Below, piece after piece: positions 1-64,000 of a stretch of DNA of 64,000 nucleotides. Numbering within the stretch: the stretch's first letter is position 1; every line of letters starts with the position of its first letter. The DNA is taken from contig NZ_JAKZFR010000002.1 in assembly GCF_022808935.1 (NCBI RefSeq), positions 124,001-188,000 of the forward strand. The letters run 5' to 3'. A program made the translations under genes and the position numbers. The DNA comes from Geothrix sp. SG200 (GTDB lineage: Bacteria; Acidobacteriota; Holophagae; Holophagales; Holophagaceae). The notes beneath the pieces are model-generated. The model was not told where the DNA came from. It worked only from the letters and a program-made list of their open reading frames with translations, and made no database searches.

Positions 1-20
1 TGTAGGGACCTTCGAGGGGT

Positions 21-698
21 TCAGTCCTCGAGCTTGGGGAAGAGCCAGCCTGCGACGGCCGCGCCGAGGAGGGGCGCCACCCAGAAGAGCCAGAGCTGAC
101 CGAGTGCCCAGCCGCCCACGAACAGGGCCGGTCCCGTGCTGCGGGCAGGATTCACGGAGGTGTTCGTGACCGGGATGCTGATGAGGTGGATGAGGGTGAG
201 GCAGAGGCCGATGGCGATGGGCGCGAAGCCCGGCGCGGCCTTCTTGGCGGTGCTGCCCAGGATCACCATGAGGAAGAAGAAGGTCATCACGACCTCGGTC
301 AGGAAGGCTGCACCCAGCCCGTACTTGCCCGGCGAGTGGTCCGCATAGCCGTTGGCCGCGAAGCCGCCGATGGCGGACCCGTTGCCCGTGGCGATGACGT
401 AGAGGATGGCCGAAGCGACCACGGCCCCCAGCACCTGGGCCAGCCAGTAGCCGGCCACATCCTTGTAGGGGAAGCGCCCGCCCACGGCCAACCCCAGGGT
501 CACGGCCGGGTTCAGGTGGCAGCCCGAAACGGGGCCGATGGCGAAGGCCATGGTCAGCACCGTGAGTCCGAAGGCCACGGCCACGCCGTGGAGACCGATG
601 CCCACCCCCGGGAAGGCCGCCGCCAACACCGCGCTGCCGCACCCGCCCAGCACCAGCCAGAGGGTCCCGAAGAATTCCGCCGCAAGCCGCTTGTTCAC
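21..698 (-). CDS. aqpZ: Aquaporin Z, water channel
   Basis: 225-residue six-helix channel of the inner membrane that conducts water. Both half-helix signatures are present: NPA at residues 63-65 (HLNPAVT) and 183-185 (NPARS). The selectivity-filter residues of E. coli AqpZ are all matched (F43, H171, T180, R186), which argues for a water channel rather than a glycerol facilitator. The N-terminal third closely follows E. coli AqpZ ([20 protein letters not shown]). The start is a GTG preceded by GGGAGGAC at normal spacing. It stands alone; the AT-rich stretch just upstream (about 710-725) probably holds its promoter. Confidence 0.95.
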
Positions 699-801
699 AC
701 GTCCTCCCTTGGAATAAATAAACGATGAACGGGAAATCGGAGCCAGTTTAGCGGCCCGCCGGGAGGATGCATCCTATTTCGGCGTTCAAAAACCAAAAGA
801 A

Positions 802-920
802 AACCGCCAAGACACCAAGAAAAACCACGCTCCCGATTGGTGTGCCTCCGTCAGAAAGCACCAGAGAGGAGAGCACTCCCCGCCTTGGGAGCTTTTGCAG
901 TTCTTGGTACCTTGGTGGGG
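802..920. repeat. Long imperfect hairpin repeat (CCAAG type)
   Basis: The 262-base gap between aqpZ and the exonuclease has no credible gene. It holds an inverted repeat: the left arm (802-821) is a CCGCCAAGACACCAAGAA sequence, and the right arm (901-920, TTCTTGGTACCTTGGTGGGG) is its complement at about 15 of 20 positions plus one wobble pair. The arms are built from short phased CCAAG units, like the CGAAG-type hairpins at 1817, 6077 and 45298. Confidence 0.55.
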
Positions 921-960
921 GCCCGTCCCTTACCTCTCGTGGTAAGCAGACTCATCGGGT

Positions 961-1776
961 CTAGGACAGCCGCTCCCATCCCTCCAGGTAGAGATTGAAG
1001 GCGGGATCCGCCGCGGCCTTCTGCGCAACCAGGGCGCGGATCTGGACCTCCTCGACCTCCATCTGCTCGGGCGTCAGGTGACCCGACAGCGTCATGGCGC
1101 GCAGCCACACCAGGAAGGTGGTGAGGGCGTCGAACTGGTTGTAGCGCACGATGCCGGCGATGTCCCCCGCCCGCCAAAGGTCGATGACGCTCTTCCCGTC
1201 CGTGCCCAGCTTGCCCGGGATCCCGCAGGCCGTGGCCAGCTCGTGGAGGGTGGACGAGGCCTTTCCCCAACTCCCCGTCACCTCCCGCAGGTCGATGTGC
1301 TGGTTCCCATACCGGTCGAAGAAGTCCCCCGCCGCCCATTTCTCCGCGCTGCGGCCCAGTCCGGGGATGGAGAGGCGATGGACCATGGCCCGCTGGACCA
1401 GGATGGGCAGGTCTGCATCCCGCGAGTTGAAGCCCACCAGCTGGGGCTTCTTGTCCCCCAGAGCCACCAGGAAGCGGCGCAGCAGGTCGTCCTCGGCCAG
1501 GGCCTCCGGCCCCTCCGGCAGCGCGAAGAGCTTGTGCTGGACCTCACCGTGCCGCACCGTGCGGATCACCGCCGCGATGGACACCACGCGGCAGAGGATG
1601 GTCTTGAGGTAGGGCCGCGGGTCCGCCTCCGTGGCGCCGCCGTAGGCCCAGAGCCGCTCCGTCACCTCTTCGTCCGGCATCTCCTTCGGAAGGTCCAGCA
1701 CACGCCGGCCCGTAGCAGGATCCGGCACCCACTCGGCGTCGAAGGCGAAGATCTGGGGGTGCGGGGGACGCAGCAT
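961..1776 (-). CDS. Predicted PolB-like 3'-5' exonuclease (DnaQ fold)
   Basis: 271 residues matching the family of predicted 3'-5' exonucleases related to the proofreading domain of DNA polymerase B (DNA_pol_B_exo2). The three acidic motifs are visible: FAFDAEW with D13 and E15, FNSRDADLP around 116-124, and YNQFDALTT at 212-220 with D216. No polymerase domain follows, so it is a stand-alone nuclease, probably in DNA repair or RNA/DNA trimming; the true substrate is not known from sequence. ATG start with CCAGGAG upstream. The neighbouring DoxX gene lies 150 bases upstream on the same strand, behind a hairpin repeat, so a shared transcript is doubtful. Confidence 0.8.
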   Translation of the reverse strand: MLRPPHPQIFAFDAEWVPDPATGRRVLDLPKEMPDEEVTERLWAYGGATEADPRPYLKTILCRVVSIAAVIRTVRHGEVQHKLFALPEGPEALAEDDLLRRFLVALGDKKPQLVGFNSRDADLPILVQRAMVHRLSIPGLGRSAEKWAAGDFFDRYGNQHIDLREVTGSWGKASSTLHELATACGIPGKLGTDGKSVIDLWRAGDIAGIVRYNQFDALTTFLVWLRAMTLSGHLTPEQMEVEEVQIRALVAQKAAADPAFNLYLEGWERLS

Positions 1777-1816
1777 GGGAACGCTCCTGGAATACCTTCA
1801 AGTCTGAGCAATGCTC

Positions 1817-1924
1817 AAAAGCCTCCACGAAGGGCACGAAGGGTATAGGCAAATCGCGAAGGCGAATTCGTGGCCTTTAGACTCGCCCGAAGGGCTTCTT
1901 CGTGTCCTTCGTGGAGCTCTTTTG
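1817..1924. repeat. Long hairpin repeat (CGAAG type)
   Basis: Inverted repeat between two minus-strand genes. The left arm (about 1817-1841, CTCCACGAAGGGCACGAAG with flanking AAAAG) and the right arm (about 1899-1924) match at about 24 of 26 positions when one is reverse-complemented. The middle also contains CGAAGG units and a GCGAATTCG palindrome. It would fold into a long stem in RNA of either strand and is best read as a mobile or expanded repeat rather than a gene. Confidence 0.75.
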
Positions 1925-1933
1925 ACGACCGGG

Positions 1934-2290
1934 TTACTTCTCCAAAGCCCACTTGCCCCCGCCGCCCACCGCGCAGGCCAGACCCACGAGCAGGCGGAAG
2001 AGGGCGGGCAGGTTCGACAGGGGACCGGCCCCGTGCATCCAGCCGTGCACCAGCGGCCAGCTCAGGACGGCCACGAGGACTCCGCCCGCCAAGGCCACCC
2101 ACACGCCGAGCAGAATCAGAGCCCCGCATACCAGCTCGCCCAGGGCAAAGCCCCAAGTCGAGGCCTGGGCGAAGGTGATGGCCCCGTGGGCCCGGCGGAG
2201 GATCTCGAAGCCGTGCATCACGGCCATGCCGCCCACGGCGAGGCGCAGGAGGAAAAGGGCCCAGTCGGTGCGGGTCTTGGAAGCGGCCAT
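1934..2290 (-). CDS. DoxX family membrane protein
   Basis: 118 residues from the ATG at 2290, chosen because GAGGTAGTC precedes it; an in-frame ATG at 2308 has no such site. Four hydrophobic segments span most of the protein (LFLLRLAVGGMAVMHGF, LGELVCGALILLGVW, VLVAVLSWPLVHGW and a final LLVGLACAVGGGG), the usual DoxX layout. DoxX-like proteins are small inner-membrane proteins sometimes linked to redox stress or terminal oxidase accessory roles; no specific role can be given here. The divergent HAD gene begins 53 bases away. Confidence 0.75.
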   Translation of the reverse strand: MAASKTRTDWALFLLRLAVGGMAVMHGFEILRRAHGAITFAQASTWGFALGELVCGALILLGVWVALAGGVLVAVLSWPLVHGWMHGAGPLSNLPALFRLLVGLACAVGGGGKWALEK

Positions 2291-2343
2291 GACTACCTCG
2301 GGAAACATCCATTGTAGGCTGGGGATTCTCCACGGAAACCGCC

Positions 2344-3030
2344 ATGCGCCCCACGCTCGCCTTCGACGCCGACGACACCCTCTGGCACAACGAGACCCTC
2401 TACGCCGAGACCCAGGAGGCCTTCCGCGCCCTGCTCCGCCCCTTCCACGACAACGCCTGGATCGACGCCCGCCTCCACGATACGGAGATGCGCAACCTCC
2501 GCCGGTACGGGTACGGCATCAAGGGGTTCACCCTGTCCATGATCGAGACGGCCCTGGAGCTCACCGAGGACCGAGTCGAGGGCCGGGGCATCCGCCAGGT
2601 GCTGGAGCTGGGCCAGGCCATGCTCGACAAGCCGGTGGAGCCGCTGCCCGGGGTGGCAGAGGTGCTGGCCGATGTGGCCGGGAAGTTCGACCTGATGCTG
2701 ATCACCAAAGGCGACCTCTTCGACCAGGAGACCAAGCTGGCCAAGTCTGGTCTTGGACACCACTTTTCACGGGTCGAGATCGTCTCCGAAAAGGACGAGG
2801 CGACCTACGCGACCCTCCTCGGGCGCCACGGCCTCCAGCCCGGGGCCTTCACGATGGTGGGCAACTCCGTGAAGTCCGACATCCTGCCGGTCCTGGCCCT
2901 GGGCGCCCGGGCGATCCACATCCCCTACCACCTGACCTGGGCCCACGAGGTGGTCGCCACCCCGGTGGAATCCCCCTTCCCCGTGCTCGACTCCATCCGC
3001 GACCTGCCCGCCCTGCTCGCAGGCTGGTGA
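2344..3030 (+). CDS. HAD family hydrolase
   Basis: 228-residue phosphatase-type HAD protein. Motif I is DADDTLW with nucleophile D8 and general acid/base D10, motif II is the Thr of LMLITKGD, and motif IV is MVGNSVKSD near residues 177-185. An alpha-helical cap lies between motifs I and II (about residues 17-90). The family removes phosphate from small metabolites such as nucleotides or sugar phosphates; the substrate is not evident. A TAGGCT -10-like hexamer about 25 bases upstream of the ATG could drive it. Overall length is typical for YjjG-like HAD enzymes. Confidence 0.85.
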
Positions 3031-3043
3031 CCCCGTCCTCCGC

Positions 3044-3115
3044 TATGCTGGTGGGAATGGAGAAACTCTGATCTCGGTGTCCGCTCCACGGATACGCGAG
3101 ACCTCTCCCGGCAAG
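3044..3115 (+). promoter_or_regulatory. hbd promoter and structured leader element
   Basis: A TATGCT -10-like hexamer lies at 3044-3049, just after the HAD stop. The resulting leader of more than 100 bases contains, at about 3072-3115, a small hairpin (GTGTCCG, five-base loop, CGGATAC) followed by GCGAGACCTC. The same arrangement, stem then GATACGCGAGACCTC, occurs twice at 50629-50741, so the element is not a chance fold. Function unknown. Confidence 0.4.
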
Positions 3116-3172
3116 GCCTCGAGTCCCAAATCCCCCGCTCCCCTACGTCAACACATCCAAAGAGAGGTCGTT

Positions 3173-4030
3173 ATGAGCATCCAGAACATTGGCGTCATCG
3201 GTGCGGGCCAGATGGGCAACGGCATCGCCCATGTCTTCGCCCAGGCGGGCTTCAGCGTGCTGATGCAGGACATCAGCGAGGCCTTCGCCGCCAAGGGTGT
3301 GGCCACCATCGACAAGAACCTCCAACGCGGCGTGGACAAGGGCAAGATGACCGCCGACGAAAAGGCGGCTGTCCTGGGGCGGATCCGCACCACCACGAAG
3401 CTCGAGGACCTCGCCGGCTGCGACATCGTCATCGAGGCCGCCACCGAGAAGTGGGAGGTCAAGAAGCAGATCTTCGAGACCCTGGACAAGGTCTGCAAGC
3501 CCGGGGCGATCCTGGCGAGCAACACCAGCAGCATCTCCATCACCAAGCTGGCCGCCGTCACGAAGCGCCCCGAGGCCTTCATCGGCATGCACTTCATGAA
3601 CCCAGTGCCGGTCATGCAGCTCATCGAGGTCATCCGCGGCCTGGCCACCAGCGACGCCACCTTCGACGCGGTGATGGAGCTCTCGAAGAAGCTGGGCAAG
3701 ACTCCCATCCACTGCAATGACTTCCCCGGTTTCGTCAGCAACCGCGTGCTGCTGCCCATGATCAATGAGGCCATCTACGCCCTCTACGAAGGCGTGGCCA
3801 GCGTGGAGAGCATTGACGGGATCATGAAGCTCGGGATGAACCACCCGATGGGCCCCCTCACCCTGGCGGACTTCATCGGCCTGGACACCTGCCTCTTCAT
3901 CCTCAATGTGCTGCATGAGGGCCTGGGCGATCCCAAGTACCGCCCCTGCCCCCTGCTCATCAAGTACGTGGACGCCGGATGGCTGGGCAAGAAGAGCGGC
4001 CGCGGTTTCTACGACTACAGCAAGGCCTGA
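3173..4030 (+). CDS. hbd: 3-hydroxybutyryl-CoA dehydrogenase
   Basis: 285 residues, the normal length for the short form of the family. It oxidises or reduces 3-hydroxybutyryl-CoA/acetoacetyl-CoA with NAD(P) in butyrate, PHB or beta-oxidation metabolism. The dinucleotide motif [13 protein letters not shown] is at residues 7-19. The catalytic region is intact: SNTSSISIT, then [17 protein letters not shown] with the catalytic His and Glu, then DFPGFVSNR with the conserved Asn. The ATG at 3173 is preceded by AGAGAGG; an upstream in-frame start at 3077 would translate the repeat-like leader and is rejected. It may be cotranscribed with the DUF3187 gene 12 bases downstream. Confidence 0.93.
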
Positions 4031-4042
4031 TCTCCACAGGCC

Positions 4043-5113
4043 ATGCAACGCCGCGCGGCTCTTGCCCTCGTGGCCTTCCTGCGACTGGCGGCCGAGGAGC
4101 CCCTTCACGAGATGGGCCCCTTCCCCACCCGGGAGATGTTCCCCCTCTACTTGCCCACCATGGCCTACCAGCCGGTGGACCCCGTTCCCCTCGGGCGCGG
4201 CCGCTGGCGGTGGGCCCTGCACTGGATCGAGGCCAACACCTTCCAGTTCTCGGACATCTTCGAGCAGTATGGCCCACGCGACGCGGTGGGCCGCGTCGCG
4301 GTCACCCAAGCCGCTTTCGCCGCGGCGGCCGCGGCCTACCCCGACGCACCGACGCTGTATTTCTTCGACGAGGAGATCGCGCGCTTCGAGGTGGAGGGAA
4401 GATATGGGCTGTCGGACCAGACCGACCTCTGGATCCGCATGCCCGTGCAGAACCACACGGGCGGCTTCCTCGACCCTCTCATCGAGACCTTCCACAAGCT
4501 CGGCTTCGAGCAGTACGGCCGGGCCCTCGTCCTGCAGAACCAGGTGGCCCTGGCGGTGGCCCGCCACGGCCAGGTGGTCTTCTACACGGACGAGCGCATC
4601 CTGGGGAAAACCCAGGATCCCGTCCTGGGCCTCACCCACCGTCTGCTGGCGACGCCCACATGGACGCTCTCCACCACGGTCAGCGTCAAGCCGCCCCTCA
4701 CCCACACCTACGATGTCTACCGGTCGGGCTGGGACCAGACCTACGGCCTCACCGGCGCCTGGCGTCTTCCCGGGCGGCATGCCTTCTATTTCGGCGCCGG
4801 ATTCGTCCACCGCCCCCACGGGAGTCCGGAATACACGGACATCGGATTCAAGGATGGGGTCGGGGCCCACGCCACCTGGGAGTACCGCCGCTGGCCGCGG
4901 GTCCAGCCCTTCCTCCAGCTCTATTGGCAGAGCGGCTACCTCCCGCGGCAACCCTACCAGCACTTCGACCAGCCCAGCCTCCAGCACGATCTGGGGGTGC
5001 ACTGGCACTGGACGCCCCGCACCACCTTGACCTTCCGCTACCTGAACAACATCTCCCACTGGGGGAACACCGCGGACATGGGCCTTGGCGCGAGCCTGAC
5101 GGCGCATTTCTAG
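4043..5113 (+). CDS. DUF3187-like outer-membrane beta-barrel candidate
   Basis: 356 residues. A short hydrophobic start (ALALVAFLRLA) is followed by GPFPTREMFPLYLPTM, which resembles the N-terminal signature of DUF3187 proteins. The rest alternates polar and aromatic residues in strand-like blocks and ends LTAHF, with the terminal Phe common in outer-membrane barrels. No enzymatic motif is seen. The signal peptide is short and weak for export, so localisation is inferred. It follows hbd by 12 bases. The family assignment is from memory of the N-terminal motif. Confidence 0.6.
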   Translation: MQRRAALALVAFLRLAAEEPLHEMGPFPTREMFPLYLPTMAYQPVDPVPLGRGRWRWALHWIEANTFQFSDIFEQYGPRDAVGRVAVTQAAFAAAAAAYPDAPTLYFFDEEIARFEVEGRYGLSDQTDLWIRMPVQNHTGGFLDPLIETFHKLGFEQYGRALVLQNQVALAVARHGQVVFYTDERILGKTQDPVLGLTHRLLATPTWTLSTTVSVKPPLTHTYDVYRSGWDQTYGLTGAWRLPGRHAFYFGAGFVHRPHGSPEYTDIGFKDGVGAHATWEYRRWPRVQPFLQLYWQSGYLPRQPYQHFDQPSLQHDLGVHWHWTPRTTLTFRYLNNISHWGNTADMGLGASLTAHF

Positions 5114-5114
5114 G

Positions 5115-5120
5115 TAGAAT
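5115..5120 (+). promoter_or_regulatory. Likely -10 element for fbaB
   Basis: TAGAAT directly after the stop of the upstream gene, leaving a leader of about 28 bases that contains GAGGTG before the fbaB ATG. No good -35 is seen. Confidence 0.4.
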
Positions 5121-5148
5121 GGCCGTTTGAATCCATGCGAGGTGCCCC

Positions 5149-6069
5149 ATGGCCACGGCCAAAGTCCGCGAGATCCTGTCCTGGTACAGCTCTGAAAACC
5201 CCGGCGTGAAGGCCAATCTCGCCCGGATGATGAACACCGGCCGCCTGGCCGGCACCGGCAAGTTCGTGATCCTGCCCGTGGACCAGGGCTTCGAGCACGG
5301 TCCCGCCCGCAGCTTCGCGCCCAACCCGGCCGGCTACGATCCCCGCTACCACGTGGAGCTGGCCATCGAGGCCGGCTGCAACGCCTACGCCGCGCCCCTG
5401 GGCTTCATCGAGCACGTGGCCTCTGACTATGCCGGCGACATCCCCCTCATCCTCAAGCTCAACAACAGCGACATCCTCAGCAAGGGCCACGAGCCCTGCA
5501 GCGCCATCACAGGCAGCGTGGAGGACGCCCTGCGCCTGGGCTGCGCCGCCATCGGCTACACCATCTACCCCGGCAGCGGCGACCGCAACATCCAGTACGA
5601 AAGCCTGCGGGAGCTGATCCTCGAGGCCAAGGCCGTGGGGCTGCCCACCGTCGTCTGGTCCTATCCCCGCGGGGCGGGCCTCACCAAGGAAGGTGAGACC
5701 GCCGTGGACGTGGCCGGGTACGCCGCCCAGATCGCCGCCCAGCTCGGCGCCCACATCATCAAGGTGAAGCCCCCCAAGCAGCACCTCGAGGTGAAGGAAG
5801 CCGCCGCGGCCTTCGAGAAGGCCCAGATCCCCACCGAGACCCTGGCCGACCGGGTGAAGGAAGTGGTCCGCAGCGCCTTCAACGGCCGCCGCATCATCAT
5901 CTTCAGCGGCGGCGAGGCCAAGGGCACCGAGGCGGTGCTCCAGGAAGTGGCCGAACTGGCCAAGGGCGGGGCCTTTGGCAGCATCATGGGCCGCAACGCC
6001 TTCCAGCGGCCGAAGGCCGAGGCCATCCAGCTCCTGCACGCGGTGATGGACATCTTCGCGAAGGCGTGA
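5149..6069 (+). CDS. fbaB: Class I fructose-bisphosphate aldolase (DhnA type)
   Basis: 306 residues, cytosolic glycolytic/gluconeogenic enzyme that splits fructose 1,6-bisphosphate by a Schiff-base mechanism. Family landmarks are clear: [10 protein letters not shown] near residue 44-53, [17 protein letters not shown], the Schiff-base region [10 protein letters not shown] near residue 200, and the phosphate-binding IFSGGEAKG and [12 protein letters not shown]. This is the archaeal/bacterial DhnA type rather than the animal class I fold branch. ATG with GAGGTG upstream; its stop is followed by a strong hairpin terminator shared with convergent prfC. Confidence 0.93.
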
Positions 6070-6076
6070 ACCAGAA

Positions 6077-6171
6077 AACCGCGAAAGACGCGAACAAAGC
6101 CGATAAAGAAACCGCCACTCGAACCGGAGGTGGCGGTTTTTCGTTTCGCGAGATTCGCGACTTTCGCGGTT
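6077..6171. repeat. Long hairpin repeat enclosing a terminator
   Basis: Outer arms 6077-6094 (AACCGCGAAAGACGCGAA) and 6154-6171 are reverse complements at 17 of 18 positions. Inside lies the terminator stem at 6109-6139. The CGAAAG phased units relate it to the elements at 802, 1817 and 45298. It fills the whole gap between the convergent fbaB and prfC genes. Confidence 0.75.
6109..6139 (+). terminator. Rho-independent terminator of fbaB
   Basis: Perfect 10-bp stem (AAACCGCCAC with GTGGCGGTTT), 11-base loop, followed by a T run. The flanking A residues could let it act on the opposite strand for prfC as well. Confidence 0.8.
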
Positions 6172-6178
6172 CCTGTCC

Positions 6179-7747
6179 TTACTTCGGCGGGTGCTCCAGG
6201 AACGTCAGCCCGGGACTCTTCTCGGCCGTGGTCCGCCGCTGCCAGTCGTTCTCGAAGAGGATGGCGGGGTTGCTCTCGGCGTCCTCCACCAGCTCGCCCC
6301 AGAAGCGGCTGGGCTCGGGCCAGCCGCCTTCGATCCAGCGAGCCATCTGGAAGCCGCGGGACTCCAGCAGCACAGGGCAGGCGTACTCATCCTTGAGACG
6401 GTGCTGGAGCACCTCGAACTGCAGGCGGCCGATGGCGCCGAGGATGGGCAGGGGCGCGCCGCCCTTGGGCCAGAACACCTGGACCACGCCTTCTTCCGCG
6501 ATCTGGTTCAGGCCCTTCAGGAAGCCCTTGCGGGCGCCGGGGTCCGCCAGGCGCACGGAGGCGAACTGCTCGGGCGAGAAGCGCGGCACCGCGTGGAACT
6601 CGATGGGACCGGCGGCACTCAGCACATCTCCGATGCGGAAGAGGCCCGGGTTGATGAGGCCCAGGATGTCGCCGGGGTAGGCCTCGTCGACGATCTGCCG
6701 CTCGCGGCCGAAGAACATATGGGGGTAGTTCAGCTTGATGGACTTCTTCTCGCGCACATGCAGCGCGTCCATGCCCCGATCGAACTTCCCGGACACGATG
6801 CGGGCGAAGGCCACGCGGTCCCGGTGGGCCTTGTTCATGTTGGCCTGCACCTTGAACACGAAGGCCGTGAAGGGCTGCTCAGGCGCCACTTCCCCACCGT
6901 CCATCAGGGGCCTCGGGCCCGGTGCGGGCGCCAGCTCCAGGAACTCCTCCAGGAACTCCGCCACGCCGAAGTTGTTCACGGCGGAGCCGAAGAACATCGG
7001 GGACTGCTCGCCCCGCAGGAAGGCCTCCCGGTCGAAGGACGGCAGCACGTGGTCCATGAGGTCCACGTCATCCTTGAGCTGCTGGAGCTCGGCGGGCGTC
7101 AGCAGGGCGCCGATCTCGGGGTCGTCCAGTCCCCCCTGCCCGGCAACACGGGCTTTCCGGCCCGCTTTCGCCCGCTCGAAGACCTGGATCTGACCCGTGG
7201 CGCGGACGTAGACGCCCTTGAAGTCCGTGCCGGAGCCGATGGGCCAGGTCATGGGGACGGCGTGCAGGCCGAACAGCTCCTCCACCTCGTCGATGAGCTC
7301 CACGGGTTCTCGGCCGGGGCGGTCCAGCTTGTTGACGAAGGTGAAAATGGGCAGCTTGCGCTCATTGGCCACACGGAAGAGCTTCTTGGTCTGCTCTTCC
7401 ACGCCCTTGGCGCAGTCCAGCAGCATCACCACGGCGTCGGCCGCCGTGAGCGCCCGGTAGGTGTCCTCGCTGAAGTCCTGGTGGCCCGGCGTATCCAGCA
7501 GGTTGATGGCCCGGCCCATGTATTCGAACTGCATGGCAGCGGAGGTGACGCTGATGCCGCGCTCCTGCTCGATGCTCATCCAGTCCGAATGGGCCGCGGC
7601 CCCGCCTTCGCGGGCCTTCACGCTGCCCGCCCGGTCGATGGCGCCGCCATAGAGCAGCAGCTTCTCCGTCAGCGTGGTCTTGCCCGCGTCAGGGTGGCTG
7701 ATGATGGCGAAGGTTCGCCGCCGTTGGATTTCTTCAGAGAGGGACAT
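6179..7747 (-). CDS. prfC: Peptide chain release factor 3
   Basis: 522 residues, a translational GTPase that recycles RF1/RF2 from the ribosome. G1 is SHPDAGKTT at residues 17-25, G3 is DTPGHQDF, and G4 is NKLDRPGREP, followed by the RF3-specific middle domains (GVYVRATGQIQVFERAK; VFKVQANMNKAHRDR) and a C-terminal IGRLQFEVLQHRLKDEY block that is diagnostic for RF3. The start at MSLSEEIQRR was chosen because it matches the family; upstream in-frame codons run into the neighbouring gene. It ends at the shared hairpin with fbaB. Confidence 0.95.
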   Translation of the reverse strand: MSLSEEIQRRRTFAIISHPDAGKTTLTEKLLLYGGAIDRAGSVKAREGGAAAHSDWMSIEQERGISVTSAAMQFEYMGRAINLLDTPGHQDFSEDTYRALTAADAVVMLLDCAKGVEEQTKKLFRVANERKLPIFTFVNKLDRPGREPVELIDEVEELFGLHAVPMTWPIGSGTDFKGVYVRATGQIQVFERAKAGRKARVAGQGGLDDPEIGALLTPAELQQLKDDVDLMDHVLPSFDREAFLRGEQSPMFFGSAVNNFGVAEFLEEFLELAPAPGPRPLMDGGEVAPEQPFTAFVFKVQANMNKAHRDRVAFARIVSGKFDRGMDALHVREKKSIKLNYPHMFFGRERQIVDEAYPGDILGLINPGLFRIGDVLSAAGPIEFHAVPRFSPEQFASVRLADPGARKGFLKGLNQIAEEGVVQVFWPKGGAPLPILGAIGRLQFEVLQHRLKDEYACPVLLESRGFQMARWIEGGWPEPSRFWGELVEDAESNPAILFENDWQRRTTAEKSPGLTFLEHPPK

Positions 7748-7766
7748 GGGCTTCCGGGCATAAGAA

Positions 7767-7787
7767 AGGCGCGGCTTGGCCGCGCCT
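7767..7787 (-). terminator. Hairpin between ptrB and prfC
   Basis: Perfect 9-bp stem AGGCGCGGC/GCCGCGCCT with a three-base loop. Read on the minus strand it is followed by TTTCTT, so it likely terminates ptrB or lies in the prfC leader. Confidence 0.6.
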
Positions 7788-7811
7788 CTTGATTCTACTA
7801 CGTTTTTCCTA

Positions 7812-7842
7812 CCTCCAATGGGTGCTTTGCGCCCTTTGGAGG
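7812..7842 (-). terminator. Terminator of ptrB
   Basis: Inverted repeat CCTCCAATGGG/CCCTTTGGAGG just after the ptrB stop; the minus-strand transcript continues with TAGGAAAAACG. One mismatch in the stem. Confidence 0.55.
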
Positions 7843-7851
7843 AGGAACCGC

Positions 7852-9975
7852 CTACTTCGTGATGCCCACCTGCTTCAGCATCCACGCCGTCTCGAAGGCC
7901 TTGTCCTTCAGGGCGTCGTAGCGGCCCGAGGCGCCGCCGTGGCCGGCGGGGTCCATCTTGATCTTCAGCAGCAGCGGGTTGGCGTCGGTCTTGAGGGTGC
8001 GGAGCTTGGCGACATACTTGGCGGGTTCCCAGTACATCACCTGGCTGTCGTTGAAGCTCGTGGTGACGAGGATGGCCGGGTAGGCCTTCTTCGCCAGGTT
8101 GTCGTAGGGGCTGTAGGCCCGCATGTAGGCGAAGGCAGCCTTCTCGTTGGGATTGCCCCACTCGAGGTACTCGCCCACGGTGAGCGGCAGGCTGGCATCC
8201 ATCATGGTGTTCATGACGTCCACGAAGGGCACGGCGCTATGGACGGCCTTGAAGAGGTCGGGCCGCAGGTTGGTGACGGCGCCCATGAGCAGGCCGCCGG
8301 CGCTGCCGCCCTCGATCACCAGGCGGTCCTTGCTCGTCCACGCCTCCTTCACCAGGAACTCGGCGGAGTCGATGAAGTCGGTGAAGGTGTTCATCTTCTT
8401 CATGAGCATGCCGTCGTCGTGCCAGGCCTCGCCCATCTCGTTCCCGCCGCGGATGTGGGCGATGACGTAGACCATGCCCCGGTCCAGCAGGCTGAGGCGG
8501 GGAATGGAGAAGGTGGCGGACATGCCGAAACCGTAGGAACCGTAGGCATACAGGAAGAGCGGCGCAGAGCCGTCCCGCTTCACACCTTTCTTGTAGACCA
8601 CGGACAGGGGCACCTTCGCGCCGTCCCGAGCCGTGGCCCAGAGGCGTTCCGTCGCGTACTGGGACTTGTCGTAGCCGCCCAGCACCTCGGTCTCCTTCAG
8701 GAGGGTCTGCTTCCCGGAAGCCATGTCGCAGTCGTAGATGCTCTGGGGCGTGATCATGGACTGGTAGGCGAACCGGAAGGCCCTGGCGGTGTATTCGGGC
8801 GTCCCGCCGGGGAAGGCCGCATACACCCGCTCGGGGAACGCCACATCCTTCCAGGCGCCGGTCTTGACGTCCTGAATCCTGAAGCAGTCCAGGCCTTCGT
8901 GCTTTTCGGCCACCACCAGGAAGTCGCGGAAAGGCTCGAGGCCCTCGATCAGCACATCCACCCGATGGGGGATGAAGGTCTTCCAGTGCTTGGGATCCGG
9001 CGTGGCCACCGGGGCGGTGACCACCCGGAAGTTCTTCGCCCCCTTGTTGGTGCGGATGTAGAAGGTCCCCTCCCGGTGCTCCACGTCGTACTTGTGGCCC
9101 TTTTCCCGGGGCAGGAGGACCTTGAAGGTGCCAAGGGGCTTGGACGCGGCCAGATACCGGCTCTCCCAGGTATCCGTGGACTGGCTTTCCATCAGGAGGA
9201 ACTTCCGGTCCTTCGTCCGCCCCACTCCGATGCGGTACAGCTCGTCCTTCTCCTCGTAGACCAGCTCCGGCTTGCCACCCTTGAGGTCCAGCCGCCAGAG
9301 CTGGTTGGAGCGCTTGGTGACATCGTCTTCCGTGACGAAGAAGAGGTGCCGGGAATCCGCCGCCCATGTGAAGGAGGTCACCCGCTCGGCGAGCGGGCTG
9401 CTGACCTTGCCCGAGGCCAGGTCCTTCGTGAAGAGCTTGTACTGGCGGAAGCCTGTGGCATCCGTGCTGTACAGCAGGGTGCGGTCGTCGTCGCTCACGG
9501 ACATGCCGCCCAGGCCCAGGAACTTCAGCCCCTTCGCCAGCTCGTTCTGATCCAGCAGGACCTCTTCGGCGGTCTTCTCGTCGTAGGCCCCGTCCTTTCC
9601 AGCCTTCCGGCGGCACTGGATGGGGTACTGCTTCCCCTCTTCCGTGCGGGCGTAGTAGTAGAAGGCACCGCGGCGGACAGGGACGCTGAGATCCGTCTGC
9701 TTGATGCGGCCCAGCATCTCCTTGTAGAGAGCCTCGGAGAAGGGCTGGAGGTCCTTGGTCATGGCCTCGGTGTAGGCGTTCTCGGCATTCAGGTAGGCCA
9801 CCACCTCGGGATTGGCCTTCTCCCGCAGCCAGAACCAGGGATCGTTCACCGTCTCCCCATGCCAGAGGCTCGTGTGGGCCTTCTGAGGGGCGACGGGAGG
9901 CTTGGGGGCAGGATCGGCAGCCATGAGCAATCCGCAGGCGAGTAAGGTAACGGGAATATGAAATAATCGGTGCAT
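7852..9975 (-). CDS. ptrB: S9 family peptidase, oligopeptidase B-like
   Basis: 707-residue serine peptidase with the beta-propeller plus alpha/beta-hydrolase build of the prolyl oligopeptidase family. The nucleophile is in EGGSAGGLLMG (Ser about 557), the Asp in FNDSQVMYWEP (about 642) and the His in PAGHGGASGRYD (about 677); these segments and DPWFWLREKANPEVVAYL near the N-terminus are typical of oligopeptidase B, which cuts after Arg/Lys in small peptides. Residues 1-20 form a signal peptide (HIPVTLLACGLLMAA) that could be read either by signal peptidase I after MAA or, less likely, as a lipobox LLAC. So it is probably periplasmic, unlike cytosolic E. coli PtrB. The ATG at 9975 has GTGAGGG upstream. 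Confidence 0.88.
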   Translation of the reverse strand: MHRLFHIPVTLLACGLLMAADPAPKPPVAPQKAHTSLWHGETVNDPWFWLREKANPEVVAYLNAENAYTEAMTKDLQPFSEALYKEMLGRIKQTDLSVPVRRGAFYYYARTEEGKQYPIQCRRKAGKDGAYDEKTAEEVLLDQNELAKGLKFLGLGGMSVSDDDRTLLYSTDATGFRQYKLFTKDLASGKVSSPLAERVTSFTWAADSRHLFFVTEDDVTKRSNQLWRLDLKGGKPELVYEEKDELYRIGVGRTKDRKFLLMESQSTDTWESRYLAASKPLGTFKVLLPREKGHKYDVEHREGTFYIRTNKGAKNFRVVTAPVATPDPKHWKTFIPHRVDVLIEGLEPFRDFLVVAEKHEGLDCFRIQDVKTGAWKDVAFPERVYAAFPGGTPEYTARAFRFAYQSMITPQSIYDCDMASGKQTLLKETEVLGGYDKSQYATERLWATARDGAKVPLSVVYKKGVKRDGSAPLFLYAYGSYGFGMSATFSIPRLSLLDRGMVYVIAHIRGGNEMGEAWHDDGMLMKKMNTFTDFIDSAEFLVKEAWTSKDRLVIEGGSAGGLLMGAVTNLRPDLFKAVHSAVPFVDVMNTMMDASLPLTVGEYLEWGNPNEKAAFAYMRAYSPYDNLAKKAYPAILVTTSFNDSQVMYWEPAKYVAKLRTLKTDANPLLLKIKMDPAGHGGASGRYDALKDKAFETAWMLKQVGITK

Positions 9976-10002
9976 GGAAATACCCTCACGACACAAGGTA
10001 TC

Positions 10003-10038
10003 ACACAAGAAGGGGCCCCGCAGGGCCCCTTCTTGTGT
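10003..10038 (-). terminator. Terminator of hppA
   Basis: Perfect 16-bp stem (10003-10018 with 10023-10038) and a four-base loop, located 25 bases beyond the hppA stop and before the ptrB start. Confidence 0.85.
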
Positions 10039-10062
10039 TCGTCCGCCTCGACGGCGGAGGTC

Positions 10063-12546
<2,484 letters not shown>

Positions 12547-12689
12547 GGTTGTTCCTCCAGATGGGTTAAGGAGAGGGAGAATGGAAAGCTGAATCGGCTG
12601 GAAGCAGGACGGACATGGTGGCCTGTGCGGAAGCTGCACGAGCCCCACGCGGGGGCGATCCACCAAAGATCGTGTCTAGATCGGGCTTG

Positions 12690-12719
12690 ATTTTAGCGGA
12701 CGGCGGATTGCAAACGCAA
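12690..12719 (-). promoter_or_regulatory. Likely sigma-70 promoter of hppA
   Basis: On the minus strand TTGCGT (12714-12719), 18-base spacer, TAAAAT (12690-12695), giving a leader of about 135 bases to the hppA ATG. Confidence 0.55.
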
Positions 12720-12809
12720 GACTTCAGGCCGCCCTCCAAACCAAGGTCCCATCAGGGTGGGACTGGACGATGCCCATTGTCACAGCTTGCCTTGCTCCAG
12801 CATTAGCAC

Positions 12810-12838
12810 TTGGGAATCGAGGATCGTCCGAAGATAAT
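12810..12838 (+). promoter_or_regulatory. Likely sigma-70 promoter of the sdh operon
   Basis: TTGGGA at 12810-12815, exact 17-base spacer, GATAAT at 12833-12838, about 90 bases before the sdhC ATG. The 384-base gap between hppA and sdhC otherwise holds only this and the hppA promoter, with a GC-rich leader hairpin near 12870-12890. Confidence 0.6.
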
Positions 12839-12930
12839 CGGGTCAGATATGGCCTCGCCATTGAAAGAGGGCCCCGCCGCCAGACGCGGGCGCTCCGACC
12901 CACCTCCCCGTTTTTCAAAGGAGTCACCCT

Positions 12931-13626
12931 ATGTCCGTTGCTGAACAGAGCATCGCGGGCGCGGAAGCACGCGGCCACGGCTTCCTGGCCTCGTCGGTCG
13001 GCCGCAAGGTCGTCATGGCGGCCACCGGCGTCATCCTCTTCGGGTTCGTCACGGTCCACATGCTGGGCAACCTGACGTCCTACATGGGTGCCGAGGCGAT
13101 GAACCACTACGCCGAGTTCCTGCACACCATGATCCACGGCATGGGCATCTGGGTGTTCCGCGCCGTGCTACTCACCGCGGTTGGTCTCCACATCTGGGCC
13201 GCCACAACCCTCACACTGGACAACATGGCCGCCCGTCCCGTCGGCTACCGGAACCAGAAGAACATCGCCTCCACCTGGGCTTCCCGCACCATGCGGTGGA
13301 GCGGCGTCATCCTTGCCGTGTTCATCGTCTACCACCTCCTGCACCTCACCACCGGCACCGTCCATCCCAACTTCGACCACGCGAACCCCTACGCCAACTT
13401 CGTGAACGGCTTCAAAGTTCCCGCCGCGGCCGCCTTCTACATCGTGGCCCAGCTCTGCCTGGGCCTGCACATGTGGCACGGCGTGTGGAGCTGCACCCAG
13501 AGCTTCGGCCTGGCCCATCCCCGCTACGACAACCTGCGGCGAAACTTTGCCACCGGCCTGACCGTCCTCGTGGTGGGCGTGAACATCTCCTATCCCATCG
13601 CCGTCCTGACCGGCTTCATCCACTGA
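12931..13626 (+). CDS. sdhC: Succinate dehydrogenase/fumarate reductase cytochrome b subunit
   Basis: 231-residue membrane anchor with five hydrophobic segments and several membrane His residues suited to two haems b (for example [27 protein letters not shown]). This single-anchor design is that of the Bacillus/epsilon-type succinate:menaquinone oxidoreductases, consistent with the large SdhA and the absence of a separate SdhD. AAAGGAG precedes the ATG. First gene of sdhCAB; the next gene starts 16 bases on. Confidence 0.9.
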
Positions 13627-13642
13627 TCCCAGGGAGCGCTCC

Positions 13643-15562
<1,920 letters not shown>

Positions 15563-15573
15563 GGACCTGAGCC

Positions 15574-16359
15574 ATGACCAAGAACCTCAATCTCACCCTC
15601 CACGTGTGGCGGCAGAAGAATGCCAAGTGCGACGGCAAGTTCGTCGAGTACCCCGCCGCGGACATCAGCCCCGACATGTCCTTCCTGGAGATGCTCGACG
15701 TCGTGAACGAAGGTCTCATCCGCAAGGGTGAGGAACCCATCACCTTCGACCACGACTGCCGCGAGGGCATCTGCGGCACCTGCAGCATGGTGATCAACGG
15801 ACGCCCCCACGGCCCCCGCGAGCGCACCACCACCTGCCAGCTGCACATGCGCAGCTTCAAGGACGGGGACAGCATCACCCTCGAGCCCTGGCGCGCCGAA
15901 GCCTTCCCGGTCATCAAGGACCTGATGGTGGACCGCGGCGCCTTCGACCGCATCATCGCGGCCGGCGGCTTCATCAGCGTGCCCACGGGCTCGCCCCAGG
16001 ATGCCAACGCCCTGCCCATCCCCAAGCAGAGCGCCGACCTCTCCATGGATGCCGCCGCCTGCATCGGTTGCGGCGCCTGCGTGGCCGCCTGCCCCAACGC
16101 CAGCGCCATGCTCTTCGTCTCCGCGAAGATCAGCCACCTGGGCCACCTGCCCCAGGGCCAGCCCGAGCGCCACCTCCGCGTCCGCGACATGATCGCCCAG
16201 ATGGACGCCGAGGAGTTCGGCACTTGCACCAACCACGGCGAGTGCGAAGCCGCCTGCCCCAAGGGCATCAAGATGGAGAACATCGCGCGCATGAACCGCG
16301 ACTTCATCAAGGCCAGCCTCACCTACCGTCCCGCCACCAGCGGCGGCGGCGTGGGCTGA
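15574..16359 (+). CDS. sdhB: Succinate dehydrogenase/fumarate reductase iron-sulfur subunit
   Basis: 261 residues carrying three clusters. The [2Fe-2S] Cys set is [10 protein letters not shown] plus a later TTCQLH. The C-terminal half has [13 protein letters not shown] and [15 protein letters not shown] for the [4Fe-4S] and [3Fe-4S] centres. It passes electrons from SdhA to SdhC. It lies 11 bases after sdhA and ends at a strong hairpin. Length fits the Bacillus-type subunit. Confidence 0.95.
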
Positions 16360-16377
16360 ACCTGCACGAACCACAAG

Positions 16378-16407
16378 AAAAGCGCCCGGCCCAGCCGGGC
16401 GCTTTTT
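16378..16407 (+). terminator. Terminator of sdhCAB (bidirectional with tatA)
   Basis: AAAAGCGCCCGGC, three-base loop, GCCGGGCGCTTTTTT. The A run on the left makes it usable from both strands. Confidence 0.9.
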
Positions 16408-16425
16408 TGATGCTCCGGTTCCGGT

Positions 16426-16611
16426 CTACTTCTTCTCCTTGTCGTCTGTCAGGTCCTCCTTGACCGAGTCCGTCAGCTCGCGGCTGGCCTTCTTGAACTC
16501 CTGGATGCCCCTCCCGAGACTCTTGCCCAGCTCGGGGAGCCTCGAAGGCCCGAAGAAGATCAGCAGTGCGATGCCGATCAGCAGGATTTCCATCGGTCCG
16601 AGGTTTCCCAT
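16426..16611 (-). CDS. tatA: Twin-arginine translocase TatA/E subunit
   Basis: 61 residues, one N-terminal membrane helix (PMEILLIGIALLIFFGPSRLPELGKSLG) followed by an amphipathic helix with GRGIQEFKKA and an acidic/basic tail ending DDKEKK. FGPSRLPELG is the hallmark hinge. It forms the pore-building component of the Tat exporter. tatB/tatC are not nearby. ATG start; convergent with sdhB. Confidence 0.92.
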   Translation of the reverse strand: MGNLGPMEILLIGIALLIFFGPSRLPELGKSLGRGIQEFKKASRELTDSVKEDLTDDKEKK

Positions 16612-16690
16612 AGCGCCCTCCAGCGATACTTGGATGGTTCAAGTGTCGGCTCCGGTGCCCGCGGGGAAACCCCAGGGTCGGGCCCGCAGC

Positions 16691-18583
16691 CTACTCCACC
16701 AGCGGCTCCACGTGATAGGGGATGGAGATCACGATGGTCTTGGGCTTCAGGAGCAGGGTGCCCTTGATCCGCCAGGCCGTCTGGTTGTGCAGCAGGTTCG
16801 CCCACCAGTGCCCGGTGACGAACTCGGGCAGGATGACTGTGGTGGTGTACTCCGGCTCCACCTGTCGCATGCGGTCCAGCTCGTTCACGATGGGCTCGAC
16901 GATCTTCCGGTAGGGGCTACGGATGGACCGGAGCGGAATCCCCTCGCAGTACCGCGGCCAGTCGGAGCGCAGCTTCTCCAGGGCGGCGCTGTCCCGGCCG
17001 TGCTCGTCGGGAAAGTCGATGGTCAGGGCCTCCACCTCGCCATGTCCGGCGATGACTTTCGCGTAGTTCAGGGCCTGCACCACGCCAGCGTGGATCCCGG
17101 AGACCAGCACGACCACACGGTTGCGGCGGGGCCCGAGGAAGTCCACCCGGCTGGCCGCGAGGATGGATTTGACCCGGATGTAGTGCCGGTGGATGTTGAA
17201 GAAGGTCACGACCATCAGCGGTACGAGCACGATGACGATCCACGCGCCGTGGGCGAACCGGGTGATGGCGATGACCAGCATGACGACAGACGTGGTGGCC
17301 GCCCCCAGCCCGTTGACCAGCGCCTTCGCCTGCCAGCCCTTCCCTTTCAGGCGGAACCACCGAAGCACCATGCCCGTCTGGCTGATGGTGAACCCCAGGA
17401 ACACGCCCACGGCGTACAGCGGCAGCAGGTGGTCCTCCTTCGCCCCGAAGAGCAGAACCAGGAACCCCGCTGCCAGGGACAGGATGAAGATCCCGTTGGA
17501 GAAGACCAGGCGGTCCCCCTGGCTCGTGAACTGGCGGGGGAGGAATCCGTCGCGGGCATGGAGCGCCGCCAGCCGGGGGAAATCCGCGTAGGCCGTGTTG
17601 GCGGCAAGCGCCAGGATGGCCATGGTGAAGCCGGTGGTGACGAGGTACACGAGCTTCGGGAGTCCATGCTCCGCACCGCCCAGGATGAGCCGGGTGAGCT
17701 GGGACAGCAGGGTCTCCGGAGCATCCGGGTGGTAGGTGAGGCCGTAATGGTTCGTCAGGTAGGTGATCCCCAGGAACATCGTCCCGAGGAGCGCCACCAT
17801 GCCGGTCATGGTCTTCGATGCATTGCGCGACACCGGATCCTTGAAGGCCGTGACGCCGTTGCTGATGGCCTCCACACCCGTCAGGGCGGTGCAGCCCGCG
17901 CTGTAGGCCCGGGCCAGCAGCCACACCGCCGCCAGCCGCGAGGTGCCTTCCAGGTGGGCGGTCGCGACGTGGGCAGTGGCCACGTCGTGACCCATGGCCA
18001 CGTTCCAGAAGCCCTTGGCCAGCAGGCCCACGATGCAGGCCACGAAGCCGTAGGTCGGCAGCGAGAAGACAAGGCCGCTCTCCTTCACGCCCCGCAGGTT
18101 CATGAGCGCGATGAAGGCGATGATGCCCTCGGCGAGGAAGATGCGATGGGGTTCCAGCCCCGGGAAGGCTGAGACGATGGCCGAAACGCCGGCCGAAACG
18201 GACACGGCCACGGTCAGGATGTAGTCGATCAGCAGCGAGGCGCCGGCTGTCTGGGCGGCGACTTCGCCCAGATTGTCCTTGGCCACCAGGTAGGCGCCGC
18301 CGCCGCTGGGGTAGGCATGGATCGTCTGCCGGTAGCTCACATTGAGGACCAGCAGCAGGGCCACGATGCCGAGGGCCACCCACCAGGACCAGCCCAATAC
18401 ACCGGCCCCAAATACGGCCACGGACGCCGTGAGGGGCGCCATGATCTCCTGGGTGCCATAGGCCACGGACGACAGCGCGTCCGAGCTGAACACCGCCAGG
18501 GCGATGGGATTGCTGATCCGGGTCTCGTGGCTTTCCTCGCTGGCCAGACGCCGGCCCAGGAGGAGGGTTCTGTAATTGGGCAT
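16691..18583 (-). CDS. APC superfamily permease, KimA-like potassium importer candidate
   Basis: 630 residues from the ATG at 18583 (SD-like CAGGAAC); a TTG at 18670 would add 29 residues with no clear family match. About 12 membrane segments fill residues 20-440, then a soluble C-terminal domain of about 180 residues. SSDALSSVAYGTQEI and the segment SYRQTIHAYPSGGGAYLVAK closely resemble Bacillus KimA (YdaO), a K+ uptake protein of the KUP branch of APC transporters. Placement back-to-back with kdp supports a K+ role, though an amino-acid substrate cannot be excluded. No ydaO-type c-di-AMP riboswitch is visible upstream; instead the shared inverted repeat at 18687-18775 may control it. Confidence 0.75.
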   Translation of the reverse strand: MPNYRTLLLGRRLASEESHETRISNPIALAVFSSDALSSVAYGTQEIMAPLTASVAVFGAGVLGWSWWVALGIVALLLVLNVSYRQTIHAYPSGGGAYLVAKDNLGEVAAQTAGASLLIDYILTVAVSVSAGVSAIVSAFPGLEPHRIFLAEGIIAFIALMNLRGVKESGLVFSLPTYGFVACIVGLLAKGFWNVAMGHDVATAHVATAHLEGTSRLAAVWLLARAYSAGCTALTGVEAISNGVTAFKDPVSRNASKTMTGMVALLGTMFLGITYLTNHYGLTYHPDAPETLLSQLTRLILGGAEHGLPKLVYLVTTGFTMAILALAANTAYADFPRLAALHARDGFLPRQFTSQGDRLVFSNGIFILSLAAGFLVLLFGAKEDHLLPLYAVGVFLGFTISQTGMVLRWFRLKGKGWQAKALVNGLGAATTSVVMLVIAITRFAHGAWIVIVLVPLMVVTFFNIHRHYIRVKSILAASRVDFLGPRRNRVVVLVSGIHAGVVQALNYAKVIAGHGEVEALTIDFPDEHGRDSAALEKLRSDWPRYCEGIPLRSIRSPYRKIVEPIVNELDRMRQVEPEYTTTVILPEFVTGHWWANLLHNQTAWRIKGTLLLKPKTIVISIPYHVEPLVE

Positions 18584-18686
18584 GACCGGGGTTCCTGGGA
18601 TGGCGGGTCCAGACGGGATGACGATGGGACCGGCCCGGTCCACCTGCTCCGGGGTCGGGCCAACCGACAAGAATGGCCAGGAACGG

Positions 18687-18775
18687 CGTTAAGAAGGCGT
18701 TAGGAATCCAGCCTAGAACGCCTGCCCCGACGACACCTCGATCGGTCCGCCTCAACTCCTAACAGCGTCTTAACG
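18687..18775. promoter_or_regulatory. Inverted pair of tandem GTTAAG/GTTAGG sites, candidate KdpE operators
   Basis: Left arm 18687-18704 is CGTTAAGAAGGCGTTAGG. Right arm 18758-18775, read on the minus strand, is CGTTAAGACGCTGTTAGG, matching at 15 of 18 positions. Each arm holds two half-sites 11 bases apart, the spacing expected for a response-regulator dimer of the OmpR/KdpE type. The arms flank the 53-base core between the divergent permease and kdp operon. Assignment to KdpE is inference. Confidence 0.6.
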
Positions 18776-18839
18776 GGGCTCGAACCATGCTGTCGGATCG
18801 GGTGCCCCCTCACGGACCAGGTCGCCCGCAGGAGTCTCT

Positions 18840-19034
18840 GTGCACCTCGTGATGCCATGGTTCTTCCCATTCGCCGCGTTGGCAGCCTGGCTGGGCCTCC
18901 GGGCCGCGCGCGCGCTCTGGAACGAGGGTGAGGGCGGACGCACCAGCGGCTGGTGGATGCTGATCCTGATGCTTCTTCCCTTCTTCTTCTGGTTGATCGC
19001 CCAGATCCAACCCCGGGAAGGAATGCTCCGATGA
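18840..19034 (+). CDS. Small two-helix membrane protein heading the kdp operon
   Basis: 64 residues starting at a GTG with AGGAG five bases before it; an ATG four codons in (18852) is possible. Two hydrophobic segments (VMPWFFPFAALAAWLGL and WWMLILMLLPFFFWLI) are separated by a short charged loop (RALWNEGEGGRTSG), followed by a polar tail. Its stop overlaps the kdpF start by ATGA, so it is translationally coupled to the pump. I do not recognise a family. Context suggests an extra accessory subunit or regulator of KdpFABC. Confidence 0.7.
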   Translation: MHLVMPWFFPFAALAAWLGLRAARALWNEGEGGRTSGWWMLILMLLPFFFWLIAQIQPREGMLR

Positions 19035-19123
19035 ACCTCACCCTCCTGCTGGCCTCTCTCCTGGCCCTGGGCCTTCTGGGCTACCTCACCTTCGCTCTGC
19101 TGAAGCCGGAGACGTTCCAATGA
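19031..19123 (+). CDS. kdpF: Potassium-transporting ATPase KdpF subunit
   Basis: 30 residues, one membrane helix (LTLLLASLLALGLLGYLTFALL) ending KPETFQ. The GYLTFALLKPE motif is the usual KdpF ending. It stabilises the KdpFABC complex in the inner membrane. Start ATG overlaps the stop of the small gene before it, and its own stop overlaps the kdpA start (ATGA at both joints). Confidence 0.88.
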   Translation: MNLTLLLASLLALGLLGYLTFALLKPETFQ

Positions 19124-20826
19124 GCCATGCCTGGTCCCAGAACCTGCTGTACCTGGCCCTGCTCCTGAGCCTGGCCTACCCCCTGGGAACCCACATGGCC
19201 AAGGTCCTTGAGGACGGGCGCACCCTCCTCCACCCGATCCTGCGCCCCCTCGAACGAGGCATCTATCGCCTCATGGGCATCCACGAGGACGATGAAATGG
19301 GCTGGAAGGCCTACGCCTGGTCCATCACCCTCATCAAGCTCCTCGGCCTGGCGGCGGTGTTCCTCCTGATGAAGACCCAAGCGGCCCTGCCCCTGAACCC
19401 CGAGCGCCAGGCCAACGTCGCCTCGGGCCTCTCCTTCAACACGGACGTCAGTTTCATCACCAACACCAATTGGCAGGCCTACGGCGGTGAAGCGACGCTG
19501 AGCTACCTCACCCAGATGCTGGGCCTCACGGTGCAGAACTTCATCTCCGCCGCGACCGGCATCGCGGTGCTGGCCGCGCTCGTCAGGGGCATCACGCGCC
19601 GCAGCGCCGCGGGCCTCGGGAATGCCTGGGTAGACCTGGTGCGCAGCACCCTCTATATCCTCCTACCCCTGTCCTTCGCCCTCGCCCTTTTCCTGGTCTC
19701 CCAGGGCGTCATCCAGAACCTGTCCGCCTACCTCCACACCGCTGGCGGACAGGTGCTCGCCATGGGCCCCGCGGCATCCCAGGTCGCGATCAAGATGCTC
19801 GGCACCAACGGCGGCGGGTTCTTCGGCGCCAACGCCGCCCATCCCTTCGAGAACAGCTCGCCGCTCTCGAATTTCGTCCAGATGCTGAGCATCCTCCTCA
19901 TCCCCGCGGCCCTCTGCGTGACCTTCGGGCACATGGTGAAGGATCGCCGCCAGGGCTGGGCGTTGCTGGCGGCCATGACCGTGATGTTCGTCGGGGCGCT
20001 GGCCGTCTGCACGCAGGCCGAGGTGAAGGGAAACCCTGCCCTGGACGGCCTGGGGATGACCCAGGTGGCCAGCCTCGATCAGCCGGGCGGGAACATGGAG
20101 GGCAAGGAACTGCGGTTCGGGCCCGGCGGATCTGCCCTGTGGGCAACGGCGACCACGGCAGCCTCCAACGGCTCCGTGAATGCCATGCATGACTCCTTCA
20201 CACCCCTGGGAGGCCTGGTCCCCCTGTGGCTCATGCAGCTGGGAGAGGTGGTCTTCGGCGGCGTCGGATCGGGGCTCTACGGCATGCTCATGTTCGCCCT
20301 GGTCGCCGTCTTCGTCGGCGGCCTCATGGTGGGCCGAACCCCCGAATACCTGGGCAAGAAGGTGGAGGCCTTCGAGATGAAGATGGCCTCCATCGCCATC
20401 CTCCTGCCTTGCGCCGCCGTGCTGATCGGGACGGCCATCTCTGTGCTCGTTCCGGCGGCCGTGGCCTCCGTGAGCAATCCCGGACCCCACGGCTTCAGCC
20501 AGATCCTCTACGCCTGGAGCAGCGCCTCCAACAACAACGGCAGCGCCTTCGCCGGCCTCAACACCAACACGCCCTTCTACAACAACGGGCTGGCCGTCGC
20601 CATGCTCCTGGGCCGCTTCGGCGTGATCTGGCCCGTGCTGGCCCTCGCCGGCTCCCTGGTGAAGAAGAAACACACACCCGAAGGCCTGGGCACCCTGCCC
20701 ACACACACCCCGCTCTTCGTCGGCGTGCTCATCGGGGTGGTGCTCCTGGTGGGTGCCCTCACCTTCATTCCTGCCCTGGCCCTGGGGCCGATTGCCGAAC
20801 ACCTGACCCTGAGGAGCATCCGATGA
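19120..20826 (+). CDS. kdpA: Potassium-transporting ATPase, K+-binding subunit
   Basis: 568 residues, about ten membrane helices, the channel-like subunit related to ion-channel folds. Filter loops are recognisable: [10 protein letters not shown] (about 112-121), [18 protein letters not shown] near 228-245, the TPLGGLVPL segment, and [15 protein letters not shown] near 470. It binds and conducts K+ toward KdpB. Length agrees with E. coli KdpA (557). Coupled to kdpF and kdpB by four-base overlaps. Confidence 0.96.
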
Positions 20827-22901
20827 CCTCCCACTCGCGGCAGGACAGGCCCCTCTTCGAACCCGCCATCGCGCGGCGCGCCGTGCTGGATGCCTTCCGG
20901 AAGCTGAGCCCCCTCCACCAGCTCCGCAACCCCGTGATGTTCACGGTGTGGATCTGCAGTGCCTTCGCCACGGGCCTCTGGATCCAGGCCCTGACGGGCC
21001 GCGGAGAGGGACGCCCCGGCTTCATCCTGGCCATCTCCCTCTGGCTCTGGTTCACCCTCCTCTTCGCGAATTTCGCCGAAGCCATGGCGGAGGGTCGGGG
21101 CAAGGCCCAGGCGGATTCCCTGCGCCGGTCCAAGCGCGACGTGAAGGCCAGGCGGCTGCTCGGGTCCGACAGGACGGGGCCGCACGAGGTGGTCGATGCA
21201 CCGGCCCTGCGCGTCAACGATCTCGTGCTCGTGGAAGCGGGCGAGACCATCCCCGGTGATGGAGAAGCCATCGAAGGCGTGGCTTCGGTTAATGAAAGCG
21301 CCATCACAGGCGAGAGCGCCCCGGTCATCCGGGAGAGCGGCGGCGATCGCTCCGCCGTCACCGGGGGAACCCTCGTGCTCTCCGACTGGCTGGTGATCTG
21401 CATCTCGTCCAATCCGGGCGAGAGTTTCCTGGACCGCATGATCGCCATGGTGGAGGGCGCCAAGCGCCAGAAGACGCCTAACGAGATCGCCCTCGACATC
21501 CTCCTGGCGGGGCTCACCCTAATCTTCCTGCTGGCCACCGCCACCCTTCTGCCCTACTCCGTCTTCTCCACCAAGGCCGCCGGACAGGGGCATCCCGTGA
21601 CGCTGACCGCGCTGGTCTCACTGCTCGTCTGCCTCATTCCCACCACCATCGGTGGCCTCCTCAGCGCCATCGGCATCGCGGGCATGGACCGCATGATCCA
21701 GGCCAATGTCATCGCCACATCCGGGCGGGCCGTAGAGGCTGCGGGCGACGTGGATGTGCTGCTGCTGGACAAGACCGGGACCATCACCCTGGGCAACCGG
21801 CAGGCCGTGGCCTTCCTGCCCGCCGATGGCGTGGGCTTGAAGCGCCTGGCAGATGCGGCCCAGCTCTCCTCGCTGGCCGATGAGACCCCGGAAGGACGCA
21901 GCATCGTGGTGCTGGCCAAGGAACAGCACGGCCTCCGCGAGCGGGATCTCCACGCCCTGGACGCCCACTTCGTGCCCTTCACCGCCCAGACCCGGATGAG
22001 TGGCGTGAACCTGGGCACACGCCAGATCCGCAAGGGGGCCGCCTCGGCCATTGAAGCCTACGTCCAATCCCACGGCGGCACCTTCCCGGACGACCTGCGC
22101 CGGACCGTGGACCAGATCTCCATGGCCGGCGGCACCCCGCTCGTGGTGGCCGAAGGACCGCATGCCTTGGGCGTCATCCAGCTCAAGGACATCGTGAAAG
22201 GCGGCATCAAAGATCGCTTCGCGGAACTGCGGGACATGGGCATCAAGACGGTGATGATCACCGGCGACAACCCCCTCACCGCCGCCGCCATCGCCGCGGA
22301 GGCAGGGGTGGACGACTTCCTCGCCCAGGCCACACCGGAGGCGAAGCTGAAGCTCATCCGCGAATATCAGGCCGGTGGGCGGCTGGTGGCCATGACCGGG
22401 GATGGCACCAACGACGCCCCGGCCCTGGCTCAGGCCGATGTCGCCGTGGCCATGAACAGCGGCACCCAGGCTGCGAAAGAGGCAGGGAACATGGTGGATC
22501 TGGACTCCAACCCCACCAAGCTCATCGAGATCGTGGAGATCGGCAAGCAGATGCTCATGACCCGTGGTTCGCTGGCCACTTTCAGCATCGCCAACGACGT
22601 GGCCAAGTACTTCGCCATCCTGCCTGCGGCCTTCGTGGCCACCTACCCGGCCCTGGGCGCACTCAACGTCATGCGGCTCCACAGCCCCGAAAGCGCCATC
22701 CTCTCGGCGGTGATCTTCAACGCCCTCATCATCGTGGCGCTCATCCCCCTGGCGCTTCGTGGCGTGACGTACCGACCCGTGGGCGCGGCCCAGCTGCTGC
22801 AGCGGAACCTTCTGCTTTACGGGGCCGGGGGCCTGGTGGTGCCCTTCATCGGCATCAAGGCCATCGACTGGCTGCTGGTCGCCCTTCACCTCACTGCGTA
22901 G
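20823..22901 (+). CDS. kdpB: Potassium-transporting P-type ATPase, catalytic subunit
   Basis: 692-residue P-type ATPase. Actuator TGES lies at 162-165, and its Ser is the residue phosphorylated as an inhibitory mark in E. coli KdpB. The phosphorylated Asp is D316 in [12 protein letters not shown]. The nucleotide site includes FTAQTRMSG and [10 protein letters not shown]; the hinge is [10 protein letters not shown] and [18 protein letters not shown]. Seven membrane helices surround these domains. All catalytic residues appear intact. ATG overlaps the kdpA stop; kdpC begins eight bases after its end. Confidence 0.97.
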
Positions 22902-22909
22902 GAGACCCC

Positions 22910-23521
22910 ATGAACTTCCAGCTCCGCCCAGCCCTCGTCGCCTTCTTCGCGCTGTCCGCCCTCACCGGCCTTGCCTACCCGCTGGGGGTCACTGGGCTGG
23001 CTGGGGCGCTCTTCCCCCACCGGGCCCAGGGCAGCCTGATCCGCAGGAATGGCCAGGTGATCGGCTCCGAGTGGATCGGCCAGTCCTTCACGGCCCCGCG
23101 CGACTTCTGGGGCCGCCCCTCCGTCACTGTCGACACCCAAGGCAGGCCCCTGCCCTACAACGGTGCCGGTAGCGGCGGGTCCAACCTGGCGCCCAGCAAC
23201 CCGGATCTCCGTAAGGCCGTCCTGGATCGGATCACCACTCTCCGGACCGCAGACCCGGAGGCCACAGGCCCCGTCCCCGTGGACCTCGTCACCGCCTCGG
23301 GCAGCGGGCTGGATCCACACATCAGCCCGGCTTCCGCGCTCTTCCAGGCTCACCGGGTGGCCTTGGCGAGAGGGCTGGACGAGGCCAGGGTACGCGGCCT
23401 CGTGGCCGCTCATGTCGAAGGCCCGCAATGGGGCGTCCTGGGCGAGCCTCGGGTGAACGTCCTGAAGCTCAACCTGGCCCTTGATGACCAGTTTGGGGCA
23501 AACAACCAGAAATCCCGATAG
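22910..23521 (+). CDS. kdpC: Potassium-transporting ATPase KdpC subunit
   Basis: 203 residues, single N-terminal membrane helix ([17 protein letters not shown]) and a periplasmic domain. Family landmarks are [52 protein letters not shown] and a C-terminal [15 protein letters not shown]. It stabilises KdpAB. It lies eight bases after kdpB; kdpD starts ten bases after it, so one transcript is likely. Confidence 0.95.
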
Positions 23522-23531
23522 CGTAGGGGGC

Positions 23532-26216
23532 ATGGCCCTCCCACGCCCTGACCCTGATGCCCTGCTCCGCAAGGTCCAGGCGGAGGAAGCCCGGGAGAAT
23601 CGGGCGAAGCTCAAGGTCTTCTTTGGCGCGGCCCCGGGTGTCGGCAAGACCTACGCCATGCTGTCCGAGGCCCGGGAGCGGAGAGCTGAGGGTGCCGACC
23701 TGGTCATCGGAGTCGTCGAGACCCATGGCCGGAGCGAGACGGCCGCCCTGACGGAGGGGCTGGAGATCCTGCCGAGAAAGGAACTGGCCTACGCCGGTCA
23801 GTTCTTTCCTGAGTTCGACCTCGACGCCGCCCTGGCCCGCCGGCCGGCGCTGATTCTCGTGGACGAGCTCGCCCACACCAACGTGATGGGATCCCGCCAC
23901 GCCAAGCGTTGGCAGGACGTCATGGAACTGCTGGACGCGGGCATCGACGTCTACACCACGATGAACGTCCAGCACCTGGAAAGCCTCAAGGACGTCATCG
24001 CGCAGATCACCGGCGTCACGGTTCGAGAGAATGTCCCGGACACCGTCATGGAACGGGCGGACGAAGTCGAGCTGGTGGACCTGGCCCCGGAGGATCTGCT
24101 CGTCCGGCTCAAGGAGGGCAAGGTCTATCTTCCAGAGCAAGCCCGCCATGCCCGCGAGCACTTCTTCCGCAAAGGCAACCTTCTCGCCCTTCGCGAGTTG
24201 GCTTTGCGCCACACAGCAGAGAACGTCGACGCTCAGATGCGACGGTACATGGAGTCCGAGGGTATCCGGAAGACCTGGGCTGCCGGTGACCGGCTCCTGG
24301 TCTGTGTCGGTCCGGACGGGCTCTCCCAGCGGCTCATCCGCGCCACACGCCGCATGGCAGGGTCCCTGGGGGCCTCATGGGTGGCCCTCTACATCGAATC
24401 ACCCCGGCACTTCAAATTCAGCGAGGAAGAGCGGAATCGTGTCGAGGAGAATCTCAGGCTGGCCGAGAAGCTGGGTGGGGAAACGGTCGTCATCGAAGGC
24501 GGTGGCCGTCCGGACGAGGACATCCTCGCCTTCGCCCAGGACCGCAACATCACCAAGATCGTGGTGGGCAAGCCTTCGCGTCCGAGGTGGCTCGATGCCT
24601 TCGCCGGTTCACCGGTGGATGACCTCATCCGCCACAGCGGGAACATCGACATCTACGTCATCACGGGCGAAACGGCGAAACAGGCGGGCCCCTCAGCCCT
24701 CCGGCCCCGCATCACGAGCCCCCTGCGGAACTACCTGCTCAGCCTCATCACGGTGGCCCTCGCGACGGCCGTCGCCGGCCTGGTCTTCCGGCGAACAGAG
24801 CTGGCGGACATCGTGATGGTCTACCTGCTGGGAATCCTGGTGGTCGCTACCCGATTCGGCCGCGGCCCCTCGCTGCTGGCTTCGGTCCTGAGCGTGGCGG
24901 CCTTCGATTTCATCTTCGTGCCCCCCTATTTCACCTTCGTGGTATCCGACTTCCGCCACGTGGGCACCTTCTCCGTGATGCTTCTGGTGGGGGTGGTCAT
25001 CGGCAATCTCACCGAGCGGATCCGGGCCCAGGCCCGTCTGGCCCGCGGGCGGGAGCAACGGACACAGGCCCTCTTCCGGCTGGGGCAGGGACTGGCCCGC
25101 AGCGCTGGGTCCACAGCTCTGGTGGCCGCTGCGATCCAGAACGTCGCGTCCCAGTTCCAGAGTCATGCAGTGGTCCTGCTCCCGGACGGTTCCGGACACC
25201 TGGAGGCACCGGCCCATCACTTCGCCTTCCCGCTGAACGACCAGGAACGGGGTGTGGCCCAGTGGGTCTTCGAGCATGACGAGCCTGCCGGACTGGGCAC
25301 GGGCACCCTGCCCGGGGCCCGGGCCACCTACCTGCCACTCAAGGGGTCCAAGGGTCCCCTGGGTGTGATGGGTGTGCTTCCAGAGGGAGCCCCTCGGTGG
25401 GTGGAACCGGACCAGCGCCAGCTGCTGGAGGCCTTCGCCACCCAGACCGCTCTAGCCCTGGAGCGCGCCCTCCTGGCCGAGCAGAGCGCCGCGGACCGCC
25501 AGCGGGCCGAGGAGGAGCGCCTGCGGAACGCCCTGCTCAGCTCCGTGTCCCACGACCTGCGGACGCCGCTGGGCGTCATCACCGGTGCCGTGAGCACGGT
25601 CCTGGAGACGCCCGACCTCTCGGACGCCACCCAACGCGACCTCCTGACCTCGGCCCAGGAGGAGGCCCAGCGGCTGCATCGCCTGGTGAGCAACCTGCTG
25701 GACATCACGCGCCTCGAGGCCGGGGCCATGGAGCTCCGCACCGAGTGGATCCCCGTGGAGGAGGTGGTGGGCGCCGCCCTGGATCGCCGAGAGTTGGGAG
25801 CGGAGTCTGCACGAGTGAAAGCCCACCTGCCCGATGATCTGCCGCTGGTGGCCATGGATCCCGTCCTCATGGAGCAGGTACTGGTGAACCTCCTCGACAA
25901 CGCACTGAAGTATTCGCCGCCGGGTTCCCAGGTGGACATCAAGGCCTGGGCTGCGGGGAAGTCCCTCACTCTGTCCGTGACAGACCGGGGCCCCGGGATC
26001 GCTCCCGGAGAGGAAGTGCGGATCTTTGAGAAACTGGCCCGGGGTGACGCCGCCGTGGGCCATCCTGGCGCGGGACTGGGGTTGGCCATCTGCAAGGGCA
26101 TCGTGGCGGCCCACGGGGGTCGGATCCAGGCGGTCAACCATCCCCAAGGCGGCGCGCAGTTCCTCGTGAGCCTCCCCCTGGGCACGCCTCCACCCATGCC
26201 CGAGGAGGGTCCATGA
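23532..26216 (+). CDS. kdpD: Potassium sensor histidine kinase KdpD
   Basis: 895 residues with the full KdpD build: N-terminal ATP-binding domain (Walker A GAAPGVGKT at 32-40; Walker B-like LILVDELAHTN), a Usp-like domain at about 255-370, four membrane helices of the DUF4118 block at about 397-500, a GAF domain at about 520-650, then HisKA with SVSHDLRTPLG (H674) and a HATPase domain (NALKYSPPGS, DRGPGIAPGEE, GAGLGLAICKGIVAAHGG). It senses K+ limitation and phosphorylates KdpE. The ATG at 23532 matches the family start (PDPDALLRKVQAEEA) although the purine-rich stretch before it is close; an earlier in-frame start would overlap kdpC. Confidence 0.95.
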   Translation: MALPRPDPDALLRKVQAEEARENRAKLKVFFGAAPGVGKTYAMLSEARERRAEGADLVIGVVETHGRSETAALTEGLEILPRKELAYAGQFFPEFDLDAALARRPALILVDELAHTNVMGSRHAKRWQDVMELLDAGIDVYTTMNVQHLESLKDVIAQITGVTVRENVPDTVMERADEVELVDLAPEDLLVRLKEGKVYLPEQARHAREHFFRKGNLLALRELALRHTAENVDAQMRRYMESEGIRKTWAAGDRLLVCVGPDGLSQRLIRATRRMAGSLGASWVALYIESPRHFKFSEEERNRVEENLRLAEKLGGETVVIEGGGRPDEDILAFAQDRNITKIVVGKPSRPRWLDAFAGSPVDDLIRHSGNIDIYVITGETAKQAGPSALRPRITSPLRNYLLSLITVALATAVAGLVFRRTELADIVMVYLLGILVVATRFGRGPSLLASVLSVAAFDFIFVPPYFTFVVSDFRHVGTFSVMLLVGVVIGNLTERIRAQARLARGREQRTQALFRLGQGLARSAGSTALVAAAIQNVASQFQSHAVVLLPDGSGHLEAPAHHFAFPLNDQERGVAQWVFEHDEPAGLGTGTLPGARATYLPLKGSKGPLGVMGVLPEGAPRWVEPDQRQLLEAFATQTALALERALLAEQSAADRQRAEEERLRNALLSSVSHDLRTPLGVITGAVSTVLETPDLSDATQRDLLTSAQEEAQRLHRLVSNLLDITRLEAGAMELRTEWIPVEEVVGAALDRRELGAESARVKAHLPDDLPLVAMDPVLMEQVLVNLLDNALKYSPPGSQVDIKAWAAGKSLTLSVTDRGPGIAPGEEVRIFEKLARGDAAVGHPGAGLGLAICKGIVAAHGGRIQAVNHPQGGAQFLVSLPLGTPPPMPEEGP

Positions 26217-26908
26217 CTCCTGAGGCCTTGCAGGTCCTCCTGGTGGAGGACGAACCCCAGATGCGCCGGTTCCTCCGGGTGGCCCTGGAGGGCGGCGGCT
26301 ATCGCTACCTGGAGGCCGCTTCGGGCCGGGAGGGCCTTGCCCTGGCCGTGCAGCACCGGCCGGACGTGATCCTGCTGGACCTGGGCCTCCCCGACATGGA
26401 TGGCCTGGACCTCATGACCCGGCTGCGGGAGTGGAGCCGCACCCCGGTCATCGTCATCTCCGCCCGGGGGCGGGAGACGGACAAGATCGGCGCCCTGGAC
26501 GTGGGCGCGGACGACTACCTCACCAAACCCTTCGGCACCGGCGAGCTCCTGGCCCGCATCCGGGTGGCGCTCCGCCATGCGGACCCCGGGGCGGTGGAAG
26601 ACCCGCTGTTCACCCTCGGGCGCTGGCGCGTGGACCTGGCCCGGCGCCAAGTCCTGGTGGCGGGCCAGGAAGTCCACCTCACCCCGCTCGAATACAGGCT
26701 CTTCACCACCCTGATCCGGCATGCAGGGAGGGTGGTCACGCACCGGCAGCTCCTGAAGGAGGTCTGGGGCGGTGTGGCCGGGGCCCAGCCCCTCTACCTC
26801 CGCGTCTATATGGCCCAGCTCCGGCACAAGCTGGAGGAGGATCCCTCCCGCCCCCGCTACCTCCAGACCGAGCCTGGCGTGGGTTACCGGCTGCGGACGG
26901 AGGATTAG
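26213..26908 (+). CDS. kdpE: Response regulator KdpE
   Basis: 231 residues. Receiver domain with acidic pocket EDEP near the N-terminus, phosphorylated D56 in VILLDLGLPDMDG, and the KPF switch Lys at about 105. The C-terminal winged-helix DNA-binding domain of the OmpR family (LTPLEYRLFTTLIRHAGRVV; QTEPGVGYRLR) is complete. It overlaps kdpD by ATGA. Expected to activate kdp at low K+; the inverted sites at 18687-18775 are its best candidate targets here. Confidence 0.95.
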   Translation: MTPEALQVLLVEDEPQMRRFLRVALEGGGYRYLEAASGREGLALAVQHRPDVILLDLGLPDMDGLDLMTRLREWSRTPVIVISARGRETDKIGALDVGADDYLTKPFGTGELLARIRVALRHADPGAVEDPLFTLGRWRVDLARRQVLVAGQEVHLTPLEYRLFTTLIRHAGRVVTHRQLLKEVWGGVAGAQPLYLRVYMAQLRHKLEEDPSRPRYLQTEPGVGYRLRTED

Positions 26909-26950
26909 GCGAACTCCCCCCCCAAGACAACGGCCTCGATTCGCTGGATC

Positions 26951-27952
26951 ATGTCTTCAATGGACAGCACGACGCTCCCCCCTGAACAGCCCACCGGATC
27001 CGCCCCGACGGGAACGGACCTGCCCGTGCCGGAGGCTGGCGAGCCGTCCGCCCAGCCGGTCTCGCCGGGCGGGTCCCCCTTCAGACACCTGATGGAACTG
27101 CTCGACATGATCAAGTTCGAGCACACGGTCTTCGCCCTGCCCTTCGCGTTCCTGGGGGCGCTGGGGGCGGCCCAGGGGATCCCCCCGTTGCGGACCATCC
27201 TGTGGATCCTCGCGGCCATGGTGGGGGCGCGCACGGCGGCCATGACCTTCAACCGCCTGGTGGACGTAGACGTGGACGCGGAGAACCCCCGCACCGCGAG
27301 CCGGGCCCTGCCCGAAGGCCGGGTCTCCCGGGTGGGCGCCATGCTCCTGATGGGAGCGGGCATCGTCCTCTTCGGCCTGGCGGCCGGCGCCCTGGGGCCC
27401 CTCACCTGGGCCCTCTCGCCGCTGGCCCTCGTGATCATCCTGGGCTACTCGCTCTGCAAGCGCTTCACCTCCTGGGCCCACGTGGTGCTGGGGTTGTCCC
27501 TCTCTGGGGCGCCTCTAGGGGCCTGGATCGCCGTGTCAGGACGCATCGAGGCCCCGGCCCTGTGGCTTTCCGGGGGGGTCCTCGCCTGGACCGCAGGCTT
27601 CGACATCCTCTATTCCCTCCAGGACCAAGGCTATGACCGCGACAAGGGGCTGCATTCCATGCCTGTCAGGCTGGGCACTGGCGGGGCCCTGGCCCTCTCC
27701 CGCGCCCTCCACCTCGTGGCGCTGGCGGCCTGGGCCATGTTCAACCTCCACATGGGCAGCCACCTGATTTCCTGGGCCGGATGGGCCACCGTGGCGGTCA
27801 TGCTCGCGAAGGAGCAGTGGCTGGTCCGGGGCGGCGACCTGTCCCGCATCGACCAGGCTTTCTTCACCTTGAATAGCCTTGTGGGACTCGTGTTTTTCCT
27901 CGCCCACGCCTTGGAGTGGTGGCTATCGCGCTCGCTCCTGGCGCCGGTCTAG
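26951..27952 (+). CDS. UbiA-like prenyltransferase (MqnP/UbiA family)
   Basis: 333 residues, eight or nine membrane helices after a Pro-rich polar N-terminal stretch of about 45 residues. First Asp-rich motif NRLVDVDVDAENPRT at 101-115, second DILYSLQDQGYDRDKG at 218-233; these bind Mg2+-prenyl diphosphate. KFEHTVFALPFAFLGA and FNRLVDVDVDAENPRTASR resemble the UbiA-like enzymes of the futalosine menaquinone route (MqnP), so quinone synthesis is the likely pathway. The start is uncertain: neither ATG at 26951 nor 26960 has a ribosome site, and an internal Met near residue 47 begins the conserved part. Confidence 0.82.
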   Translation: MSSMDSTTLPPEQPTGSAPTGTDLPVPEAGEPSAQPVSPGGSPFRHLMELLDMIKFEHTVFALPFAFLGALGAAQGIPPLRTILWILAAMVGARTAAMTFNRLVDVDVDAENPRTASRALPEGRVSRVGAMLLMGAGIVLFGLAAGALGPLTWALSPLALVIILGYSLCKRFTSWAHVVLGLSLSGAPLGAWIAVSGRIEAPALWLSGGVLAWTAGFDILYSLQDQGYDRDKGLHSMPVRLGTGGALALSRALHLVALAAWAMFNLHMGSHLISWAGWATVAVMLAKEQWLVRGGDLSRIDQAFFTLNSLVGLVFFLAHALEWWLSRSLLAPV

Positions 27953-28012
27953 ATCGTTCGTTGTAAGAAGGCGAGTCGATCGATCGCGGATTCCCAGGTA
28001 TGCTGAGAGGCC

Positions 28013-28990
28013 ATGTCCACTCACCAGCCCGAACGCCGACTCGCCGTGCGCTCCAGCCGCCCCGATCCCGTGGGGTGGCTCACCGTGATGGTCGTCTTCA
28101 GCCATCGCACCCTCCGCTGGTCCCTCACCCGCCGGATGATGCTCTGGGGGATCGGCCTGGTGGCCGGTTTTTCAGCCCTGGCGATGATCGGTTCCGGTTA
28201 CGGATTCTGGGCCACCAAGAAGATCATGAGCTTCAGCCGGCTGCAGAAGGAGACGGTGGAGCAGCAGGAGCAGCTCCGATCCTCCCTGGATCAGGCCCAG
28301 GCCCTCGAGGCCGAGGTGACGACCCTCCGGCAGCAGCAGACGGAGCTGCTGAAGCTCCTGGACCCGAAGGCCTCCACCGGCTCACCCCTGCCTCCGCCCC
28401 CCGGACAGCCCGTGCAGCCCGCCGCCCCGCCGCCTCCCGGAACCCAGGAGAAGCTGTCCCGCCTCAAGCAGGACCTCGACTACACCACCAAGCAGGCGGC
28501 CGTCATCCGAGCCAGGATGGAGCCCGTGCTTCGGGCCTGGGCGCACACCCCCTCCATCCCGCCCACGGCCGGCTACCTCAGCTCGGGGTTCGGGGTGCGC
28601 GTCAATCCGTTCTCCCGACCCAACGAAGAGGGAGATGGTCTGCTGGGCTACCACACGGGCATCGACATCAGCAACGCCCTCGACACGCCGATCCAGGTCA
28701 CCGCTGATGGCGAGGTGGAAGAAGCCGGCTGGATGGACCGCTACGGCTGGGGCGTCCGGGTGCGGCACAACAACGAACAGGAGACCCTGTACGCCCACAT
28801 GAACCATGTGAACGTCAAGGCCGGGCAGAAAGTGTCGCGCGGGGATATCCTGGGCACGATGGGACGCTCGGGGAATGCCACCGGGGTCCATCTCCATTAC
28901 GAAGTGCGGCTGAACGGCAAGCCCACGAATCCCCAGCCTTACCTGCGTCTCCAGCGCCAGTGGATCCGGGCGCTGCGCAAATCGTCCTGA
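28013..28990 (+). CDS. M23 family metallopeptidase, membrane-anchored
   Basis: 325 residues. One membrane helix at about 43-65 (MMLWGIGLVAGFSALAMIGSGYGF), a coiled coil at about 70-115 (KETVEQQEQLRSSLDQ), a Pro-rich linker, then the LytM/M23 domain at about 195-310. Zinc and catalytic residues are complete: H214 and D218 in YHTGIDIS, and H293/H295 in GVHLHYE. It should cut peptidoglycan cross-links in the periplasm. GAGAGG precedes the ATG. The bactofilin gene follows by 19 bases, a pairing known from several bacteria in which bactofilin positions the M23 enzyme to shape the cell. Confidence 0.9.
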   Translation: MSTHQPERRLAVRSSRPDPVGWLTVMVVFSHRTLRWSLTRRMMLWGIGLVAGFSALAMIGSGYGFWATKKIMSFSRLQKETVEQQEQLRSSLDQAQALEAEVTTLRQQQTELLKLLDPKASTGSPLPPPPGQPVQPAAPPPPGTQEKLSRLKQDLDYTTKQAAVIRARMEPVLRAWAHTPSIPPTAGYLSSGFGVRVNPFSRPNEEGDGLLGYHTGIDISNALDTPIQVTADGEVEEAGWMDRYGWGVRVRHNNEQETLYAHMNHVNVKAGQKVSRGDILGTMGRSGNATGVHLHYEVRLNGKPTNPQPYLRLQRQWIRALRKSS

Positions 28991-29009
28991 CCCCCCGAAG
29001 GAGCAACCC

Positions 29010-29471
29010 ATGGCCGTATTCCGCACCAACAAGCCCAAGCCCGATTCCGCCCCCGCCATCCACTCGATCCTCGGCAAGGACGTGGTTCTCACCGGAGAGA
29101 TCCACACGGGCTCCCAGAGCCTGCGCATCGAAGGCACCGTGGAGGGGATCATCCAATCCACCGGCGAGATCTCCATCGCCCCGGGCGGCATGGTGAAGGG
29201 GACCATCTACGCCAAGCACCTCGTGGTGACTGGCCGCGCGGAAGGGACCATGAAGATCACCGAGTGCCTGGAGATCCATGGCACGGGCTACGTGGAGGGG
29301 GATGTCGAGGTCGGCTCCCTGGTCGTTGACGAGGGTGGCACCCTCCAGGGCGTCTGCGTCCGTCGGGACCAGACCCGCACCCTGGAGCTGGCGAATGCCG
29401 CCAAGGGCGGAACGCTGGCCATGTCCTCCACCGGGTCGCAGGCCCAGGACACGATCGACGCCAAGTTCTGA
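29010..29471 (+). CDS. Bactofilin (polymer-forming cytoskeletal protein)
   Basis: 153 residues with a central beta-helical bactofilin domain at about 20-120, visible as short regular repeats (LTGEIHTGSQSLRIEGTVEG, ISIAPGGMVKGTIYAK, VTGRAEGTMKITECL, GYVEGDVEVGSLVVDEGG). Flexible tails lie on both sides. It polymerises on the inner face of the membrane. AAGGAG precedes the ATG. Cotranscription with the M23 peptidase is likely. Its stop codon abuts the convergent ruvB stop with no base between. Confidence 0.92.
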   Translation: MAVFRTNKPKPDSAPAIHSILGKDVVLTGEIHTGSQSLRIEGTVEGIIQSTGEISIAPGGMVKGTIYAKHLVVTGRAEGTMKITECLEIHGTGYVEGDVEVGSLVVDEGGTLQGVCVRRDQTRTLELANAAKGGTLAMSSTGSQAQDTIDAKF

Positions 29472-30485
29472 TCAGCGGAACAGCGGCCCCGGATCGGACT
29501 TCACCCCCAGGTAGGCGTAGGCTGCGTCGGTAGCCTTCCTGCCTTGGGGCGTGCGATCCAGGAAGCCCACCTGCATGAGGTAGGGCTCCACCAGATCCTC
29601 GAGCGCCCCTTCATCCTCGCCCAGGGCTGCGGCCAGAGTCCTCAGGCCCACGGGGCCACCCCGGTGCTTGTGGCAGATGGCCTGGAGATACTCCCGGTCC
29701 AGGCCGTCCAGGCCCAGGTCGTCCACCTCGTGGAGCTTCAGGCAGGCCTCGGCGGATTCCACGGTGATGGTCCCGTCCCCCTTCACCTCGGCGTAGTCCC
29801 GGCAGCGCCGGAGCAGGCGATTGCAGATGCGCGGCGTCCCCCGGCTCCGGCGGGCGATGGCCTCGGCGCCCTCCGGGGCCAGGTGGATGCCCAGGAGGTC
29901 CGCCGACCGGCGGGCGATGATGGCCAGGTCCGCCCGGGTGTAGAACTCCAGGCGATGGACCATGCCGAAGCGGTCGTGCAGGGGTTTCGAGATGAGGCCG
30001 GCGCGCGTGGTGGCGCCCACCAGGGTGAAGGGCCGCAGATCCACCTTCAGGGTCTGGGCGCTGGGACCCTGACCGATGAGGATGTCCAGCTTGCGGTCCT
30101 CCATGGCCGAATAGAGCATCTCCTCGATGGGCGCCGACAGCCGGTGGACCTCATCGATGAAGAGGAATTCCCCGGCTTCCAGGTTCGTGAGGATGGCCGC
30201 CAGGTCCCCCTTCTTCTCCAGCGCCGGGGCCTGGATGACCTTGCAGGGCGCGCCCATCTCGTTGGCGAGCACGTGCGCGAGGGTGGTCTTGCCCAGCCCC
30301 GGCGGGCCGAAGAGGAGCACATGATCCATCACCTCCCCACGCTTGGAGGCGGCCTGGAGGGCGATCTCCAATCGGGCTTTCACCTTGCCCTGGCCGATAT
30401 ATTCCTGGAGGCGTTGGGGCCTCAGCGAGTATTCAACGGGGTCCTCCAGGTTCGTGGAGGGATCGAGGTCGGGATGCCGGTGCAT
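29472..30485 (-). CDS. ruvB: Holliday junction branch-migration helicase RuvB
   Basis: 337 residues, AAA+ motor of RuvABC. Walker A GPPGLGKT at 60-67, Walker B LFIDEVHRL near 110, sensor 1 GATTRAG, arginine finger region PLHDRFG, and a C-terminal winged helix (GGPVGLRTLAAALGEDEGALEDLVEPYL). The N-terminal RPQRLQEYIGQ is standard. ruvA and ruvC are not in the window. Confidence 0.96.
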   Translation of the reverse strand: MHRHPDLDPSTNLEDPVEYSLRPQRLQEYIGQGKVKARLEIALQAASKRGEVMDHVLLFGPPGLGKTTLAHVLANEMGAPCKVIQAPALEKKGDLAAILTNLEAGEFLFIDEVHRLSAPIEEMLYSAMEDRKLDILIGQGPSAQTLKVDLRPFTLVGATTRAGLISKPLHDRFGMVHRLEFYTRADLAIIARRSADLLGIHLAPEGAEAIARRSRGTPRICNRLLRRCRDYAEVKGDGTITVESAEACLKLHEVDDLGLDGLDREYLQAICHKHRGGPVGLRTLAAALGEDEGALEDLVEPYLMQVGFLDRTPQGRKATDAAYAYLGVKSDPGPLFR

Positions 30486-30595
30486 GACTTCTATTCCCTC
30501 ACGGGACTTCCACTTGTGTCCAGCCGATGGCCGGATAATCTTGGGTTCGCAGTCCGAAGCCCCCTTTATCCCATGAAGCCTGCCCGGGAGATGCC

Positions 30596-32125
30596 GTGGC
30601 CCAGCGCTACCAGCTCCTGATTCGAGACCGGCACGGGTTTGAGCGTTCCGTGCCCCTTGCCCGCTCCGTGACTGTGGGACGGCAGAGCCTCTGCGACGTG
30701 GTGCTGTCCGACAACATGATCAGCCGCAATCATTTGCGTCTGGAATTGCAGGATGACACCTGGTGGGTCGAGGATCTCAAGACCACCCATGGCAGCTTTT
30801 ACATGGGCCAGCCGTTGACCGGACGCCAGGCCTGGGAACCCGGGACCCCCCTGCTCCTGGCGGACAGCGCCTACACGCTGACCCTGGTCCGCACGGACCA
30901 CAGCAGTTCGGAGATCCACCTCCAGGCCATCCTCGATGCCGCCCAACTCCTGGCCCAGGAATCGGATCTCGAGGACATGCTCGAGCAGTCCCTGGACCGC
31001 CTCCTCAGCATCTCCGGAACGGATCGGGGCTTCCTCATGCTCCTGGAGGATGGCGAGCTGGCCTGCCGGGTCCAGCGCAACCTGGGCCAGGAACTTGAGG
31101 GCCAGATCCAGCTGTCCATGTCCAGCGTCCACAAGGTGTTCGAGACGGGGGACCCCATCTGGATCCTCAACGTCGCCGAGGATGGCCAGCTGCTCAGCCA
31201 GCACTCGATCCAGCGGCTGGAGCTGAAGACCATCCTCTGCCTCCCCCTGCTGCTCCAGGGGCGGCGCATCGGCGTGGTCTACCTCGACAGCCGCCGCCCC
31301 ATCATCGAACCGCCGGACCGGCCGACCTTCGAGGCCATCGTCTCGCTCTGCGCCATCGCCATCGAGCGTTCGAGGCTGTCCGAGGAGAACTTGCGCAGCC
31401 ACGTGCTCGCCACCGTGGGACAGGTGGCCAGCTCCATTGTCCATGACTTCAAGAACGGCCTCTTCGTGCTTCGCGGCCACGCAGACCTGCTGGAGCTGTC
31501 CACCGAGGACACCAAGGTCCGCCACCACTGCCGCAAGATCCTGGAATGCGTGGATCGCCTCACGCACCTGAGCCAGGACGTGCTCGATTTCGCCAAGGTG
31601 CGGGAGCCCCGGAGGGAGACGGTGGATCTGCGCCCCTTCCTGGAGGCCGTCATCGAACCCCTGGTGCCGCGCGCCGCCGAGATGGGCGTGACCCTCCAGG
31701 CTGAAGGTCCCCCATGCCTGATCAAGCTGGATCCCGCCCGGTTCACCCGGGTCATGGAGAACCTCCTGGCCAACGCCATGGACGCCACCGTCGGCATGAC
31801 CGGCGAGATCCTCGTGAACTGGATCCAGACCACGGGCGGGGTTCAGATCCGGGTGAAGGATCAGGGCCGCGGCATCCCCAAGCGCGTGGTCAAGCGGATC
31901 TTCGAGCCGTTCTTCAGCTACGGGAAGAAGAGGGGGACGGGCCTCGGCATGGCCACCGTGAAGAAGATCGTCGAGGAGCACGGGGGCACCCTGGAGTTCC
32001 TCAGCGAGGAGGGCCAGGGGACTGAGGTCATCATCCTCCTGCCGGACCATCCCATCACGGAGGACCACCGTCTGCCGGACGAGTCCACGGGGGAGCACCG
32101 CAACCTGGGAGCAGAGCGGGTATGA
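30596..32125 (+). CDS. FHA-GAF sensor histidine kinase
   Basis: 509 residues beginning at GTG with GGGAG upstream. Domains in order: FHA at 1-100 (SVTVGRQSLCDVVLSDNMISRNHL), GAF at about 110-265, dimerisation/phosphoacceptor helices with HDFKN (H283), and an ATPase domain (N389 in the LLANAMDA block, VKDQGRGIP, EPFFSYGKKRGTGLGM). There is no membrane segment, so it is cytosolic and probably reads a phospho-protein partner through FHA plus a small signal through GAF. No response regulator adjoins it. Its stop overlaps the ispF start (ATGA). Confidence 0.88.
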   Translation: MAQRYQLLIRDRHGFERSVPLARSVTVGRQSLCDVVLSDNMISRNHLRLELQDDTWWVEDLKTTHGSFYMGQPLTGRQAWEPGTPLLLADSAYTLTLVRTDHSSSEIHLQAILDAAQLLAQESDLEDMLEQSLDRLLSISGTDRGFLMLLEDGELACRVQRNLGQELEGQIQLSMSSVHKVFETGDPIWILNVAEDGQLLSQHSIQRLELKTILCLPLLLQGRRIGVVYLDSRRPIIEPPDRPTFEAIVSLCAIAIERSRLSEENLRSHVLATVGQVASSIVHDFKNGLFVLRGHADLLELSTEDTKVRHHCRKILECVDRLTHLSQDVLDFAKVREPRRETVDLRPFLEAVIEPLVPRAAEMGVTLQAEGPPCLIKLDPARFTRVMENLLANAMDATVGMTGEILVNWIQTTGGVQIRVKDQGRGIPKRVVKRIFEPFFSYGKKRGTGLGMATVKKIVEEHGGTLEFLSEEGQGTEVIILLPDHPITEDHRLPDESTGEHRNLGAERV

Positions 32126-32613
32126 ACGCCTTCCACACCGGCATGGGCTTCGACGTCCACCGCTTCGCGGCGCCGGAGGAAGGCCGTGCGCTGATGCTCA
32201 TGGGCTGCCACATTCCGCATGACCGGGGCCTGGCGGGTCACAGCGACGCGGACGTCATGCTGCACGCCCTCATGGACGCGCTCCTGGGCGCCGCGGGCCT
32301 GGGCGACATCGGCCAGCATTTCCCCGACACGGATCCTACCTATCGGGGCGCCGACTCAGCGGGACTGCTGGAGCGAGTGATGGGCGATCTCGCCGAGCGG
32401 GGCTGGCGGGTGGTGAACGCCGATGTCTGCCTCATCGGCGAACGGCCCAAGATCGGCCCCCACCGCCAGGGCATGCGCGATCGCATCGCCCCTCTGCTGG
32501 GCATCCACAGCGAGGCCCTGAACGTGAAAGCCACCACCACGGAGAAGCTGGGCTTCACGGGGCGGGGCGAAGGTCTCGCGGCCCAGGCCGTGGTGCTGAT
32601 CGAGAGGCGTTAG
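32122..32613 (+). CDS. ispF: 2-C-methyl-D-erythritol 2,4-cyclodiphosphate synthase
   Basis: 163 residues, MEP-pathway enzyme for isoprenoid precursors. Metal ligands D11 and H13 (GFDVHRF) and the later H in GHSDADVMLHALMDALLG are present, as are GDIGQHFPDTDP and the C-terminal KATTTEKLGFTGRGEG. Translationally coupled to the histidine kinase before it; its last four bases overlap the convergent CCA-adding enzyme gene. Confidence 0.95.
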   Translation: MNAFHTGMGFDVHRFAAPEEGRALMLMGCHIPHDRGLAGHSDADVMLHALMDALLGAAGLGDIGQHFPDTDPTYRGADSAGLLERVMGDLAERGWRVVNADVCLIGERPKIGPHRQGMRDRIAPLLGIHSEALNVKATTTEKLGFTGRGEGLAAQAVVLIERR

Positions 32614-33959
32614 GGCTTTTCGAGCCTTCGGCGGGCCAGACCCGCGAGGGCGTCCGGCGTGTTGAGCGACGGGTCCTCCAGCACGGCCTCCAGCAGATCC
32701 CGCTGGAGCTCGCCCAGCCAGGGACCGCCTCCGCGTCCGGCCAGCGCCATGAGCGCCGCCCCGTCCAGGGCCAGGGCCCTCACCGAGAGGGGCGGAGCCG
32801 CGGCGGCCATGGCTTCGAGGCGGGCCAGGATGGCGGCGTGCTCCTGTTCCCGGGCCCCCACTTCCAGGCCCTTGGCCCGTTGATCCGCCAGACGGAACGT
32901 CTCCCAGCGCGCCAGGGTCAGTCCGTCCTCCTCGAGCCGCCGCAGGAAGCGCCGGCAGGCCGCGTCACTCCAATCCGCGGTCGGATGGATGCCGTGGTGG
33001 CGGACCAGGGCGAGGACGTCGCGTCGGAGCGCGTGGGCGGCCTTGAGCCGTTCCAGGAGGATGCCCGCGAGCTCCAGGGACCGGGCCTCGTGCCCATGGA
33101 ACCGGGCCTCACCCTCGTCCCCGAGGGTGCGAGCGCCGGGCTTGCCGGCATCATGCAGCAGAGCCGCCCAGCGCAGCCCAGGCTCGGCAGGAACCAGGCG
33201 CGCCACCTCCAGCGTGTGGCGCCACACATCCCACCGGTGATGCCGGTTCTGGCCGCAGCCGATCATGGGACGCAGCTCGACCAGCCAGAGATCCAGCAGC
33301 CCCGTCCGCGCCAGGAGGTCCAGCCCCCGGTGGGGCTCGGCTCCGCAGAGCAGCTTGGTGAGCTCCGCGAGGACCCGCTCGGCGGCCACCTTGCGGGCCA
33401 CCTCCAGCCGCTCGGGAATGGCCGCCAGGGTCCCGGCCTCCACCTCGAAGCCCAGTTGGGCCGCGAACCGGCAGGCCCGAAGGGTGCGGAGGCCGTCCTC
33501 GGCGAAGCGGCGAAGCGGATCGCCCACGGCCCGAAGAGTCCGCGTCTCCAGGTCGGCCCTGCCGCCGAAGGGATCCACCAGGTCACCACCACCCACCGGA
33601 AGGGCCATGGCGTTGATGGTGAAGTCGCGGCGGGACAGGTCCTCCTCCAGGCTGACGCCCAATCGCACCGTCTCGGGATGCCGCCCGTCCAGATAATCCC
33701 CATCGCTCCGGAACGTGGTGATCTCGATGGGCCGGTCCTCCAGCAGCACGGTGACTGTCCCGTGCTGCAGCCCCGTGGGAATCGCCTTCAGGCCCGCGGC
33801 CCGGGCCCGGTCCATCACGGCCTTCGGCATCAGCTTCGTGGCCAGGTCCCAGTCCGCGTGGGGACGCCCCAGCAGCTCATCGCGGACGGCGCCGCCGACC
33901 ACCACCAGCTCAGCCTCGGGCCCCAGGGCCTCCTCGAGGCGGCGCAGCGGGGCCCACAT
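32610..33959 (-). CDS. CCA tRNA nucleotidyltransferase with HD domain
   Basis: 449 residues, class II nucleotidyltransferase that adds or repairs the tRNA 3' CCA end. Head motifs are VVGGAVRDELLG and DWDLAT (catalytic Asp pair), the EDLSRRDFTINAMAL block, and the nucleotide-recognising RRFAEDGLRTLRACRFAAQLGF. A C-terminal HD domain (ALLHDAGK, VRHHG) adds a likely phosphohydrolase activity, as in E. coli Cca. Start ATG at 33959 shares one base with the upstream GNAT stop (TGATG). A pure poly(A) polymerase is the alternative. Confidence 0.88.
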   Translation of the reverse strand: MWAPLRRLEEALGPEAELVVVGGAVRDELLGRPHADWDLATKLMPKAVMDRARAAGLKAIPTGLQHGTVTVLLEDRPIEITTFRSDGDYLDGRHPETVRLGVSLEEDLSRRDFTINAMALPVGGGDLVDPFGGRADLETRTLRAVGDPLRRFAEDGLRTLRACRFAAQLGFEVEAGTLAAIPERLEVARKVAAERVLAELTKLLCGAEPHRGLDLLARTGLLDLWLVELRPMIGCGQNRHHRWDVWRHTLEVARLVPAEPGLRWAALLHDAGKPGARTLGDEGEARFHGHEARSLELAGILLERLKAAHALRRDVLALVRHHGIHPTADWSDAACRRFLRRLEEDGLTLARWETFRLADQRAKGLEVGAREQEHAAILARLEAMAAAAPPLSVRALALDGAALMALAGRGGGPWLGELQRDLLEAVLEDPSLNTPDALAGLARRRLEKP

Positions 33960-34441
33960 CAATCCGCGCCCTGTGCCAGCCGGGCCAGGGCCTCGCCCTC
34001 CACGCGGCAGGTGAGCCAGGGCCGCATGACCTTGGCGCCATGGGCCTCATAGAACTCGATGGCCGGCGTGTTCCAGTCCAGCACCTGCCAGACGAAGCGG
34101 GTCCAGCCCTCCTTCACGGCGAGCGCGGCCAAGTGCTGGAGCAGAGCCTTGCCGATGCCCTTGCCCCGGTAGGCCGGCCGCACGAACAGGTCCTCGAGGT
34201 AGATGCCCGGCTTCCCCTCCCAGGTGCTGAAGTTCAGGAACCAGAGCGCGAAGCCCGCGGGCTGGCCGTCCCACTCCGCCATGGTCACCTTCACCAGGGG
34301 GTGCTCCGAAAAGGCGTACCGATGGATGTCCGCCTCCGTGGCGACCGCCGCTTCCGGCTCCCGCTCGTAGTCCGCCAGTTCGCGGATGTACTGCAGGATC
34401 AGCGGAGCGTCGGAGGGAACGGCAGGGCGCAGGTTCAGCAT
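33959..34441 (-). CDS. GNAT family N-acetyltransferase (spermidine acetyltransferase-like)
   Basis: 160 residues with the GNAT core: the acetyl-CoA motif VRPAYRGKGIGKALLQHLA at about 88-106 and WNTPAIEFYEAHGAKVM. IYLEDLFVRPAYRGKGIGKAL and the N-terminal ELADYEREPE resemble diamine acetyltransferases of the SAT family, but the substrate is not proven. The gene reads into the CCA-adding enzyme by a TGATG overlap. It appears to have a leaderless start with TAGCAT six bases before its ATG. Confidence 0.85.
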   Translation of the reverse strand: MLNLRPAVPSDAPLILQYIRELADYEREPEAAVATEADIHRYAFSEHPLVKVTMAEWDGQPAGFALWFLNFSTWEGKPGIYLEDLFVRPAYRGKGIGKALLQHLAALAVKEGWTRFVWQVLDWNTPAIEFYEAHGAKVMRPWLTCRVEGEALARLAQGAD

Positions 34442-34446
34442 GGGTC

Positions 34447-34453
34447 TATGCTA
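34447..34453. promoter_or_regulatory. Overlapping divergent -10 elements with leaderless spacing
   Basis: The two divergent ATGs are only 17 bases apart. TATGCT (34447-34452, plus) and TAGCAT (minus, 34448-34453) overlap, each exactly six bases from the ATG it faces, so transcription would begin at or next to the start codons. Confidence 0.5.
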
Positions 34454-34458
34454 ACCGG

Positions 34459-35397
34459 ATGGACCGCGACACCGCCCTCCGCCTTCATGAGGCCATGCTC
34501 CTGACCCGGCTCACGGAAGAACGGCTGGTGAAGCTTTTCCGCCAGGGCAGGACCCTCGGCAGCATCTATCGCAGCCTGGGCCAGGAGGCCACCTCCTGCG
34601 CCACAGCCATGGCCCTCGGGCCCGACGACATGATCGGCCCCATGATCCGCAACCTGGGTTCCATGCTGGTCCGTGGCGCCACGCCGCTCGAGATCTTCCT
34701 CCAGTATCTGGGCCGCGCCACCGGCCCCACCGCGGGCCGGGAGCACAACAACCACTTCGGTGCCGTGGAAAGGGGCATCCTGGCCCCCACCTCCATGCTG
34801 GGCGCCCTCATCCCCGTGATGGCGGGCGTGGCCCTCAGCTTCCGCCAGAAGGGGGAGCGGCGCGTGGCCATGACCTGGATCGGCGACGGCGGCAGCTCGA
34901 CCGGAGCCTTCTACGAGGGCCTCAACTTCGCGGTGGTGCAGCAACTTCCCCTGATCGTCGTCGGGGAGTCCAACGGCTACGCCTTCTCCACGCCTCCGGA
35001 GCGCCAGATGGCCGGGCGGATGTCGGCCCGGTCCCAGGGGGCCTTCACCCTTACGGTGGACGGCAACGACGCCGCGGAGGTGTATGCCGCCAGCCTGCAG
35101 GCCCGCCAGCACTGCCTGGAGGGCAAGGGGCCGGTCTTCCTGGTCTGCGAGACCTTCCGCATGAAGGGCCACGCCGAGCATGACGACCAGCGCTACGTGG
35201 ATCCGGCGCTGCTGGCCGAGTGGGCTGCCAAGGACCCCCTGCCCCGCTTCGAGGCCTGGATGTCCCGCAAGCGCTGGATCCCTGATCCCGGGCTGAAGGC
35301 CCGCCTCGAGGACCGGCTCCAGCAGGAGGCGGAGGCCGCCCTGGGCGCCCCTTGGCCGGATCCGGCCACCCTGGAGCGCGGAGTGTTCTCTTCCTGA
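34459..35397 (+). CDS. Thiamine-diphosphate-dependent dehydrogenase E1 alpha subunit
   Basis: 312 residues of the pyruvate/branched-chain 2-oxoacid dehydrogenase E1-alpha family. The ThDP motif is GDGGSSTGAFYEGLNFA from residue 142 to ESN172, and GREHNNHFG and KGHAEHDDQRYVDP are in the usual places. Alpha chains act with an E1-beta chain, but none is adjacent, and no E2 or E3 gene is in the window, so the partner must be encoded elsewhere or the protein works differently. No ribosome site is seen, consistent with a leaderless start. A GGCTCAT/ATGAGCC hairpin follows at about 35433-35458. Confidence 0.85.
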   Translation: MDRDTALRLHEAMLLTRLTEERLVKLFRQGRTLGSIYRSLGQEATSCATAMALGPDDMIGPMIRNLGSMLVRGATPLEIFLQYLGRATGPTAGREHNNHFGAVERGILAPTSMLGALIPVMAGVALSFRQKGERRVAMTWIGDGGSSTGAFYEGLNFAVVQQLPLIVVGESNGYAFSTPPERQMAGRMSARSQGAFTLTVDGNDAAEVYAASLQARQHCLEGKGPVFLVCETFRMKGHAEHDDQRYVDPALLAEWAAKDPLPRFEAWMSRKRWIPDPGLKARLEDRLQQEAEAALGAPWPDPATLERGVFSS

Positions 35398-35498
35398 GAG
35401 CCCGGGGACCGGTAAGCCTCCTGATCCTGAAGGCTCATGACCCCATCATCCACAATGAGCCTCCGGTCACGTGACTTGGACGCTAGACTTTTCCTGTC

Positions 35499-36680
35499 AT
35501 GGGGGATTACGTGTACGTTCTCGTTCTCAATGCAGGCTCTTCCAGCCTCAAGTTCAACCTCTTCGACATGGTCAAGGAGGTCTCCATCGCGGAGGGCATG
35601 GCCGAGCGCATCGGCCTGGCCGAGGCCAACCTCATCTGCGTCCTCGACGGCGAGAAGCGGAAGGAGACCCTTCCCCTTCCCAGCCACAAGGAGGCCCTCG
35701 AGGCCATCCTCGAGCGGCTCCACGCCAACGTGCTCCACGACACGCCCATCCACGCCGTGGGCCACCGTGTGGTGCATGGCGGACCGAAGTATGGGGACTC
35801 GGTCCTGGTGACCGATGAAGTGCTCCAGGACATCGACCATTTCGCGATGTACGCCCCGCTGCACAACCCTGCCAACGCGCTCGGCATCCGCACGGCCATG
35901 GCCGCCTTCCCCGAGGTACCGCACGTGGCGGTCTTCGACACGGCCTTCCACCACAACATCCCGGACCACGCCCGCACCTACGGCATCCCCTACGAAATGA
36001 GCCAGAAGTACGGCATCCGGCGCTACGGCTTCCACGGCACCAGCCACGCCTTCGTGGCCGCCCGCACGGCCATCCTGCTCTGCCGGCCCCTGCGCTCCTT
36101 GAAGGTCATCACCTGCCACATCGGCAACGGCACCAGCATCTGTGCCGTGGGCCAGGGCAAGAGCATGGACACCAGCATGGGCATGACCCCGCTCCAGGGC
36201 GTCATCATGGGCACCCGCTGCGGCACCATCGACCCGAGTGTGGTGGAGATGCTCATGGAGTACGAGCATCTGGACTACGATGGGATCACCAACCTGCTCA
36301 ACAAGAAATCCGGCCTGCTGGGCATCTCCGGCGTGTCCTCCGACTTCCGGGAGATCGAGCTGGCCGCCGACAGCGGCAACGACCGCGCCCGCCTGGCCCG
36401 GGACCTCCTGACCTACAACGTGCGCCAGTACATCGGCGCCTACGCCACGGTCCTGGACGGGGTGGACGCCATCACCTTCACCGCCGGCATCGGCACCCAC
36501 AGCACCTTCGTGCGGGCCAAGGTCTGCAGCAAGCTGGGTTTCCTGGGCGTGAAGCTGGATCCCGAGGCCAACGAGCACGGCACCGGGGAACGCATCATCA
36601 GCACGCCCGATTCCCGGGTGGTCGTGACGGTGGTGCCCACCAACGAGGAACTGATGATCGCGCGGGAGACCGTGCGGTAG
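35499..36680 (+). CDS. ackA: Acetate kinase
   Basis: 393 residues, interconverts acetate + ATP and acetyl phosphate + ADP. ASKHA landmarks: LNAGSSSLKFNLF at residues 9-21, GHRVVHGG, FDTAFH, RRYGFHGTSH, HIGNGTSICAV, GTRCGTIDPS, NKKSGLLGIS and FTAGIGTHS. Complete and normal length. pta is not beside it. The 101-base gap before it contains an inverted repeat and a TAGACT -10-like element at 35484-35489. Confidence 0.95.
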   Translation: MGDYVYVLVLNAGSSSLKFNLFDMVKEVSIAEGMAERIGLAEANLICVLDGEKRKETLPLPSHKEALEAILERLHANVLHDTPIHAVGHRVVHGGPKYGDSVLVTDEVLQDIDHFAMYAPLHNPANALGIRTAMAAFPEVPHVAVFDTAFHHNIPDHARTYGIPYEMSQKYGIRRYGFHGTSHAFVAARTAILLCRPLRSLKVITCHIGNGTSICAVGQGKSMDTSMGMTPLQGVIMGTRCGTIDPSVVEMLMEYEHLDYDGITNLLNKKSGLLGISGVSSDFREIELAADSGNDRARLARDLLTYNVRQYIGAYATVLDGVDAITFTAGIGTHSTFVRAKVCSKLGFLGVKLDPEANEHGTGERIISTPDSRVVVTVVPTNEELMIARETVR

Positions 36681-36692
36681 TCCTTCCCCTGC

Positions 36693-36730
36693 TCACGAAA
36701 GCGGCCCCCGAACGGGGGCCGCTTTCGTGA
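36693..36730. terminator. Bidirectional terminator between ackA and the RGER-repeat gene
   Basis: Perfect 18-bp stem with a two-base loop (36693-36710 with 36713-36730), 12 bases after the ackA stop and 12 before the convergent gene's stop. Confidence 0.9.
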
Positions 36731-36742
36731 GGACCGGAATGG

Positions 36743-37153
36743 CTACTTGCCCTGGGCCTGCATCCGCTCGCCCCTGCGCTCGACACGCGAGCCGCGGCGC
36801 TCCTTGCGCTCGCCCCGGCGTTCCTGGCGCTCACCCTTGCGCTCCTGGGCCTCGCCCACTCTCTCGCGGCGCTCGCCGGCCTGCTGGAGGGCCTGGCCTT
36901 CGGCCACCTTGCCCTGGGCCTGGAGGGCCGCGCCCTTCCGCTCCATGCGGGCGCCCTGGCGCTGCTTGCGTTCGCCTTGCCGGTCGTTCCGCTCGCCCCG
37001 CCGCTCCTGACGCTCGCCCCGGCGCTCGATCCGCTCGCCGTGCCTCTCCACCTGCTGCCCGGTGGGCGGGGGCACGGGGGCCTGGGCCATGAGGGAGGCG
37101 CCGATGAGGCCCACCGCCAGGATGAGGGCCACGCGCTTCTGGGTGTTGGACAT
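36743..37153 (-). CDS. Secreted Arg/Glu-rich seven-residue-repeat protein
   Basis: 136 residues. A clear signal peptide (VALILAVGLIGASLMAQA) is followed by PVPPPTG and then a tract of near-perfect seven-residue repeats of the form xxRxGER (VERHGER, IERRGER, QERRGER, NDRQGER), an Ala/Gln-rich interruption, and more repeats to the end. The mature part is extremely charged and should form helix or coiled coil with a Gly in every turn pair. I do not recognise a family and give no function. AGGAG precedes the ATG. Located convergent to ackA. Confidence 0.7.
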   Translation of the reverse strand: MSNTQKRVALILAVGLIGASLMAQAPVPPPTGQQVERHGERIERRGERQERRGERNDRQGERKQRQGARMERKGAALQAQGKVAEGQALQQAGERRERVGEAQERKGERQERRGERKERRGSRVERRGERMQAQGK

Positions 37154-37331
37154 GTGTGCTCCTGGTGCGGCCAGGCCGCGAAGGGGAATCGTCCCGGGGT
37201 GGCCTGATGCCGTCCTCGTGCCAATTCACAACTTGGTTAGGCCCGAGCCATTTGGAGAAGGTTTAACCTGCCTGCCGTGGATCGTTGCCTCAAGCTTTGT
37301 GGCGGGATGCCACAGGGAGGCTCCCCCCGCC

Positions 37332-37351
37332 GACCGGTCCGTTGACCGGTC
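37332..37351. promoter_or_regulatory. Tandem GACCGGTC palindromes upstream of the MacA-like gene
   Basis: GACCGGTC occurs at 37332-37339 and 37344-37351, 12 bases apart, followed by related CCACCGGCCACCGGT. This lies about 115 bases before the adaptor ATG in a 314-base gap that otherwise shows no gene. A regulator site is plausible but unproven. Confidence 0.4.
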
Positions 37352-37467
37352 ACGGTCCACCGGCCACCGGTTCCTAGGGGAATCCCTCCCTAAACGACTC
37401 CAGACTCTGCTCCGTAGGCCATCCATCATCCCGGCAGGCCCGGTCTATTTCGCATCAGGGGGGTTCC

Positions 37468-38688
37468 ATGCAGAAGCGGTGGGTCATCGTCTCCGTGGCC
37501 GGGGCGGCCCTGGCGGCGGGCATGTTCTTCACCCTCAAGGGCGGCGACGGCAAGGGCAAGAAGTCGGAAGCCTCCACCCCCTTCCGCCTGGGCAAAGTCC
37601 AGGCAGAGGACCTCCAGGTGAGTGTCCGCGAGGTGGGCGTGGTGGACCCCCTGACCAAGGTGGACGTGAAGTCCACGGTTTCGGGCCGCATCGTGGGCCT
37701 CAAGGTGCGCGAGGGCGCGACCGTCAAGGCCGGCGAGGTGCTGGCCGAGGTGGAGCCGGACGTGAACCAGGCCCAGACGCTCTCCGACGTGCAGGGCAGC
37801 GTGTCCCAGGCCCGGGTGAGCTTCCGGAACGCCGAGCGGGACTTCACCCAGCAGGCCGAGCTCTACAAGTCCGGGCTGATATCGGACCAGGCCTACCGCA
37901 GCGCCAAGACCACCCGGGACCTGGCCGAGGAGACCTTCAAGAGCGCCCAGACCCGCTACCAGATCGTGGAGGACCGCGGCATCCCCATCAGCGGCAACGC
38001 TTCGACCCAGAAGGCCCGGGTCACGGCCCCCATGAACGGGGTGGTCATCAAGAAGGGCGTCGAGCTGGGCGACACCATCACCTCGGGCGTGAGTTCCTTC
38101 AATGCGGGCACGGTGGTCTTCACCGTGGCCGACCTCCAGTCCCTCATCGTGAAGGTGAACCTCAACGAGGTGGACATCGCCAAGGTGAAGGTCGGCCAGC
38201 CCGTCCGCATCACCCTGGACGCCTACCCCCAGAAGGCCTTCACGGGCAAGGTACGCTTCGTGGCGCCCGCGGCGGACCTGGTGGAGAAGATCAAGGTCTT
38301 CAAAGTGGAGGTGGCCCTGGACGAGCTCACGGAGGCCTTCAAGACCGGCATGAGCGCCAACGTGGAGATCCTCGGCGAGAAGCGGGACAAGGCCGTGAGC
38401 GTGCCTCTGGAAGCCCTCCAGCGGCGGGACGGCCAGACCGTGGTCTACCGACTCAAGGAGAACCTCCCGCCCCAGGACCTGGCCAAGGCCAAGGAAGGGC
38501 TCAATGGCCGCGGCAAGTTCATCTGGCTCGCGGACCACTGGAAGGAATACTTCGACGTGGTGCCCGTGAAGGCCGGCATCGCCACCCTCGAACGCGTGGA
38601 GATCCTCTCGGGCCTCAAGGCCAGCGACCAGGTGAGCCTGGAGGACCCCAGCAAGAAGAAGGTCGAGAAGGACGATGAGAACAACTGA
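37468..38688 (+). CDS. MacA/HlyD-type periplasmic adaptor of an ABC exporter
   Basis: 406 residues, membrane anchor at 5-22 (WVIVSVAGAALAAGMFF), then a lipoyl-like half (VKSTVSGRIVGLKVREGATVKAGEVLAEVEPD), a helical hairpin at about 100-170, the second lipoyl half (KARVTAPMNGVVIKKGVELGDTITSG), a beta-barrel domain with VNLNEVDIAKVKVGQPVRITLD, and a membrane-proximal end. It bridges the inner-membrane ABC permeases and an outer-membrane duct. First gene of a four-gene unit; a long hairpin separates it from the ATPase gene. Confidence 0.9.
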   Translation: MQKRWVIVSVAGAALAAGMFFTLKGGDGKGKKSEASTPFRLGKVQAEDLQVSVREVGVVDPLTKVDVKSTVSGRIVGLKVREGATVKAGEVLAEVEPDVNQAQTLSDVQGSVSQARVSFRNAERDFTQQAELYKSGLISDQAYRSAKTTRDLAEETFKSAQTRYQIVEDRGIPISGNASTQKARVTAPMNGVVIKKGVELGDTITSGVSSFNAGTVVFTVADLQSLIVKVNLNEVDIAKVKVGQPVRITLDAYPQKAFTGKVRFVAPAADLVEKIKVFKVEVALDELTEAFKTGMSANVEILGEKRDKAVSVPLEALQRRDGQTVVYRLKENLPPQDLAKAKEGLNGRGKFIWLADHWKEYFDVVPVKAGIATLERVEILSGLKASDQVSLEDPSKKKVEKDDENN

Positions 38689-38689
38689 T

Positions 38690-38777
38690 CAGTCTTCAGG
38701 CCTCAGTCCTCAGTCTTCAGTGGAACCACCATCCCCTGGGCATTCACTGAGGACTGAAGACTCAGGACTGAGGACTG
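38690..38777 (+). repeat. Long CTCAG-type hairpin between adaptor and ATPase genes
   Basis: Arms 38690-38722 and 38745-38777 are reverse complements at 28 of 33 positions, and most differences would be G-U pairs in RNA; the loop is 22 bases. The arms are made of CAGTCYTCAG-like units. It starts two bases after the adaptor stop and ends 14 bases before the ATPase ATG, filling the intercistronic gap. Confidence 0.8.
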
Positions 38778-38791
38778 GCAAGGGAGCGACC

Positions 38792-39478
38792 ATGTCCAGC
38801 ATCATCCAGACTCAGGGCCTGACGAAGGTCTACGGCAGCAACGGGACGGCGGTCCACGCCCTGCGGGGCATCGACCTGACCGTGGCCAAGGGCGAGTTCG
38901 TGGCCCTCATCGGGCCCTCGGGCTCAGGCAAGTCCACGCTCATGGCTATCCTGGGCTGCCTGGACCTGCCCACGGAGGGCACCTACACGCTGGACGGCCG
39001 CCAGGTCCAGGGCCTCTCCGGCGGCGAGCTGGCGCGGATCCGCAACGAGAAGGTGGGCTTCGTCTTCCAGAGCTACAACCTGCTGCCCAAGGCCAGCATC
39101 GCGCGCAACGTGGAGCTGCCCATGCTCTACGCCGGCGTGGGCCGGAAGGAGCGTCGCGAGCGGGCCCTGGCCCTGCTCGAGAAGGTGGGCATCGCCGACA
39201 AGGCCGACAAGCTGCCAGGCACTCTCTCCGGCGGCCAGCGCCAGCGCGTGGCCGTGGCCCGCGCCCTGGCGAACGAGCCGGCGCTTCTCCTGGCGGACGA
39301 GCCCACCGGCGCCCTGGACTCCAGGACCGGCGCCGAGGTGCTGGGCCTCTTCCGCGAGCTGCACCAGCAGGGCAACACCCTGCTGCTGGTGACCCACGAC
39401 CCCACCATCGCCGCCCAGGCAGAACGGCAGGTGGAGATCAAAGACGGCCTCGTGGCCACTGCCGAGGGGGCGGCCTAG
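38792..39478 (+). CDS. ABC transporter ATP-binding protein (MacB/LolD type)
   Basis: 228 residues. Walker A GPSGSGKST at about 38-46, Q-loop VFQSYNLLP, signature LSGGQRQRVAVARAL, Walker B LLLADEPTGALD, switch His VTHD. LPTEGTYTLDG and LSGGELARIRNEKVGFVFQ are characteristic of the MacB/LolD/FtsE subfamily that powers mechanotransmission rather than substrate translocation. ATG at 38792 with AAGGGAG; the in-frame extension upstream only translates the hairpin. The permease starts directly after its stop. Confidence 0.93.
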   Translation: MSSIIQTQGLTKVYGSNGTAVHALRGIDLTVAKGEFVALIGPSGSGKSTLMAILGCLDLPTEGTYTLDGRQVQGLSGGELARIRNEKVGFVFQSYNLLPKASIARNVELPMLYAGVGRKERRERALALLEKVGIADKADKLPGTLSGGQRQRVAVARALANEPALLLADEPTGALDSRTGAEVLGLFRELHQQGNTLLLVTHDPTIAAQAERQVEIKDGLVATAEGAA

Positions 39479-40729
39479 ATGCGCACCTCCGGCGCCTTCC
39501 GCGAGCGGCTGCTCGGGGCCTGGGTGGAGATCCGGGAGAACCTGGGCCGCTCGGTGCTCCAGGCCCTCGGCGTGCTCCTGGGCGTGGCCTCCGTACTTGG
39601 CGGCTTCTCCATCTCGGACAGCCAGCGCAAGCGGGCCGATGAGATGTTCGTGAAGATGGGCGGCCTGGACAAGCTCAACGTCCAGCCCAAGGCCGCCGTG
39701 CGCGATGGCCGGCCCACGGCCCTGCAGCAGGCCAACCTGGGCCTGCGCGACGAGGACGCCGCGGGCGGAGAAGGATTGAAGGCGGACGCCATCCACGGCG
39801 TGAGCCGCCAGAAGTTCGCCAGGGCCCGGGTGGTGTCCGCCTATGGTGACCAGGATCGCCAGATCAGCGGCATCGGCGGGGACTTCATCCCAGCCAACGG
39901 CTACGAGGTAGTTCACGGACGGGCCTTCTCCACCAGCGAGACGGACTCCGGCGCCCCCGTGGTGATCCTCGGCACGGAGGCCGCCCAGGTCTTCTTCCCC
40001 AAGGGCGACGCCCTGGGGCAGACGCTGCGCATCGGGACCGTCCCCGTCACCGTCATCGGCCTCTTCGAGGAGCGGGTCTTCCGCTTCCGCGAGGGCCAGC
40101 GCAACCAGTTCTGGTGGCGCAACCGAATCATCGCCGTGCCCGCCAGCCTGGTGCAGCGCCGCATGAACGGCGACGCCTACCGGCGGCTGGACCGGGTCAC
40201 CTTCCGCATCCCCGATCTGGGCGCCATGGGCGGCTTCGCCAAGCAGCTCTCCGACCTCCTCAAGGCCAACCACCGGCTCCAGGAGGACTTCCGGCTGGAC
40301 GACGTGGCGGCCCGCATCCGCCGGCGCAACAGCCAGGGCGATGTCTACGACATCATCTTCCTGCTCTCTGGCGTGCTGGCCCTGGTGGGCGGCGGCATCG
40401 TGAACGTGAACATCCAGATGGCCGGCCTCAAGGAGCGGGTCCGGGAGGTGGGCGTGAAGATGGCCATCGGTGCCTCGGGCCGGGAGATCTTCAAGGGTTT
40501 CATGACCGAAGCCCTGCTGCTCACGGCCCTGGGCAGCCTGGCGGGCCTGGCGCTGGGCGTGGGCTTCTCCTGGACCATCACGAAGAGCCTGGGCATCCCC
40601 CTCTACATGACGCCGGCCAGCTTCCTCTGGGCCTACGGACTGGCCGCGGCCTTCGGCTTCCTCTTCGCCCTCTATCCAGCCTGGAAGGCCTCCCGGCTGT
40701 CTCCGATGGAGGCCCTGCGCTATGAGTGA
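39479..40729 (+). CDS. MacB-like ABC transporter permease
   Basis: 416 residues in the FtsX/MacB permease layout: one N-terminal membrane helix (about 20-45, VLQALGVLLGVASVLGGF), a large periplasmic domain, then three C-terminal helices (about 285-405) with LKERVREVGVKMAIGASGREI and a final SRLSPMEALRYE, the usual end of these permeases. It begins on the base after the ATPase stop and overlaps the next permease by eight bases, so it is one translationally linked unit. Confidence 0.88.
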   Translation: MRTSGAFRERLLGAWVEIRENLGRSVLQALGVLLGVASVLGGFSISDSQRKRADEMFVKMGGLDKLNVQPKAAVRDGRPTALQQANLGLRDEDAAGGEGLKADAIHGVSRQKFARARVVSAYGDQDRQISGIGGDFIPANGYEVVHGRAFSTSETDSGAPVVILGTEAAQVFFPKGDALGQTLRIGTVPVTVIGLFEERVFRFREGQRNQFWWRNRIIAVPASLVQRRMNGDAYRRLDRVTFRIPDLGAMGGFAKQLSDLLKANHRLQEDFRLDDVAARIRRRNSQGDVYDIIFLLSGVLALVGGGIVNVNIQMAGLKERVREVGVKMAIGASGREIFKGFMTEALLLTALGSLAGLALGVGFSWTITKSLGIPLYMTPASFLWAYGLAAAFGFLFALYPAWKASRLSPMEALRYE

Positions 40730-42035
40730 CGAGACTTTCACCCTCCGCGCCCCTGGCCCTTCGCTCCTGGACGGCGAGGCGCCCGCGCCTGCCCCGAAGG
40801 TGCGCGGCTTCAGCCCCGGCATGCTCTGGGAGGTGGTCCGCACGGGCCTGGTGGAGCTGTGGGCCCACAAGGTGCGCAGCCTCCTCACCCTCACCCTGCT
40901 CATGCTGGGGGTCTTCGCGCTGGTGGTGATGACCTCGGTGCTCGACGGCGTCATGGACAAGATCAGTACCGGCTTTGCGGGCATGAGCTGGGACGGCACG
41001 GTACGCATCGCCCCGAAGACCGCGGAGACGGCCGAGGAGCGCAGTCGCTTCGTCATGAGCCCCGGCCTCCGCTTCGAGGACCTGTCGCGCCTCACCTCCC
41101 CCCATCCCAAAGTTCTGGCCTTCCTGCCCCGGTCCCAGCGCACCTCCTCGGTCCGCATCACCGGAGACACCGAGCGCGTCTTCGTCACTGGCGTCACGCC
41201 GGACTACGCCGTCTGGATGAACCGACCCATCGGTCTGGGCCGCAACCTCACCGAGGACGACCAGCGGCGGCGCTCCACCGTGGCGGTCGTGGGAGCCACC
41301 CTGGCCTCCAAGCTCTTCGGCGGGGCCGATCCCGTGGGCCGCGACCTGGTGGTGGAGGGCGTCCCCTTCCGCATCGTGGGCGTCCAAGCGCCGGGCCAGA
41401 TCTTCAACGAAGAGAACTACACGGACGCCAACGGCATCCTCATCCCGCTGGAAGCCTACATGGACCGCATGGACCCGGCCCACAAGCTGGCCCAGGTCAC
41501 CGTGAAGCTGCGCCGGGCCGAGGATGCGGGCGAGGTGTCGGCCATGCTGCTCAGCCGGGTCCGGCAGGCCCACCACGGCATCGAGGACGCCGAGATCGTG
41601 GACCTGGACGCCGAGGCGGCCAAGGCCTACCAGAACTTCCTGGAGCAGATGCACGGCTGGACGGTGGTGCTGCTCAGCCTGGCCGGAACCGTGCTCCTGG
41701 TGGGCGGCGTGGGCGTGCTTTCGGTCATGCTCATCAGCTTCAGTGACCGCCGCTTCGAGATCGGCCTGCGCAAGGCCCTGGGCGCCTCGGACCACGAGAT
41801 CTTCATCCAGTTCCTCCTGGAGGCCGTGGTGCTCGCCGCCCTCGGCGCCCTGATCGGCACAGTGTCCGGCGGGCTGCTCTGCCAGGCCCTCTCCGCCAGC
41901 TTCCCCTACGGCCTGGTGGTGAACCCCGTCGGCCTCATCACCGCCTGGATCGTCGCCCTGGCGCTGGCCCTGGTCTTCGGGCTGTACCCCGCCTTCCGGG
42001 CCATGCGCCTCAGTCCCATGGAGGCCATGCGCTGA
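40722..42035 (+). CDS. MacB-like ABC transporter permease, second copy
   Basis: 437 residues with the same layout as the gene before it: N-terminal helix (SLLTLTLLMLGVFALVVMTSVLDG), periplasmic MacB_PCD region, three C-terminal helices, SDRRFEIGLRKALGASDHEI and an ending RLSPMEAMR. Two different permeases with one ATPase suggest a heterodimeric transporter. The cargo is unknown; MacAB-type systems move lipoproteins, peptides, haem precursors or macrolides. Confidence 0.88.
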   Translation: MSDETFTLRAPGPSLLDGEAPAPAPKVRGFSPGMLWEVVRTGLVELWAHKVRSLLTLTLLMLGVFALVVMTSVLDGVMDKISTGFAGMSWDGTVRIAPKTAETAEERSRFVMSPGLRFEDLSRLTSPHPKVLAFLPRSQRTSSVRITGDTERVFVTGVTPDYAVWMNRPIGLGRNLTEDDQRRRSTVAVVGATLASKLFGGADPVGRDLVVEGVPFRIVGVQAPGQIFNEENYTDANGILIPLEAYMDRMDPAHKLAQVTVKLRRAEDAGEVSAMLLSRVRQAHHGIEDAEIVDLDAEAAKAYQNFLEQMHGWTVVLLSLAGTVLLVGGVGVLSVMLISFSDRRFEIGLRKALGASDHEIFIQFLLEAVVLAALGALIGTVSGGLLCQALSASFPYGLVVNPVGLITAWIVALALALVFGLYPAFRAMRLSPMEAMR

Positions 42036-42044
42036 AAGGGGCGG

Positions 42045-42050
42045 TAGGAT
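42045..42050 (+). promoter_or_regulatory. -10 element of arfB with leaderless spacing
   Basis: TAGGAT ends six bases before the arfB ATG, and no ribosome site lies between. Confidence 0.4.
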
Positions 42051-42056
42051 CGCCTC

Positions 42057-42482
42057 ATGGCCGATCCCATCCAAGTCACCGCCACCGTCCGCATCCCCGG
42101 CGACGCCATCCGCTTCAAGGCCGTGCGGGCCGGGGGCGCCGGCGGCCAGAACGTGAACAAGGTCTCCTCCAAGGTGGAGCTGCGCATTGACCTCGGCGCC
42201 ATCGAGGGTCTGCCGGAGGATGCGCTGATCCGCCTGCGGATCGCGCAGCGCAATCGGCTCGACGCCGAGGGCCTGTGGATCGTCGTCAGCGACCGCACCC
42301 GCGACCAGCTCAAGAACCTGGAGGACGCCCGGGAAAAGGCCGCTGCGGCCGTCCGCGCCGCCCTGGTGCGGCCGGTGGCCCGCCATGCCACGCGACCCAC
42401 GCGCGCCTCGAAGGAGCGCCGCCTTGAGACCAAGAAGCGGGCCTCGGCGCTCAAGCGGCGGCGGAGCGGACCTCTGGAGTAA
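42057..42482 (+). CDS. arfB: Peptidyl-tRNA hydrolase ArfB (ribosome rescue)
   Basis: 141 residues. Catalytic GGQ at 29-31 in RAGGAGGQNVNKVSSKVELR, followed by the RF-1-like domain and a strongly basic C-terminal tail (KERRLETKKRASALKRRR) that enters the empty mRNA channel. It lacks the codon-recognition domain of RF1/RF2, which fits ArfB/YaeJ. It releases peptides from ribosomes stalled without a stop codon. Confidence 0.92.
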   Translation: MADPIQVTATVRIPGDAIRFKAVRAGGAGGQNVNKVSSKVELRIDLGAIEGLPEDALIRLRIAQRNRLDAEGLWIVVSDRTRDQLKNLEDAREKAAAAVRAALVRPVARHATRPTRASKERRLETKKRASALKRRRSGPLE

Positions 42483-42506
42483 CCTGGAAGCCTTCCGGGA
42501 GATGAC

Positions 42507-42938
42507 ATGTCCGCGCCCCAGACCTACGCGACCCACCGCCGCTTCGATCCCTTGTACCACTTCGTCCTGCTGCCCTTCTTCTTCATCACGGTCATCGCCA
42601 CCTTCACCACCTTTGTCCGGCGCCCTGCTCTGGCCACCTTCTGGATCGCGCTCCTGGCGCTGGCGGTGACCTTTCTCGCCCTGAAGGTCCGCGGCTATGC
42701 CCTCCGGGTGCAGGACCGCCTCATCCGCCTTGAGGAGCAGCTGCGCCTCGCCCGCCTCCTTCCCGAGGACCTGAAGGCCCGCATTCCCGAACTGAGCGTC
42801 AGGCAACTCGTGGGCCTCCGCTTCGCGTCCGACGCGGAAGTGGCCGATCGCGTGCGGGAAGCCCTCCAGGAAAACCTCAATGGCGAGGCCATCAAGAAGC
42901 GGATCCAGACCTGGCGGGCTGACGAATACAGAGTCTGA
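42507..42938 (+). CDS. DUF6526 family small membrane protein
   Basis: 143 residues with two adjoining hydrophobic helices at about 18-60 (HFVLLPFFFITVIATFTTF; LATFWIALLALAVTFLAL) then an amphipathic, charged C-terminal half (ALRVQDRLIRLEEQLRLARLL, IKKRIQTWRADEYRV). The pattern RFDPLYHFVLLP and the IKKRIQTWRAD end match my memory of DUF6526. Function unknown. It follows arfB by 24 bases. Confidence 0.75.
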   Translation: MSAPQTYATHRRFDPLYHFVLLPFFFITVIATFTTFVRRPALATFWIALLALAVTFLALKVRGYALRVQDRLIRLEEQLRLARLLPEDLKARIPELSVRQLVGLRFASDAEVADRVREALQENLNGEAIKKRIQTWRADEYRV

Positions 42939-42980
42939 GCCAACCTCGGCGTGCACGGGGTGCCGGGAGCCTATGAGAGA

Positions 42981-43184
42981 CTAGGCGACCACGCCTTCCT
43001 GCTGCCCCTTCAGGAGTTCGCGGCGCATGGCCTCGGCGATGAGGGCTGCGGTGTCCGATCCGGCCTCATCGCCGGAGACGAGGCGGGCCTGCTGGACCCG
43101 CTGGGCGATGGCGATGCAGGCCTCGACGGTCACCTTCTCGACCACCTTGGCGGGTGCTTTGGCGTGCGTGTTTCCGGGCGGCAT
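42981..43184 (-). CDS. Small hypothetical protein
   Basis: 67 residues from the ATG at 43184, chosen because GGAGG stands just before it; an upstream in-frame start at 43232 has none. Pro/Ala/Lys-rich start (MPPGNTHAKAPAKVVEK) followed by a helix-forming stretch (TVEACIAIAQRVQQARL; TAALIAEAMRRELLKGQQEG). No membrane segment or known motif. An AT-rich stretch at about 43220-43265 probably holds its promoter. Confidence 0.55.
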   Translation of the reverse strand: MPPGNTHAKAPAKVVEKVTVEACIAIAQRVQQARLVSGDEAGSDTAALIAEAMRRELLKGQQEGVVA

Positions 43185-43348
43185 GGTTCCTCCGGATTTT
43201 TTGGGGTTGTTTGAACCGAAGATAACACGCACACCAGAACAATCAATGCATCTATTTTCCTATTTCAGGTCCAACCTACGATCTATTGGGAGGCCGGAAC
43301 CAGGCTCACCGGTGGCCGGGAATCCGCGCAGGGGTGTTCCCGGACCCT

Positions 43349-44233
43349 TCAGTGGTCGCCGTAGTCCTTCTCGCCGGCCCGGACTGCCAGGTGGAGCTCG
43401 TTCCGCTTCGGCGGCAGGGGGCAGGTGGCGAAGTGGGAGAAGGCGCAGGGCGGGTTGTAGGCCCGGTTGAAGTCCAGCACCACCTTCCCGTCCTTCGGCA
43501 TGGCAGCGGTCAGGAAGCGCCCGGCCGGGTAGGTCGCCTTCCCGCTGGTGGCATCGCGAAAGATGATGAACAGCTCCGGGAGGGCCGGGTCCTCAATGAC
43601 GGGCTCCAGGGTGAAGGTCCGGCCCTTGACCTTGAAGCGGAGCAGGCCCGGCGCCGTCATGGGCTCGGAGGTGCCCAGCACCGTGGGGATGGCCCGCGTC
43701 TGCGGCGTGGCGTAGGGCAGGAAGTCCGCCTCGATGCGCCAGGCGGGGTCGACCGGAAACCGCGCCACGCCGTGGAAGGCCTTGCGCGCGGGAGCCTCCG
43801 GGTCCTTCATCCGGATCCCGAAGCGGTCCCCCCGGCGGATGACGTAGAAAGTGATGCGCCCGGCCCGCAGCAGATCCGGCTTGCCGTCCACATCCGCCTT
43901 CAGCGAGGCTGCAGCCACGACCTGCCCGTTGACCAGGATCCCGCTGCCCGCCGCGAGGCGGACCCGTACCTGGCCGCCTTCGAGCACGAATGTGCCCGCC
44001 TGGGCGGGGGCGGTCCCCTCCGGCAGCAGCACCGCCGATCCCGGCGCCGAACCCAAGGTGTTCTCGCCGGGCTTGAGCCAGTCGAGGCCCACCAGGGTCA
44101 GCCAGCCGTCTTCCGCCGCCAGCCGGGCCGTGCGTTCCGCATGCCAGGCATCCACTGCCTTCACGTAGGTCTCCGGCGGCGGAGCCGCGCCCAGCATGAG
44201 GCAGAGGGTGGCGAGGACCAGTGCGCGGCGCAT
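43349..44233 (-). CDS. DUF1684 domain protein, exported
   Basis: 294 residues with a signal peptide (ALVLATLCLMLGAA). The rest fits DUF1684: WHAERTARLAAEDGWLTLVGL near residue 30, LKPGENTLGS, and the hallmark C-terminal block VVLDFNRAYNPPCAFSHFATC PLPPKRNELHLAV. The biochemical role of this family is not established. TACGAT stands exactly six bases before the ATG, suggesting a leaderless transcript; the DUF1028 gene is divergent, 59 bases away. Confidence 0.85.
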   Translation of the reverse strand: MRRALVLATLCLMLGAAPPPETYVKAVDAWHAERTARLAAEDGWLTLVGLDWLKPGENTLGSAPGSAVLLPEGTAPAQAGTFVLEGGQVRVRLAAGSGILVNGQVVAAASLKADVDGKPDLLRAGRITFYVIRRGDRFGIRMKDPEAPARKAFHGVARFPVDPAWRIEADFLPYATPQTRAIPTVLGTSEPMTAPGLLRFKVKGRTFTLEPVIEDPALPELFIIFRDATSGKATYPAGRFLTAAMPKDGKVVLDFNRAYNPPCAFSHFATCPLPPKRNELHLAVRAGEKDYGDH

Positions 44234-44292
44234 GGGACCATCGTACCAGTGACGGGGTAGGATGGTGGGCGCCCCACCCCACCGGAGTTCCC

Positions 44293-45264
44293 ATGCGTCT
44301 GCTCGCCGCCGCCCTCCTGTCGCTCGTGCTTCCCGCCCACGGGGGCGAGGTCCCCCGCCGCCCGGTGCACACCTACTCCATCGTGGCGCGGGACGCGGTC
44401 ACGGGAGACCTGGGCGTGGCCGTCCAGAGCCACTGGTTCTCCGTCGGGTCGTCCGTGCCCTGGGCGGAGGCCGGCGTCGGGGCGGTGGCGACGCAGAGCT
44501 TCACCGACCCCACCTACGGCGCCCTGGGCCTGGCCCTCATGAAGGCCGGCAAGCCCGCGCCGGAGGCCCTGAAGGCCCTGCTGGCGGCGGATCCGGACCG
44601 CGAGGTGCGCCAGGTGGCCATGGTGGATGCCCAGGGTCGTGTCGCCGCGCATACGGGTTCCAAGTGCATCCAGGCCGCAGGCCACGAGGTGGGGGAGGGC
44701 TTCACCGTGGAGGCGAACCTCATGGACAAGGCCACGGTCTGGCCGGCCATGGCCAAGGCCTTCCGCGCCGCCAAGGGGGACCTCGCAGATCGGCTCCTCG
44801 CGGCACTTCGCGCGGCCCAGGCCGAAGGCGGCGACATCCGCGGCCAGCAGAGCGCCGCCATCCTCATCGTGAAGGGCAAGCCCTCGGGCCAGCCCTGGAA
44901 CGACCGCCTCTTCGACCTGCGCGTGGAGGACAACCCGGATCCCCTGAAGGAGCTGGGCCGTCTCATCCAGCTGCGCCGGGCCTACCGGCTCATGGACGAA
45001 GGCGACGGCTTCGTCACCGCCGCCAAATGGCCCGAGGCCAAGGCGGCCTACGCGGCCGCGGCCAAGCTCGCGCCCGGCATCTGGGAGATGCCCTTCTGGC
45101 AGGCGGTGGCCTTGGCCTCCAGCGGCAAGCGCGAGGAGGCCCTCCCCATCTTCAAGCAGGTCTTCGCCGCTGAGCCCTTCTGGAAGCGCCTTGTGCCCCG
45201 CCTCGCCGAGGTGGACCAGCTGCCCAAGGACCCGGCCCTGCTGAAGGCCATTGAAGCTCAATAG
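44293..45264 (+). CDS. DUF1028 family protein with TPR-like tail, exported
   Basis: 323 residues. Signal peptide (LLAAALLSLVLPAHG), then an Ntn-hydrolase-like DUF1028 domain at about 25-215 beginning HTYSIVARDAVTGDLGVAVQ with the typical SFTDPTYGALGL and VEDNPDPLKELGRL. Residues 235-310 form helix pairs resembling a TPR-like repeat. The ATG at 44293 has GGAG. A TAGGAT -10 element lies at 44258-44263. Catalytic activity of the family is unproven. Confidence 0.82.
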   Translation: MRLLAAALLSLVLPAHGGEVPRRPVHTYSIVARDAVTGDLGVAVQSHWFSVGSSVPWAEAGVGAVATQSFTDPTYGALGLALMKAGKPAPEALKALLAADPDREVRQVAMVDAQGRVAAHTGSKCIQAAGHEVGEGFTVEANLMDKATVWPAMAKAFRAAKGDLADRLLAALRAAQAEGGDIRGQQSAAILIVKGKPSGQPWNDRLFDLRVEDNPDPLKELGRLIQLRRAYRLMDEGDGFVTAAKWPEAKAAYAAAAKLAPGIWEMPFWQAVALASSGKREEALPIFKQVFAAEPFWKRLVPRLAEVDQLPKDPALLKAIEAQ

Positions 45265-45297
45265 GCCCTTGAAGAAGAAGGCCCCCAAGAAGGGCCC

Positions 45298-45371
45298 GAA
45301 AAGAAAGCAAGCACGCGAAGGACCTCCCTCCGTGTGCTTGTCACTCCTTCGTGCCCTTCGTGGAGGTCCTT
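45298..45371. repeat. CGAAG-type repeat between DUF1028 and lspA genes
   Basis: Contains CACGCGAAGGACCTCC on the left and CTCCTTCGTGCCCTTCGTGGAGGTCC on the right; the right arm is nearly identical to the arms of the 1817-1924 element. The left arm looks shortened, so this is a partial copy. A GGCCCTT/AAGGGCC pair at 45264-45297 before it may terminate the DUF1028 gene. Confidence 0.55.
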
Positions 45372-45862
45372 TATCCGTTCGCCTGGGGGTGGGCTGGCTT
45401 CGGCGCCCGCAGCATCCGCACGCCGTAGAGGACGGCTCCTACCAGGATGAAGCTGTCAGCCACGTTGAAGGTCCAGTAGTGCCACGTGCCGAAGATGAAG
45501 TCGAGAAAATCGACCACGGCACCCCTCACCAGCCGGTCGACGCCGTTGCCCAGGGCGCCGCCGAGGATGAAGCCCAGGGCCACGCGATCCCAGGTGGGTG
45601 TCGCCTCCGTCAGGAAGTGCTTGCCGAAATAGACCAGGGCCGCCACGCCCGCAAGGCCGAACACCGCGAACCGGGCCGTTTCCGGCATCCAGGTCAGGCT
45701 GCCGAAGATGGCGCCGCGGTTGAAATTAAGCGTCAGGTAGAAGAATCCCTTGATGACCGGCAGGGACTCGCCTTCCTTCAGAAGGCCTAAGATCCAGGCT
45801 TTGGAGCCCAGGTCCGCGGCGAGAATCGAAGCGGGAAGCAGCAGCCAGAGCAGGCGGCGCAT
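45371..45862 (-). CDS. lspA: Lipoprotein signal peptidase
   Basis: 163 residues, four membrane helices. The two catalytic Asp residues are in GNGVDRLVRGAVVDFLDF and FNVADSFI, and LNFNRGAIFG is the usual conserved loop. It cleaves prolipoproteins after lipid attachment. The ATG at 45862 shares one base with the ileS stop (TGATG), so it is coupled to ileS, a common ileS-lspA arrangement. Confidence 0.94.
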   Translation of the reverse strand: MRRLLWLLLPASILAADLGSKAWILGLLKEGESLPVIKGFFYLTLNFNRGAIFGSLTWMPETARFAVFGLAGVAALVYFGKHFLTEATPTWDRVALGFILGGALGNGVDRLVRGAVVDFLDFIFGTWHYWTFNVADSFILVGAVLYGVRMLRAPKPAHPQANG

Positions 45863-48654
45863 CAGGCCCCCACCACGGTGGCGCAGCGCACGCAGAGGGC
45901 CGAGTCCTCCCCCTTGCCATGACCGCCCTTGCGGTTCCAGCAGCGGGGGCACTTCTTGCCGTCATGGGCGGTGACCGTGACGAGCGGAGTGGCGGTGCCC
46001 GCAGCTGCCACCCGGGTGAGGGAAGACACGACGAGGAGGTCGTCGAGCGGCTCGCCGAGACTCTCCAGGAGGTCCCAGTCCGCCTGGCTGCCCAGGGTGA
46101 TCGCCACCGCGGCGTCCAGGCTCGTGCCGACGGTCTTCGCGGCACGGTGGGGCTCCATGGCGGCCTGCACGGCCTCCCGCACCGACCAGAGCTTCTCCCA
46201 CTTGGGGTCAGCGGTGCTGCCGTCGGCCTCCGGGAATCGCTGCTCGTGCACACTGCCTTCGCACCCGGGGATCTGCTCCCAGGCTTCGTCGGCGGTGTAG
46301 CTCATGACCGGAGCCAACAAGCTGCTAAGCCCCTTGGCCAGTGCCCAGCAGGCTTGGCGACAGCTCCGACGCCGTGGGGAATCCAGCGCGTCGCAGTACA
46401 GGCGGTCCTTGATGATCTCGAAGTAGCGGCCTGACAGCTCCAGCTGACAGAACCCCAGCAGCGCCTGCGTGGCGCGGTGGAACTCGAAGCGGGTGTAGGC
46501 GTCGCGAACCTCCCGGGCCATGCGACCGAAAGCGGCCAGCACCCATCGGTCCAGAGGCGCCAGCTCGGCGTCCGGCACCGCGTCCCGGGCGGGATCGAAG
46601 TCCGCCAGCGCGCCCAGGAGGAAGCGCAGGGTGTTGCGGGTCTTGCGGTAGGCATCGGCGCTGCGGTCGAGGATCTCCTTGGAGATGCGGATGTCCTCGC
46701 TGTAGTCGCTGCTGGCGGCCCACCAGCGGAGGATGTCGGCGCCCAGGGTCTTGAGGATCTCCTCGGGCGTGATGACGTTGCCCAGGCTCTTGGACATCTT
46801 CTGGCCCTTGCCGTCCAGCACGAAGCCGTGGGTGACCACCTGCTTGTAAGGCTTGGTGCCCGTGGCCGCCAAGTTGAACAGCAGGGAGCTGTGGAACCAG
46901 CCCCGATGCTGGTCCGAGCCCTCAAGGTAGATGAAGTCGCCGTAGTCCGCGCGGTTCAGCTCGGGATGGGATTCGCACACGACGGAGGCGCTGACCCCGG
47001 AATCGATCCAGACATCCAGGATGTCCGTTTCTTTCTGGAAGGCCGTGGACCCGCACTTGCAGGTGCTTCCTGCAGGCACGAGCCCTTCCACGGGCAGGTT
47101 GGCCCAGGCCTCGATCCCGCCCTGCTCGATGGCGGCGGCAGCGGTCTCGAAGATGCTGTCAGCCACCAGCGGCTCGCCGCAGGCCTCGCAGCGCAGCACG
47201 GTGATGGGCGTGCCCCAGGCGCGCTGCCGGCTGATGCACCAGTCGGGGCGGCCGGAGATCATGGCGTAGATGCGGTTCTGGCCCTGGGCGGGCACCCACT
47301 GGGTCTGTTCCACGCCTTCGAGCCCCAGTTCCCGCAGGCTGCGGCCCTTCCCGTTGAGCTCGGAATCCATGGTGATGAACCACTGCTCGGTGGCGCGGAA
47401 GAGGATGGGCGTCCTGGTTCGCCAGCAGTGGGGGTAGCTGTGGGTCAGCGTCTCCTCGTGGATCAGCGCCCCGATGCGGCGGAGCTTCTCCACCACCAGG
47501 GGGTTGCAGTCGAAGATGTTCTTCCCCTCCAGCTCGGGATCATTCACGGCCGGCAGGAACTTGCCATCGGGACCCACGAGCTGGAGCAGGCCCAGGTGGT
47601 GGGCAAGGTTGAAGTCGTCCACGCCGTGATCCGGGGCCGTGTGCACCAGACCCGTGCCCGTGTCGGCGGTGACGTGGTCGCCCAGCAGGACGGGGCTGTC
47701 GCGGTCGATCCAGGGATGGCGCGCCACCAAGGTCTGGAATTCCTTCCCCTTGCGGATCTCCACCGTGTGCAGCGGCATCCCGAGCTTCTTGGCGAAGTCG
47801 TCCCGAAGGGTCACCGCCACGATGTAGTGGCGACCGTCCGCGCGGACCACGGCGTACTCCAGGTCCGGGTGCATGGCCACCGCCAGGTTGCTGGGCAGGG
47901 TCCAGGGCGTGGTGGTCCAGATGGGCAGGAAGAGCGGCGTGGGCAGCTCCATGTGCTTTGCCGCCGCGTCCGTCACCGGGAAGGCGACAGTGATGGCGGG
48001 GCTGGTCTTGTCCGCGTACTCGACCTCGGCCTCGGCCAGCGCGGTGCGAGCACCGTAGCTCCAATGGACCACCTTGAGCTTGCGGGTGACGGAGCCGCTC
48101 TCGAAGAGCTTCGCCAGGTGGCGGACCGTCTCCGCCTCGTAGCGGGGATCCATGGTCACGTAGGGCTGTTCCCACGCGCCAAGCACGCCCAGGCGCTGGA
48201 AGGCCGTGCGCTGGGTGTCGATCCACTTCTGCGCGTAGACCCGGCACTTCTGAAGGAACTCCGCTCGGCTCAGCTCGCGGCGCTTGGGACCCAGGTCCTT
48301 CTCCACCGCGTGCTCGATGGGCAGGCCGTGGCAGTCCCAGCCGGGCACGTAGGGCGACTCGTAGCCCTCCATCCACCGGGACTTCACCACCACGTCCTTG
48401 AGGATCTTGTTCAGGGCGTGGCCCATGTGGATGGCCCCGTTGGCGTAGGGAGGACCGTCGTGGAGAATCTCGCGCCCCCTGCCCTTCCCGGCCGCATTGT
48501 CAGCTTTGCGCTTGGCCTCGATGCGGGCGTACAGGCCCTCGGCTTTCCAGCGTTCCAGGCGCTTCGGCTCGCGCTGCGGCAGGTCCGCCTTCATGGGGAA
48601 ATCGGTCTTGGGAAGGAATACGGAGTACTTTTTGACCGGAGCCTGCTCGCTCAT
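45862..48654 (-). CDS. ileS: Isoleucyl-tRNA synthetase
   Basis: 930 residues, class I synthetase. HIGH motif as HMGH at 76-79 in PYANGAIHMGHALNK, editing domain including WTTTPWTLPSNLA and DTGTGLVHTAPDHG, and KMSKS near residue 620 (GQKMSKSLGN). The C-terminal zinc finger is present (CPRCWNRKGGHGKGED with later CVRC). Together with its length this is the eubacterial type with a C-terminal Zn domain. lspA follows with an overlap. Confidence 0.97.
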   Translation of the reverse strand: MSEQAPVKKYSVFLPKTDFPMKADLPQREPKRLERWKAEGLYARIEAKRKADNAAGKGRGREILHDGPPYANGAIHMGHALNKILKDVVVKSRWMEGYESPYVPGWDCHGLPIEHAVEKDLGPKRRELSRAEFLQKCRVYAQKWIDTQRTAFQRLGVLGAWEQPYVTMDPRYEAETVRHLAKLFESGSVTRKLKVVHWSYGARTALAEAEVEYADKTSPAITVAFPVTDAAAKHMELPTPLFLPIWTTTPWTLPSNLAVAMHPDLEYAVVRADGRHYIVAVTLRDDFAKKLGMPLHTVEIRKGKEFQTLVARHPWIDRDSPVLLGDHVTADTGTGLVHTAPDHGVDDFNLAHHLGLLQLVGPDGKFLPAVNDPELEGKNIFDCNPLVVEKLRRIGALIHEETLTHSYPHCWRTRTPILFRATEQWFITMDSELNGKGRSLRELGLEGVEQTQWVPAQGQNRIYAMISGRPDWCISRQRAWGTPITVLRCEACGEPLVADSIFETAAAAIEQGGIEAWANLPVEGLVPAGSTCKCGSTAFQKETDILDVWIDSGVSASVVCESHPELNRADYGDFIYLEGSDQHRGWFHSSLLFNLAATGTKPYKQVVTHGFVLDGKGQKMSKSLGNVITPEEILKTLGADILRWWAASSDYSEDIRISKEILDRSADAYRKTRNTLRFLLGALADFDPARDAVPDAELAPLDRWVLAAFGRMAREVRDAYTRFEFHRATQALLGFCQLELSGRYFEIIKDRLYCDALDSPRRRSCRQACWALAKGLSSLLAPVMSYTADEAWEQIPGCEGSVHEQRFPEADGSTADPKWEKLWSVREAVQAAMEPHRAAKTVGTSLDAAVAITLGSQADWDLLESLGEPLDDLLVVSSLTRVAAAGTATPLVTVTAHDGKKCPRCWNRKGGHGKGEDSALCVRCATVVGA

Positions 48655-48744
48655 CGGCGCCCTCGTGCGTCGGAGGGGCGCACCCGAGCGCCCCTGAGGT
48701 TGAACCTCCAGTTCACCACGGGAAGCCCTGCGATCACAAGGAAA

Positions 48745-48765
48745 AGGGCCCGGAAACCGGGCCCT
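48745..48765 (-). terminator. Terminator of mscL
   Basis: 9-bp perfect stem AGGGCCCGG/CCGGGCCCT with a three-base loop, followed on the minus strand by a T-rich TTTTCCTTG. Confidence 0.75.
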
Positions 48766-48788
48766 CGGGATTGGCTAGGGGGGATCCG

Positions 48789-49178
48789 TCAGAGCTGGCT
48801 GGTGCAGTGCTTGCAGCGGGTGGCCTTGAGGGGCACCTGCTCCAGGCAGGCCGGGCATTCCTTGGTGGTGGGGGCGGCTGGTGCCTCCTCCTTCTTCATG
48901 AACCTGCCCAGGAACTTGACCAGGACGAGGAAGACCACCAGGGCGATGATCAGGAAGTTGATGGTGGCGCCGAGCACCGATCCGATGCGGAACTTGCCGA
49001 GGATCCACTCCTCCCATTTGATGTTCGCGGGCAGCACATAGCTCACCAGGGGCATGACCAACCCGTCCACGAAGGCGGTGACGATCTTGCCGAAGGCACC
49101 GCCCACGACCACGGCGATGGCCAGGTCGACCACGTTCCCCTTCATGATGAAGGCCTTGAATTCGTCTTTCAGGGACAT
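48789..49178 (-). CDS. mscL: Large-conductance mechanosensitive channel with zinc-ribbon tail
   Basis: 129 residues. N-terminal MSLKDEFKAFIMKGNVVDLAIAVVVGGAFGKIV is the S1/TM1 region; TM2 lies at about 68-92 (ATINFLIIALVVFLVLVKFLG). It opens under membrane tension to release solutes on osmotic downshock. The C-terminus is unusual: instead of ending in the cytoplasmic helix it carries CPACLEQVPLKATRCKHC, a four-Cys zinc-ribbon pattern. The start at 49178 has GGAGG; an earlier in-frame codon adds six residues with no site. Confidence 0.92.
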   Translation of the reverse strand: MSLKDEFKAFIMKGNVVDLAIAVVVGGAFGKIVTAFVDGLVMPLVSYVLPANIKWEEWILGKFRIGSVLGATINFLIIALVVFLVLVKFLGRFMKKEEAPAAPTTKECPACLEQVPLKATRCKHCTSQL

Positions 49179-49198
49179 CTCGTTCCTCCAAGACAAAA

Positions 49199-49228
49199 AG
49201 GGGCGGGGACCCCAAGGCCCCCGCCCTT
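49199..49228 (-). terminator. Terminator of the OmpA-like gene
   Basis: GC-rich inverted repeat (GGGCGGGG arms, about 8 bp perfect) with the loop at about 49209-49218 and a T run on the minus strand, lying between this gene's stop and the mscL start. Confidence 0.7.
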
Positions 49229-49235
49229 CAATAGG

Positions 49236-50327
49236 CTACTTCTTAGGGGCGGACTCCACGGTTTCCGTGGTGATCTGGCGAACCTCGGCCTTGGCGTCCT
49301 TCACCTTCACGTCGATCTCGACGCGGCGGTTCTTGGCCTGGCCTTCCTTGGTCTTGTTGTCGGCGATGGGCTTGTCGGGGCCCACGCCCACGGTGGTGAC
49401 CTTGGCGGCGGGGATGCCGGAATCCACCAGCACCTTGGCCACGGCGTCGGCCCGGCGCTTGGCCAGGGCCTTGTTCACGGCCTTGCTGCCCGTGGAGGAG
49501 GTGTGGCCACTGACTTCCAGGCTGTACTCGCCCGGATAGGCCTTCAGGCCGTCGGCCACCTTGCGGATGGCGGCGGTGGCGTCAGGACCCAGATCGGCCT
49601 TGCCGTTGGCGAAGTGCAGCACGGCCTCGTCGAGGACGATCTTGGCCGGCGGAGGCGGCACGGGCTTGGCCACTTCCTTGGGCGGCTCGGGGGCCGGGGG
49701 AGGTGGCGGCGGAGCCACGGGCTCAGGCTTCGGCTCGGGCTTCGGTTCGGGCGCCGGCGGCGGGGGGGGCGGAGGCGGCATGGGAGCGGCCTTCTTGCCG
49801 CCGCCCCAGGTGTAGCCAAGGCCCAAGGTCGCCAGGTATTCGGTGCGGGACTCGGGCAGCTCCACGCGGACCGCCTTGGCGCTGATGTCCATCATGAAGT
49901 GCTCGGCCAGCTTGCCCATCACGCCGAGGCCGCCGTGGTAGTTGAAGCGGGTCGTGGCCTCGCCCTTGCCGGAGTAGGGAGACTCGACGTTGGTTCCGCC
50001 GATGCCCAGGGCCGCGTAGGGATACCAGTTCTCCGCGCCGGGGCGGAAGTTGAAGAGGCCCGAGGCCAGCAGGTGGGTCTGCTTGGCAGAGCCGATGCCG
50101 AGGGGGTTGGGATCGAGCTGCAGGTCGTTCTGGAGGGCCCGCAGGTCGAGGCCCCACCGGTTGGTGTACCAGTGGCCCACGCCAATCCCGTAGTGCATCT
50201 TGTCCTTGAGGCTGGCGTCATTCTCGAAGATCGTCTGGCCCAGGTGACCCATGACCCATGCCTGACCCTGTTGGGCCGACAGGGTGATTGCCGACCCGGC
50301 CAGCAAGAAAAGGAGCGCTTTTTTCAT
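49236..50327 (-). CDS. OmpA family outer-membrane protein
   Basis: 363 residues. Signal peptide (KKALLFLLAGSAITLSAQ), an eight-strand-type barrel at about 23-175 (HYGIGVGHWYTNRWGLDLRA; YPYAALGIGGTNVES), a strongly Pro-rich linker at about 182-225, and an OmpA-like peptidoglycan-binding domain at about 228-345 (ANGKADLGPDATAAI, KRRADAVAKVL, NRRVEIDV). In the binding motif the usual GHTD is GHTS, so the conserved Asp that contacts diaminopimelate is replaced by Ser, while the Arg partner is kept. Start at 50327 with GGAGG. Confidence 0.9.
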   Translation of the reverse strand: MKKALLFLLAGSAITLSAQQGQAWVMGHLGQTIFENDASLKDKMHYGIGVGHWYTNRWGLDLRALQNDLQLDPNPLGIGSAKQTHLLASGLFNFRPGAENWYPYAALGIGGTNVESPYSGKGEATTRFNYHGGLGVMGKLAEHFMMDISAKAVRVELPESRTEYLATLGLGYTWGGGKKAAPMPPPPPPPPAPEPKPEPKPEPVAPPPPPPAPEPPKEVAKPVPPPPAKIVLDEAVLHFANGKADLGPDATAAIRKVADGLKAYPGEYSLEVSGHTSSTGSKAVNKALAKRRADAVAKVLVDSGIPAAKVTTVGVGPDKPIADNKTKEGQAKNRRVEIDVKVKDAKAEVRQITTETVESAPKK

Positions 50328-50735
50328 GCTACCTCCGCTAATGGTGATTCGCATCACGCCATAAACCTAGTCTTGAAGTCTCTCTTACATCAACAAAAAA
50401 AGAATCCAGATCCTTTTTTACAGACGTTTTGAGTGCCATTGATGTATCGCAGCACGATATGAAATAACCGTTTCTACTCATTCTCCTCAAGCGAATCGGT
50501 CGGCCAAATATGCCCTGAGATTCAAGCAGGCGGGCTGCATCGACCACCTTTGTCACCCTGAGGTAGACCCCAGGGTGAAGACCGGCGTGGCGGTACTGCT
50601 CATGCTTGCCCTCAGCTCGTACTGAATCTTCTCGGTATCGCCCATGGCGATACGCGAGACCTCCCGTTCAAGCGGAAGGGTGTTCCCCACCTCGTTTTCT
50701 CGGTATCGCCCATGGCGATACGCGAGACCTCCCGT
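50328..50735. other. 408-base gap, partly AT-rich, with two tandem repeat elements
   Basis: Between the starts of the OmpA-like gene and the end of the biotin carrier gene. Bases 50328-50560 are clearly richer in A and T than the surroundings and probably carry the OmpA-like gene's promoter. The rest contains the 45-bp direct repeat described separately. An open frame at 50338-50556 on the minus strand has no convincing start site or family likeness. Confidence 0.5.
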
Positions 50736-50741
50736 TCAAGC
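50629..50741. repeat. Two identical 45-bp hairpin elements in tandem
   Basis: Copies at 50629-50673 and 50697-50741 are identical, 68 bases apart. Each has GGTATCGCC, a short turn, GGCGATACGCGAGACCTCCCG, giving a compact stem followed by a fixed tail. The second copy runs across the stop codon of the biotin carrier gene. A diverged relative lies at 3072-3115. Confidence 0.8.
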
Positions 50742-51257
50742 CTCGGGCGACACGGTTACCAGAGAGGCCCCCGTTTCCACGGTGGCGCCCTCCTGCACAT
50801 GCACGGTCGCGACGGTCCCGGTCGTGCTGGCCTTCAGCTCGTTCTGCATCTTCATCGCTTCCATGACGAGGAGGGTCTGGCCTTCCTGCACGAGATCGCC
50901 CGGGTTCACGAGCAGCTTCACGATCTTGCCGGGCATGGGGGCCACCAGCAGGCCACCGGCGGCCCCTGCGCCGCCGCCGCCAGACAGGAGGGCCCGGCGG
51001 GGGTCCACCAGGGCGAATTCGTAGGCCCCGTCGTAGAGCATGGCCCGGTAGGCATGGGTGTCCGGGTCCGGCGCCTTGGCCTGATCCAGGCGGACCTCCA
51101 CGGAGCGTCCATCCAGGATGATCGAGTAGCAGCCCGGCTCGAGCTCGATGATGTCGATGGGGTGGCTCTGGCCTTCCCAGACCAGCGTGGTGGCGCCGTC
51201 CTGGTGGAGGAGCTCGACCTCATGGGATTCCTTGCCGAGGATCAGGGTTCGTTTCAT
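50736..51257 (-). CDS. Biotin carboxyl carrier protein
   Basis: 173 residues. The C-terminal biotinyl domain (about 98-170) has the lysine-bearing MEAMKM motif and flanking VAPMPGKIVKLLV and VQEGATVETGASLVTV. The N-terminal part resembles carrier proteins of acyl-CoA (propionyl/methylcrotonyl-type) carboxylases more than standard AccB. It follows the biotin carboxylase gene by 15 bases and has GAGGAG before the ATG. The Gly/Ala-rich stretch before the domain acts as a swinging hinge. Confidence 0.85.
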   Translation of the reverse strand: MKRTLILGKESHEVELLHQDGATTLVWEGQSHPIDIIELEPGCYSIILDGRSVEVRLDQAKAPDPDTHAYRAMLYDGAYEFALVDPRRALLSGGGGAGAAGGLLVAPMPGKIVKLLVNPGDLVQEGQTLLVMEAMKMQNELKASTTGTVATVHVQEGATVETGASLVTVSPEA

Positions 51258-51272
51258 GGGTGGTCTCCTCGG

Positions 51273-52766
51273 CTACAGGCGGTTGAACCGGCCCCAGTGC
51301 TTCCAGGCATCCGGGCGTCCTTCGCCGCAGGCCGCGGGTTGGGCGGCGCGGCGCTGTTCCGTCTCGAGCTCATGGATGAGAGCCGCCGCCACGGCGAACT
51401 TCAGGTCGGGCCCCTGCCCCTTCCGCTTCCAGAAGGGCTTGTCGAGCATCCCGGTGTGCAGGGCGCCCTGCCGGAACGGCTCGTGTTCCATGAGGGTCTC
51501 GTGGAAGGCGATGTTGTGGCGGATGCCACCGATGCGGTACTCCCCCAGGGCCGCCCGCATGCGCTCGATGGCCTCCAGGCGCGTGGGCCCCCAGGTGCTC
51601 AACTTGCTGATCATGGGGTCGTAGAACATGGGCACCTCGGCACCCTCGTACACGCCCCCGTCGTCCCGCACGTTGCGGCCGCTGGGCGTGCGCAGGAAGG
51701 TGATCTTCCCGGGGCTGGGCATGAAGTTCTTGTCGGGGTCTTCGGCATAGACGCGGCACTCGATGGCCCATCCGTTGAGGGGGATCTCCTCCTGGGTCAT
51801 GGGCAGCTTCTCGCCCCGGGCCACGAGGATCTGCCACTTCACCAGGTCCAGGCCCGTAATCCATTCGGTGACCGGATGCTCCACCTGCAGGCGGGTGTTC
51901 ATCTCCAGAAAGTAGAAGTTGCGGTCGGCATCCGCCAGGAACTCCACGGTGCCGGCGCCGACGTAGTTCACGGCCCGGGCCACCTTCAGGGCCGCCTCGC
52001 CCATGGCCTTCCTCATCTCCGGGGTCACATGGGGACTCGGCGCCTCCTCGATCACCTTCTGGTGGCGGCGCTGGACGGAGCACTCCCGCTCATGCAGGTA
52101 GACATGGTTGCCGTGCTTGTCGGAAAAGACCTGGATCTCGATGTGGCGCGGCTGGACGATGGCCTTCTCCACGTAGACCGAGTCGTCGCCGAAGCTGGAA
52201 AGGGCCTCGCCCCGGGCCCGGGCCAGGGAGCTGGCGAACTCCTCGGGCTTGTGGACCAGTCGCATGCCCTTGCCGCCGCCGCCCATGGCGGCTTTGAGCA
52301 TCACCGGGAAGCCGATCTTCTGCGCCGCGACGAGCAGCTCCTCGTCCGCCATGGTCTCCTGGATGCCCGGCACCACGGGGCAGCCCGCGGCGATGGCCAC
52401 TTCGCGGGCGGCGGTCTTGGACCCCATGCTCACGATGCACTCGGGACGGGGGCCGATGAAGGTGATGCCGGCGGCCTCGAAGGCCCTGGCCGCCTCGGCG
52501 TTCTCGGACAGGAAGCCGTAGCCCGGATGCACCGCGTCGGCGCCGCTGCGCTTGCAGACGTCGAGGATCTTCTCCAGCACCAGGTAGCTCTCCCGGGCCG
52601 CGGCGGGGCCGATGAAGTAGGCCTCGTCCGCCATGCGCACGTGCAGGGCGCCACGATCGGCTTCGGAATACACGGCCACCGTGGGAATGCCCATCTCCCG
52701 GCAGGTGCGGATCACTCTCACGGCGATTTCCCCGCGGTTCGCAATCAGGATCTTGGTCACGGGCAT
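51273..52766 (-). CDS. accC: Biotin carboxylase subunit
   Basis: 497 residues, longer than typical AccC (about 450) by a C-terminal extension. ATP-grasp features: KILIANRGEIAVRVIRTCRE at the start, KAAMGGGGKGMRLV near residue 165, the HRECSVQRRHQK-type loop, and EMNTRLQVEHPVTEW. It carboxylates biotin on the carrier encoded next. Order carboxylase-then-carrier and its length suggest an acyl-CoA (propionyl-type) carboxylase rather than the fatty-acid AccBC pair; carboxyltransferase genes are not in view. The start at 52766 has GAGGTTGAG upstream, just after the duplicated start described below. Confidence 0.92.
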   Translation of the reverse strand: MPVTKILIANRGEIAVRVIRTCREMGIPTVAVYSEADRGALHVRMADEAYFIGPAAARESYLVLEKILDVCKRSGADAVHPGYGFLSENAEAARAFEAAGITFIGPRPECIVSMGSKTAAREVAIAAGCPVVPGIQETMADEELLVAAQKIGFPVMLKAAMGGGGKGMRLVHKPEEFASSLARARGEALSSFGDDSVYVEKAIVQPRHIEIQVFSDKHGNHVYLHERECSVQRRHQKVIEEAPSPHVTPEMRKAMGEAALKVARAVNYVGAGTVEFLADADRNFYFLEMNTRLQVEHPVTEWITGLDLVKWQILVARGEKLPMTQEEIPLNGWAIECRVYAEDPDKNFMPSPGKITFLRTPSGRNVRDDGGVYEGAEVPMFYDPMISKLSTWGPTRLEAIERMRAALGEYRIGGIRHNIAFHETLMEHEPFRQGALHTGMLDKPFWKRKGQGPDLKFAVAAALIHELETEQRRAAQPAACGEGRPDAWKHWGRFNRL

Positions 52767-52770
52767 CGGC

Positions 52771-52911
52771 TCAACCTCGCTTGTTGGAATCGAATCGCAG
52801 GCCTGCGCGGGGACCTGACCCCGATCGCTCCGCTCCCGCTCCCTCGCTCCGCTCGATCGCGGAGGGGTCATCGTCCCCTCTGTTGGCAATCAGGATCTTG
52901 GTCACGGGCAT
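52771..52911 (-). pseudogene. Duplicated accC 5' end forming a 46-codon upstream frame
   Basis: Starting at an ATG at 52911 with its own GAGG site, this frame begins MPVTKILIANRGD, the same first codons as accC. The first 38 bases match the real accC start with three differences, two of them leaving the amino acid unchanged. It then runs out of frame through a REP-like hairpin and stops four bases before the accC ATG. It looks like a broken remnant that may act as a leader peptide coupled to accC. Confidence 0.7.
52809..52878. mobile_element. REP/REPIN-like inverted element
   Basis: Ends GGGGACCTGACCCCGATCG and CGATCGCGGAGGGGTCATCGTCCCC are imperfect reverse complements around a CGCTCCG-repeat core. 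GGGGACCTGACCCC-type palindromes are typical of REP sequences moved by RAYT transposases in many bacteria. It sits inside the duplicated accC start. Confidence 0.6.
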
Positions 52912-52945
52912 GGATGGGCCTCGTCTTCGGGCATGATGGTGGGCG

Positions 52946-53389
52946 ATGCGATTCTTCAGACTAGCAAACCCGCTGCTTGCCATCACGCTCGGACTCCTGA
53001 CAGTCCGGTGCGGACGCAAGGGTGATCCTGTTCCCAGACCCCGGGCTGCGGCCCAGGCCATGGAGGCGCGGTTGGAGGGACTCCGGAAGATCCGTCTGGT
53101 GCTGCCTTCCACCGACGTGAACGGCGTTCCACTGGCGGGGGTGGAGTCCCTGCGGGTGCTCTACCTGCCCCTCGGCCTGACCAAGCCCACCGCTGATGAG
53201 GTCTTCAGCCGGGGCGAGGTGGTGCTGGAGCGCCGTCGCCCGGACCTGCCGGGGCCTGGCGAAGCGCTGACCCTGGACCTGAAATCCCTCCACCGCCCCC
53301 CCGGGTGGATCGTGATCGTGGCCGTACGGCTGGGCGAGGTCGCCGGACGGCCCAGCGAGGTGCTTCCCTGGATGGATCCGGCCCTCTGA
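52946..53389 (+). CDS. Putative small lipoprotein (CGRKGDPVP start)
   Basis: 147 residues. Hydrophobic start (PLLAITLGLLTVRC) followed by CGRKGDPVPRP, which resembles the mature start of LptM/YifL-like lipoproteins (CG-K-GP-PP). The residue before the Cys is Arg rather than Ala/Gly, so lipidation by the usual signal peptidase is uncertain. The remainder looks like a single beta-sandwich (VNGVPLAGVESLRVLYLPLG; GWIVIVAVRLGEVAG). Convergent with coaBC; divergent from accC. Confidence 0.65.
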   Translation: MRFFRLANPLLAITLGLLTVRCGRKGDPVPRPRAAAQAMEARLEGLRKIRLVLPSTDVNGVPLAGVESLRVLYLPLGLTKPTADEVFSRGEVVLERRRPDLPGPGEALTLDLKSLHRPPGWIVIVAVRLGEVAGRPSEVLPWMDPAL

Positions 53390-53407
53390 GGCGGGGCCGG
53401 GTCAGGG

Positions 53408-54616
53408 CTATTGAACGGTTCCCCGACTCTCGATCTGGAAGTTCCACCACTGCACCACGGCCCGGGCCAAGGCATCCTTGGACAGGGGGCCGATGGGAGC
53501 CTGGGGGCCCTGGGCGGTGACGGGGGTCAGGGTATTGGTCTGGTCCCCGAAGGCCCGTCCTCCCTGGACATCGTTCACCAGCACGCCATCCAGCTGCTTC
53601 TTCTGCAGTTTGGCTGCGGCATGGGCGAGGTGGTTCTCGCTTTCCGCGGCGAACCCGAGGATCCACTGGCCGGGCCGACGGGTGGCCGAGAGGGTGGCCA
53701 GAATGTCCGGCGTGCGGACCAGGACCAGGTTTTCAGGCCCCTCCCCCTTCTTCACCTTTTCAGGCGCGAAGGTCTCCGGCCGCTGATCGGCCACCGCCGC
53801 GGCTCCCACCAGGCCATCCGCCCCGGACCAGCGGGCCTGGCAAGCGGCCAGCATCTCCTGCGCGCTGCGGACCCGGGCCGTCTCCACCCCCCAAGGCGCC
53901 GGCAGATCCCCGCCCAGCACCAGCTGGACCTGCGCGCCCGCATCGCGGAAGGCCCTCGCCAGCTCGATCCCCATGGCGCCGGTGCTGCGATTGGTCAGGG
54001 TTCGCACCGGATCCAGATCTTCGCGGGTCGGCCCGGCGGTGATGAGGACTCTCTTCCCGTTCAGGCTGCGGAGCTTGGCGGCGCCATGCATCAGGATGGC
54101 TTCCGCGATGGCGTCCACCTGGGCGAGCTTGCCCGATCCCTCCTCGCCGCAGGCCAGAAGGCCATCGTCCGGGTCCACCACCGCGTGGCCGAAGGAGCGC
54201 AGGCGGGAGAGGTTGGCCTGGACGGCGGGGTGGGACCACATGCCCGTGTTCATGGCCGGAGCCCAGAGGACGGGGGCCCTCGTGGCCAGCAGCACCGTGC
54301 TGAGCAGGTCCGAGGCCAGTCCGTTGGCAGCCTTCCCGATGAGGTCGGCGGTGGCCGGCACCACGGCCATGATGTCTGCCCAGCGGGCCAGCTCGATGTG
54401 CTCGATGCTCGGATTGGCGCGCCACTCGCCCTGGTCCGGATTCGCCCCGTAGCAGGGCTCCCCTGTGAGGCTGCTGAGGGTCAGCGGCGTGATGAACCGG
54501 GCCCCGGCCTCGGTGAGGATGCAGCGGACCCGATGGCCCTGGTTGGTCAGCAACCGCGCCAGATCAGCGGACTTGTAGGCGGCGATGCCGCCCGGGATGC
54601 CGAGGATGATCTGCAT
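53408..54616 (-). CDS. coaBC: Phosphopantothenoylcysteine decarboxylase/synthetase
   Basis: 402 residues, bifunctional coenzyme A enzyme. N-terminal CoaC: GGIAAYKSADL, active-site His in SIEHIELARWAD, PAMNTGMWSHPA and the catalytic Cys in GLLACGEEGSGKL. C-terminal CoaB from about residue 185: VLITAGPTREDLDPVR, NRSTGAMGIELA, AAVADQRPE and the KKGEG lysines. Start at 54616 with CCAGGAG; a longer frame upstream overlaps rpoZ promoter DNA. It lies divergent from rpoZ, as part of the common coaBC/rpoZ neighbourhood. Confidence 0.95.
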   Translation of the reverse strand: MQIILGIPGGIAAYKSADLARLLTNQGHRVRCILTEAGARFITPLTLSSLTGEPCYGANPDQGEWRANPSIEHIELARWADIMAVVPATADLIGKAANGLASDLLSTVLLATRAPVLWAPAMNTGMWSHPAVQANLSRLRSFGHAVVDPDDGLLACGEEGSGKLAQVDAIAEAILMHGAAKLRSLNGKRVLITAGPTREDLDPVRTLTNRSTGAMGIELARAFRDAGAQVQLVLGGDLPAPWGVETARVRSAQEMLAACQARWSGADGLVGAAAVADQRPETFAPEKVKKGEGPENLVLVRTPDILATLSATRRPGQWILGFAAESENHLAHAAAKLQKKQLDGVLVNDVQGGRAFGDQTNTLTPVTAQGPQAPIGPLSKDALARAVVQWWNFQIESRGTVQ

Positions 54617-54653
54617 CGGGGCTCCTGGAACGCTCCATGCTACCCCACGCTCG

Positions 54654-54682
54654 TTGATCCATGGCGCCACGGGTGTTATGCT
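54654..54682 (+). promoter_or_regulatory. Likely sigma-70 promoter of rpoZ
   Basis: TTGATC at 54654-54659, exact 17-base spacer, TATGCT at 54677-54682, 19 bases before the rpoZ ATG with GGAG in between. Confidence 0.6.
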
Positions 54683-54701
54683 TCCTGGTTCGGAGTGGCC
54701 C

Positions 54702-54986
54702 ATGACCCAGCGCACCATCGTCCGTGTCCCGGAAGAAATCGCCAACAAGTACCGCTTTGTCGTCGTGGCCGGCAAGCGCTGCGATCAGCTCCAGCGAGGC
54801 GCCTTCCCCAAGGTCGAGGTGGTCGTGCCCGTGAACAAGCACGGTCAGGCCCAGGACGCTCCCAAGCTCGCGTCGTTCTGGGGCCAGGTGGCCATGGCCG
54901 AGGTCGAAGAGAACCGCATCGCCTTCGAGGAGCCCGAGATCATCACCATCGAGGACACCACGGTGGTTCCCATCTCCGGCGAATAG
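54702..54986 (+). CDS. rpoZ: RNA polymerase omega subunit
   Basis: 94 residues. The N-terminal NKYRFVVVAGKRCDQLQRGA matches the omega motif (NRF-LV-LAAKRA-QL), followed by EVEENRIAFEEPE as in the MEEIAEGKI region of other omegas. It assists assembly of RNA polymerase beta-prime. GGAG before the ATG. Length is normal, and its stop is followed by a clean terminator. Confidence 0.88.
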   Translation: MTQRTIVRVPEEIANKYRFVVVAGKRCDQLQRGAFPKVEVVVPVNKHGQAQDAPKLASFWGQVAMAEVEENRIAFEEPEIITIEDTTVVPISGE

Positions 54987-55000
54987 CAGCCAGAGCTCGC

Positions 55001-55033
55001 GATCAAGCCCCCGGGTCCTCTGGGGGCTTGATC
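55001..55033 (+). terminator. Terminator of rpoZ
   Basis: Perfect 12-bp stem GATCAAGCCCCC/GGGGGCTTGATC with a nine-base loop, 14 bases after the rpoZ stop. No long T run follows. Confidence 0.8.
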
Positions 55034-55054
55034 ATGTACGCCCGCGATTTCCAC

Positions 55055-55117
55055 ATTCGATGAAATAAGTCTTGCCAGATCCTGACCGCGGATCGCATGA
55101 TTCAACATTCGTTGAAT
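55055..55117 (+). promoter_or_regulatory. Candidate operators of the TetR-type regulator
   Basis: A palindrome ATTCAAC, four bases, GTTGAAT spans 55100-55117 just before the tetR start. A related half ATTCGATGAAAT lies at 55055-55066, and the shared core is ATTCGWTGAA. The layout suits autorepression of the following operon. Confidence 0.55.
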
Positions 55118-55126
55118 TGGATCCCC

Positions 55127-55834
55127 ATGCCCCATGCCCCTCGCCCCCGCGGACCCAAACCCATTCGAATGGACCCGGACCGGATCCTGGATGCGGCCCA
55201 GGAGGTCTTCGCCCGGGACGGCCTGCGGGCGGCCAGCCTGCGTGCCATCGCCAAGCAGGCCGGCTGCGACCCGGCCCTGATCTACTACCACTTCGACAGC
55301 AAGGAGGCCATGTTCACCGCCCTGCTGGCCCGTCGCTTCCCCCCCATCCTCCAGGAGCTCGAGGTGGTGGCAGAGCCCGGGGATCCGCGCTCCACCGCCC
55401 TCAGGCTCTGGGAGGTCGTCCGGATCTACCACCGGCACCTCAAGGCCGATCCGGCGATCCGCTCCCTCATCCGGGGAGAGATCGTGCGTGGCGCCGAGGG
55501 GCTCTCGGGCCTCATCGAGGTGCGGATCCGCCCCATCGTGATGGCCATCCGAAGCATCCTCGACCAGGGCATCTCGCGAGGGGACCTGCGAGCGGACCTC
55601 CATACCCTGCTGGGCACCTTCTTTCTCGCGAGGATGCACCTCGAGATCCTCGACCTGCTGCCCACCGTGCTCCCCCGTCTCATGGGCCTGCCCCATGACC
55701 AGGCCGTGGAGACCGGGCTGCACGTCTGGTTCGACTTGTATTGGCGGGGCATCGCCCGGGACCCGCTCGCCCCCTTGCCGCCCCTGCCGGAACTCGCGGC
55801 AGACCCCATCGCCATCAAGGAGACCCATCCATGA
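55127..55834 (+). CDS. TetR family regulator (CecR-like)
   Basis: 235 residues from the ATG at 55127; an in-frame ATG at 55097 would put the operator palindrome inside the coding region. N-terminal helix-turn-helix at about 20-65 (ILDAAQEVFARDGLRAASLRAIAKQAGCDPALIYYHF), then an all-helical ligand-binding domain. Its stop overlaps the next gene by ATGA, so it leads an export operon. The whole order matches enterobacterial CecR with YbhGFSR, known to respond to some antibiotics; the ligand here is unknown. Confidence 0.88.
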   Translation: MPHAPRPRGPKPIRMDPDRILDAAQEVFARDGLRAASLRAIAKQAGCDPALIYYHFDSKEAMFTALLARRFPPILQELEVVAEPGDPRSTALRLWEVVRIYHRHLKADPAIRSLIRGEIVRGAEGLSGLIEVRIRPIVMAIRSILDQGISRGDLRADLHTLLGTFFLARMHLEILDLLPTVLPRLMGLPHDQAVETGLHVWFDLYWRGIARDPLAPLPPLPELAADPIAIKETHP

Positions 55835-56823
55835 GACCGACAGACTGGCATCTTCCCATCGCCATGATGGTTCTTCTCGGCGGAGCGGCCTTCCTGGCCA
55901 CCGGCTGCGGGAATCATCAGGAGAGCCGCCTCAAGCTCTCGGGAAACATCGAAGTCATCCAGGTGGAGGCCAGCTTCCGGGTGCCCGGGAAAGTGATCGA
56001 GCGCCCTGTGGATGAGGGCCAGGTGGTGCAGGCCGGCCAGCTGCTGGCCCGGCTCGACGCCCGGGACCTGGAGCAGCAGGTGGCCATGCGCCGGGCGGAC
56101 GCGGCCACGGCCAAGGCGGCCCTGGACGCCATGCTGGCCGGATCCCGCAAGGAGGAGATCGCCTCGTCCAAGGCCGCCCTGGAGCAGGCCCAGGCGGACC
56201 TCAAGAGGCTGGAGCCCGACGAGGCGCGCATCCGCGACCTCCAGCAGAAGGGCATCCTCTCGGTGCGCGACTACGAGGCCAGCCGGGCCGCCCTTGAGGC
56301 CGCCCGGGGCAAGGTCCAGCAGGCCGATCAGCAGTACACCCTCGTGCGGAAGGGCCCCCGGAAGGAAGACATCGACCAGGCCCGCGCCCGCTACGACCAG
56401 GCCCAGCAGGCCCTGGCTCTGGCCCAGACCCAGCTCGGCTACGCCACCCTCACGGCTCCCAGCGCGGGGGTGATCCTCTCCAAGAACATCGAACCCATGG
56501 AATACGTCTCACCAGGTACCGCCGTGGTGACCATGGCGGACCTGGGGCAGGTCTGGCTGCGCGCCTACGTGGAAGAGACCGACCTGGGCCGCGTGAAGGT
56601 GGGCCAGAAGGCGTTCGTCACGTCCGACTCCTTTCCCGGGAAGCACTACGAGGGCCGGGTGGCCTTCATCGCCTCCGAAGCCGAGTTCACGCCCAAGACC
56701 GTCCAGACCCGCAAGGAGCGCACGAAGCTGGTCTACCGCATCAAGATCGACATCCCCAACCCGGCGATGGAGCTCAAGCCCGGCATGCCCGTGGACGCCG
56801 AGATCGCCCTGGATGGCCGGTGA
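55831..56823 (+). CDS. HlyD-type adaptor lipoprotein (YbhG-like)
   Basis: 330 residues. Signal with lipobox ATGC (AAFLATGC, Cys about 27), so probably a lipoprotein. Biotinyl-lipoyl halves (SFRVPGKVIERPVDEGQVVQAG; LGYATLTAPSAGVIL) surround a long helical hairpin at about 75-205 rich in Ala, Gln and charged residues (IASSKAALEQAQADLKRLEPD). The C-terminal half is a beta-barrel domain with VEETDLGRVKVGQKAFV. It connects the ABC permeases to an outer-membrane channel. Start overlaps the tetR stop. Confidence 0.88.
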   Translation: MRPTDWHLPIAMMVLLGGAAFLATGCGNHQESRLKLSGNIEVIQVEASFRVPGKVIERPVDEGQVVQAGQLLARLDARDLEQQVAMRRADAATAKAALDAMLAGSRKEEIASSKAALEQAQADLKRLEPDEARIRDLQQKGILSVRDYEASRAALEAARGKVQQADQQYTLVRKGPRKEDIDQARARYDQAQQALALAQTQLGYATLTAPSAGVILSKNIEPMEYVSPGTAVVTMADLGQVWLRAYVEETDLGRVKVGQKAFVTSDSFPGKHYEGRVAFIASEAEFTPKTVQTRKERTKLVYRIKIDIPNPAMELKPGMPVDAEIALDGR

Positions 56824-57743
56824 TGGAGACCGTTCGGACCCAGGCGCTCACGCGCCGATTCGGGGACCTCGTGGCCCTCGACCAGCTGAGCCTGGCCGTG
56901 GAGGAAGGGGAGATCTTCGGGCTCGTCGGACCGGACGGCGCGGGCAAGACGACCACCATGCGCCTGCTGACCGGCATCCTCGAGCCCAGCTCAGGCGAGG
57001 CGTGGGTGGATGGACTGCACGCGGTCCGGGATGCGGAGGCGATCAAGGACCGCATCGGCTACATGGCCCAGCGCTTCGGCCTGTACCTGGACCTCACGGT
57101 GCAGGAGAACATCGACTTCTATGCCGATCTCTATGAAGTCCCCAAGGCGGGCCGGAGCGAGCGCCTCGAGCGGCTCCTGGCCTTCAGCAACCTCACCCCC
57201 TTCCGGCGCCGCCTGGCAGGCAACCTCTCCGGGGGCATGAAGCAGAAGCTCGGGCTCGCCTGCGCCCTCATCCACACGCCCAGGGTGCTCTTCCTGGACG
57301 AGCCGACGAACGGGGTCGACCCGGTCTCCCGCCGGGACTTCTGGCGAATTCTCTACCAGCTCCAGCAGGAGCGCGTGACGATCTTTGTCTCCACGGCCTA
57401 CCTGGACGAAGCGGAGCGCTGCAACCGCATCGGCCTGCTCCATCAGGGCCGGCTCATGGCCTGTGACACCGTGGACGGCGTGAAGAGCCTCCTGAAAGGC
57501 TCGCTCCTCGAGGTCCGCTGCGAGTCGCCCCGGCGGGCCGCGACACTCCTGCGCGCCGGGAAGATCGGAAGTGTGGCTCTCTTCGGGGACCGCATCCATG
57601 TCCTGGCCGAAGATGCGGATCGCGGACGTGCAGCCGCGGAGGCGCTCCTGGGCGCGGAGGGGCTCGCCTGCCATGGCGTGGAGGTGATCGAGCCCACCCT
57701 CGAGGACATTTTCACTTCGGCTTTGCCCAGCGGTGCCGCATGA
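56823..57743 (+). CDS. ABC transporter ATP-binding protein (YbhF N-half-like)
   Basis: 306 residues. Walker A is GPDGAGKT at 36-43, with the Asp variant seen in YbhF-type ATPases. Signature NLSGGMKQKLGLACAL, Walker B VLFLDEPTNGVDP, and a switch region FVSTAYLDEAERC in which the usual His is replaced by Ala. A C-terminal extension of about 80 residues follows. Start shares a base with the previous stop (TGATG); end overlaps the next ATPase by four bases. In E. coli these two ATPases are one fused YbhF chain. Confidence 0.9.
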   Translation: METVRTQALTRRFGDLVALDQLSLAVEEGEIFGLVGPDGAGKTTTMRLLTGILEPSSGEAWVDGLHAVRDAEAIKDRIGYMAQRFGLYLDLTVQENIDFYADLYEVPKAGRSERLERLLAFSNLTPFRRRLAGNLSGGMKQKLGLACALIHTPRVLFLDEPTNGVDPVSRRDFWRILYQLQQERVTIFVSTAYLDEAERCNRIGLLHQGRLMACDTVDGVKSLLKGSLLEVRCESPRRAATLLRAGKIGSVALFGDRIHVLAEDADRGRAAAEALLGAEGLACHGVEVIEPTLEDIFTSALPSGAA

Positions 57744-58714
57744 GCGCCGCGCCGGACACCTTCGCCGTCACGCTGCGCGACCTGGAGCGGCGCTTCGGAG
57801 ACTTCGTGGCCGTCAACCGCGTCAGCCTCGACGTGCGCCGGGGGGAGATCTTCGGCTTCCTGGGGCCCAACGGTGCCGGCAAGTCCACCACCATCCGCAT
57901 GCTCTGCGGGCTCCTGGAGCCCTCCGGCGGCCAGGGCACGGTGGCGGGTTTCGACATCCGAACCCAGCGCGAGGAGATCAAGCGCAGCATCGGCTACATG
58001 AGCCAGAAGTTCAGCCTGTACGACGACCTCACGGTGGAGGAGAACATCGACTTCTTCAGCGGCATCTACCGGGTGTCCGCGGAGAAGAAGGCCGAGCGGA
58101 AGGCGTGGGTCCTGGACATGGCCCACCTCCAGGACCATCGCCGTACCCGCACGGGCCTGCTGCCGGGGGGCTGGAAGCAGCGGCTGTCCCTGGGCTGCGC
58201 CCTTCTCCACGAGCCCCGGGTGCTCTTCCTGGACGAGCCCACGTCGGGGGTCGATCCCCTGAGCCGCCGCTCCTTCTGGGACCTCATCTACCAGATGGCC
58301 AGCGAGGGGGTCACGGTCTTCGTCACCACCCACTACATGGAGGAGGCCGAGTACTGCGACCGCCTCGCCCTCATCTACCGTGGCGAGCTCGTGGCCCTGG
58401 GGACGCCGGGCGAGATGAAGGGCGGCCTCATGGCCGACCAGGTGCTGCGCGTCTCCTGCGACCGCTCCCACGAGGCCCTGGGCGTGGCCACGACGGTGGA
58501 AGGCGTCCGGGACGCGGCCCTGTTCGGGCGCGACATCCACCTCATGGCGGAAGATGCCGAGGCCCTCGCGCCCCGCCTCCGTCGGACCCTCGAGGAGGGG
58601 GGCTTCCAGGTGGGGGCCGTGGAGCGCATCACGCCCTCCCTGGAGGATGTCTTCGTCTCCCTCATCGAGGCCCGGGATCGCGCCGACGGGGCGCAGAAGG
58701 AGTTCAAGGCATGA
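57740..58714 (+). CDS. ABC transporter ATP-binding protein (YbhF C-half-like)
   Basis: 324 residues. Walker A GPNGAGKST near residue 48, Walker B VLFLDEPTSGVDP and a proper switch His (VTTHYMEEAEYC). The signature is LPGGWKQRLSLGCAL instead of the usual LSGGQ, a change that is also seen in YbhF-like proteins. Together with the preceding ATPase it would make one asymmetric nucleotide-binding dimer: one partner lacks the switch His, the other has the altered signature. Overlaps both neighbours by ATGA. Confidence 0.9.
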   Translation: MSAAPDTFAVTLRDLERRFGDFVAVNRVSLDVRRGEIFGFLGPNGAGKSTTIRMLCGLLEPSGGQGTVAGFDIRTQREEIKRSIGYMSQKFSLYDDLTVEENIDFFSGIYRVSAEKKAERKAWVLDMAHLQDHRRTRTGLLPGGWKQRLSLGCALLHEPRVLFLDEPTSGVDPLSRRSFWDLIYQMASEGVTVFVTTHYMEEAEYCDRLALIYRGELVALGTPGEMKGGLMADQVLRVSCDRSHEALGVATTVEGVRDAALFGRDIHLMAEDAEALAPRLRRTLEEGGFQVGAVERITPSLEDVFVSLIEARDRADGAQKEFKA

Positions 58715-59856
58715 GCGGCGCCCTCAACCTCCGCCGCCTCGGCGCCGTGGCGCGCAAGGAGTTCATCCACGTCCTCCGGGATCCGCGCGCCCTGGGCATC
58801 GCCATCGTGCTGCCCATGATCATGCTGATGATCTTCGGGTATGCCCTGACCACGGACCTGGACCGGGTTCCCCTGGCGATCTGGGACCAGAGCCGGACGC
58901 CCCAGAGCCGGGAGCTGGTGGCCCGCTTCGAGGGGTCACGCTACTTCTCCGTCGTGGCGCGGCCGGGCTCCTACGGGGAAGTGGAGGACGGCCTCGCCCG
59001 GGGGCGGACGATGATGGCGGTGGTGCTCCCCGTCGAGTTCGGGCGCCGGGTCGCTTCCGGCCGGAAGGTCCAGGTCCAGGTGTTGACCGACGGCAGCGAC
59101 GCCAACACCACGACCCTGGCCCTCTCCTATGCCGATGCCATCGTTCAGAACTACTCCCAGGAACTCCTGGTGGAGAAGGCCCGGCGACTCACGGGCCGCC
59201 CCCCCGCCCTGCCGCTGGACCTCCGGTTCCGCGCGTGGTTCAACACGGACATGGAGTCCCGGATCTTCATCGTGCCCGGGCTCATCGCCGTGATCATGAT
59301 GCTCATCGCGGCGCTCCTCACCTCGCTCACGGTGGCGCGGGAGTGGGAGACGGGCACGATGGAGCAGCTCATCTCCACGCCGCTCCGAGGGAGCGAGCTG
59401 ATCCTGGGGAAGCTGGCGCCCTACTTCGCCATCGGCATGGTGGACATGCTTCTTTCTGTGCTGGCCGGTCGTTTCCTGTTCGACGTGCCCATCCGCGGCA
59501 GCCTACTCCTCTTGTTCGGCGTCTCCGCGGTCTACCTGGTGGGAGCGCTCTCCCTGGGCATCCTCATCAGCGCCAAGGCCAAGTCCCAGCTCCTGGCCAG
59601 CCAGTTCGCCTTCGTGGCGACCTTCCTCCCGGCCTTCCTGCTCTCGGGTTTCATGTTCGACATCGCCAACATGCCCAAGGCCCTGCAGGTGGTGACCTAC
59701 CTCATCCCCGCCCGCTATTTCGTGGCCTTCCTCCGGGGCCTCTACCTCAAAGGGACCGGGCTCGCGCAGCTGTGGCCCGAGTGCCTGCTGATGGTCGCGT
59801 TCGGCGCCCTGATGCTCCTCTCCGCCATCCGCAGCTTCAAGAAGCGCCTGGCCTAG
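58711..59856 (+). CDS. ABC-2 type permease (YbhS-like)
   Basis: 381 residues. N-terminal amphipathic stretch ARKEFIHVLRDPRALGIAIVLP and first membrane helix (MIMLMIFGYALTTDLDRV), a periplasmic domain of about 150 residues, then five helices at about 190-375, with AREWETGTMEQLISTP between the second and third, the mark of ABC-2 exporters. Start overlaps the ATPase stop. Forms a permease pair with the next gene. Confidence 0.9.
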   Translation: MSGALNLRRLGAVARKEFIHVLRDPRALGIAIVLPMIMLMIFGYALTTDLDRVPLAIWDQSRTPQSRELVARFEGSRYFSVVARPGSYGEVEDGLARGRTMMAVVLPVEFGRRVASGRKVQVQVLTDGSDANTTTLALSYADAIVQNYSQELLVEKARRLTGRPPALPLDLRFRAWFNTDMESRIFIVPGLIAVIMMLIAALLTSLTVAREWETGTMEQLISTPLRGSELILGKLAPYFAIGMVDMLLSVLAGRFLFDVPIRGSLLLLFGVSAVYLVGALSLGILISAKAKSQLLASQFAFVATFLPAFLLSGFMFDIANMPKALQVVTYLIPARYFVAFLRGLYLKGTGLAQLWPECLLMVAFGALMLLSAIRSFKKRLA

Positions 59857-59865
59857 GAATCGACC

Positions 59866-60996
59866 ATGCTCGAACGCCTCCGTCACATGCTCGTCAAGGA
59901 GTTCATCCAGGTCCTCAGGAATCCCAGGATGCGGGCCGTCCTGTTCGTCATGCCCGTGGCCCAGATCATCATCATCGGCTATGCGGTGAACACGGACGTG
60001 CGCCACGTGCCCATGGCCGTCTACGACCTGGACCGCACGCCCGCCACCCGCGACCTCATCGCCCGCTTCGAGGGCTCGGGGTGCTTCGATGTCGTGCGGC
60101 GGATCACCTCGGAACCGGAGATCCAGCAGGTGCTGGATTCAGGCGAGGCGAAGGCCGTGCTTCGGCTCAACCGGGGCTTCGCGGAGGCCCTGACTGGGGG
60201 CGGCAGTGCCAAGGCCCAGTTCCTCCTGGACGGCTCGGATTCCAACACGGCCAGCGTGGCGCTGAGCTACGCGTCCAGGGTCTCTGCCGATTTCAACCAA
60301 TCGCTCCTGGAGCAGCGCTTCGCCCGCACAGCGGGCGTGCGCCTGGACGCCGAACCCGTGGCCCTGGCCTCCCGCGCCTGGTTCAATGCCAACCTGGACA
60401 GCCGCAACTACTTCGTGCCAGGCGTCCTGGCCATGCTCGTGGCCGTGCTCTCGATCATCCTCTCCAGCATGTCCATCGTGCGGGAGCGGGAGGTTGGCAC
60501 CATGGAGCAGATCATGGTCACGCCCATCGGACGGCTGGAATTCATCCTGGGCAAGACCATCCCCTTCGCGGTCATCGGCTTCGCCGACGTCGCCCTCATC
60601 GCCCTCATCACCGTCTTCTGGTTCCGCGTTCCCATGCTCGGCTTCCCGCCGATCCTGTTCCTCGGCACGGGCCTGTACCTGCTGAGCACCCTCGGCGTGG
60701 GCCTCTTCATCTCCACCGTGAGTTCCACCCAGCAGCAGGCCATGATGACGGCGTTCTTCTTCATGCTGCCCGCCTTCATGCTCTCGGGTTTCGTCTATCC
60801 CATCGCCAACATGCCCAGGGTGGTGCAGCTGCTCACCTACCTGAATCCCCTGCGGTACTACCTCGTGATCATCCGGGGCGTGTTCCTGAAGGGGCTGGGC
60901 CTGGAGGTGCTCTGGCCCCAGATGCTGGCCCTGACCGCCCTCGGAACCATCATGCTGCTGCTGGCCGCCGGCCGCTTCAGGAAGACCATGGGCTGA
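59866..60996 (+). CDS. ABC-2 type permease (YbhR-like)
   Basis: 376 residues, same build as the previous permease (KEFIQVLRNPRMRAVLFVMP; VREREVGTMEQIMVTPIGR; MLSGFVYPIANMPRVVQ). It lies nine bases after it. The two permeases, two ATPases and adaptor make a tripartite-type exporter. Ends convergent to the LigB-like gene. Confidence 0.9.
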   Translation: MLERLRHMLVKEFIQVLRNPRMRAVLFVMPVAQIIIIGYAVNTDVRHVPMAVYDLDRTPATRDLIARFEGSGCFDVVRRITSEPEIQQVLDSGEAKAVLRLNRGFAEALTGGGSAKAQFLLDGSDSNTASVALSYASRVSADFNQSLLEQRFARTAGVRLDAEPVALASRAWFNANLDSRNYFVPGVLAMLVAVLSIILSSMSIVREREVGTMEQIMVTPIGRLEFILGKTIPFAVIGFADVALIALITVFWFRVPMLGFPPILFLGTGLYLLSTLGVGLFISTVSSTQQQAMMTAFFFMLPAFMLSGFVYPIANMPRVVQLLTYLNPLRYYLVIIRGVFLKGLGLEVLWPQMLALTALGTIMLLLAAGRFRKTMG

Positions 60997-61011
60997 GGTC
61001 TGCCGCAGCCT

Positions 61012-61794
61012 TCAGGCGAACAGGTAGCTCTCCAGGCTGAGGCTTCCCAGCTGCCAGCCTTCGAAGACCGGCTCGGGCGAGGACCGGGCCGCGCCGACGG
61101 CCACGAACAAGGGATCCAGATGCTCGGAGGTGGGCACGGACTCCGACGCTCCGGGTGCCTTCCGCCAGTCCGCGAGGGCCTCGAGGTGCCCGGCTTCCAG
61201 GCGGGCGCGCACCCAGGCCTGGAAGGCCAGGCCCCAGGGCTGCGGCGCGGAAGCATCCTGCCAATCCAGGCGGCGGAGGTTGTGCACCACACCCCCGCTG
61301 CCCAGGATCAGCACGCCGGATCGCCGCAGGGGAGCCAGAGCCCGGCCCGCGGCCAGGAGCCTTTCCGGGGTCCGGGGCCGAGGCAGCGAGAGCTGCACGA
61401 CGGGGACCTCCGCGCCGGGGGCCAGGTACCGCAGGGGCACCCAGGTGCCGTGATCCAGGGGACGGTGGTCGTCGAGCTCCGCTTCCAGGCCCGCGGCGTT
61501 CAGGAGGTTGGCAGCCTCGGCGGCCAGTTCGGGAGATCCCGGTGCCGGATAGTCGAGGCTGTAGAGCTCCTCCGGGAAGCCGCCGAAATCATGCATGACG
61601 CCCGGCCTCTTCGAAGAGGAGAGCCGCATCGGCCCCGCCGCCTCCCAGTGGGCGGAGCAGACGAGAATGCCCCTCAAGGGCGGCAGCCGGAGGGCGAGGG
61701 CGGATACAGCCCTGCCCCAGGCGCCGCCTTCCAGGGCCAGCATGGGTGATCCGTGGGCGAGGAACAGGGTGGGGAGAAGCGGGGAGTTTGCCAT
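61012..61794 (-). CDS. LigB/DODA-type extradiol dioxygenase (YgiD-like)
   Basis: 260 residues of the class III extradiol ring-cleavage family. Metal-binding and catalytic His residues are in LAHGSPML (H14), SAHW (H49), LDHGTWVPL (H115) and GGVVHNLR (H171). It resembles YgiD, a 4,5-DOPA dioxygenase-like enzyme; the natural substrate is uncertain. ATG at 61794 with a weak site. Upstream 61816-61828 contains a TTGAA/TTCAA palindrome resembling the tetR operator. Confidence 0.85.
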   Translation of the reverse strand: MANSPLLPTLFLAHGSPMLALEGGAWGRAVSALALRLPPLRGILVCSAHWEAAGPMRLSSSKRPGVMHDFGGFPEELYSLDYPAPGSPELAAEAANLLNAAGLEAELDDHRPLDHGTWVPLRYLAPGAEVPVVQLSLPRPRTPERLLAAGRALAPLRRSGVLILGSGGVVHNLRRLDWQDASAPQPWGLAFQAWVRARLEAGHLEALADWRKAPGASESVPTSEHLDPLFVAVGAARSSPEPVFEGWQLGSLSLESYLFA

Positions 61795-61815
61795 GGAACA
61801 AGCATGGTCTCCAAA

Positions 61816-61843
61816 TTGAATGTTTCAACTCCTTTTTTTGAAA
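61816..61843. promoter_or_regulatory. Palindromes in the ligB-pdxJ divergent gap
   Basis: TTGAATGTTTCAA at 61816-61828 and an overlapping TTTCAA..TTGAAA pair to 61843, in AT-rich DNA. They share GAATGTT with the reverse strand of the tetR operator at 55100-55117. A TAAGCT -10-like element for pdxJ lies at 61878-61883. Confidence 0.35.
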
Positions 61844-61910
61844 TTCACGCTCGGCCTTTCTGCGGCCGATTGGAGGGTAAGCTAAGAGGCATCAGCTACT
61901 GGAGCCCGCA

Positions 61911-62639
61911 TTGAACCTCAGGCTTGGCGTGAATATCGACCATGTGGCCACCCTCAGGCAGGCCCGCGGCGGCCACGAACCCGAACCCGTGGCGGCGGCC
62001 CTGCTGGCCCAGAGCGCCGGAGCCCACGGCATCACCGTGCATCTCCGAAGCGATCGCCGCCACATCCAGGACCGTGACCTCCGCGTCCTGAAGGAAGTCC
62101 TCGCCATCCCCCTGAACGTGGAATGCGCCGCGACGCCGGAAACCCTGGAAGCGGTGGTCCCCATCCGGCCGTCCTGGATGACCCTGGTGCCCGAAAGTCG
62201 CGAGGAACTCACCACCCAGGGAGGCCTGGACGCCATCTTCCTCCAGGGCATGCTGCGCCCGGTCATGCGGGAGCTCCGCAGCGCGGGGATCCATGTGAGC
62301 CTGTTCGTGGATCCCGTGCTGGACCAGGTGAAGATGGCAGCCAAGCTGGAGGCCGACGCGGTGGAGCTGAACACGGGGATCTACAGCGACCTGCCCATGG
62401 ATTCCGACCCGACGCTGGAACTGGGCCGGATCCGCGACGCGGCCCGCCTGGGCAGCCGGCTGGGCCTGCGCATCCTCGCCGGGCACGGCCTGAACCTCCA
62501 GAACGTGGGACCCATCGCCGCGATCCCCGAGATCGAGGAACTGAACATCGGCCACAGCCTCATCGGACGGGCGGTGCTCGTGGGACTGGAACGGTCCGTG
62601 GAGGAGATGCTGGCCGCCATGGCGGAGGCCAGGCCTTGA
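61911..62639 (+). CDS. pdxJ: Pyridoxine 5'-phosphate synthase
   Basis: 242 residues, last ring-closing step of vitamin B6 synthesis. TTG start with GGAG. LGVNIDHVATLRQARGG at the N-terminus, ITVHLRSDRRHIQDRD, LNVECAATPE with the active-site Glu, SLFVDPVLDQVKMA, and the phosphate-binding AGHGLNLQNV and LNIGHSLIGRAV. A complete and typical PdxJ. It overlaps the following gene by four bases through its TGA. Confidence 0.95.
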   Translation: MNLRLGVNIDHVATLRQARGGHEPEPVAAALLAQSAGAHGITVHLRSDRRHIQDRDLRVLKEVLAIPLNVECAATPETLEAVVPIRPSWMTLVPESREELTTQGGLDAIFLQGMLRPVMRELRSAGIHVSLFVDPVLDQVKMAAKLEADAVELNTGIYSDLPMDSDPTLELGRIRDAARLGSRLGLRILAGHGLNLQNVGPIAAIPEIEELNIGHSLIGRAVLVGLERSVEEMLAAMAEARP

Positions 62640-63454
62640 GCAATCTCCGCGGTACCCTGGAGAGCATTTCCCTCACCGATGTGGCGCAGCTCCTGCACGC
62701 CAATCGGAAGACGGGCATGCTCCAGGTCACCTCGGGGAAGGTCAGCGGCGTGCTCTACTTCTCCAATGGCGAGGTGATCCACGCCGAGACCGTGGCGGCG
62801 CGGGGCGAGACGGCCGCTTTCGAGATCCTGGAATGGGTGACCGGCCACTTCGAGTTCCTCGCCACCCAGATCCAGGCTCCGGCCTCGATCCGCCGCACGG
62901 TGCCGGATCTGCTCATGGACTCCGCGCGTCTCCAGGACAGCCGCCGGCGCCTTCATGGCATCTTCCCAAGGCTCACGGCGGTGCCCTGGCCCACCCTGCG
63001 TCCGCCGCAGCTCCTCGAAGGCATCAAGGTGTTCGCAGAGGATCGCCGGGTCATGCCCTTCTTCGACGGCTACCGCGACTTCCAGGACATCATGGCCGCC
63101 ACGGGGCAGAACGATGTGACCGTGCTGCAGGCGGCCTCCCTGCTCAAGGAGGCGGGCCGCCTCGAAGTGCTGGAGCCGGACGCCCATGTCACCGTCGCCG
63201 AGCTTAAGACCGGCCTGTTCAAGAAAGGCGATCACCTCGGGCTCCCCGCCGCCATGGAAGGCTGGTGGACCGTCCTCGGCCCCTACCGCCACGGTGTCAG
63301 CAACCTGAGGGTCATCTGGCCCAAGGGGCCCGCCGTGGAGCGGGTGGAGTTCATGTCCGGGCTCGCCGAGAAGCATGTGGCCATTCCCCGGGAGCTGATG
63401 CAGGCCTGGGGGCTCTCCGAGGGCGCCCATGTGAAGGTGCGGCCCGCGCCCTGA
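62636..63454 (+). CDS. DUF4388 domain protein
   Basis: 272 residues starting at TTG (GGAGG upstream), overlapping the pdxJ stop. The N-terminal DUF4388 (PatA-like) domain at about 1-85 reads LRGTLESISLTDVAQLLHANRKTGMLQV ... GVLYFSNGEVIHAE. The middle and C-terminal parts (about 100-270) show no motif I know. DUF4388 proteins occur in gliding and signalling contexts of deltaproteobacteria and relatives; no role can be assigned here. Confidence 0.75.
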   Translation: MSNLRGTLESISLTDVAQLLHANRKTGMLQVTSGKVSGVLYFSNGEVIHAETVAARGETAAFEILEWVTGHFEFLATQIQAPASIRRTVPDLLMDSARLQDSRRRLHGIFPRLTAVPWPTLRPPQLLEGIKVFAEDRRVMPFFDGYRDFQDIMAATGQNDVTVLQAASLLKEAGRLEVLEPDAHVTVAELKTGLFKKGDHLGLPAAMEGWWTVLGPYRHGVSNLRVIWPKGPAVERVEFMSGLAEKHVAIPRELMQAWGLSEGAHVKVRPAP

Positions 63455-63464
63455 AGCCCACCCC

Positions 63465-63490
63465 CTGAACGTCGGCCCTGAACGTCGGCC
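63465..63490. repeat. Two tandem 13-bp repeats
   Basis: CTGAACGTCGGCC occurs twice in a row at 63465-63477 and 63478-63490, between the DUF4388 and FAH genes. Confidence 0.7.
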
Positions 63491-63510
63491 CGGGCGCTGG
63501 AGAACCGGGG

Positions 63511-64000
63511 TCAGACCAGGACGATCTCCAGGTCGCCGACACCCTCGATGCCGCAGGTCACGCGGTTCCCGCGCACCAGCGCACCCACGCCCGACGGCGT
63601 GCCCGTGAAGATGAGATCGCCGGGCGCCAGGGCCACATAGGCGGAGAGGTGGGCGATCACCTCCGCCACATTCCAGGTCATCTGGGCCAGGTCGCCGCGC
63701 TGGCGGTCGACGCCGTCCACGGCCAGCCAGATGGCGCCGGTGGTGGGATGGCCGCAGCGCGAGGCCGGCATCACCTCAGACACGGGCGCCGACTGGTCGA
63801 AGCCCTTGGCCATTTCCCAGGGCTGGCCCTTGTCCTTGAACCTGGCCTGGAGGTCCCGGCGGGTGAGGTCGATGCCCACGGCATAGCCGTAGACGCAAGC
63901 GAGGGCCTTCTCCGCGGGGAGGTCCCGTCCGCCGCCACCCAGGGCCACCACCAGCTCCACCTCATGGTGCAGATTGGAGGTGAGGGGGGGGTAGACGATG
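63511..64000 (-). CDS. Fumarylacetoacetate hydrolase family protein (5' end beyond window)
   Basis: 163 visible residues, cut at the window edge. The first visible residues read [21 protein letters not shown], the FAH motif with metal-binding Glu. [21 protein letters not shown], the Lys/Asp block [11 protein letters not shown], and [11 protein letters not shown] follow. Family members hydrolyse or decarboxylate 2-oxo acids such as fumarylpyruvate, acylpyruvate or 2-hydroxyhepta-dienedioate. Substrate not evident. Confidence 0.85.

Follow-up and report, generated by a model that had tools for sequence, protein, structure and literature searches.

A 17-base gap between two divergent genes of Geothrix is probably a bidirectional promoter serving two leaderless genes

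The window (the whole 64,000-nucleotide stretch of DNA analysed here, positions 124001-188000 of contig 3 in the 3.36-Mb genome of Geothrix sp. SG200) contains a divergent gene pair whose start codons are separated by 17 bases, GGGTCTATGCTAACCGG, at positions 34442 to 34458. In its context the gap reads ...cagCAT, GGGTCTATGCTAACCGG, ATGgac..., the CAT being the start codon of a GNAT-family acetyltransferase gene on the minus strand and the ATG that of a pyruvate dehydrogenase E1-alpha-like gene on the plus strand (hereafter the GNAT and E1 genes). Of the named genomes that carry the E1 gene, those of G. paludis and G. terrae are the nearest. A CCA tRNA nucleotidyltransferase-like gene follows the GNAT gene, probably on the same transcript, and an acetate/propionate kinase gene is the next one on the plus side. 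Farther along, at 36743-37153 on the minus strand, there is an open reading frame with arginine/glutamate-rich repeats (ERRGERQERRGER). The features of the locus are as follows.

32610 to 33962, minus strand: CCA tRNA nucleotidyltransferase-like gene, overlapping the GNAT gene by 4 bases; its best NCBIfam match is under that family's cut-off
33959 to 34441, minus strand: GNAT-family acetyltransferase gene, 160 amino acids, predicted leaderless (PF00583, E 1.5e-21)
34441, minus strand: predicted transcription start at the A of the ATG, inferred from the -7T at 34448; its complement T would be the -18T of the plus promoter (geometry as in the excerpts of PMC10268837)
34442 to 34458, no strand: intergenic gap of 17 bases, as read in the sequence
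34447 to 34453, no strand: shared core TATGCTA with both overlapping -10 hexamers inside; conserved columns, and TATSCTA is rare in the 464 kb of this genome examined
34447 to 34452, plus strand: predicted -10 element TATGCT of the E1 gene (-12 to -7), a TANNNT with 6 bases to the ATG at 34459
34448 to 34453, minus strand: predicted -10 element TAGCAT of the GNAT gene (-12 to -7), a TANNNT with 6 bases to the ATG at 34441
34459, plus strand: predicted transcription start at the A of the ATG, inferred from the -7T at 34452; its complement T would be the -18T of the minus promoter (geometry again as in those excerpts)
34459 to 35397, plus strand: pyruvate dehydrogenase E1-alpha-like gene, 312 amino acids, predicted leaderless (E1_dh, PF00676, E 1.2e-55)
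35499 to 36680, plus strand: acetate/propionate kinase gene (TIGR00016, 482 bits against a cut-off of 293.4)

An earlier note on this DNA had pointed out that TATGCT and the overlapping TAGCAT each lie six bases from an ATG facing outward, and both the sequence and the starts of the reading frames bear this out exactly; the two hexamers, on the plus and minus strands respectively, overlap by five bases within TATGCTA. The chosen ATG of either gene is the first ATG, GTG or TTG after an in-frame stop and has no upstream in-frame alternative. Neither gene is preceded by a Shine-Dalgarno-like tetramer (GGAG, AGGA or GAGG, four to nine bases before the start), a signal present in 162 of the 363 genes of our sample. 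Inspection by eye found no TTGACA-like -35 match at the usual place on either side of the gap. The same note spoke of a seventeen-base promoter, which is right as the length of the gap and wrong as a polymerase footprint, since the latter must extend into both coding regions.

The leaderless signal is not confined to this pair. In 464 kb comprising the window and its surroundings, where genes were called with a purpose-written script and not with a standard gene finder, TANNNT stands exactly six bases before the start of 22 out of 362 genes, against 0 to 7 genes at each other distance up to 33; in 1000 shuffling trials the count at six averaged 2.3 and never exceeded 8. All 22 genes use ATG (282 of 363 do so overall) and a single one has a Shine-Dalgarno-like tetramer, far below the overall proportion given above. 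The GNAT and E1 genes are both among the 22. Judged from the sequence, this peak is the leaderless-gene signature described for Acidobacteria and other phyla in PMC3160421, the excerpts of which report such TA-led genes in three out of three Acidobacteria genomes, with a mean of 13.3%. The commonest leaderless hexamers in the genome are of the form TAGNCT. Another divergent pair, out of 72 sampled (L053, 6666-6696; own genome, C3:234666-234696), has TANNNT six bases before both ATGs, with separate, non-overlapping -10 elements and a gap of 29 bases.

The whole arrangement can be written as CAT-N5-TANNNTA-N5-ATG. In this genome alone the pattern matches once, against no match for the reversed control, and when GTG starts are allowed the counts become 1 and 1; the single-genome count was therefore rejected as proof, being too weak by itself. 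Among 47 genomes of the genus, we found 65 sites against 6 for the reversed control (both summed over per-genome tables), and 54 of the 65 lie between two long open reading frames. Variants of the pattern in the same 47 genomes gave 8 sites with a gap of 15 bases and 7 with a gap of 19, while a gap of 18, counted in both orientations, gave 17 sites, four of them at gluQRS. The 65 sites consist of 38 GNAT/E1 pairs, 16 gluQRS pairs and 11 others that do not lie between two convincing genes. The 27 sites outside GNAT/E1 were all read individually; each of the 38 was either read as a locus or identified from its coordinates or from an identical 23-mer in a locus that had been read. A candidate third family, represented in two genomes (L147 and L175) by a pilin-like gene with a 17-base gap, was considered and rejected because the facing reading frame differs between them (180 versus 25 amino acids). 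A short gap arising by chance in a compact genome would agree with the even count obtained here once GTG starts are allowed. Nonetheless, the genus-wide excess of 65 over 6, together with the invariant columns and the recurrence at gluQRS described below, makes this explanation extremely improbable, and we judge it already refuted by the comparative data.

The 17-base distance is largely constant at GNAT/E1 itself. It is found in 26 of the 30 genus loci with a GNAT gene, and in four of 14 loci from other genera of the family, where single loci have gaps of 19, 29 and 86 and the remaining seven lack an adjacent E1 gene. The locus of Geothrix fermentans DSM 14018 (L081) is another with a gap of 17. 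With named genomes added, 109 GNAT loci reduced to 57 distinct ones, from which the seven lacking an adjacent E1 gene were left out. The gap is 17 in 41 of the resulting 50 loci, 16, 19, 29 and 86 in one each (the locus scored as 29, L035, has its first in-frame ATG at 17), and 355 to 400 in five. Columns T6, A7, T8, C10, T11 and A12 of the gap are invariant across the 41 distinct gap-17 loci. In the 36 distinct genus-like sequences among them, columns 3, 6, 7, 8, 10, 11, 12 and 14 are invariant (8 of 17), the core TATSCTA varying only at one C/G column; just 2 of the 118 fourfold-degenerate sites of the two genes are invariant in the same 36. Two of these invariant columns, 3 and 14, fall outside the standard -10. 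On one contig (G042 contig 40, locus L015) the GNAT/E1 junction is present twice, inverted, near both contig ends (2099-2121 and 34604-34626), perhaps as an assembly artefact.

The five sequences with gaps of 355 to 400 form a single clade (support 100/100) inside the gap-17 genus in the protein tree, whose midpoint root serves for drawing only. The separated state looks derived, because its clade is nested within the gap-17 genus and gap-17 loci also occur in other genera. In this clade the plus hexamer is gone from its old place, which now reads CATTCA, and the GNAT side keeps TTGAAT at six bases. The E1 gene, now located behind an inserted reading frame, is preceded by AATGAT or its one-base shift ATGATC, with no clean TANNNT at six bases. 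The insert itself is a short reading frame between the GNAT and E1 genes in L019, L020, L025, L028 and L096, all from one Geothrix clade. A different arrangement was found in another genus of the family, with small genomes (0.9 to 1.2 Mb; L040, L042 and L044), where the gene opposite the GNAT core (CTATTCTA) is ArfB-like and starts 35 to 38 bases from the GNAT start; therefore, the core could perhaps work as well with a partner that has a short leader.

These loci bear on the idea that a leaderless promoter operates in one direction only, the opposite hexamer being a by-product of near-symmetry and the second gene being transcribed, with a normal leader, from a promoter inside its neighbour. 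The ArfB-like partner, which needs no leaderless start on its side, would be in keeping with it, as would the abundance of single leaderless genes in this genome and the fact that TANNNTA is just one base longer than TANNNT, so that a second match comes cheap. Set against this, the distance to the ATG is exactly six on both sides, neither gene was called with a Shine-Dalgarno-like tetramer, 41 distinct loci preserve both the gap length and the TA-core columns, the plus hexamer has been lost where the plus gene has moved away, and the two-sided design is repeated at a second gene pair. We thus regard a one-sided promoter as unlikely.

The second pair consists of gluQRS (TIGR03838, above the cut-off) and, facing away from it, a membrane-protein gene whose product has hydrophobic stretches near its N-terminus and matches a methyltransferase weakly. 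We compared 37 distinct gluQRS loci. All 23 in which the two genes adjoin have the TATSCTA core (with a gap of 17 in 20, 18 in two and 16 in one), whereas it is missing from all 14 in which they are apart, the genome of the window (L203) being one of the latter. The 16 gluQRS sites counted with the 17-base pattern are at L152 (1501-1523), L155, L158, L167, L173, L174, L180, L182 to L187, L189, L191 and L193. Thus, the seven-base core and the distance between the starts are common to two unrelated gene pairs.

The same recurrence could be read in another way, with the conserved block as the operator of a transcription factor and the real promoters located elsewhere. TATSCTA has the same orientation at the two unrelated pairs, including the asymmetric inner T8 and C10, and the genus-like GNAT/E1 sequences also keep columns 3 and 14 unchanged. 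However, TATSCTA occurs just three times in the 464 kb, and the two occurrences outside called genes are both shortly upstream of a start; dyad symmetry, assessed by eye, is confined to columns 3, 6, 7, 11, 12 and 15 of 17; and a bound repressor does not by itself demand a fixed gap of 17 bases. An operator in place of a promoter core seems to us very unlikely. One property of the core is unexplained, namely that the asymmetric TATSCTA is kept at both pairs though with TAGNCT hexamers a symmetric TAGNCTA would be possible.

Outside the genus the pattern shows no enrichment. A sample of 111 genomes of the phylum, searched with the slightly narrower TANSNTA, gave 28 sites against 24 for the control (again sums over per-genome tables), and none of the 23 sites read out of those 28 lies between two reading frames of at least 100 amino acids. 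In the absence of an excess over the control, the design seems to be confined to this group. Plasmids from other groups rich in leaderless genes, namely six records from Rhodococcus, Deinococcus and Thermus totalling 2.72 Mb, contained 3 sites versus 0 in the control, none of them between two long reading frames. The Thermus site adjoins carH, the annotated divergent neighbour of which starts 109 bases away.

The earlier note had also proposed that both genes share a divergent -10 core and that both messages start at the initiation codon. This prediction is backed by the spacing, the genome-wide TANNNT peak, the conserved gap and core and the second gene pair, and we consider it quite likely from this sequence evidence that the 17 bases constitute one bidirectional sigma-70-type promoter placed on the start codons of two leaderless genes. 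It would be made of two overlapping -10 elements, TATGCT on the plus strand and TAGCAT on the minus strand, to which RNA polymerase would bind in either of two opposite orientations. With the last T of each hexamer as -7, initiation would fall on the A of either ATG and the two starts, on opposite strands, would be 18 bp from each other, so that both mRNAs are predicted to be leaderless. The two promoters would share base pairs, the -7T of each with the -11A of the other and the +1A of each gene with the -18T of the other, and this sharing would fix the start-to-start gap at 17 bases. Features that weigh against this reading are the missing excess outside the genus, the asymmetry of the core, the invariance of columns 3 and 14, and the absence of a clean TANNNT before the E1 gene in the separated clade. 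The T at 34452 and the A at 34448, which provide the reciprocal -7T/-11A pairs, are invariant in the 41 distinct loci, and the A at 34459 and the T at 34441 (plus strand) agree with the +1A/-18T pairing if transcription starts at the ATGs. Polymerases cannot occupy both orientations at once, according to the excerpts of PMC12825309; hence, initiation of the two leaderless mRNAs would be alternating and mutually exclusive. Competition between the two genes, as the earlier note had put forward, may follow from this, but the low basal activity of bidirectional promoters described below would limit it.

Bidirectional promoters of bacteria were reportedly described by Warman et al. in 2021, and PMC10268837 and PMC12825309 follow up that work. 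In the excerpts of PMC10268837, 18 bp is the commonest spacing of bidirectional starts because -7T and -11A pair reciprocally and +1A pairs with -18T; those of PMC12825309 give the same preferred spacing and add that the E. coli bidirectional promoters tested have low basal activity, minimising interference. As far as these excerpts go, the Geothrix site resembles such promoters in its overlapping -10 elements on opposite strands, its predicted starts 18 bp apart and its -7T/-11A and +1A/-18T pairs. It differs from them in that their starts were mapped experimentally, whereas here the predicted starts are the start codons and the coding gap is only 17 bases. The class comprises sites with two mapped starts on opposite strands 7 to 25 bp apart, and the 18 bp predicted here falls within that range. 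A term search for "leaderless" found no mention of it in either paper.

Leaderless genes provide the other half of the comparison. The two genes are similar to the TA-led genes of Acidobacteria and Actinobacteria, as these appear in the excerpts of PMC3160421 and PMC3898074, since both have a TANNNT whose first T is about 12 bases ahead of the start codon and both lack a Shine-Dalgarno sequence; unlike those genes, which are described singly, they have a core in common. Divergent pairs with both mRNAs mapped or likely to be leaderless are found in prpD/Rv1129c of Mycobacterium tuberculosis (excerpts of PMC3898074) and in cvkR/cas12k of Anabaena (excerpts of PMC9938897), the latter 82 nt apart versus 17 here. 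In the titles and abstract openings of the open-access literature, with subscription papers mostly outside the search, we found no description of two leaderless genes served by a single -10 core. The bidirectional -10 element and the leaderless gene are both known; their fixed 17-base combination, conserved and recurrent, is new within that scope.

In Geothrix and its close relatives, this arrangement might tentatively be seen as a selected gene-pair module that merges the transcription and translation signals of two genes within the same 17 bases, a reading to which we give somewhat less than even weight. In such a module each start codon would supply the -18T of the other promoter, so that neither the length of the gap nor the start codons could drift without disturbing both genes. 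The predicted promoter itself, module or not, would combine a bidirectional -10 element with leaderless genes, both already known, in a very compact form, and the expectation is that whenever two leaderless genes share a -10 core their start codons will be 17 bases apart. Because dozens of genomes have the pair intact and in one clade it has been pulled apart, this group of bacteria may offer a natural system in which to relate the choice of direction by the polymerase to the expression of two genes.
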